In this document: positions 1-23,126 of the stretch, piece after piece
Layout: each line of letters starts with the position of its first letter
Position numbering within the stretch: position 1 is the stretch's first letter
DNA from: a virus
Length of the DNA: 23,126 nucleotides
Virus record (IMG/VR): IMGVR_UViG_3300010392_001041
Span: 1 to 23,126 of that record
Direction: 5' to 3' (one strand)
Position numbers and translations under genes: made by a program
Notes under the pieces: generated by a model
The model's database searches: none
What the model was told of the DNA's origin: nothing
Seen by the model: only the letters and a program-made list of their open reading frames with translations

Positions 1-661
1 CGATTTCCTGGGCATGATGGATATGCCCCAGGCACCATAGATCATGGTTAGCCAGGGCCAGCTGGTCGGTGCTCAATTCAATATCGTAACCCATCATTTG
101 TTGGGTGGGCGAGATCTTGGCACCGCGGACCGAGAAATGCCCCAGGCAGATATGGGGCCCATCCGGATACTGAGCGGCCGCGGATCCAAAACCGGTACAG
201 ATAGAGGTCAAGGTATTAACCATTTTCAGATTAACGTCCTCAATATCGCCGGTGGCCACGGTTTCAAGATACTGCTTTGTCGGTTGCGGCAGGCAGGAAA
301 CGACGAATTGTTTAAAATCTCCGCCTGGTTGCGTATCAAATATGATCGAGTTTGGATAATCGGCCACAATAACCTTATCCAGGCCCTCAAAGATTTTGGC
401 GGCCTGGCCGTCATGCGACGGCGTACCGATAAGAATTACAACGCCATAGGCCGAGTAATCGACCAGTTTTCTAACGGTAATCATGGCCAGCCTGGCGGCG
501 TCCGTATCCAGGCGAACATCGGCCGAGTTGAACATATCGCCGGTAATGACGGTTAGATCCGGCTGGATAACCGAGGCCTCGCCCACCAAAAACTGCAGGA
601 CGCGGCCGGCCTCAATTATATTGGCGTCTATGTGCCAATCGGAAGTATGTAAGATTTTCAT
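1..661 (-). CDS. SbcD/Mre11-like DNA repair exonuclease (metallophosphoesterase), 3' end outside window
   Basis: A leftward frame with no stop runs from an ATG at 661-659 off the window edge, giving the first 220 residues. It carries the calcineurin-like phosphoesterase motifs in order: SDWHID (D8, H10), TGD (D42), a GTPSHD version of the usual GNHD (H83), GHFS (H175) and GHIHHAQ (H213, H215). This set and its order are typical of SbcD/Mre11 nucleases, which bind two metal ions and process DNA ends and hairpins together with an SMC-like ATPase (SbcC). The missing C-terminus and an SbcC partner would lie to the left. An AAAGGA ribosome site precedes the ATG. It is the last visible gene of the leftward operon, so it is probably expressed early for replication or recombination. 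The GNHD-to-SHD change keeps the catalytic His and Asp. Confidence 0.88.
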   Translation of the reverse strand, partial: MKILHTSDWHIDANIIEAGRVLQFLVGEASVIQPDLTVITGDMFNSADVRLDTDAARLAMITVRKLVDYSAYGVVILIGTPSHDGQAAKIFEGLDKVIVADYPNSIIFDTQPGGDFKQFVVSCLPQPTKQYLETVATGDIEDVNLKMVNTLTSICTGFGSAAAQYPDGPHICLGHFSVRGAKISPTQQMMGYDIELSTDQLALANHDLWCLGHIHHAQEI

Positions 662-668
662 AATCGTT

Positions 669-989
669 TTATCCTTTCTTGACTTCTGGAATGTGGTTTT
701 CATCCTGGGCCAGTACGCGGCCGCCACCGGTTTCACATTTGCGGCAATAATACCGGCGATTGACCTTTGACATTAAGCGCGAGCACACAGGGCAATAATG
801 TTTCATTACCTCGATGAGCTGGCGGAAGATAACCAGGGCGGGCCCCTTTACAGTGCGCCGGCCTTGTTCCCAGGATTCAACAGTTTTGCCGGTAACTTCA
901 AACCGGCGGGCGAATGTTTCGGTATTCTCTTGGAAATAAGCGCGGATCCTCTTGATCCGGTATGGTGTAAATTCAATTAATCCTGGCAT
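669..989 (-). CDS. HTH (XRE-like) regulator with C-terminal zinc ribbon
   Basis: A 106-residue protein. Residues about 10-60 read as an XRE/YiaG-type helix-turn-helix: the segment around FARRFEVTGKTVESWEQGRR matches the recognition-helix pattern of that family. The C-terminal half has a CPVC pair and a CRKC pair about 16 residues apart, which would form a zinc ribbon, followed by a polar tail. The start is fixed by an AGAAAGGGG ribosome site in front of ATG. It lies 15 bases after the DDIPF-tail gene and 7 bases before the SbcD-like gene, in the same operon. It probably binds DNA as a regulator. HTH proteins of this type also act as antitoxins, but no toxin partner is recognisable next to it. 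Confidence 0.65.
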   Translation of the reverse strand: MPGLIEFTPYRIKRIRAYFQENTETFARRFEVTGKTVESWEQGRRTVKGPALVIFRQLIEVMKHYCPVCSRLMSKVNRRYYCRKCETGGGRVLAQDENHIPEVKKG

Positions 990-1003
990 CGATAACCCCT
1001 TTC

Positions 1004-2110
1004 TTAAAACGGAATATCATCTTCCGGCATTTCCGATAAGGCATCATAGAACGATAATAGTTGCGGATCCGAAAATTCTACCAGCGGGATCTTTAACTGT
1101 TTCTTATCGTAATTTTTGCGGGTGATGAGTTTGTTAAGCATTGATATTTTATCCTTAGAGCTCGCGCCCTCAAAATCAGCGCGGGCAACGTCGGCGGCGT
1201 CCGGATCGCCGGCCTCGGCCGCGGCGGCAGCCTCTTGATAGTCGGCGTCCTCTATATCATCTTCCTGGCCCCCACCATTAGGCAGGGCGGCGGGCTCGAT
1301 CTCCGGATCGCCGGCGGTGATTTGCGGCGCGGGCGCGGCGGATCCTGGCGCCGGCAGGGATCCCATAGGGGCCCCGCCAGGCGGCAATCCAAATATTTGG
1401 CCCTGGGCGCTTATAGCGGCCTGGGTGAGTAGTAGCTTGATTTGTGGATCCTCATAATCCGGTTTCAAAACCACGCGGACCACTACAAACGGTTTTTTTA
1501 ATTCATCCGGAGAATAAAAGGCTTTAAGGCCTAACAGATCGCGTTTAACGCGGGCCTGGGCGCCGGATTCGCAAAGCTGGTCTTTAAATTTCCGGCGGCG
1601 CCTAACCTCTTTGCGGGATTTGTCCTCGATATATTCAAGGCGCTGCGCCTCGCTTAGATTATTCGGCCAGGTGTTTTGCCCCTTATCCTTGCACCACTTT
1701 TTCATTTTATCCTGGTACATTTCTAAAACTTCTTCCTCGATAACCTCAAAATCCATGCCGTAAGTTTTGATACACATAACGACGGATCCATCGGCTTTCC
1801 GGATAAACCCGCCGGCCTGGTAGCTGATATATTGACGGTCGGATCCGTTATCGGTCCGCATGGTCTTAATCATTTCGATGCCGGCCAGGTTAGATAGCTT
1901 TTCGAGGCCCTGTTTGTGGATTATCATCTTACCCTTATCGTGCGGGTAAACATCGCCTTGTTTCGGATCCGGCGATAGCTCTAATTGCTCGACCGTAACC
2001 GCATGAAGCGGCGTAAGGCCCTCGGTGGTGATTGCCGGCGTAAGGATATTGCATTTATCCTTTTTCGCCTGGGCGAGTGCGACGGTTAATTGTTGTTTGG
2101 CGTCTACCAT
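1004..2110 (-). CDS. Recombination-associated phage protein with SSB-like C-terminal tip (DDIPF)
   Basis: A 368-residue protein starting at the ATG of MVDAKQQL (2110-2108), chosen because AAAAAAGGAG sits just upstream; a longer frame to 2269 would overlap the preceding gene fully. Residues about 50-250 form a conserved-looking globular part (segment IIHKQGLEKLSNLAGIE, then a charged EVRRRRKFK helix and a KPFVVVRVV strand). A Pro/Gly/Ala/Gln linker follows, then an acidic stretch, then a small C-terminal helical part. The last residues are EMPEDDIPF, almost identical to the acidic tip of bacterial SSB, which recruits exonuclease I, RecO and other repair proteins. I do not recognise the main domain. 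With the SbcD-like neighbour, an ssDNA-binding or strand-annealing role is a reasonable inference, not a demonstrated one. Confidence 0.6.
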   Translation of the reverse strand: MVDAKQQLTVALAQAKKDKCNILTPAITTEGLTPLHAVTVEQLELSPDPKQGDVYPHDKGKMIIHKQGLEKLSNLAGIEMIKTMRTDNGSDRQYISYQAGGFIRKADGSVVMCIKTYGMDFEVIEEEVLEMYQDKMKKWCKDKGQNTWPNNLSEAQRLEYIEDKSRKEVRRRRKFKDQLCESGAQARVKRDLLGLKAFYSPDELKKPFVVVRVVLKPDYEDPQIKLLLTQAAISAQGQIFGLPPGGAPMGSLPAPGSAAPAPQITAGDPEIEPAALPNGGGQEDDIEDADYQEAAAAAEAGDPDAADVARADFEGASSKDKISMLNKLITRKNYDKKQLKIPLVEFSDPQLLSFYDALSEMPEDDIPF

Positions 2111-2114
2111 TTTC

Positions 2115-2342
2115 TCAATCTCCTTTTTTCTTTTTCTTAAAACCAGCGGCCAGCGGACAGGTGCCCCAATGCGGCCGGTACACCTTGACCATTTCCCCCT
2201 GGCGATCGCTAAATAATTGGATGCCAGTATATTCTGGCACCATGACCATGTTTTCCGGTTTAGCATCAACCGGCATTTTCTTACCTGTAACCATCGTTAT
2301 AAAGGCTATATCCGCACCGCATTTACATTTTTTAATATTCAT
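2115..2342 (-). CDS. Small Cys-rich phage protein, probable zinc binder
   Basis: A 75-residue protein with an N-terminal CKCGADI pair, then TGKKMPVDAKP, then a late HWGTCPLA motif and a lysine-rich end. The order CxCGxxI - GKxMPVD - HWxTCPxA is common in small phage proteins of unknown function. The Cys/Cys/His/Cys set would suit one zinc ion. Its ATG overlaps the stop of the gene before it by four bases (ATGA), so translation is coupled. It ends four bases before the DDIPF-tail gene starts. No specific function can be assigned. Confidence 0.7.
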   Translation of the reverse strand: MNIKKCKCGADIAFITMVTGKKMPVDAKPENMVMVPEYTGIQLFSDRQGEMVKVYRPHWGTCPLAAGFKKKKKGD

Positions 2343-2527
2343 ATCTGATAGTCCTCGGTATCCCCATCGTTCATTTTAACCAGCCCCAGGCCGTCGCATT
2401 TCGAGCAGATAACGGCCTTTTCCTTTAGGCTGGATCCATAGCCGGCGCAGTGATCGCACTGCTTAAATCCGTAATTTTCCGGATTGACTTGAATATCCAG
2501 ATTAACGTGTTTTGGTATGTAATCCAT
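2339..2527 (-). CDS. Small DnaJ-type zinc-finger protein
   Basis: A 62-residue protein starting at MDYIPKHV; AGAAAGGGGGG lies just upstream and decides this start over a longer frame reaching 2626. It carries two CxxCxGxG-like repeats, CDHCAGYG and CSKCDGLG, about 17 residues apart. This is the zinc-binding repeat of DnaJ/HSP40 chaperones, also found alone in small phage and repair proteins. There is no J domain. The start overlaps the end of the membrane-peptide gene by 26 bases, and the stop overlaps the next start by 4. The role is unknown; a structural zinc module for protein or nucleic-acid contacts is the likeliest. Confidence 0.65.
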   Translation of the reverse strand: MDYIPKHVNLDIQVNPENYGFKQCDHCAGYGSSLKEKAVICSKCDGLGLVKMNDGDTEDYQI

Positions 2528-2768
2528 ATCCCCCCTTTCTAAATGCCACCATGCTATCGTCCACCAGCTCGTACTCGTCGGATCTCCGCGGCGGATCCTG
2601 TTTGTCCGGATAGTAAAAATCTGCACCGACCCCGCAAATATACTCGCAGTTTTCGGCTACTTGGTCGACGCACTCCTGGCGGGCCTGCAGTTGGCCGGTA
2701 TGGATGCCGGCGCAGTAGGCCACCAGGGCGATAATAAAAAATCCTATGATCCAATAAATGTATTTCAT
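2502..2768 (-). CDS. Small single-pass membrane protein
   Basis: An 88-residue protein with an N-terminal hydrophobic segment (residues about 4-22, IYWIIGFFIIALVAYCAG) followed by a polar part with three Cys residues (positions about 33, 41 and 45). The membrane segment would place the rest outside the cytoplasm, where paired cysteines could form a disulfide. It lies directly after the prepilin-like gene in the same operon, 11 bases downstream, so a joint action at the envelope is possible but unproven. I do not recognise the family. Confidence 0.6.
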   Translation of the reverse strand: MKYIYWIIGFFIIALVAYCAGIHTGQLQARQECVDQVAENCEYICGVGADFYYPDKQDPPRRSDEYELVDDSMVAFRKGGYGLHTKTR

Positions 2769-2779
2769 GCCTTACCCTT

Positions 2780-3340
2780 TCAATTTAGGCCGGTGACTCC
2801 GTATTGATCTTTCCAGGCCTCCCAATCCGTACCATCCCAGGATCGAGGATCGCGCATAGAGTCGGAGAAAAGACCGGCCACGGTTATAGTTTTACGGTTG
2901 CTAAACCGTTTCCAGCTTACAGTAACTTTGATCCGTTTCGCTTTTCCTGGCGTATGCTCTGTGATCGTCCAGCGGACCGTATAGGGCCCATCTTGATAAG
3001 CATAATCGCCGTTTTCAACGTCGATCGGAAACTGATAGCGTACTTCTTCCATTAGATCGCGGGCCAGGTTAAGGGCCTGCGTTTGCATATTGCCGGTGGT
3101 ATTTAATTTGATCGTCATTAAGAGCGCCGAGGTCGCGGTTAAAAGCGTCATGCCCAGGATAACCATAGCGATCATAACCTCGATAATCGTAAAGCCGGCC
3201 TGGGCCCTATTGTCCGCGGCCACGGTTTTTAGCAATATGCGCTCATCTTCCTGCAGTTTGTCTTTAAGATCATCGACCATCTTATCATCGACGGCCTTTC
3301 TGTTTTTGCCGGTAATTAATTCAATTATAAAATTTCGCAC
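2780..3340 (-). CDS. Prepilin-type (type IV pilin/pseudopilin-like) protein
   Basis: The core is the class III signal GFTIIEVMIAMVILG, in which a prepilin peptidase would cut between Gly and Phe and methylate the new N-terminus; the conserved Glu at +5 is present. A hydrophobic helix of about 25 residues and a helix resembling PilV/GspI minor pilins follow, then a beta-rich C-terminal part. I chose the GTG at 3340-3338 because GGGGG lies four bases upstream and the previous gene ends eight bases before it; this gives 186 residues but an unusually long leader of about 48. An ATG at 3280-3278 would shorten the leader to about 29. Its location in a phage early operon is unusual. It may enter the host type IV pilus or type II secretion machinery. 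Confidence 0.8.
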   Translation of the reverse strand: MRNFIIELITGKNRKAVDDKMVDDLKDKLQEDERILLKTVAADNRAQAGFTIIEVMIAMVILGMTLLTATSALLMTIKLNTTGNMQTQALNLARDLMEEVRYQFPIDVENGDYAYQDGPYTVRWTITEHTPGKAKRIKVTVSWKRFSNRKTITVAGLFSDSMRDPRSWDGTDWEAWKDQYGVTGLN

Positions 3341-3348
3341 AATACCCC

Positions 3349-3723
3349 CTATGCGGCCTTTTCGAGATCCGGCCAAAATTCCAGCTGGACAACCTGGGCC
3401 ATGTTGATTTTAACTTTTGGTTTTGGGCGGGCCTTTAGTCGGTTGATCTTTTTTAGGGTGGTATTTGCCTGGGCCATAAAGCGCGGCAGGATCTCGGCCC
3501 TTATTTCGGCGTGTAGATCCCTGGCCCATTGGGGCGCCATAGAATTGTGCGGAGATCCGAAACTTAGAAAGCGGGCCTTAATGCCTCGGCGGGCGCACTC
3601 GATCGCGGCTAATTCTTCCCATTGATGATCGGCCGCGAAGTGGCAAGCGAGCTCGGCCTTTTCTTTCTGGCGCCGGTACCGCTCGCGTAATGTTGCTAAT
3701 TCTTTTTCAAGTTTGGTTTTCAT
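3349..3723 (-). CDS. Hypothetical protein with helical, basic composition
   Basis: A 124-residue protein. The N-terminal 35 residues are a charged helix with coiled-coil character (KLEKELATLRERYRRQKEK). The middle holds a His/Trp-containing segment and the C-terminus is basic (RLKARPKPKVK) before a hydrophobic LEFWPDL end. An AGAGGAT ribosome site precedes the ATG. It lies between a small zinc-ribbon gene and the prepilin-like gene with only a few bases between them. I do not recognise a family. Confidence 0.65.
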   Translation of the reverse strand: MKTKLEKELATLRERYRRQKEKAELACHFAADHQWEELAAIECARRGIKARFLSFGSPHNSMAPQWARDLHAEIRAEILPRFMAQANTTLKKINRLKARPKPKVKINMAQVVQLEFWPDLEKAA

Positions 3724-3725
3724 GG

Positions 3726-3923
3726 TTAATAATCCTCTGGACCCCAGGCCTCGCCGTTAAGCTCGGCCTCGCGGCGCCAATCGGTGCCGGCGTGTATTTT
3801 CTCGCATTTAGAGCACAACCAGGGCGTACCATGCGGCGAAGTATTCCCGCAGCGGACCGTGATCTCTTTGTAATCGTAACCCCTGGGCACATACTCTTGC
3901 ATTTTTTTACCGCAACCAGCCAT
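3726..3923 (-). CDS. Small zinc-ribbon protein
   Basis: A 65-residue protein with Cys at residue 4, at about 25 (VRCGN) and a CSKC pair at about 37-40 in the context TPWLCSKCEK. The spacing fits a zinc ribbon of the kind found in many short phage proteins. AAGGAG lies nine bases before the ATG. It is packed between two other short genes of the leftward operon. No function can be assigned beyond probable zinc binding. Confidence 0.65.
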   Translation of the reverse strand: MAGCGKKMQEYVPRGYDYKEITVRCGNTSPHGTPWLCSKCEKIHAGTDWRREAELNGEAWGPEDY

Positions 3924-3927
3924 AAAA

Positions 3928-4128
3928 TTAATCTCCTTTTAATTTATAATCCTGCATTTCCTTGATAACCGAGCGCAGCCCAGGGTGGCGATTGATTTTG
4001 TCCTGCAGATCATGGTTAGCCGAGTGGATTTCATCGAGGGCCCTTTTAAATAGGGATTTGACATACCAATCTGGATGCTCGAAATTATCGTTAAAATACT
4101 TAGTGAGATAGTCGAAACTGCTACTCAT
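3928..4128 (-). CDS. Hypothetical small protein
   Basis: A 66-residue, mostly helical and charged protein, preceded by AAAGGGGG before the ATG. It contains aromatic residues near the start (FDYLTKYF, PDWYVK) and a helical DLQDKINRHPGLR segment. The end of this gene supplies the AAGGAG ribosome site of the next one. Not recognised. Confidence 0.6.
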   Translation of the reverse strand: MSSSFDYLTKYFNDNFEHPDWYVKSLFKRALDEIHSANHDLQDKINRHPGLRSVIKEMQDYKLKGD

Positions 4129-4162
4129 CGATTCACCCCCTTTAAATTGTATTTGGCAACCC

Positions 4163-4182
4163 CGCGCCGGCGGACCGGCGCG
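4163..4182. repeat. Perfect 8-bp stem, 4-base loop hairpin between leftward genes
   Basis: CGCGCCGG and CCGGCGCG flank a four-base loop (TCCG read leftward, CGGA read rightward). It sits in an 81-base gap between two leftward genes. No T-run follows on either strand, so it is not a classical terminator; an RNA stability or processing element is possible. Confidence 0.5.
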
Positions 4183-4209
4183 AACGCACAGGGCCTAATG
4201 CCACCCTGC

Positions 4210-4452
4210 CTAATATCCTAATTCCTTGATAAGCTGATCGTGCCGATCCTCTACCCCCATCGGCAGATCAAGGCCGTCCTTGTAATCCTGGCGGGCCTGG
4301 ATCCGGTCAAGCATGGTCTTTTTTAAATGCCACTTTAGATAAGGCAGCGGCGGGTGAACCATGCCCAGGTGATAATTATACTCGTTAAGATTGCCGTCGG
4401 CCTCGGCCTGGCGTTTCCATTCGGTTAAAATAGCGTCTGAAATTTGTTCCAT
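4210..4452 (-). CDS. Hypothetical small protein
   Basis: An 80-residue helical protein with an acidic N-terminal part, a central HPPLPYLKWHLKK segment and a charged C-terminus. The ribosome site AAGGATTAATCC overlaps the stop of the gene before it, which suggests coupled translation. Not recognised. Confidence 0.6.
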   Translation of the reverse strand: MEQISDAILTEWKRQAEADGNLNEYNYHLGMVHPPLPYLKWHLKKTMLDRIQARQDYKDGLDLPMGVEDRHDQLIKELGY

Positions 4453-4456
4453 TGGA

Positions 4457-4633
4457 TTAATCCTTTTGCGTGTAGGTTATTATTGCCGAATAACCGCAAC
4501 CAGGTAAAAAATGAGTTTCAACCGATATAATGGTGGCGTGTGCGGCCTCAAGCTGCACTATCTCGGTATTGATCTTTTTTTCCTGGCCGTTATTCATGTG
4601 GTCCGCCTCGATCATTTTAACTCTTGTTTTCAT
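4457..4633 (-). CDS. Small Cse60-like protein (58 residues)
   Basis: ATG at 4633-4631 opens a 58-residue frame beginning MKTRVKMIEADHMNNGQEKK and ending in YSAIITYTQKD. The layout (short beta strand, helix with INTEIVQL, beta strand with YSAIITY) resembles the small Cse60-type proteins found in Bacillus and in phages, whose role is unclear. It fits tightly between its neighbours and its codon use matches theirs. The family match is from memory of the pattern only. Confidence 0.6.
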   Translation of the reverse strand: MKTRVKMIEADHMNNGQEKKINTEIVQLEAAHATIISVETHFLPGCGYSAIITYTQKD

Positions 4634-4635
4634 TT

Positions 4636-4839
4636 CTATACCTCGTAATAGATTTGCACGATCCAGCCCCTAAAGGCCAGTGCGGCCATGATGTTTACCG
4701 GATCCGCGCATTTAATGGTTAATGTTTTGCGTTTTTGGGTAACGCTATGCTGCACCCTAAACCTGTATGACATTCGATCCCCCTTTCCTGTTGGTTGATA
4801 TTGTTTCATCTTATTATCTGTATCGGCATTTTGTTTCAT
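4636..4839 (-). CDS. Small protein, first gene of the leftward operon
   Basis: A 67-residue frame with AAAAGGAC upstream of the ATG at 4839-4837. An internal ATG at 4773-4771 has an even better site (GGAAAGGGGGATCG), giving a 45-residue product starting MSYRFRVQHS. The short form looks like a compact beta-alpha-beta fold. Either or both starts may be used. It lies directly downstream of the leftward promoter, so it should be the first early product. Not recognised. Confidence 0.5.
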   Translation of the reverse strand: MKQNADTDNKMKQYQPTGKGDRMSYRFRVQHSVTQKRKTLTIKCADPVNIMAALAFRGWIVQIYYEV

Positions 4840-4877
4840 ATACTTTAGTCCTTTTTATACGACTTTGACGTACTACA

Positions 4878-4907
4878 ATTATACACTGCAAAATTTATTT
4901 ATGTCAA
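4878..4907 (-). promoter_or_regulatory. Strong sigma70-type leftward promoter
   Basis: Reading leftward, TTGACA (4907-4902), an 18-base spacer, then TATAAT (4883-4878): both hexamers are perfect consensus. It drives the operon starting at 4839. It should be highly active in the host soon after infection, like lambda PL. Confidence 0.8.
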
Positions 4908-4922
4908 ATGATTTGTTTAAGA

Positions 4923-4951
4923 TTGACAAAGATATTTAATCCCTTTAGTAA
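4923..4951 (+). promoter_or_regulatory. Rightward sigma70-type promoter
   Basis: TTGACA at 4923-4928, a 17-base spacer and TAGTAA at 4946-4951. The -35 is perfect, the -10 is poor. It would drive the Cro-like and replication genes. Its -35 lies 15 bp from the -35 of the leftward promoter, in the opposite direction, so the two polymerases may compete. Confidence 0.55.
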
Positions 4952-4986
4952 TAAGGTAAACCATAAAACCAGGAGGATTTTTAAGG

Positions 4987-5202
4987 ATGAAAGTCGAGGC
5001 TTATCATAATTGGGAATTAGAAAAAGCGATTAGAGAATCCGGATTACAGGCTTTAGAGATAGCCCAAAAGGCCGGTATCGATAGTGCGAAACTTTCACAC
5101 ATTAAACGCGGCCGGATGCGGCCCACAGATGAGGAAGAAAAGGCGATCTCGGCAGCCCTGGGTATTGCGGTCCATAAATTATTTATAAACAAAACTGACT
5201 AA
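4987..5202 (+). CDS. Cro-like HTH (XRE family) transcription regulator
   Basis: A 71-residue protein with a complete XRE helix-turn-helix: EIAQKAGIDSAKLSHIKRGR covers helices 2 and 3, followed by a typical helix ending in ALGIAVHKLF. Size and position, as the first gene right of the divergent promoters and directly before the replication gene, match lambda Cro. A strong AGGAGG site lies ten bases upstream. It probably binds the control region at 4840-4986; no clear repeated operator is visible there apart from the inverted TGTCAA/TTGACA pair. Confidence 0.8.
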   Translation: MKVEAYHNWELEKAIRESGLQALEIAQKAGIDSAKLSHIKRGRMRPTDEEEKAISAALGIAVHKLFINKTD

Positions 5203-5216
5203 GCGAGGGGTGTAAA

Positions 5217-6149
5217 ATGGCGGACCAGGGCGCCCCGCAAGTCGAGGACGGTTATACTCGATATGCCAACGAATTATTAGAGGCACTTTGCAAATTAAAA
5301 TGCCGAAATATAGATCGGCGGTTAATCGATGCGGTGGCCAGGCTAACGTATGGGATCTATGGCCGGAAAAAGGCCAGGATTGAAAATACCGAGCTGGCAG
5401 ATATGACCGGCCTAACAATTTCAAAGGTATGCGAGGCGCGAAAACGCCTGGTAGAAATGAATATTTTAATTATTACCGCCCGCGGTAATAGCCGAGCATT
5501 AAGTTATGGGATTAATAAACATTATCGCACCTGGAAAGAGTTACCGCCGGCGGTAAAGAAACCCGCGGGCAGTACTGATAAGACCGCCGGCGGTAGTAGT
5601 GCACCCGCGGGCGGTACAAGTGATACCGCCGGCGGGAATGACACCTTATTAAAAGAAAATAATAAGAAAACTGAAAGAAAGGATAGCGCGGGCGAACCGC
5701 CCGCCCCACCACCGCCGGCTAAAAAAATAATACCTTACAAAAAAATAATCGAATATCTGAACCTATTAACCGGATCCAGCTTTAACCATCAAAACGAATC
5801 GACCAGGGGCCAGATCCGAGCTCGATTCAAAACCGGCTATACGGAAAAAGATTTTTATGATGTAATTGCCGTTAAAACCGATCAATGGTTAGGCGATTCT
5901 AAAATGAATCAATATTTAAGGCCAGATACACTATTTCGGCCGCGAAAATTCGACGCCTATTTACAGGAGGCCAAGAGGTCAAAAACCCTGGCCAAGTCGG
6001 AGAAACAAAGAGTAAGGGAGCGCCGTTATAAAATAGCGGCCGGCATATTGCGGGAGTCTGGCCAGGAGGCCTGCCTGCGATATTGCGAGGATAACAAAAT
6101 TGATGCAGAGGATTTTAAACTATGGATCTCGAAACTTACCGAGAATTGA
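5217..6149 (+). CDS. Phage replication initiator (lambda O-type N-terminal domain, conserved phage C-terminal domain)
   Basis: A 310-residue protein. Residues about 12-105 match the phage replication protein O N-terminal winged-helix pattern: YTRYANELLEALC, then IDAVARLTYGIYGRKKARI, then LADMTGLTISKVCEARKRL. Residues about 172-250 match the conserved phage replication C-terminal domain: IIEYLNLLTGSSF, then RARFKTGYTEKDFYDVI, then YLRPDTLFRPRKFDAYL. Between them is a low-complexity linker rich in Ala, Gly, Pro and Lys, encoded by a DNA repeat array. The protein should bind the array inside its own gene and recruit the replicative helicase. The start has GAGGGG upstream. The end overlaps the next start by 28 bases. 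Confidence 0.85.
   Translation: MADQGAPQVEDGYTRYANELLEALCKLKCRNIDRRLIDAVARLTYGIYGRKKARIENTELADMTGLTISKVCEARKRLVEMNILIITARGNSRALSYGINKHYRTWKELPPAVKKPAGSTDKTAGGSSAPAGGTSDTAGGNDTLLKENNKKTERKDSAGEPPAPPPPAKKIIPYKKIIEYLNLLTGSSFNHQNESTRGQIRARFKTGYTEKDFYDVIAVKTDQWLGDSKMNQYLRPDTLFRPRKFDAYLQEAKRSKTLAKSEKQRVRERRYKIAAGILRESGQEACLRYCEDNKIDAEDFKLWISKLTEN
5471..5490. repeat. Palindrome upstream of the iteron array
   Basis: TATTACCGC and its exact inverse GCGGTAATA are separated by CC. The half-site shares ACCGC with the iterons 55 bp further on, so it may be an outlying initiator-binding site. Confidence 0.5.
5543..5636 (+). repeat. Five palindromic iterons inside the replication gene
   Basis: Copies start at 5543 (ACCGCCGGCGGT), 5561 (ACCCGCGGGCAG), 5583 (ACCGCCGGCGGT), 5603 (ACCCGCGGGCGG) and 5625 (ACCGCCGGCGGG). 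Two alternating variants are spaced 18, 22, 20 and 22 bp apart, about two helical turns, so all face the same side of the DNA. The same 12-mer is read in different codon registers (PPA at the first copy, TAGG at the third), so the conserved thing is the DNA, not the peptide. Confidence 0.8.
5637..5770. other. Probable replication origin: A-rich tracts beside the iterons
   Basis: Right of the iterons lie an A-rich stretch (about 5645-5685), an inverted repeat GCGGGCG-AAC-CGCCCGC (5688-5704) that resembles the iteron core, another ACCGCCGGC half-site (about 5711), and a second A/T-rich stretch (about 5720-5760). Iterons followed by A/T-rich DNA inside the initiator gene is the arrangement of lambda ori in gene O, where the A/T-rich part is unwound. 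Confidence 0.65.
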
Positions 6150-6571
6150 TTAATGAATTTTATGAATCGACCGCGATCGACAAGCCACCCCAGGCGGCGA
6201 TCGATAGCTGGTTTGACCACCTTTCCAGCTATTCCTTACAAGTCTTATCCGGCGCCCTTAATCGGTTAAAAACCGAGCTCGCCAGGCGCCCTTTCAATAT
6301 GCTTTTCACAATTAAAGAATCCATCATAATGTTTATGAAAGAAAATCCGGAAATGGTAAACGATCCGGAGTATGGCGAGTGCGCGGAGTGCAACGGCGAG
6401 GGTATATTTTTTGTTAAATACGCGAGTAACGGCGATAAAGAGAAACGAAACTCGGCCATTATCCTATGCGGATCCTGCGAAAACTGGCGCAAAAAATACG
6501 GATCCACCCAGGGAAAGCTAAGAATGAAGAAATTTGAGGCCGAATATCAAGGGTATGAAATCCAAAAATGA
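6122..6571 (+). CDS. Zinc-finger protein of the replication module, possible helicase-loader-like
   Basis: A 149-residue protein overlapping the initiator gene by 28 bases, so translation is probably coupled. Residues 1-75 are helical, with a WFDHLSSYSLQVLSGALNRL segment followed by RRPFNMLFTIKESI; this resembles the N-terminal part of G39P-type helicase loaders (a Trp-containing helix, then a proline segment and a short helix). Residues about 86-125 hold CAECNGEG and CGSC pairs, a probable zinc ribbon. Position directly after the initiator matches lambda P. No Walker motif is present, so it is not an ATPase loader of the DnaC kind. The assignment rests mainly on position and weak pattern. 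Confidence 0.45.
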   Translation: MDLETYRELINEFYESTAIDKPPQAAIDSWFDHLSSYSLQVLSGALNRLKTELARRPFNMLFTIKESIIMFMKENPEMVNDPEYGECAECNGEGIFFVKYASNGDKEKRNSAIILCGSCENWRKKYGSTQGKLRMKKFEAEYQGYEIQK

Positions 6572-6583
6572 AAGGCGGTTAAA

Positions 6584-7015
6584 ATGGAAAACCATGAATT
6601 AATCCACAAGCTGCAGCTGGCCGAAAAAGTGGCCTGGTCACTTCACGGCCTGCCTTATCGATGGGGCGGATCCGATACGATCGAGGGATTTGATTGCAGC
6701 GGTATGTGTATCGAAATCCTTAAATCGGTCGATCTCCTGCCCAGGTCCGGAGATTGGACCGCCCAGGGCCTTTACGATAAATTTGATAGCGAGCGATCCG
6801 GAGCTCAATTAGGATGCCTGGCTTTTTGGTGGAATTCCAACAAAACTAAAATTATCCATGTTGAATTTTGCCTCGATACTAAGCACACAATGGGCGCCAG
6901 CGGCGGCGGATCCAGAACGACCAGCGAGGCGGCCGCGGCAGCCCAGGACGCATATATTAAAGTCCGGCCTATCCGGTTGCACAACCTGGCCGGCTTTAGG
7001 GATCCTTTTAGATGA
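6584..7015 (+). CDS. NlpC/P60-family peptidase
   Basis: A 143-residue, single-domain protein. LPYRWGGSDTIEGFDCSG (residues 23-40) is the family signature with catalytic Cys38; His92 in IIHVEFCL is the second catalytic residue. NlpC/P60 enzymes cut peptidoglycan cross-bridges or similar amide bonds. No signal peptide or cell-wall binding domain is visible. It could be the endolysin, reaching the wall through the holin encoded at 12522, although it is over 5 kb from it and sits in the early block. Such a domain can also belong to a tail-tip protein, but here it stands alone. An AAAGGCGG ribosome site precedes the ATG. Confidence 0.8.
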   Translation: MENHELIHKLQLAEKVAWSLHGLPYRWGGSDTIEGFDCSGMCIEILKSVDLLPRSGDWTAQGLYDKFDSERSGAQLGCLAFWWNSNKTKIIHVEFCLDTKHTMGASGGGSRTTSEAAAAAQDAYIKVRPIRLHNLAGFRDPFR

Positions 7016-7590
7016 TACGACCAGGCCCGCAAGTTAATCCGGAAAATCGTTATATTGGCACGTTATGTATTCGCGGGCATGAGTACTTAAACACTGGAAA
7101 ATCATCACGATATAAAAGTACAGGAACTTGTGTAGTTTGCGCTAACAATAATAGAAAAAAGGCCAATTATAAACACTCAAAAATACAAAGGCGGCGATAT
7201 AATAGAAAATACCGCGAAAAAAACAGGGTAAAACTACGCATATCCCAGGCGCTATATCAGAAAAAAAACAGGCCGAGAATAGTTTTAGCCAATAAAAAGG
7301 GGCGGGATGAATTAAACGACAATTATATAAAAACCTTGATTTATGCGGCTACTGGATTGCGAACCAATAACAAGGAATTAATCCAGTTTAAAAGAGAACA
7401 ATTAATTTTATACCGCGAGATCCGGAAAGCAAAGGCAGAAATAAAAGAGGCGGACAAATTAAACCAAAAAATAGAAGTGGTCAAAAAATGGAGCGGGGAG
7501 GTAGAAAATTTAATCGAAAAGGAGATTGATAATAATGGGCATGATTGTAACCGAGATAAACGAATTAAGAAAACTCTTAGCGAATTTTAG
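7012..7590 (+). CDS. Basic zinc-finger protein, HNH-endonuclease-like
   Basis: A 192-residue, lysine/arginine-rich protein. Residues 16-46 carry LCIRGHEYL and CVVC, the zinc pattern found at the N-terminus of many phage HNH-type proteins. The C-terminal half contains DNYIKTLIYAATG followed by LIQFKREQLILYREIRK, also common in such proteins. The HNH catalytic His-Asn-His set itself is not clearly visible, so it may be DNA-binding only or a decayed homing nuclease. The gene is visibly more A/T-rich than its neighbours, which suggests separate acquisition. Its start overlaps the peptidase stop by four bases. Confidence 0.5.
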   Translation: MIRPGPQVNPENRYIGTLCIRGHEYLNTGKSSRYKSTGTCVVCANNNRKKANYKHSKIQRRRYNRKYREKNRVKLRISQALYQKKNRPRIVLANKKGRDELNDNYIKTLIYAATGLRTNNKELIQFKREQLILYREIRKAKAEIKEADKLNQKIEVVKKWSGEVENLIEKEIDNNGHDCNRDKRIKKTLSEF

Positions 7591-7813
7591 GGATGGCGAG
7601 ATAACCAGGGATGATCTAAACGCGCAAATATCAGTATATAAGCAAGTGGATAATCGGGCCAAAAGTGCATTAACCTTTGTTTCATTATTAATTCGGGCGG
7701 GCCTAAAAAGAGAGGCAAAAAAAGCACTGCGCGGCGATCTTTTGGGCGATACCGAAAGCATAAACGATGAATTGCCACTATATGATCGCACAAAAGACAG
7801 GGGTACGGAGTGA
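7535..7813 (+). CDS. Hypothetical small phage protein
   Basis: A 92-residue protein starting at the ATG of MGMIVTEINELRK, with AAGGAG 16 to 11 bases upstream; an in-frame TTG at 7526 is a less likely start. It overlaps the preceding gene by 56 bases. The pattern (ELRKLLANFRDGEITRDDL, then a long helix with SALTFVSLLIRAG) resembles short helical phage proteins often seen near DNA-processing genes. No function is known to me. Confidence 0.55.
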   Translation: MGMIVTEINELRKLLANFRDGEITRDDLNAQISVYKQVDNRAKSALTFVSLLIRAGLKREAKKALRGDLLGDTESINDELPLYDRTKDRGTE

Positions 7814-8349
7814 AGCCGATCCGGATAGATCTAACCGAGGATGATTTGTATTATTCACTAAAGTTAGGTAAATTTAGATATGGTCCTTTTAAGTCCGCAA
7901 AAAAAGATGGGATCCAGGGAAATACAAAAAATAGCCAGAATTTTTATGAGGACAAGGCGCCCTGGTACCGCAGCTTTATAGGCGCGATTGGTGAGGTAGC
8001 TTATTCAAAATGGACCGGCTGGCCGATAGTCGAAACGACCTGGAATAAGGGCGATAGTGTAGAGGACGGCACCGACTTTCCGGATGGATCCAATACAAAG
8101 TCCTCGGCCGAAGATTATAAACCTAATCTGTTAATTCCGGTTGTCCACTATAAAAAATGGATCCCAAAGTCTTATGTTTTGGCCTGGGTGAAATTGCGCC
8201 GGCGCGAGTGTTTTCTTTTGGGAAAGATCTCGCGGATAAAGGCCGACGAGGTTAAATATTGCGTTAAAAAGGGCGATCGGAAAATGAAAGTTAATACCTA
8301 TTGGATCGAGCGGCAGCACCTAACCATAGCAGATCTGTATCCGTTTTGA
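7810..8349 (+). CDS. Possible PD-(D/E)XK-type nuclease
   Basis: A 179-residue protein starting with GTG inside the previous stop (GTGA). It has IGAIGEVAYSKWTGWPI (helix with Glu), then DGTDFPDGSNTKSS, where Asp and the downstream Lys fit the D...xK core, then hydrophobic strands around YVLAWVKLRRRECFLLGKIS. This order (E in helix 1, D, xK, then core strands) is the general layout of PD-(D/E)XK nucleases and of several uncharacterised phage proteins. The middle D/E-x-K spacing is not textbook, so activity is uncertain. A role in host DNA breakdown or phage DNA processing would fit the neighbourhood. Confidence 0.45.
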   Translation: MKPIRIDLTEDDLYYSLKLGKFRYGPFKSAKKDGIQGNTKNSQNFYEDKAPWYRSFIGAIGEVAYSKWTGWPIVETTWNKGDSVEDGTDFPDGSNTKSSAEDYKPNLLIPVVHYKKWIPKSYVLAWVKLRRRECFLLGKISRIKADEVKYCVKKGDRKMKVNTYWIERQHLTIADLYPF

Positions 8350-8426
8350 AAAAGCGCGGACCAGGCCGGCCCAGGAAATATCCTGTTACCATCGATGAGA
8401 TTATCAAGGTGGTGATGGATTTGTGA
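8346..8426 (+). pseudogene. AT-hook peptide ending at an in-frame TGA; 5' part of a split gene
   Basis: TTG at 8346, overlapping the previous stop, opens 26 codons containing RGPGRPRKYP, a textbook AT-hook that inserts into the minor groove of A/T-rich DNA. A TGA at 8424-8426 ends it, yet the same frame continues directly as DKKIELAVGELAQVLEK into the frame ending at 8654. It therefore looks like one gene of about 102 codons split by a stop (perhaps TGG to TGA), by read-through, or by a sequencing error. As it stands the AT-hook part alone could be a tiny peptide. Confidence 0.45.
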
Positions 8427-8465
8427 GATAAAAAAATCGAGCTCGCGGTCGGTGAGCTGGCCCAG

Positions 8466-8654
8466 GTGCTCGAAAAGGATAACGCGGCCCAGGGCGAGGC
8501 GATTTTAACGGCATTTTTAAAAGCGATCGATAAGGGGATTGACGGCCACCAAAAGAAATGGCACCCCATTTGCGATCCAAAGGAGTTGGATCAAACCTTA
8601 AAAGCTCTAAGATCCTATTGGGAGCAGCAAAGGAGGTCCAACGATGAACGGTAA
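8466..8654 (+). CDS. Hypothetical helical protein, possibly the 3' part of a split AT-hook gene
   Basis: GTG at 8466 with GGTGAG nine bases upstream gives a 62-residue helical protein (EAILTAFLKAIDKGIDG, then KELDQTLKALRSYWEQQRR). The coding character continues upstream without a stop as far as 8427, straight after the TGA of the AT-hook peptide, so the true gene may begin at 8346. It overlaps the next start by eleven bases. Not recognised. Confidence 0.45.
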   Translation: MLEKDNAAQGEAILTAFLKAIDKGIDGHQKKWHPICDPKELDQTLKALRSYWEQQRRSNDER

Positions 8655-8973
8655 ATTTAAGATAATTGCCGGCACGATCTTAACAGTTTTCGCCCTATTC
8701 GGCGCGGTATGGGGCCTTAATGACCAGTTTACACCGAGGGAAGTGCACGAACTATGGGTATCAGATCTGCAGAAACAAATGATCCAGATCCAGCGCAACA
8801 ATCAGCTATCCGCGGCACAAAACCAGCTGTATTACTGGCAGCGCCAGGTAGAGGCCTTAACCGATCGATGCGCGAAAAACCCAGGCGATCAATATTGCAG
8901 ATCCCAATTAACCGATGCCAGGAAACAACGTGATTTTTGGCAGCGCGAAGTGCATAAACTTTTAAATCAATAG
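8644..8973 (+). CDS. Single-pass membrane protein with coiled-coil tail
   Basis: A 109-residue protein: a short basic N-terminus, a hydrophobic segment at about 6-24 (IIAGTILTVFALFGAVWG), then a long Gln/Arg-rich helix with coiled-coil character (LQKQMIQIQRNNQ, then WQRQVEALTDR) and two Cys residues (about 77 and 86). An anchor plus external coiled coil is the architecture of inner-membrane spanins, but the gene is far from the holin and no outer partner overlaps it, so this is only an alternative. A strong AGGAGG lies upstream. Confidence 0.55.
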   Translation: MNGKFKIIAGTILTVFALFGAVWGLNDQFTPREVHELWVSDLQKQMIQIQRNNQLSAAQNQLYYWQRQVEALTDRCAKNPGDQYCRSQLTDARKQRDFWQREVHKLLNQ

Positions 8974-8980
8974 GTGATTT

Positions 8981-9211
8981 ATGTTTCAAGATCCGAGCGA
9001 GCCAGGTATTAGAGATTCAATCCGCGAGATCCACTTTTTTTTAAACGGACATATCGAGGGCCAAGAGGCCAAAGGCAAGCCCGAAAAATGGGAGGGCCTG
9101 GATCCCACCCACTTAGAGGCCCTTGATTGCGTTTTGAAATACCTGGACGAGTGGGCGGATATTAAAACACAGATCGAAAAAGGGAAAGGAGATCCTAAAG
9201 ATGTTAAATGA
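8981..9211 (+). CDS. Hypothetical small acidic protein
   Basis: A 76-residue protein with an AGGTGA site before its ATG. It is helical and charged (GIRDSIREIHFFLNGHIEG, later EALDCVLKYLDEWADIK). It overlaps the next gene by eleven bases. Not recognised. Confidence 0.55.
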   Translation: MFQDPSEPGIRDSIREIHFFLNGHIEGQEAKGKPEKWEGLDPTHLEALDCVLKYLDEWADIKTQIEKGKGDPKDVK

Positions 9212-9584
9212 GGAAGAAAGGCCGGTACCGACCACCGAGGCGGAGCTGGCCGAAATGAAAGTAGCGCCGATGGAATTCTTTAGCGAGCACTGGATCGATG
9301 CAGATGGAAATCCAGCCGGCGGCGTATCAAGTGGCCTGGGATTTACTATATCCTGGCAGATGGGCCCCCTGGGGCGCGGTGACGATCGGAGGATCCCGAA
9401 TGGCGCTTTTGTCGAAAAAATTATCTATGCGGCTATTGACCGGATCCAATTTTATCAAAAATCTAAATTCGCTTGTGACGAAAACGCGGCAGCCCTTTTA
9501 TATCTCAAAGATGCCCTGGATGCTCTTGAAACCAGGACCGCGAATCGAGAACAGCGGGGAGTCGAGGGCACCCATGACGATTGA
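9201..9584 (+). CDS. Acb2/Tad1-like cyclic-nucleotide sponge (anti-CBASS/anti-Thoeris type)
   Basis: A 127-residue protein. The segment ISWQMGPLGRGDDRR, then PNGAFVEKIIYAAIDRIQFY, then a helix ENAAALLYLKDALDALETRT, and RGVEGTH near the end follow a pattern I know from a widespread phage family whose hairpin domain is grouped with Acb2 and Tad1. Those proteins bind cyclic oligonucleotide or gcADPR signals and so block CBASS or Thoeris immunity. GGAG lies upstream of ATG 9201. It is one of a chain of small overlapping early genes, a typical place for counter-defence. The match is by memory of the motif; substrate and activity are unknown. Confidence 0.55.
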   Translation: MLNEEERPVPTTEAELAEMKVAPMEFFSEHWIDADGNPAGGVSSGLGFTISWQMGPLGRGDDRRIPNGAFVEKIIYAAIDRIQFYQKSKFACDENAAALLYLKDALDALETRTANREQRGVEGTHDD

Positions 9585-9900
9585 ATTTAAACTGGCATTT
9601 CCTTACGAAATCCATGTAATACCAACGGTTAATGGTGGCGTTATCGCAAGAGTTGGATGCGCCGAGCTCACATTTCAATCAACAAATAAACTTTTAACGG
9701 CCATGCGCGAGTATTTCGCGGATCCGGAGGAAGTCGAAAAGGCCTATCATGCTGCAAGAAAGGCCTCACATGGTCCAATGGCCTGTAATGGAAACCTGGG
9801 CGCGGGCTCGGTAGTTGAGCAATTAGATCCGCCAGGGCCCGAAGTGGCCAGCGAGGAAACCGCGATCGCTGATGGATCCGAAAGGACCGAACCAGGGTGA
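9574..9900 (+). CDS. Hypothetical protein
   Basis: A 108-residue protein starting at MTIEFKLAFPYEIHV, where a shift in coding character occurs; the longer frame from 9298 is a shadow of the previous gene. The N-terminal 60 residues look like a small beta-alpha domain, followed by a helical DPEEVEKAYHAARKAS and an acidic, Pro/Gly-rich tail. It overlaps its neighbours at both ends (11 and 4 bases). Not recognised. Confidence 0.5.
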   Translation: MTIEFKLAFPYEIHVIPTVNGGVIARVGCAELTFQSTNKLLTAMREYFADPEEVEKAYHAARKASHGPMACNGNLGAGSVVEQLDPPGPEVASEETAIADGSERTEPG

Positions 9901-10094
9901 AATTGTCTTACGTCCAAACGTGCCCCAAGTGCCTGGCCGATCGGCCATTTATCAGTGATAGGCGAGAGATCGCGCCAGGCACAACTGAACAGGCGGAGTG
10001 CCGAAAGTGTAAGGCGCTTATTGACGTTATCCACGGCCACCATGCCACGGTGATAAAGAAAAGCACCGATAAACAACGGAAATTATTTGATTGA
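9897..10094 (+). CDS. Small zinc-ribbon protein
   Basis: A 65-residue protein starting with GTG inside the previous stop (GTGA). CPKC at residues 9-12 and CRKC at about 35-38 form a four-cysteine zinc ribbon, followed by a His-rich GHHA and a lysine-rich end. One of several such proteins in the window. Function unknown. Confidence 0.65.
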   Translation: MKLSYVQTCPKCLADRPFISDRREIAPGTTEQAECRKCKALIDVIHGHHATVIKKSTDKQRKLFD

Positions 10095-10282
10095 AACGCT
10101 ATGTTTACTATTGGGCGAATAATCCGGTACGGCGCCGGCTAAAAGGGCGCCTATGCCGGATCCTGGCCACCGGAAAATTAAATTCCGCTTTAGTGGAATT
10201 CCTCGATAATAAAGAATTGATTTTAACTGACCGGCGGGCAATCCGTCGGACGCCTGGGCGGCCGCAACGTAATCCCCAATAA
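10091..10282 (+). CDS. Small basic protein
   Basis: A 63-residue protein starting with TTG inside the previous stop (TTGA). Strongly basic, with alternating strand-like pieces (RLCRILATGKLNSALVEFLDN, split by a Gly turn) ending in RRAIRRTPGRPQR. It may be a small beta-barrel nucleic-acid binder; this is a guess from composition. The 3' end lies in the left arm of a terminator-like structure. Confidence 0.5.
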   Translation: MKRYVYYWANNPVRRRLKGRLCRILATGKLNSALVEFLDNKELILTDRRAIRRTPGRPQRNPQ

Positions 10283-10319
10283 GGAAAAGGACGCGGCGGA
10301 CCGCCCAGGCCTGCTTTTT
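10252..10319 (+). terminator. Terminator-like long-loop hairpin
   Basis: GCCTGGGCGG (10252-10261) pairs perfectly with CCGCCCAGGC (10301-10310), followed by CTGC and five T. The loop of 39 bases is long for an intrinsic terminator, so it may work weakly or be regulated. It falls at the first real gap in a chain of overlapping genes. Confidence 0.4.
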
Positions 10320-10329
10320 AGGAGGATTT

Positions 10330-10596
10330 ATGGCCAATATATTAAAAATGCAGAAGATAAAAGAGAACGCGCTCGCCACGATCGGCCGGTATTTCGATAT
10401 ATATACCGATCAAATTGACCAGGCGTACAAAAATGGCGATCGAGAGGTAAAGGTCGGTTTTGCCGTAACGGTGAAAATGGATAAGGGCCAGGTTAAGCAA
10501 AAGACCGAGATCAATTTTATCAAAACGCGGGTAAAAGACGGCATGACGGTGAAATACGATCCGGATCAAATTTTATTCGACTTTGAGGAAAAATGA
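10330..10596 (+). CDS. Hypothetical protein
   Basis: An 88-residue protein with a perfect AGGAGG site. Helix (QKIKENALATIGRYFDIYTD) then beta strands with lysines (VKVGFAVTVKMDKGQVK) and an acidic end. It overlaps the next start by four bases. Not recognised. Confidence 0.6.
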   Translation: MANILKMQKIKENALATIGRYFDIYTDQIDQAYKNGDREVKVGFAVTVKMDKGQVKQKTEINFIKTRVKDGMTVKYDPDQILFDFEEK

Positions 10597-10712
10597 AAAA
10601 GCAAAAATTATATGCAATCGTTTTTATATGGTCGATTATCGGCGCGGCGGTGATACTCGGCATTTGGTTGACGCCGATCGCGTTAGAGTGGTGGGAAAGG
10701 TGGGTAACATGA
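10593..10712 (+). CDS. Tiny single-pass membrane protein (39 residues)
   Basis: ATG at 10593 overlaps the previous stop (ATGA). The product starts MKKQKLYAIVFIWS and has one hydrophobic segment of about 20 residues (LYAIVFIWSIIGAAVILGIW), then a Trp-rich end. A longer frame crossing this region (10583-10900) is out of phase with both overlaps and is probably a shadow. The size fits phage superinfection or lysis-regulating peptides, but no family is recognised. Confidence 0.55.
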   Translation: MKKQKLYAIVFIWSIIGAAVILGIWLTPIALEWWERWVT

Positions 10713-10900
10713 TAAAAAAATGGTGGGGAAAATTTTTGTGCTTAATTGGCGATCACGAATGGACCGGTGATGCCTTAGAGGGGATTCCACCGAGCGCCGA
10801 GGTTATGGATTTGGCCGGAAAGGATCCGCTCGCGGGTTTTAAGAAGTTTTCGGCCATGTATTGTAAACGATGCGGCCGCGAGTCTGATTATTCGCTTTAA
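10709..10900 (+). CDS. Small zinc-ribbon protein of the GDHEW...CKRCG type
   Basis: A 63-residue protein with GGAAAGGTGG before the ATG, which itself overlaps the previous stop (ATGA). FLCLIGDHEW near the start and MYCKRCGRES near the end are the two halves of a pattern common in short prophage proteins (Cys-His pair, then CxxCG), a probable zinc ribbon. Function unknown. Confidence 0.65.
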   Translation: MIKKWWGKFLCLIGDHEWTGDALEGIPPSAEVMDLAGKDPLAGFKKFSAMYCKRCGRESDYSL

Positions 10901-10920
10901 AATCTAAACTCTGAATTGTC

Positions 10921-10952
10921 CGGCGCCTGGCCAAGAGCGGGCCAGACCGCCG
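10921..10952. repeat. GC-rich hairpin in the gap before 10998
   Basis: CGGCG, a one-base bulge, CTGGCC, a seven-base loop, GGCCAG, two bases, CGCCG: an eleven-pair imperfect stem. The following bases are A/T-rich but hold no clean T-run, so terminator function is uncertain. Confidence 0.4.
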
Positions 10953-10997
10953 GCCACTTCACAGTTTATATTTTACGCTTGTGCAGGAGGTACAATT

Positions 10998-11198
10998 ATG
11001 AATAAGGATCAAAAGGAATGGATTGACAATGCCAGCTATTACGCATTGATGAACAGGTGGCGCTTTGCTAAAAGTGGGGATCTCATTTTTCAAGGCGAGG
11101 CCGGCAAGTATTACAAAGAGGTTATGGCCAAAATGCGGGCCCAGGTGGGAAACGCGGAGCACGTTAGGGTAAGCAAGAATTTAGGGTTTAAAACATGA
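10998..11198 (+). CDS. Conserved small phage protein
   Basis: A 66-residue protein with AGGAGG before the ATG. The pattern KEWIDNASYYALMNRWRFA, then GDLIFQGEAGKYYKEVM, then EHVRVSKNLGF is one I have seen in many phages as a conserved protein of unknown role. It ends in an ATGA overlap with the next gene. Confidence 0.65.
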   Translation: MNKDQKEWIDNASYYALMNRWRFAKSGDLIFQGEAGKYYKEVMAKMRAQVGNAEHVRVSKNLGFKT

Positions 11199-11455
11199 TT
11201 AAGCTGGTATTGGATTTGAGGCAAGAGTCGACGCCACAAACTTATGCAGAATATCAACCGGAGGCCAGGAAGTTTTTTAACGCGCAGCAGATCGCCGGCC
11301 AGGTGGTACTGGTCGAGGTTAAGGTTTATGCCGATGAGAAAGATAGATTTGATCTTGATATTATGCAGAAACATTTAGAGGCGCGAGGCGCTAAAGCGGT
11401 TGAATTTCATTATAACGAATACGAAAGGAGCGAAAATGGGCAAGGGAAACGGTGA
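11195..11455 (+). CDS. Hypothetical protein
   Basis: An 86-residue protein, alpha/beta in look (strand IKLVLDL, strand QVVLVEVKVYAD, helix MQKHLEARGAKAVEF). Start overlaps the previous stop by four bases; its end overlaps the next gene by 20. Not recognised. Confidence 0.55.
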   Translation: MIKLVLDLRQESTPQTYAEYQPEARKFFNAQQIAGQVVLVEVKVYADEKDRFDLDIMQKHLEARGAKAVEFHYNEYERSENGQGKR

Positions 11456-11840
11456 CGATAAGAGCGTACAGGATGCTAAAAACCAAATGGCATTTTTAGA
11501 CGAGGTTAAAAAGCTGGCAAAGCAACACGGTATTAAAATCGGCGGCGATCAAGCGGGCCTGGATCCGTTAAGGCAGAGCAAAGATCTAAAGGTCCAGGTA
11601 ATGACCCGCGACGATAAAATTATTATTGATTTCGGGCAATCGGTATCATGGATGGCCATGAACGCGCAGCAGGCAACCAAATTTGCGGCCACGGTTATTA
11701 AACAGGTTCAAAACATTCAAAGCATAGGCGCAACCGGCGGGCAGAGCTCGGATCCGGAGCATTATAAGGATTTGGTAGACGGCGGCCGCGAGGGTGAGGA
11801 TCCGGACGCTGAAAAAAAAGACGTTGACAAACCCGAATAA
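11436..11840 (+). CDS. Hypothetical protein, last gene before the late-control region
   Basis: A 134-residue protein starting at MGKGNGDD, with AAAGGAG eight bases upstream; an in-frame TTG at 11400 is unlikely. An N-terminal helix (FLDEVKKLAKQHGIKIGG) is followed by a strand pair, a helix (MNAQQATKFAATVIKQVQ) and an acidic, disordered tail. Its last codons contain the -35 box of a promoter-like sequence. Not recognised. Confidence 0.55.
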   Translation: MGKGNGDDKSVQDAKNQMAFLDEVKKLAKQHGIKIGGDQAGLDPLRQSKDLKVQVMTRDDKIIIDFGQSVSWMAMNAQQATKFAATVIKQVQNIQSIGATGGQSSDPEHYKDLVDGGREGEDPDAEKKDVDKPE

Positions 11841-11853
11841 TTAGCTTTACCAT
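11824..11853 (+). promoter_or_regulatory. Candidate late promoter
   Basis: TTGACA (11824-11829), an 18-base spacer, then TACCAT (11848-11853): perfect -35, four of six -10 bases. A transcript would start near 11860 and meet the terminator at 11938-11974 after about 115 bases. Confidence 0.4.
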
Positions 11854-11937
11854 GTTGCCTGCTATCCTGAGTCACATTGGAACGTAGGCGGGCGACAAAA
11901 TGGATCAACCAATTTATTCAATCTTCTTTTGCAAGAG

Positions 11938-11974
11938 GCCTGGGGTTTGACCACCCCCAGGCTTTCTGTTTTTT
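11938..11974 (+). terminator. Strong intrinsic terminator before the lysis/head genes
   Basis: GCCTGGGG (11938-11945) and CCCCAGGC (11955-11962) form a perfect eight-pair GC stem with a nine-base loop, followed at once by TTTCTGTTTTTT. It separates early genes from lysis and packaging genes. The rest of the 168-base gap (11841-12008) holds the promoter-like sequence and no gene with a convincing ribosome site. Confidence 0.8.
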
Positions 11975-12008
11975 GGGGATCCGGAAATGGAAATCGAGGC
12001 CTATATCA

Positions 12009-12509
12009 GTGGATTTAAAGAACTTACACATTATTGTGGAAATAGGTATTGTTGGAATTGTGGCAGCTGCAGCGGTCCTGGGTACGGTAAGATATGCGAT
12101 CCCCAATCTAAAGGAAAATTTAAGTAAACACGCCAGGAGGCTTAAAGAATTGGAGGACAAATTGCCGACGCTGGTAACGCTGGAAAGTTTCGAGGCAGTG
12201 ACAGGCCGGCTGGATGAAAATTGCGCGACCCACCGGACCCACTGCCAGGCGCTTGTGTGCGATCGAATCGATACAGTGCGCGACGATTTAAAAGGCATGG
12301 ATCAAAGCAGAGAGCGGGCCCGAAATGCCAGGATATTTGCCTGGGATGAATTCAAAAAGGAAATTGTACCCCGCAACGATTTTAACGAGTACAAAGACGA
12401 AATGAAAGGCCATGTAACCGCGATCGAAGTCAAGATGGACCGGCAATCCGAATTATTAGCGCGGCTGGATGAGCGGATTAAGATATTTATCAAATCTAAC
12501 GGCAATTAA
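12009..12509 (+). CDS. Membrane-anchored coiled-coil protein
   Basis: A 166-residue protein from GTG 12009 (GAGG nine bases upstream). A longer frame from TTG 11877 would run through the terminator hairpin and is unlikely. A hydrophobic segment (IVGIVAAAAVLGTVRYAI) near the N-terminus is followed by long charged helices with coiled-coil character and a CATHRTHCQALVC cluster. First gene of the lysis block and directly before the holin, so it may serve lysis, for example as a pinholin or regulator. Not recognised. Confidence 0.5.
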   Translation: MDLKNLHIIVEIGIVGIVAAAAVLGTVRYAIPNLKENLSKHARRLKELEDKLPTLVTLESFEAVTGRLDENCATHRTHCQALVCDRIDTVRDDLKGMDQSRERARNARIFAWDEFKKEIVPRNDFNEYKDEMKGHVTAIEVKMDRQSELLARLDERIKIFIKSNGN

Positions 12510-12521
12510 GGAGGTAAACCG

Positions 12522-12956
12522 ATGGATGAGCCAACCCTAATGCAACAGCTTTTGCAGATCATAATTCCATTTGCAGTGGCGGCCGTATCGGCCTTGACAA
12601 CCTGGGCCCTGTACGAGCTCAAAAAATGGATTAAGCAGAGAACCGATAACGAGGCGGTAAACGAGGCGGTGGGGATCCTTTCCCAGGTGGTGCAAACGAC
12701 CGTAACCAAATTAAATGAAACGGTTAAGCAGGCCGGCGCCGATGGGATCATTACCCAGGAAGAAGCGCAGAAACTAAAATCCGCGGCGGTCCTGCAGATC
12801 AACCAGCAAATACCCGACGCCACCAGGAAAATTTTAAATCTTGGAATTAAAAACCTCGATGATTATATTTCTGGCCAGATCGAGCTGGCCGTAATTGTTA
12901 CAAAGAGGATGAAAACCGATGCCGGCATAGTTGAACCCAGGATGCCGGCGCAATAA
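12522..12956 (+). CDS. Phage holin, LLH-like family
   Basis: A 144-residue protein: N-terminal hydrophobic segment (IIIPFAVAAVSALTTWALYEL), a basic stretch, then long helices with EAVGILSQVVQTTVTKLN and a GIITQEEAQKLKSAAV segment. A single membrane segment followed by a helix with an 'EEAxxL' turn fits the LLH-type holins of Gram-positive and Gram-negative phages. It would form the membrane lesion that times lysis. A strong AAGGAGG site precedes the ATG; a membrane protein precedes it and a lipoprotein follows. Confidence 0.6.
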   Translation: MDEPTLMQQLLQIIIPFAVAAVSALTTWALYELKKWIKQRTDNEAVNEAVGILSQVVQTTVTKLNETVKQAGADGIITQEEAQKLKSAAVLQINQQIPDATRKILNLGIKNLDDYISGQIELAVIVTKRMKTDAGIVEPRMPAQ

Positions 12957-12974
12957 AGGAAAGGAGGCCTTTAA

Positions 12975-13358
12975 ATGGTGAAGCAAATTAGAAATGAAAT
13001 CTTTGATAGCCTGGCGCCCTTTATCGCACTTGCTATAGCACTTGCAATAGCCGGCTGCGCGGCGGGGCAATTCCAGGGCAACCCCATTCCGGATACCGCG
13101 ATCGGTAAATATGTCACGGCCCGCAAGTTTTACAACGACCAGCTGGAAAGCCTAACGGTGTACGGTGCATTATTGACGGCCGAGGAAAAGGCAGATCTTA
13201 AAAAAGATCTCGATCCGGTATTCGACGCGATCGAAACCACCCTCGATGGATGGAAGATAGCTCTAATGGATCCGGCCAAAGATCCGACGGCCTATAACGG
13301 CGCCTGGTTGAAATTGAGGCAGAAAATGGTGGTGACAATAGCCAAATACCTTGATTAA
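12975..13358 (+). CDS. Predicted lipoprotein of the lysis block
   Basis: A 127-residue protein with a signal peptide (PFIALAIALAIAGC) ending in a lipobox, IAGC, at residues about 25-28. The mature part is helical and acidic (LTAEEKADLKKDLDPVFDAI). Signal peptidase II would cut before the Cys and lipid-anchor it, in the inner or outer membrane. Directly after the holin, so an outer-membrane spanin-like role is possible, although spanin lipoproteins are usually shorter and Pro-rich. AAAGGAGG lies upstream. Confidence 0.6.
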   Translation: MVKQIRNEIFDSLAPFIALAIALAIAGCAAGQFQGNPIPDTAIGKYVTARKFYNDQLESLTVYGALLTAEEKADLKKDLDPVFDAIETTLDGWKIALMDPAKDPTAYNGAWLKLRQKMVVTIAKYLD

Positions 13359-13406
13359 GGCCGGCCAGGGCCCCGAAACAACAACCTAAACCAGGAGGTT
13401 AATACA

Positions 13407-13586
13407 ATGGGAGCAGCAGAATTAACCATCATGTTATCGTTTTTAGAGGCGGGCATAAGGCTTTATGAGAAAACGACCGCCGGTAAGACCGAGGCGGAGT
13501 TAGAGGCTATGGCCACCGACGAGGAACTAAGAACCAAAACCGCCAGGGCAGCTTTTAACGCCGAGTTTGGCGGGGATCCCGAATAA
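13407..13586 (+). CDS. Small hypothetical protein (59 residues)
   Basis: ATG 13407 follows ACCAGGAGG, the same strong ribosome site as at the portal-region genes. The product is helical (LTIMLSFLEAGIRLYEKTTAGK, which breaks at a Gly) and acidic, and ends in GGDPE. Not recognised. Confidence 0.6.
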   Translation: MGAAELTIMLSFLEAGIRLYEKTTAGKTEAELEAMATDEELRTKTARAAFNAEFGGDPE

Positions 13587-13608
13587 ACCCCCAGGCAGAA
13601 CGTAACGG

Positions 13609-13633
13609 CCCAGGGGCCAGTGGCGCCCCTGGG
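13609..13633. repeat. Perfect nine-pair hairpin between small genes
   Basis: CCCAGGGGC, a seven-base loop, GCCCCTGGG. No T-run follows. It lies 17 bases before the next ATG, close to the ribosome site AGAGG, so it may affect translation. Confidence 0.45.
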
Positions 13634-13649
13634 CGCAGAGGATGGTAAA

Positions 13650-14039
13650 ATGATATTGACCACTGATAAAATAGGCGCACTTATTCATGCGGCGATTAGA
13701 AGTTTTAACGAATTGGCCAATCCGGTTACACCTATCGAGGCTTTTGGGGATCTTTCCGACGGCGAAAAGGCCCTTTTTAATTCACAAATGGCCCAAATGG
13801 TTGAAAATATTAAGCTGGATCCCCATGAGTTACATGATAAATGGAAAGTAACCGCCCAGGAAATGATCGACGCCGGCACCATTTCGCAGGATTTAGTTGC
13901 CAATTTAGAAACTTATATGCTACCGTTTAGAGAATTGCCAGTATGGAAGAAAACCGAATACCGGTTACAACTCCAACTGGCCAGAACCCTATTGAGGCAT
14001 AATCGAAATGTCGAAAGGGCAGAAAAACGGCAACGGTAA
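13650..14039 (+). CDS. Hypothetical protein before the small terminase
   Basis: A 129-residue protein from ATG 13650 (AGAGGATGG upstream; the frame upstream of this contains the hairpin and is unlikely). Mostly helical and acidic, with ALIHAAIRSFNELANPVTP, SDGEKALFNSQMAQMVENI and a basic C-terminal helix. It overlaps the next gene by 32 bases. Not recognised; position suggests a link to lysis or packaging. Confidence 0.5.
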   Translation: MILTTDKIGALIHAAIRSFNELANPVTPIEAFGDLSDGEKALFNSQMAQMVENIKLDPHELHDKWKVTAQEMIDAGTISQDLVANLETYMLPFRELPVWKKTEYRLQLQLARTLLRHNRNVERAEKRQR

Positions 14040-14640
14040 TGGCAACGGTTATCCGGTCGAAGTGTGGCAAGAGATCAAACAGGAGTACATATTAGGCCAG
14101 CTATCTATCGCTGCAATATCGCGCACTTACGGACCCACCCGCCAGGCCATTATGAAGCAGGCCGACAAAAACGGATGGGCCAGGAACATGGCCGACGATG
14201 TACGCGCCTCGGTAAAAAAGAAAACGATCGAGGCCGAGTTACAGCAAGAGGTTACACCGGAGAACTACACAGAGGCGATTGATAAGTATGGCGAGCTCGG
14301 CGCAGGAGTGATCGGCGCTCACAAGGTTTTATTCCATAAAATTTTGCGGCGGTGTGATGTAACCCTGGACCGATTGATAAGAGGCGATATAATAATGGAC
14401 GAGCTCGCGGCCGGCAAGCGCATAAGAAAAAATTTAGTGGTGGCAGCCACCCTGGCCTTGAAAGATCAAAACACTACCTTGAAAACTGTATCCGAAGTGG
14501 TGGCCAAAATAGTACCCCTGCAGCGCCAGGCATTTAACATCGATGAGGATGGATCCGGCGCCGATAAGATAACTTACTACATTGTGGGCGACTTAGAGAA
14601 ACCGGCCGATGCGGGAATGTCCAGGCAAATAACCGCCTAA
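14008..14640 (+). CDS. Putative terminase small subunit
   Basis: A 210-residue protein: a Gly/Asn repeat near the start, then a helix-turn-helix at residues 18-58 (EVWQEIKQEYILGQLS, then SRTYGPTRQAIMKQA), then a long helical part with LIRGDIIMDELAAGKRIRK, which may be the oligomerisation domain. An HTH domain followed by helices directly upstream of TerL is the usual form of small terminases, which recognise the packaging site and form rings. The chimeric ORF lies between it and TerL. No sequence family is certain. Confidence 0.6.
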   Translation: MSKGQKNGNGNGNGYPVEVWQEIKQEYILGQLSIAAISRTYGPTRQAIMKQADKNGWARNMADDVRASVKKKTIEAELQQEVTPENYTEAIDKYGELGAGVIGAHKVLFHKILRRCDVTLDRLIRGDIIMDELAAGKRIRKNLVVAATLALKDQNTTLKTVSEVVAKIVPLQRQAFNIDEDGSGADKITYYIVGDLEKPADAGMSRQITA

Positions 14641-14683
14641 AATCAAGGTACTCTGACCCCTCGGTATGGTCCGATCGTTTAAT

Positions 14684-14710
14684 CTCGCGCAAATAGCGAG
14701 GCCGTTTTTT
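14684..14710 (+). terminator. Weak intrinsic terminator
   Basis: CTCGC (14684-14688) and GCGAG (14696-14700) with a seven-base loop, then GCCG and six T. Five pairs only, so it may be partial. It lies in the 105-base gap after the small terminase. Confidence 0.45.
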
Positions 14711-14745
14711 GCGTAATTTCACCCAAATAGCCCATTTTATGAAAA

Positions 14746-15108
14746 ATGCTTGAAAATCACTTGAAAATAAATAGGCGTAAGTTTTTGCAGCTGGCCACCC
14801 TGGGCACCCTGGGCCTGGCCCTGGGGATCGAGGCGGTACCAGCTGCAGCGCAAAAGGCGCCGGCAGCGGCCGGCATGAATCCAATTTTTACAGGCGCCCT
14901 GGGTAGGTATGAGGGCGTTTCCATTATTCATAGCCCTGGCGATTGGCTGGACGAGGCGGCCGAGATCGATAGAAAGTTTTTCGAGGGCGATCAATGGAGC
15001 AAAGCGCAGCGCGAACTATTAACCCGCGGATCCACGGCGATCAAGGTCAATCGCACTAAAGCACGATGGATCCCATTTAACAAAATGAACCACCCAGGAG
15101 GGTGGTAG
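14746..15108 (+). CDS. Chimeric ORF: Tat-like signal, capsid-like and portal-like fragments
   Basis: A 120-codon frame. Residues 8-36 look like a twin-arginine signal: INRRKFLQL, a Leu/Gly-rich hydrophobic stretch, then a PAAA cut site. Residues 44-62 (MNPIFTGALGRYEGVSIIH) resemble an internal segment of N4-gp56-type major capsid proteins. Residues 77-103 (KFFEGDQW, then ELLTRGSTA) align with residues 86-113 of this phage's own portal (KFYDGDQW, then ELKDRGQKA). No Shine-Dalgarno site precedes ATG 14746. Its TAG stop is in the same frame as TerL, 33 bases before the TerL start. It may be debris of recombination, or a real fusion protein. Confidence 0.45.
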   Translation: MLENHLKINRRKFLQLATLGTLGLALGIEAVPAAAQKAPAAAGMNPIFTGALGRYEGVSIIHSPGDWLDEAAEIDRKFFEGDQWSKAQRELLTRGSTAIKVNRTKARWIPFNKMNHPGGW

Positions 15109-15141
15109 CAAAAGGAGAGGAAAGCCGATGCGGAGATTGAA

Positions 15142-16626
15142 TTGTCAAACGCAATACCACAACCGGTTGCCGGTGAGGAAAGCGTTACCTATGACGCGAT
15201 ACCAACACTAAGGCAATTCCACAAGTCCGGTGCAGCAATCCGCGGCGTAGTCGGTCCGGTCGGATCCGGAAAGACAACCGGCGCCACCTGGGAAGTGTGC
15301 CACCTTATACCCTGGCATCTTTTCAATAAATTCAATATCAAAGAGTGCAAATTTGTTGTTGTCCGCAATACCTATGCCGAGCTCCGAGATACCACGCAAG
15401 CGACGATTTTCGAGTGGTTTCCTTTCGGCACCTTTCTAAAGCAGGAACAGAAGTACACCATTAAGCATCCCGACGGCCCTACCGTAACCCTTTTATTTAG
15501 ATCATGCGATCGAGAGGCGGACGTAAAGAAGTTTAAGAGCCTGGAAATAACAGGCTATTGGATCGATGAGTCTATCGAAGTGGCCGACGCTATCAAGAGG
15601 ATGCTTAAAAACAGGATCGGCCGATTTCCTAAGATGAAAAAGGCCCTGCAGTGGTATAAGGAAAGATACGGCGAGATCCCGCCCGAATGGATCATCGATG
15701 GTGAGGAAACATTCCCCCTACCTCGATTCGGTATAGAAACGACGAACCCGCCCGATATTGAAATGCCCACCTATCATCAATTTGCCTGGCAGAACGATGT
15801 ACCAGGGCCCATAGCGGAAATTGAACCACTGGCCAACCATGAGGGATTTTGGCAGCCACCCAGGGAAAACGAGAAGTATCTCCGCCCAGGTTATTACAAC
15901 GATTTGATTCTGGATTATAAGGACACACCGGATTGGATCGAGATGTACGTCGATGGAAAGCCTGGCGTCCTGGTCAAGGGCAAGCTGGTTTATTATAATT
16001 TCCGGCGCGATATGCACCAGGCCAGCGCCCCTTTGATATGGTCCGGACCTGGCACCCTGTATCGAGGATGGGATAATTCGGGGAATGTACCAGCTGCGCT
16101 TGTAGTGCAAAACCCCTCGCCTATGCGGTTTCATGTGATGCGCGAGTTTTGTCACGATAAGATGGGGATCATTGATTTTACTAAGTGGGTGAAAGAAAAA
16201 TGCAACGTCGAGTTTCCTAATGCCGAGTGGGTAGATTATGGGGATCCGGCCGGCGCAGCCAAGTTTAGTAAGAAAGAGGGCGGATTTACCAGCAACGCCA
16301 TTTTAATGGCCGGCGAGGGCGTGACCGTCGAGAGCTCGGAGCAAAACTTTACGGCCAGAACGCAGGCCGTCGATGGGATCCTGGCGCGTATCGATGGATG
16401 CTTGATCGATCCCAGGTGTATCAGGCTATTAAATGGATTCTTAGGCGGATACCATTACAAAGAGATAATGAACACCGGCGAGTATTTTGACGATCCGGAA
16501 AAGAACCGGTTTAGCCATATCCATGATGCCTTTCAATATGTCATGGTCCGCCTGGTGGGCAACAAAACCAAGAAACGCGGCGCCGAGAAGTGGAAACGTC
16601 GACGCCGAACCGCTATGAGCGTATAG
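15142..16626 (+). CDS. Terminase large subunit (TerL), ATPase and nuclease
   Basis: A 494-residue packaging motor. The ATPase domain has a Walker A GPVGSGKT at 38-45 and a Walker B ending in WIDE (Asp142, Glu143). The RNase H-like nuclease domain has acidic residues at GWDNSG (Asp311), DYGDPAG (Asp365/Asp368) and SHIHDAFQY (Asp462). It cuts concatemeric DNA and drives it into the prohead. The start is a TTG; GGAG six bases upstream supports it, and no in-frame ATG exists nearby. Both active sites are intact and the length is normal for the family. Confidence 0.93.
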   Translation: MSNAIPQPVAGEESVTYDAIPTLRQFHKSGAAIRGVVGPVGSGKTTGATWEVCHLIPWHLFNKFNIKECKFVVVRNTYAELRDTTQATIFEWFPFGTFLKQEQKYTIKHPDGPTVTLLFRSCDREADVKKFKSLEITGYWIDESIEVADAIKRMLKNRIGRFPKMKKALQWYKERYGEIPPEWIIDGEETFPLPRFGIETTNPPDIEMPTYHQFAWQNDVPGPIAEIEPLANHEGFWQPPRENEKYLRPGYYNDLILDYKDTPDWIEMYVDGKPGVLVKGKLVYYNFRRDMHQASAPLIWSGPGTLYRGWDNSGNVPAALVVQNPSPMRFHVMREFCHDKMGIIDFTKWVKEKCNVEFPNAEWVDYGDPAGAAKFSKKEGGFTSNAILMAGEGVTVESSEQNFTARTQAVDGILARIDGCLIDPRCIRLLNGFLGGYHYKEIMNTGEYFDDPEKNRFSHIHDAFQYVMVRLVGNKTKKRGAEKWKRRRRTAMSV

Positions 16627-16637
16627 GAGGATACCTT

Positions 16638-17330
16638 ATGCACAGGCTAAAAACGATTTTCGTAATTTTCTTAATCGTCATGCTGGCAGGATTCGCCCAG
16701 GCCGGCGAGAAACAATTAACTTTTGAATGGCAGCAAGAGGCCGATGATCTTCCGGACCTGGCCAAGTGGGAATTATTTATGTCACTGGATCCCGATATAC
16801 CTTTTGACCAGTGGGCCCTGCAGGGCGATATTGTTTACGATGGTAATCCGGCCAGCTGGTACGATGCCACCTTTACAATCACAGTGCCCGACGGCCAGGA
16901 AACGCCGACCTATTTCAAAATGACGGCGATCGACCATGCCGGCAACGATAGCGATCCATCCGACTTGCAAGAGGGCGCCCCTACCGTTATTGATTTCAAG
17001 CCACCGGCCGCGGTGGCGGACCTGGCCGGCGTATATGCCAACCAGGCTAAAACGGTAACTCTAACCTGGTCAACAGATCCGGCCGATACCGATATAGCCA
17101 AACAGGAAGTATTTAAGGCCTCGGCAGCCGGCGGGCCTTATGCCTCGATCGGTACCGGATCCAGCCCATTTGTGTACCAGCTGGCGCCGTCGGATTCTGG
17201 CAAGTGGATTTATTTTGTGGTGGTCCTAACCGATAACGACGGCAATTTTTCAGCCAACAGCAACGAGGCCGCGGTTAAGTTGTCGATGGGTGTACCGTTT
17301 GGATTGCGCGTGACCGTCCAGGCCCAATAA
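16638..17330 (+). CDS. Secreted protein with fibronectin type III domain
   Basis: A 230-residue protein from ATG 16638, eight bases... after AGGAGG. It begins with a Sec signal peptide (MHRLKT, a hydrophobic core, cut after AQA at residue 22). Residues about 115-215 read as an FnIII domain: PPAAVADLAGV, VTLTWSTDPADTDIAKQEVF, then WIYFVVVLTDNDGNFSANS. Residues 25-110 look like a second, more diverged one. FnIII domains in phages usually sit in tail or capsid proteins without signal peptides; export of one from between TerL and portal is unusual. It may bind glycans or the host surface after export. The signal peptide is strong by eye. Confidence 0.7.
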   Translation: MHRLKTIFVIFLIVMLAGFAQAGEKQLTFEWQQEADDLPDLAKWELFMSLDPDIPFDQWALQGDIVYDGNPASWYDATFTITVPDGQETPTYFKMTAIDHAGNDSDPSDLQEGAPTVIDFKPPAAVADLAGVYANQAKTVTLTWSTDPADTDIAKQEVFKASAAGGPYASIGTGSSPFVYQLAPSDSGKWIYFVVVLTDNDGNFSANSNEAAVKLSMGVPFGLRVTVQAQ

Positions 17331-17346
17331 CCAGGAGGTTATTAAA

Positions 17347-17748
17347 ATGGCAGAGATTAGATCCGAGCTCGGATATTTTGATAGGCAGCCGGTAATATGC
17401 CTGGCGCCCAAAGTCGAGCGAACCAGCAACAAAGGAATGAGGTTTTTAATCGGCATGAACCAGCTTTACGAGTACTCAGAGGACCATAACGCCACGTTTG
17501 AGCAGCACATGAGGCGAGTATCCCAGGCGGTTTTGGAGCGTTTTGATCTCGGAGAGCCAACTATCAAGAAAATGGCAGAAATTGCGGCCGTGATTCAAGC
17601 GAGGATTGACGATCTATTGAAGATGCCACCCCTTGCACCCGAAAAAAAGGCGGTGGCCTCGGCCATTGTAAGGATCGACGGCACACCGTTTCACCATGAA
17701 ATAAGCGAGGATACCAATGCCGGATATATCCAATACACCAGCGGTTGA
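17347..17748 (+). CDS. Hypothetical protein next to the portal
   Basis: A 133-residue protein with ACCAGGAGG upstream. The N-terminal 45 residues are strand-like, followed by helices (FEQHMRRVSQAVLERFDLG, KKMAEIAAVIQARIDDLL). It overlaps the portal gene by 32 bases, so it is probably co-translated and may be a head component. Not recognised. Confidence 0.55.
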   Translation: MAEIRSELGYFDRQPVICLAPKVERTSNKGMRFLIGMNQLYEYSEDHNATFEQHMRRVSQAVLERFDLGEPTIKKMAEIAAVIQARIDDLLKMPPLAPEKKAVASAIVRIDGTPFHHEISEDTNAGYIQYTSG

Positions 17749-20023
17749 GCCGGACCGATTTAACGATCCGGATTATGGTTACAACCAGGGCCTATCCCAA
17801 GAGGAAGAATTAGCAATAGCCGGTTTTACAGACGCCGAAACCCGCGACACTGAAAAGCATCCCTATGATTATGATCCTAAAGTGCTCACCAGGTACCGCC
17901 GGCTAAATGGATGGTACAAACGAGAGCGCCAGCTGCAGGGCGATTTTCGTATCGAGCAAATGAAAGATCATAAGTTTTATGACGGCGATCAATGGGAGGA
18001 AGATGATAAAACCGAGCTCAAAGATCGCGGGCAAAAGGCCACGGTTTTTAATCAGATCAAGCCCACTTGTGATTGGGTGATCGGTACCGAGAAAAGAACG
18101 CGGATCGATTATCTGGTATTACCCAGGGGCAAAGAGGACCGGCCCCTGGCCGAAACGAAAACCAAGATCCTTAAATATGTATCCGATATTAATAAAGAAC
18201 AATTCCACCGGTCCAGGGCCTTTGAGGATTCGGTTAAATCTGGCCTCGGATGGTTAGAGGCCGGCGTTAAATCTGATATAGACGATGATCCGGTATTCGT
18301 AAGGTGGGAAGATTGGCGCAATATTTGGTGGGATACCCTGCACGTTGAGCCCGATTATACCGACGGCCGCTATTTATTCAGATCCAAATGGGTGGATTTC
18401 GATGTAGCGGCCTCGATGTTTCCGGACCGCCTGGGCATTGTCCGCCTGGCAGTGCAAAAGGATGATCTGTATTGGCAGGAAGAAGATCAACAGATCGATG
18501 TTGATCCGGTCGAGGGCGAGGCAGGATTCGCGCTGGAATTGTCCGGAGATACCGGCGTAACCACCTGGGCCCGCAACCGCGTCCGCCTAATTGAAGCCTG
18601 GTATAAAGAGCCGATGCGCGGCAAGATAATGAAAGGCAAGGATATTGGCACCCTAAACGGCGTCATGTACGACGAGCAAAGCGAGAACCACCAGGCGTTA
18701 GTGCAAGAGGGCCTGGCCAGTACGGTGGATGCAATCCGGATGGGCGTTAGGATAATGATCTTCTGCAGCAGGGGCATCTTGCACGACGGCCCGACGCCTT
18801 ATAATCACAACCGTTTTCCTTTCGTGCCCATTTGGGCAAACCGCAAAAAGGTTGACAATTCACCTTATGGAATGATCCGGCAGCTGCGCGATCCCCAGGA
18901 AGATCTAAACAAGCGCCGATCGAAAGCCCTGCATATTCTCAATACTCGCCAGGTTGTAGCCGATGAAAACGCCACCGATGATTGGGATGATATTAAGCAG
19001 GAAGTGGACCGACCCGACGGCCTCATCCGAGTTAAGCAAGGCACCCGATTTGATTTCCAGACCGATACGCAGCTGGCCGGCGAACATATTATGCTGATGA
19101 ACCAGGACGCCGAGTATATCGAGCGGACCGGCGGCGTTAATGATGAAATGATGGGCAGGCAAACAAACGCGGTTAGCGGCAAGGCGATAACGGCCCGCCA
19201 GGAGCTCGGTACCACCTTAACCATGACCATGTTTGACAATCTCCGCCTGGCCTTTCAGCTGATAGGCGAGCTAAAACTTTCCCTGGTCGAACAATTTTAC
19301 ACCGAAGAAAAAACAATCCGGATCCAGGGGGCCCCGAATGAGTGGGATTTTGTCGATCTCAATTACCAGGATCCGGAAACCGGCGAAATGACAAACGATA
19401 TAACGGCCAGCCAGGCCGATTTTGTTATCGATAGCCAGAACTTTACGGCCTCGATGCGCCAGGCAGCCTTTGAGCAATTAACCTCGATGCTCGAAAAATT
19501 ACCGCCCGAATTAGCTATGGCCATGCTCGATATTATTGTCGATATGTCCGATGTACCGCTAAAGGAAACTTTAGTGCAGCGGATCCGCGATATAACAGGG
19601 CAAAAGGATCCGAGCAAGGATCCCCAGGATCCGGAGGAAGTGGCCAAAGAGCAGGCCAAAGCAGAGGCCGAGGCCAAACAAAAGGAATTGTTAGAGGCCA
19701 TTCAGATGTTAGAGATTCGATTTAAGGAGGCCCAGGCCGAGAAATTGGAAACCGACGCGGCGGCCACTTCATTAAAGATGGAAGTCGAGGCCGATAAGGT
19801 GGGATCCGAGGTTGAAAAGATCGAGGCGGAAACAATGTCGATCGAGAGCTCGGTAGAACTGGCCGACGAGGAATTAGATTTTAAAAAGACCGACGCGGCA
19901 GCCGGCCGGCAGATCGATAGGGCCAAAGTCTTAGCGGATATTGAGGCCTCTAAACGCTCGGAAATGACAGCACAACGACCGGCACCAAAGCAACCAGCTA
20001 AAAAACCAGCCAAGAAAGGATAG
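17717..20023 (+). CDS. Portal protein, P22-like
   Basis: A 768-residue protein, close in length to the P22 portal (725). Near the N-terminus it has LTRYRRLNGWYKRERQLQ, then KFYDGDQW (86-93) and FNQIKPTCDWVIGTEKRTR, the usual opening of this family. The middle contains HNRFPFVPIWANRK and GMIRQLRDPQEDLNKRRSKA, and AVSGKAITARQELGTT, conserved portal patterns. Residues about 600-745 are a long Ala/Glu/Lys helix resembling the P22 barrel, ending in a basic KKPAKKG. Twelve copies would form the DNA gate at one capsid vertex and dock TerL. GCGAGGA precedes the ATG. Confidence 0.88.
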   Translation: MPDISNTPAVEPDRFNDPDYGYNQGLSQEEELAIAGFTDAETRDTEKHPYDYDPKVLTRYRRLNGWYKRERQLQGDFRIEQMKDHKFYDGDQWEEDDKTELKDRGQKATVFNQIKPTCDWVIGTEKRTRIDYLVLPRGKEDRPLAETKTKILKYVSDINKEQFHRSRAFEDSVKSGLGWLEAGVKSDIDDDPVFVRWEDWRNIWWDTLHVEPDYTDGRYLFRSKWVDFDVAASMFPDRLGIVRLAVQKDDLYWQEEDQQIDVDPVEGEAGFALELSGDTGVTTWARNRVRLIEAWYKEPMRGKIMKGKDIGTLNGVMYDEQSENHQALVQEGLASTVDAIRMGVRIMIFCSRGILHDGPTPYNHNRFPFVPIWANRKKVDNSPYGMIRQLRDPQEDLNKRRSKALHILNTRQVVADENATDDWDDIKQEVDRPDGLIRVKQGTRFDFQTDTQLAGEHIMLMNQDAEYIERTGGVNDEMMGRQTNAVSGKAITARQELGTTLTMTMFDNLRLAFQLIGELKLSLVEQFYTEEKTIRIQGAPNEWDFVDLNYQDPETGEMTNDITASQADFVIDSQNFTASMRQAAFEQLTSMLEKLPPELAMAMLDIIVDMSDVPLKETLVQRIRDITGQKDPSKDPQDPEEVAKEQAKAEAEAKQKELLEAIQMLEIRFKEAQAEKLETDAAATSLKMEVEADKVGSEVEKIEAETMSIESSVELADEELDFKKTDAAAGRQIDRAKVLADIEASKRSEMTAQRPAPKQPAKKPAKKG

Positions 20024-20026
20024 ATC

Positions 20027-20683
20027 ATGCCAGCAGCAGCAGCAAGAGTCGGACGGTTAAAGAAAGGCGCCCAACGCGGCGGCGGCGGCCTGCGAATGGG
20101 CGCACAATCGCAAATGGCCGGCCCGCTTAAAATGGGTGCTCGGAGTAGAGGACCGATTAAACAAGGCGCGGTAAGATCGGCTATGGAAACTGCCAGGGGC
20201 GGACCAGGGGATCGAGGCCCAGGCGGCATACCAGGCCAGGAATTATCCGGCTTACACGGCGGACCCAGGATGCCCCAGGCAAACGCCGGCCAGCCCGAAA
20301 TGGCAACCGGCGCCCAGGGCCCCGCGGTTATGCCGGCCGAACCGGTGGCCGCACCGATCCCGACCGGCGGATCCGGAAAAAGCGCCGACGTCGGCAGCGG
20401 CGGAGCTGGCGTTATGGATATGGGCCCGACTCCGAAAGGCGTACAGGATGCAGGCGCCGGCGGTGGCGGTCGATTATTGAGGCCAGGAACCGGCCTTATT
20501 AGTCCGGCCGCGCCGATCCGGCCCCTGGATGGTGGCGAGAGTGTACCAGCTGCAGTACCGCCACCAGGAGCACAGGCGGAAGTCGCGCCTATGGCAAAAA
20601 TGATGGCCTCGCGTCAACCTATGTCTGGATTTCAACCGCGGCGGAAACCCAAGTCACGGCCAGGCTATTTTACAGGAGCATAA
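20027..20683 (+). CDS. Low-complexity Gly/Ala/Pro-rich basic protein
   Basis: A 218-residue protein with almost no predicted order. The first 50 residues repeat a pattern of basic residue, Gly, Ala (LKKGAQR, LRMGAQS, LKMGARS, IKQGAVR), i.e. a K/RxGA repeat at about 10-residue spacing. The middle is Pro/Gly/Ala-rich, the end basic (PRRKPKSRPG). It lies directly after the portal and starts a run of such proteins. It may bind DNA or line the head. Not recognised. Confidence 0.55.
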   Translation: MPAAAARVGRLKKGAQRGGGGLRMGAQSQMAGPLKMGARSRGPIKQGAVRSAMETARGGPGDRGPGGIPGQELSGLHGGPRMPQANAGQPEMATGAQGPAVMPAEPVAAPIPTGGSGKSADVGSGGAGVMDMGPTPKGVQDAGAGGGGRLLRPGTGLISPAAPIRPLDGGESVPAAVPPPGAQAEVAPMAKMMASRQPMSGFQPRRKPKSRPGYFTGA

Positions 20684-20686
20684 ACG

Positions 20687-20896
20687 ATGGGCGTATCACG
20701 ATCAAAAGGATGGACCGAGGACGATATTAACAAAGATGATCCGGAGGCCTATCACGGCGGCGGTATCGTAACCGCGGAGATAAGGGCCCGCGAGGAACAG
20801 GAAAAGCTAAAGAAAAAGCGAAAGAAACGGATCAATGCTACCCAGGAATTTATCGAGGGCATGAAAAACCGCAAAGAAATGAACGAGGTACTATAA
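20687..20896 (+). CDS. Small charged protein
   Basis: A 69-residue protein with AGGAG before the ATG. A helix of mixed charge (AEIRAREEQEKLKKKRKKR) fills its centre. It ends on the first base of the next gene. Not recognised. Confidence 0.55.
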   Translation: MGVSRSKGWTEDDINKDDPEAYHGGGIVTAEIRAREEQEKLKKKRKKRINATQEFIEGMKNRKEMNEVL

Positions 20897-21204
20897 TGGG
20901 AGCACCACCACCGACGAATAAAACGGCTAAGATGGGCAGCAGTACTAAAATGGCCAAGTCGACCACGGACAAAACCGGCGCGATCCAGGCAAGTCGAGAT
21001 CGAACCAAAGCACAAACGGCGCCAGGCACCGACTACAAGGCAAAAAAGGCAGCCCAAAAGGGAAAGGGCGGCGGATATGTGGCGGCAAAGTCCGGCGAAT
21101 CGGCCGAGGAAAAGCGCAAGACGCGCCTGGCCAAAATGAGAGAGATAACGACTAAAGCCCGCGAGCTCCGTAAAAGTCGATCATCGATGATAACAGGCCT
21201 TTAA
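20896..21204 (+). CDS. Small Lys/Thr-rich basic protein
   Basis: A 102-residue, strongly basic, Thr/Ser/Lys-rich protein, disordered in the first 70 residues and helical at the end (EEKRKTRLAKMREITTKARE). GAGG lies 12 bases before the ATG. Composition resembles packaged or DNA-binding proteins. Not recognised. Confidence 0.55.
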   Translation: MGAPPPTNKTAKMGSSTKMAKSTTDKTGAIQASRDRTKAQTAPGTDYKAKKAAQKGKGGGYVAAKSGESAEEKRKTRLAKMREITTKARELRKSRSSMITGL

Positions 21205-21206
21205 TT

Positions 21207-21419
21207 ATGAGGGATGCAGACCAGGGCAAAAGTAGCCAGCTACCGAGTTTCGGCACCGTTATTCGGTATGCAGGCGGTAAGCGTAAAAAGAAAAAGCGCG
21301 GTCCGGATCCGGAGCAGGCGGCAAGGATTCACGCTTTACAGGCCGAAAATATGGCCAGACGATCGTTAATGAGTCCGCAAGGGCCCAGGGGTGATATTAA
21401 CCCCTGGAATAAATCTTAG
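21207..21419 (+). CDS. Small basic protein
   Basis: A 70-residue protein with a lysine cluster (GGKRKKKKRGPDPEQA) in the middle and a helix after it. The ribosome site is weak. It starts three bases after the previous gene ends, so coupled translation is likely. Not recognised. Confidence 0.5.
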   Translation: MRDADQGKSSQLPSFGTVIRYAGGKRKKKKRGPDPEQAARIHALQAENMARRSLMSPQGPRGDINPWNKS

Positions 21420-21430
21420 GAGGTATCACT

Positions 21431-21628
21431 ATGTCAGGCGAGGGAACAGCACCGAGTTACCAGGGGCGAAAACCCCAAAAGGATGATATGAGCGGCAAAC
21501 CGGCTGGCAGCCAGACCGCCAGGGCAACAGCAACCGACAAGGGCAGCGGAACGTCCAAAGGCCGCAGCCCAAGCAAAAAGGATATGCCAGGTAAAAATCC
21601 AGTAAAGGATCGCACCGACAAATATTAA
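21431..21628 (+). CDS. Small disordered basic protein
   Basis: A 65-residue protein rich in Lys, Ser, Gly, Thr and Asp with no hydrophobic core, preceded by TTAGGAGG. It appears fully disordered. It belongs to the post-portal run of small proteins. Not recognised. Confidence 0.5.
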   Translation: MSGEGTAPSYQGRKPQKDDMSGKPAGSQTARATATDKGSGTSKGRSPSKKDMPGKNPVKDRTDKY

Positions 21629-21638
21629 GAGGTAGGCC

Positions 21639-21821
21639 ATGCCTTTGACTAAAAAAGGCCGCAAGATTATGTCGGCCATGAAAGGCCAGTACGGCGAGGA
21701 CCAGGGCGAGCGCGTGTTTTACGCCAGCAGGAATAAAGGCACGATTTCGGGTGTAGATAAAGCCCGCAATAAAAATAAGAAACATCAAATCTATATGCGC
21801 GGCCGATCGCGCATGAATTAA
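21639..21821 (+). CDS. Conserved small phage protein (MPLTKKGRKIM type)
   Basis: A 60-residue protein. MPLTKKGRKIMSAMKGQYG, then GERVFYASRNKGTISGV, is a pattern I know from many tailed phages, usually next to portal and capsid genes; role unknown. An AGAGG site precedes the ATG. Its conservation compared with its neighbours suggests a real structural or assembly role. Confidence 0.7.
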   Translation: MPLTKKGRKIMSAMKGQYGEDQGERVFYASRNKGTISGVDKARNKNKKHQIYMRGRSRMN

Positions 21822-21833
21822 GGAGGCCCCAAC

Positions 21834-22157
21834 ATGGCAGACGATGAAAAGAAAAAAAAGAACCCAGGCCTGGTACAAAACGTCAAAGATATTTATGGTA
21901 TGGGCAAAAAGCTGTATGGCCACTACATGAAAAAGCGCAAGCAAATGTCGGAAGTTAAGCCACCGACCGGCCCGACAATGCGTCAGATCGTACCGCCTAA
22001 ACCGCCCGAAAAGGAACCAGGCGGCGATATGAAAAAACCGATTTCGCAGCAACCGCCCAAAAAGAAAAAGGAAAAGAAACCCCGCGGCGGAGTGGGCGGC
22101 GTACTCGATAAGATCCAAGAGCGCAAGGACCGGATGCGCGAGGCCCTTGAAGATTAA
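21834..22157 (+). CDS. Lys/Pro-rich small basic protein
   Basis: A 107-residue protein: acidic-basic start, a helix (GLVQNVKDIYGMGKKLYGHY), a Pro/Lys-rich middle and end with KKKKEKKPRGG, and a final helix. AAGGAGG precedes the ATG. It closes the run of small proteins between portal and scaffold. Not recognised. Confidence 0.55.
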   Translation: MADDEKKKKNPGLVQNVKDIYGMGKKLYGHYMKKRKQMSEVKPPTGPTMRQIVPPKPPEKEPGGDMKKPISQQPPKKKKEKKPRGGVGGVLDKIQERKDRMREALED

Positions 22158-22185
22158 CCCTTAACAAAGACCAGGAGGCATTACT

Positions 22186-23126
22186 ATGAACGCAAAAGCC
22201 GAGGAACAGGCAAAGGCAGTAAAAAGCGACGGCCGGACCGATAAGGAAAAGCTGGCCGATATTGGTTTATCTCCGGAAGAAACCGCGGCCTTAGAGGCCG
22301 ACGATACCGACACAGGCGCCGAGGGCGCCGATAAGGACGCAGCCGGCAAGGATGCCGACAAGTCCGGCGATAAGGGGGCCACCGATGCCAAAGATGAGAA
22401 CGAGGCCGATAAGGCCGCGGCGGCGGAGGCCAGCGGCGGCGAGGGTGACGAGAAAGCCGGCGATACTCAACCGTCGGAAAAAGTACCCGACCATTTCATC
22501 CCAATGGCGGAAACATTAACCGATGAAGATCTAACGCAGATTTCAACAGATCTTGAAACCCTTAAAACTCAATTTGATGATGGTGATATTGATTACGAGA
22601 AATATACCGACGGCCGTTTAGAGCTCGAAAAGCTGATATGGCACCATGAGCAAGCGGAAATGACAAATATTAACGCCGTCGAACAACGCTGGCAGTGGGA
22701 ACGCGATTGGTATCTGCAATCAAATGCGGAGCTCAATAACTCCCAGGTGATATACGGTGCCTTTGCGGCCCAGGTAAACGCGCTTTTAGCCGACGATGAA
22801 TGGAATACCGCCCCAGGTTTTGACCTTTTGACCGAGGCGCACAGGCGCGTATCATCCGAGATCGATAGCCTGGCGGGCCCAGGATCCGGATCGACCGACA
22901 ACGGCCGACCAGCTGGCGGCGATAAATTGAGCGCCGACGAGAAAGCGGCCGATGCCCTTAAAAAGGCAAAGGCGGCAGAGTCCGGCAAGCGGCCACCGGA
23001 AACCCTGGCCGGCAAACCGTCGGCCGAGAAACATACCGATGAGAGCAAATTTGCCTATCTCGATAATTTAGAGGGCGAAAAGCTGCAGGCCGCGATCGAT
23101 AAACTCAGCCCGACCGAGTTAAAAGA
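22186..23126 (+). CDS. Probable scaffolding protein, 3' end outside window
   Basis: ATG 22186 after ACCAGGAGG opens a frame running off the window (313 codons seen). The first 100 residues are highly acidic and Ala/Gly/Asp-rich (disordered). Residues about 105-215 are more ordered and helical, with FDDGDIDYEKYTDGRLELE, then a Trp-rich VEQRWQWERDWYLQ and LLTEAHRRVSSEID. A second acidic/basic low-complexity stretch follows. This build and its place between portal and an expected major capsid gene match phage scaffolding proteins, which guide prohead assembly and are then lost. Confidence 0.65.
   Translation, partial: MNAKAEEQAKAVKSDGRTDKEKLADIGLSPEETAALEADDTDTGAEGADKDAAGKDADKSGDKGATDAKDENEADKAAAAEASGGEGDEKAGDTQPSEKVPDHFIPMAETLTDEDLTQISTDLETLKTQFDDGDIDYEKYTDGRLELEKLIWHHEQAEMTNINAVEQRWQWERDWYLQSNAELNNSQVIYGAFAAQVNALLADDEWNTAPGFDLLTEAHRRVSSEIDSLAGPGSGSTDNGRPAGGDKLSADEKAADALKKAKAAESGKRPPETLAGKPSAEKHTDESKFAYLDNLEGEKLQAAIDKLSPTELK

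Follow-up and report, generated by a model that had tools for sequence, protein, structure and literature searches.

An accessory early gene of a tailed phage with a P22-type portal may encode a PilV-type decoy minor pilin that alters the pilus of the host; we put the probability of this reading at about 0.5. The gene lies in a virus record of 23,126 bases, the whole of which is called the window here, and its reading frame (3340..2780, minus strand) is intact and encodes 186 residues. Sequence comparisons and a structural model support the assignment of the protein as a phage-encoded minor pilin of the PilV/GspI type.

A prepilin precursor in an early phage operon

The PilV-like prepilin gene (2780..3340, minus strand) comprises 186 codons and a stop, starts with GTG at 3340 and has a homologue in a second phage, G007. 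Its product is a class III (prepilin) precursor, ...NRAQAG^FTIIEVMIAMVILG..., with the sequence VRNFIIELITGKNRKAVDDKMVDDLKDKLQEDERILLKTVAADNRAQAG^FTIIEVMIAMVILGMTLLTATSALL... around the cut, where Gly49 is the -1, Phe50 the +1 and Glu54 the +5 residue. Class III signals have a leader ending in Gly or Ala, a hydrophobic stretch of about 20 to 25 residues and usually Glu at +5 (PMC10191384). The window protein has the leader end, the hydrophobic stretch and the Glu at +5, while its leader carries less positive charge near the membrane than usual. The N_methyl profile PF07963 matched with 32.9 to 35.6 bits (E 2e-10 to 4e-8; cut-off 21.2) and TIGR02532 likewise scored above its cut-off. Thus the prepilin motif named in the original prediction was borne out by both profiles together with the residues at -1 and +5. 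A chance reading frame or motif was ruled out by the profile scores and the homologue, a sequencing artefact by the intact homologue in the second phage with its matching cleavage site. Cleavage at the AG^F site would release a predicted mature pilin of 137 residues beginning with Phe50 (2783..3193, minus strand), which consists of a helix and a four-stranded sheet.

The leader (3194..3340, minus strand) has 49 residues when counted from the GTG at 3340 and 29 from an internal ATG at 3280. GGGGG is located 5 bases upstream of the GTG, and the ATG is without a ribosome-binding site. We favor the GTG, since the residue it encodes is where the homology with a free phage protein starts.

The pilin gene is part of a leftward phage operon facing a rightward operon that encodes replication protein O, a P22-type portal and NlpC/P60. 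The leftward operon is headed by a sigma-70-type promoter-like site, TTGACA-18-TATAAT, which matched at 12 of 12 positions (4878..4907, minus strand). These features confirmed the phage-like nature of the operon that had been proposed. Directly upstream of the pilin gene is a gene for 124 amino acids (3349..3723, minus strand). Directly downstream follows the gene of a small membrane protein, which has a single hydrophobic segment at its N-terminus and a conserved stretch rich in Cys (2502..2768, minus strand). This neighbour, also pointed out originally, was present in five of five phages compared, with or without the pilin, and is thus not tied to it. Partner minor pilins were not seen beside the window pilin, which is surrounded by small phage genes. 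Phages often encode short proteins with a single long helix, so that a virion or host-lysis part might have a pilin-like shape by coincidence. The position of the pilin gene in the leftward early operon and apart from the structural genes, the prepilin signal and the PilV profile match make this exceedingly improbable.

Some further genes of the window deserve mention. Two small zinc-ribbon-like proteins are encoded in the early operon at 2339-2626 and 669-989 on the minus strand (CxxCxGxG type with a weak DnaJ/anti-TRAP match; HTH and zinc ribbon). A conserved PHROG_13782 protein with an odd acidic and proline-rich linker (1004-2116, minus strand) is 64-91% identical in relatives. Between the terminase genes lies an open reading frame of 120 amino acids (14746-15108, plus strand) with a Tat-like signal start (RRKFLQLATLGTLGLALG), which is conserved at 36-58% in related phages. 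Its end resembles the N-terminal region of the P22-type portal protein (score 68, reached by 0 of 2000 shuffles).

The pilin core is of the PilV type

With TIGR02523, the PilV profile with a curated equivalog cut-off of 52.2 bits, the window protein scored 52.6 bits with and 47.6 bits without its leader; the G007 pilin scored 33.4. Cellular homologues were surveyed in 297 genomes from the phylum of the Deltaproteobacteria MAG G037 (its GTDB neighbours, taken as Desulfobacterota). A profile of the two phage pilins matched in 179 of the 297 genomes with a best E of 1.6e-16 over columns 2-112. At the best cellular loci the match was situated between a FimT/GspH-like and a PilW-like gene, which is the usual place of PilV. 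The closest cellular matches were accordingly PilV in FimT-PilV-PilW operons of Desulfobacterota, the only phylum surveyed in depth. Thus the comparison of the 186 residues with pilin families and phage proteins, a check suggested with the original prediction, yielded PilV genes as the closest cellular matches and the G007 homologue.

An alignment of 14 sequences, the two phage pilins and 12 cellular proteins, covered the whole core. The phage pilins retain Phe at +1, Glu at +5, the helix and the YTxxW...V.V.W sheet, and the phage pilin is about 31-34% identical to the aligned Desulfobacterota proteins. A first AlphaFold model, built from two sequences, gave mixed fold matches. The model based on the 14 sequences had a mean pLDDT of 77 and a pTM of 0.55 and showed a helix from 5 to 56, four strands and, with low confidence, a small helix at the C-terminus. 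Its top PDB matches were the pseudopilins EpsI and XcpV of the GspI family, which were weak with E about 0.045-0.1; a search of the viral fold library with the pilin model returned nothing useful. The proposed resemblance to PilV and GspI was therefore supported by the cellular PilV matches, with a TIGR02523 score just over the cut-off (52.6 against 52.2, and below it without the leader) and a minor-pilin-like fold in the model, the structural matches to GspI being weak. As to the fold itself, the helix and the four-stranded sheet were recovered, and the GspI pseudopilins ranked first at an E of only about 0.05.

The window gene lacks the FimT/FimU, PilW and PilX neighbours of a PilV operon. 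Because it lies outside a minor-pilin operon, alone among small phage genes, we class it as PilV-like and not as PilV proper. Its core is complete and conserved and has every helix and strand of a minor pilin, as would be expected if the protein helped the host filament. It might be a working PilV substitute that keeps or retunes the pili or the type II secretion pseudopilus and serves adhesion, spread of progeny or a change of tip identity. Such support or retuning is a serious rival to the decoy; the closest precedent for it is the remodelling of host flagella by a flagellin encoded in a prophage (PMC13418256). Furthermore, pilus dynamics in Vibrio increase when extra minor pilins are present (PMC13249403). 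On the other hand, no partner minor pilins of the PilW or PilX kind were seen, and the protein carries an added tail unlike any cellular PilV in the alignment. We thus consider a helper unlikely, though worth weighing against the decoy.

The leader is a fused phage protein

The leader had been called unusually long. At 11 cellular PilV loci the leader has 4-36 residues even from the most upstream start, compared with 49 (or 29) in the window protein. Very long prepilin leaders are known in Streptococcus sanguinis according to a review (PMC10191384), and length by itself is therefore not new; a literature search on long prepilin leaders found no paper.

What the original prediction had missed is that the leader is, judged by homology, a separate phage protein fused in frame, and a different one in each phage. 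Residues 1-45 are homologous to free small proteins of the phages G004 and G007. Against the free G004 protein, a reading frame of 55 amino acids (52 when counted from an internal ATG), the Smith-Waterman score was 111 with 49% identity, while shuffled sequences scored at most 52 (0 of 20000 reached 111). The free gene for 52 amino acids in G007 scored 94. Upstream of the cleavage site the leaders of the window and G007 pilins are unrelated, as 1518 of 5000 shuffles scored as well. The G007 leader has 94 residues and matches the next gene of G004, which encodes a PHROG_12453 protein of 92 amino acids (E 1.5e-15 for the G007 leader and 3.9e-17 for the free G004 protein). In G007 the free gene for 52 amino acids overlaps the start of the fusion by ATGA, and in G004 the two free genes, for 55 and 92 amino acids, overlap each other. 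The simplest reading of these gene orders would be an arrangement of 55-residue protein, 92-residue protein, pilin and membrane protein, with the pilin being made as the C-terminal half of a fusion with the small gene that happens to lie before it. In the window phage the gene for 92 amino acids would then have gone and the pilin would have been joined to that for 55.

The two leaders are unrelated, and each corresponds to an entire phage protein that also occurs as a free gene. This raises the question whether the fused small protein is the working part. The prepilin would then be an anchor and processing signal, and the host peptidase would free or place the soluble part near the pilus or secretion machinery. 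That G007 retains the other small gene free just upstream fits this idea. Yet the pilin core and tail are conserved beyond the need of a mere anchor, and leaders that differ share no single soluble function; we regard this explanation as improbable. A combination of both functions is somewhat easier to envisage but doubtful as well. The host prepilin peptidase might act as a polyprotein protease, which makes from one frame a cytoplasmic soluble early protein and a membrane-bound PilV decoy with the phage tail, so that the pilus would be attacked or retuned from both sides, with different soluble partners in the two phages. That two unrelated proteins were fused as leaders suggests a tolerance of prepilin peptidase for whole proteins in this position, which phages may exploit.

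A conserved tail and an accessory gene under selection

Both phage pilins end in a common tail of about 27-28 residues, SDxMRDPRSWDGTDWEAWKxxxGVTGLN, which is acidic and rich in tryptophan and is absent from the 12 aligned cellular PilVs. In the window the tail reads SDSMRDPRSWDGTDWEAWKDQYGVTGLN (2783..2866, minus strand) and is 86% identical in G007. With 24 of 28 residues shared and a dN of 0.09 it is the best conserved part between the two pilins; a phage-specific tail as the most conserved part had likewise escaped the original prediction. A search of the phage collection (50,697 records) yielded no match to the tail.

Related phages were found by scanning with the portal protein, which yielded 72 loci, 14 of them in a close group at 79-100% portal identity. 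When the pilin alone was used in a pattern scan of viral contigs, nothing was found, and scans with the pilin pair, the 92-residue protein, a protein of 421 amino acids and the membrane protein gave the same few contigs only. Among 34 records with related portals the prepilin motif was found only in G004 and G007, both members of the close group; the signal is thus restricted to a close clade. It occurs in G007 (63,192 bp) at 13970 and 21729 and in G004 (65,064 bp) at 16691. Both records look like complete circularly permuted maps because about 90-125 bases are common to the two ends of each.

The homologue in G007 is the protein at 13970, which is intact and shares 67% identity with residues 48-186 of the window protein. 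The homology begins one residue before the Gly at -1, i.e. at the cleavage site, and runs to the last residue. A dN of 0.26 and a dS of 1.21 gave a dN/dS of about 0.21, a rough ratio from a single pair with high dS, which speaks against a decaying passenger gene. The slot in the early operon is occupied in the window phage and in G007 and empty in G002 and G035. G002 is the closest relative covering the site, with about 90% identity in the flanks. There the 124-residue gene is followed by 7 bases and the membrane-protein gene, pilin and leader being cleanly absent. The pilin is cleanly absent in G035 (L099), too, where the same two genes directly adjoin. G004 has both small genes in free form and no PilV-like pilin.

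The patchy presence, at a site otherwise unchanged in G002 and G035, would also be seen with a captured host gene that is useless to the phage and is being lost. But the gene is intact in two phages about 67% identical in it, with dN 0.26 against dS 1.2 and a tail dN of only 0.09, and was maintained through two different gene fusions, so that we hold a useless capture to be very improbable. Random, disrupted host DNA, which the original prediction had named as a possible refutation, is not what was found, as the second phage keeps an intact copy under purifying selection. This intact homologue, the leader fusions, the shared tail and the clean absence in relatives indicate by comparative sequence analysis that the pilin gene is a selected accessory gene and not junk.

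A second prepilin-type gene, unrelated to the PilV-like pilin, was encountered in G007 (L084:1717-2091) and G004 (L085:16676-17050). It encodes 124 amino acids with a GspG/GspH-like start, is 43% identical between the two phages and directly follows a VRR-NUC gene in the same early operon, at a place the window stops short of. In G035 (L099) it is cleanly absent and the flanking genes adjoin. Downstream in the same operon is a pair of genes for an SbcD-like phosphoesterase and an SbcC-like ATPase (L085:12319-16000, L083/L084, L099). A portal search for the host in 395 genomes of the G037 phylum found one distant prophage with 38% identity.

Discussion

Type IV pili are a fibre often used by phages for entry. 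The decoy reading starts from what the sequence offers: a prepilin signal, a PilV-type core, a fused leader, a tail, purifying selection, clean presence or absence and an early promoter-like site. Early in infection the phage would make a prepilin fused to a small soluble protein of its own. The prepilin helix would insert into the inner membrane and the host prepilin peptidase would cut after Gly49. These phages carry no prepilin peptidase gene and therefore processing must be by the host. The mature PilV-like part would then take the seat of PilV in the minor-pilin complex of the host, and the phage-only acidic, tryptophan-rich tail would make the complex abnormal, by which tip assembly is poisoned or pilus dynamics or tip identity are changed. 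As a result fewer pilus-using phages may superinfect, or the phage may avoid losing its own progeny to the cell already infected.

Cutting, entry into the pilus and the effect on infection are steps we infer on the basis of published properties of the system. Prepilin peptidase acts alone on prepilins and needs no other pilus part (PMC10191384). When any one of PilV, PilW, PilX and PilY1 is lost, the remaining three do not enter the pilus (PMC5979040), and the ratio of minor to major pilins sets pilus dynamics (PMC13249403). Phages are known to modulate type IV pili for superinfection exclusion by other means, using small proteins (PMC11656802, PMC11436027).

Several points weigh against the decoy. 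The phage homologues found number just two, the gene is missing from the closest relatives, and none of the fold matches of the model reaches significance (best E 0.045). Cutting could be impaired by the fusion junction and the long leader, and the window leader has less positive charge near the membrane than usual. Superinfection exclusion matters most in the lysogen. The near-complete relatives yielded no integrase or resolvase, so the gene content lends a lysogen no support; an effect during the lytic cycle is therefore more likely than exclusion in a lysogen.

The original prediction had spoken of a new strategy. Phage-coded pilin-like proteins are already in databases and phage control of pili is known, so that a pilin encoded by a phage is in itself not an entirely new idea; the tailed, leader-fused PilV type was not found in our literature searches. 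A literature search for phage-encoded pilins found no paper, nor any on a PilV-type minor pilin of phages that has a conserved tail of its own and is fused, in two phages, to two different small phage proteins exactly at the peptidase site. The 50,697 phage records held no match to the pilin, the PilV consensus, the second pilin or the tail. A match in Acinetobacter phage MD-2021a was discarded as a bacterial chromosome labelled as phage; its records CAKLQH020000003.1 and CAKLQF020000004.1 appear to be bacterial chromosome (bacterioferritin, O-antigen ligase, PpdD).

PHROG_3433 'pilin' and the 'type IV pilus subunit' of Xanthomonas phage PhiXhv-15 are prepilin-type and phage-coded as well, but resemble the window pilin only in the N-terminal helix. 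PHROG_3433 matched it with E 0.0027 over profile positions 8-66 of 127 and not over the whole length, and did not match the G007 pilin. The protein of PhiXhv-15, a Xanthomonas jumbo phage, has 99 amino acids with a PilA-like start and is without PilV sheet, tail and fused leader.

Closer in kind is PilV itself, encoded in FimT/FimU-PilV-PilW-PilX operons (TIGR02523; GspI/PilI seat), with the same Gly at -1 and Glu at +5, long helix and four-stranded sheet and the common core YTxxW..V...K.V.VTVxW. In contrast to PilV, the phage pilin is phage-borne, lacks partner pilins, has a leader of 49 or 94 residues from another phage protein and ends in an extra tail of about 27 residues. If the assignment is true, it would be a small testable tool for the role of the PilV seat at the pilus tip.

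The prophage flagellin FliCP with TldR (PMC13418256) is likewise a phage-supplied subunit of a host surface filament, although of the flagellum and not the type IV pilus, with a guide-RNA repressor alongside and in a temperate phage. Tip, Aqs1, Zip and PfsE/pVII of Pf are also small early or accessory phage genes that alter type IV pili (PMC11656802, PMC11436027), and it is by genomic setting only that the window gene fits this class of superinfection-exclusion proteins. They bind PilB, PilZ-PilB or PilC, i.e. motors or helpers, and are not themselves pilins, whereas the window protein would act as a subunit. Thus a pilin subunit supplied by the phage would, if true, be a different point of attack on the type IV pilus.

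Follow-up and report, generated by a model that had tools for sequence, protein, structure and literature searches.

The DNA analysed here, a viral stretch of 23,126 nucleotides (the window), contains between the two terminase genes an open reading frame (ORF) that is best explained as a genuine, clade-specific accessory gene. This ORF joins a twin-arginine (Tat) signal, a motif of N4-gp56 capsid proteins, a cassette that is swapped between lineages and a conserved tail, and it is maintained at one position under purifying selection. Our preferred reading, to which we give a probability of about 40%, is that the product is an exported, clade-restricted accessory protein with a swappable specificity segment and most likely interferes with related superinfecting phages. 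The features of the region are as follows.

14008–14640, + strand: terminase small subunit (TerS), upstream neighbour (phrog_1206, E 4.1e-23)
14683–14701, + strand: weak terminator-like hairpin ahead of the ORF (number of such sites not above chance)
14746–15108, + strand: the ORF, 120 aa, stop included; member of a conserved family (same place in relatives, purifying selection)
14746–14850, + strand: Tat signal peptide, residues 1–35, with NRRKFL, a hydrophobic stretch and an AAA cleavage-like site (putative cleavage point; TIGR01409)
14878–14931, + strand: N4-gp56 capsid-like motif, residues 45–62, NPIFTGALGRYEGVSIIH (PF13252, hhalign, match to the phage's own MCP)
14941–15063, + strand: exchangeable cassette, residues 66–106, like a portal N-terminus (profile matches, DNA swap boundaries)
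15067–15084, + strand: conserved tail motif WIPFNK, residues 108–113 (family alignments)
15142–16626, + strand: terminase large subunit (TerL), TTG start, downstream neighbour (phrog_2, E 4.2e-21)
17939–18061, + strand: portion of the portal gene of this phage, residues 75–115, which the cassette resembles (E 5.1e-6)

A conserved frame between the terminase genes

The original prediction described a 120-aa ORF at 14746–15108, composed of a Tat signal, a capsid-like and a portal-like part and lacking a Shine-Dalgarno sequence. The ORF is present as described, its three-part make-up was confirmed, and the absence of a Shine-Dalgarno sequence holds in the window. Searching IMG/VR with the ORF gave relatives over residues 1–114 at 49% identity, and a search with TerL gave ten related contigs, all of which carry the ORF upstream of TerL, although in one (L010) the contig end leaves only its last 41 codons; wherever a contig carries both terminase genes, the ORF lies between TerS and TerL. 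A TerL profile scan returned the same ten contigs, and in a wider virus search the DNA pattern RRxF, 31 residues, NPxF returned only the same nine complete contigs; since the 31-residue interval of this pattern was fixed, the spacing from the twin arginine to the capsid motif is constant. Another wider pattern search gave at least 500 candidate stretches, so some carriers may have been missed. After identical ORFs were collapsed, seven lineages remained, six of them complete: the window (with L006), L007, L009 (identical to L008), L004 (identical to L011), L012 (identical to L013) and L014. All 120 residues thus belong to one conserved family, a result that had been set in advance against a chimeric origin, yet the family is itself chimeric.

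Outside these contigs the ORF was not found. A tblastn search of 50,697 records of named phages gave only nine weak matches with E of about 9, none of these phages carrying the ORF; scanning of the corresponding regions of DC1 and Itty13 revealed no Tat-like ORF, and in eight further named phages the place was inspected via annotation tables alone. In bacterial genomes all eight matches were ordinary MCP genes and not the Tat ORF.

Whole-length dN/dS of the ORF, calculated by the Nei-Gojobori method, was 0.18–0.60 for 12 of 15 pairs, the other three showing saturation of dS; for the mature part of the window compared with that of L004 it was 0.15. Because these values are above the 0.06–0.13 of TerL, the ORF evolves faster, yet under constraint. 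The excess of synonymous changes was significant in five of the seven comparisons tested (p 5.6e-5 for the mature part of the window against L004), the remaining two being the signal-peptide part of the same pair (p 0.23) and L012 against L009 (p 0.08). The ORF hence shows both marks by which a functional coding gene was recognised, purifying selection and conserved position. A second assembly differed from the window by three mismatches in 17,985 bases, with none within 14740–15140. The original prediction had also considered recombination debris kept open by chance, as three unlike parts within one short frame without a Shine-Dalgarno sequence might suggest, but debris and misassembly are both rejected as extremely improbable because the place and the open frame are kept in ten of ten contigs, selection is purifying and the second assembly agrees.

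Other claims about the surroundings of the ORF held in part. The terminator said to precede it corresponds to the hairpin at 14683–14701, but with six such sites against 3.1 ± 2.0 expected these are barely above chance. The stop codon of the ORF lies in the TerL frame in the window, as claimed, but this frame is shared in only three of the six variants and the sharing is therefore coincidental; a conserved read-through from the ORF into TerL was rejected on the same count. At 15110–15142, and at the same place in L004, L007, L009, L012 and L014, a strong Shine-Dalgarno-like sequence, AAGGAGAGG or, in L014, AAGGGAGAGG, stands upstream of a conserved ATG (at 15128 in the window). In each of these six loci a short frame begins at this ATG and runs across the TTG start of TerL in a different reading frame. 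This short frame is possibly a leader peptide or a device for translational coupling.

Tat signal and capsid-like motif

The claimed twin-arginine signal was borne out by TIGR01409, which scored the window ORF at 20.0 bits, above the curated cut-off of 16.7, and thus places it among predicted Tat substrates; the model matched all six complete variants at E ≤ 1, the cut-off being compared for the window only. Like Tat-exported proteins, the family has a twin arginine and a hydrophobic stretch in six of six variants and two adjacent alanines close to where cleavage is expected, and the ORF product is predicted from its sequence to fold in the cytoplasm before export by the host Tat system. Unlike such proteins, it is encoded by a phage gene, and its mature part resembles no known Tat substrate in Pfam, NCBIfam or PHROGs.

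Elsewhere in the window, at 2780–3376 on the − strand, lies a gene whose product is prepilin-like and has a methylation motif at its N-terminus (PF07963, E 4.5e-8); above-cut-off matches also occur in two long relatives (L046, L047, L048; two of six records), and a 249-aa ORF of L047 is clearly similar to the protein of the window. A lipoprotein-like ORF (12975–13358, + strand) follows the probable holin gene and has NPIPDTAIGKY...ARKFYNDQ just behind its lipobox; it is faintly like the Tat ORF, with E 0.3 for the L012 variant among 1750 frames. A second signal-peptide-like start belongs to an Ig-like ORF (16638–17330, + strand; PF17936, E 7.9e-4, below the cut-off), which lies directly 3′ of TerL and is conserved in L004 and L007.

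In a Pfam search of the ORF with 24,736 models, the best two were P22_portal and Phage_capsid_3. The second matched residues 34–64 of the window ORF with E 0.012, in agreement with the N4-gp56-like segment that had been claimed, and the same region of the profile was matched by all six variants (E 0.0013–0.1), each of which has the motif NP[IL]FTGA[IL]G. When the mature parts were compared by hhalign with a set of twelve MCPs, the probability was 86.5, with E 4.6e-6 over 22 columns; the set included L019, which was itself found through the motif. When whole records were scanned in six frames with the family profile, the phage's own MCP was the only non-family match at E ≤ 1 in four of six records (E 8.6e-7 to 6.8e-4); the two records without this match, of 15.4 and 9.3 kb, are too short to reach the motif, one ending just past the portal gene and the other apparently within the MCP gene. 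For a first local MCP model, nine of the twelve MCPs had been fetched for carrying the motif, and hence no weight is given to its motif scores. When the model was rebuilt from ten named phages that had been selected on whole-MCP similarity, the motif was less well supported, its score being reached by 0 to 21 of 3000 shuffles across the variants (21 for the window, 18 for L009).

The ORF therefore has the motif NPIFTGALGxYxGV in common with the N4-gp56 or Phage_capsid_3 MCPs (PF13252; phrog_334), and the L012 variant additionally has a segment around KPVKIDGxDYYV. Unlike an MCP, however, the ORF has a Tat signal and is not a capsid; in the window it covers about 30 of 376 profile positions, and the variants score 12.0–18.2 bits over 25–52 positions, below the full-length cut-off of 23 bits.

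The portal-like cassette and its exchange

The segment claimed to be portal-like was matched by P22_portal at residues 66–106 with E 0.003, and the only other six-frame match of the ORF within the window was the portal gene (17942–18064, E 3.3e-4). The likeness to portal residues 86–113 that had been pointed out is the core of a longer match to residues 75–115. At the DNA level, 21 of 27 bases are identical over the KFFEGDQW core and only 28 of 66 over the longer stretch that includes it; the cassette is therefore no recent portal copy, and the idea that it arose by a recent duplication of the own portal gene was rejected.

This portal-like cassette is present in the window and L004, where its scores against the own portal (68 and 56, respectively) were reached by none of 300 shuffles. 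Against portals of named phages the scores were at most 46 for nine of ten and 59–62 for Rhizobium phage RHph_Y1_10. A profile of the two cassettes matched the portal in eight of eight records (E 1.9e-6 to 6.2e-5), these records being related and not independent, and it gave a single match among 177,635 PDB sequences, a portal, with E 0.0089. Moreover, profile–profile comparison of the cassette with thirteen portal N-termini gave a probability of 55 and E 1.2e-4. The matched segments are short, 22 columns for capsid and 40 for portal, and lie below the Pfam curated cut-offs; for PF16510 (cut-off 26.1 bits), two of six variants scored 16.6 and 15.7 bits over about 35–41 positions. Thus the cassettes of the window and L004 are like P22-like portals (PF16510) in aligning with residues 75–115 of the window's portal, but they differ in covering about 41 of 594 profile positions, without the portal core, and the likeness is missing from four of the six variants.

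The L012 cassette resembles another capsid segment, with 17.5 bits in the first local model and a score against the rebuilt MCP model that 0 of 3000 cassette shuffles reached; the tail of L010 agrees with this capsid likeness (0 to 3 of 3000 shuffles). Because the segment precedes the motif in real capsids, the two capsid segments of L012 stand in permuted, reversed order, which again is unlike an N4-gp56 MCP. Neither model, portal or capsid, recognises the cassettes of L007, L009 and L014, and this limits how far all cassettes can be taken as virion fragments. A weak MCP match of the window cassette elsewhere (columns 67–97), reached by 8 to 10 of 3000 shuffles, was taken as noise.

Exchange of the cassette is seen in DNA. 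By TerL, no two variants are closer than the window and L007 (96% identity); the DNA identity of this pair is 0.91 at 14896–14951, 0.39 and 0.48 at 14952–15060, and 0.85 from 15061, and for L007 and L009 the values over the same stretch are 0.98, 0.84, 0.95 and 0.75. The boundaries of this exchange nearly coincide with the ends of the portal-like match (14941–15063), so that two separate lines define the same module. This supports the earlier reading of a real domain shuffle, in which the portal-like segment is a DNA cassette swapped between close relatives. Near the ORF there is a second recombination patch, in the C-terminal third of TerS (14368–14487), where the window pairs with L007, and L009 with L004, as two DNA types, identity being 0.73–0.87 within and 0.38–0.62 between them.

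Since the matches are short and sub-threshold in Pfam, and some variants are without portal or second capsid likeness, the product might instead be an ordinary small Tat-exported orphan (for example, for lysis or envelope modification) whose capsid and portal likeness arose by chance or convergence. We consider this unlikely, because six-frame scans of whole records give MCP and portal as the only non-family matches, none of 300 shuffles scores as high against own-clade portals as the portal stretch does, and the DNA swap, an independent observation, has the same limits.

Possible functions of the product

AlphaFold models of ORF variants were poor (mean pLDDT 53.1 and 46.1); with these models Foldseek found nothing at E ≤ 0.001, and comparison of the L012 variant with solved structures gave only unrelated weak or repeat-driven matches. 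None of the six variants matched a PADLOC defence model at E ≤ 1. Tyrosine integrases were not found in six records, nor serine recombinases in the two long ones, and lysogenic expression is therefore unsupported. In the literature, with subscription journals mostly outside the texts covered, no precedent was found under phage Tat proteins, capsid or portal decoys, exported exclusion proteins or chimeric phage genes, and a search for N4-gp56 with Tat signals, of the same coverage, found nothing similar.

In our preferred reading, virion-gene fragments would most likely have been joined to a signal peptide to give the ORF, and homologous recombination in its flanks would produce the cassette swaps. 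The product would be exported through the host Tat system to the cell envelope, where its constant part may serve as a scaffold and its swappable segment may set specificity against a varying partner, the most likely outcome being interference with related superinfecting phages. Like SieA, Imm and Cor, which are superinfection-exclusion proteins of phages according to PMC11436027, it would be an accessory protein at the envelope, as predicted; unlike them, it has no sequence relation to such proteins in Pfam or PHROGs. We infer a role in superinfection interference from sequence, with the anatomy of the ORF as the sole guide to function, and this counts against the reading, as does the place of the gene among late head genes, which is unusual for exclusion genes, and the failure to find a defence-model match, a tyrosine integrase or a serine recombinase. 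A possible but doubtful reading is that the Tat-exported protein, stitched from the phage's own capsid and portal fragments with a cassette swapped for specificity, acts as an extracytoplasmic mimic against competing phages or as a Tat hitchhiker that pulls capsid- or portal-binding host sensors out of the cell.

The ORF lies within the packaging and head gene block, and the two proteins of which it carries pieces are precisely those in contact at the portal vertex. This would suit a factor in head assembly or portal incorporation; its hydrophobic N-terminus would keep it at the inner membrane, and its capsid-like and portal-like pieces would bind or compete at the portal–capsid contact during procapsid initiation. 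Such a role is unlikely, since the canonical twin-arginine signal in six of six members argues for export, and both the cassette exchange and the fast change (dN/dS 0.15–0.6 versus 0.06–0.13 for TerL) are unlike a factor with fixed partners. Quite improbable, finally, is a decoy role: the folded product would bind capsid- or portal-recognising immune sensors of the host while in the cytoplasm, and it might take them out via Tat. Portal sensing by host defences is real, as PMC12847820 reports activation of SpbK by the portal YonE and sensing of portals by some Avs systems, and the cassette is most like the portal of its own clade, together with that of RHph_Y1_10. However, according to PMC12847820 SpbK binds the clip domain of the portal and not its N-terminus, the part that the cassette is like, and export would take the decoy away from the site of the sensors unless the complex hitchhikes.

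With an exported protein that interferes with related phages as the preferred reading, the phage's own structural genes have supplied the pieces for a new protein that is predicted to be exported, and one of these pieces is exchanged between lineages inside a gene of 120 codons. If the pieces act as mimics, recognition of virion proteins would be linked to the cell envelope, and the family would offer a testable case of exclusion or counter-defence factors evolving from the phage's own parts.
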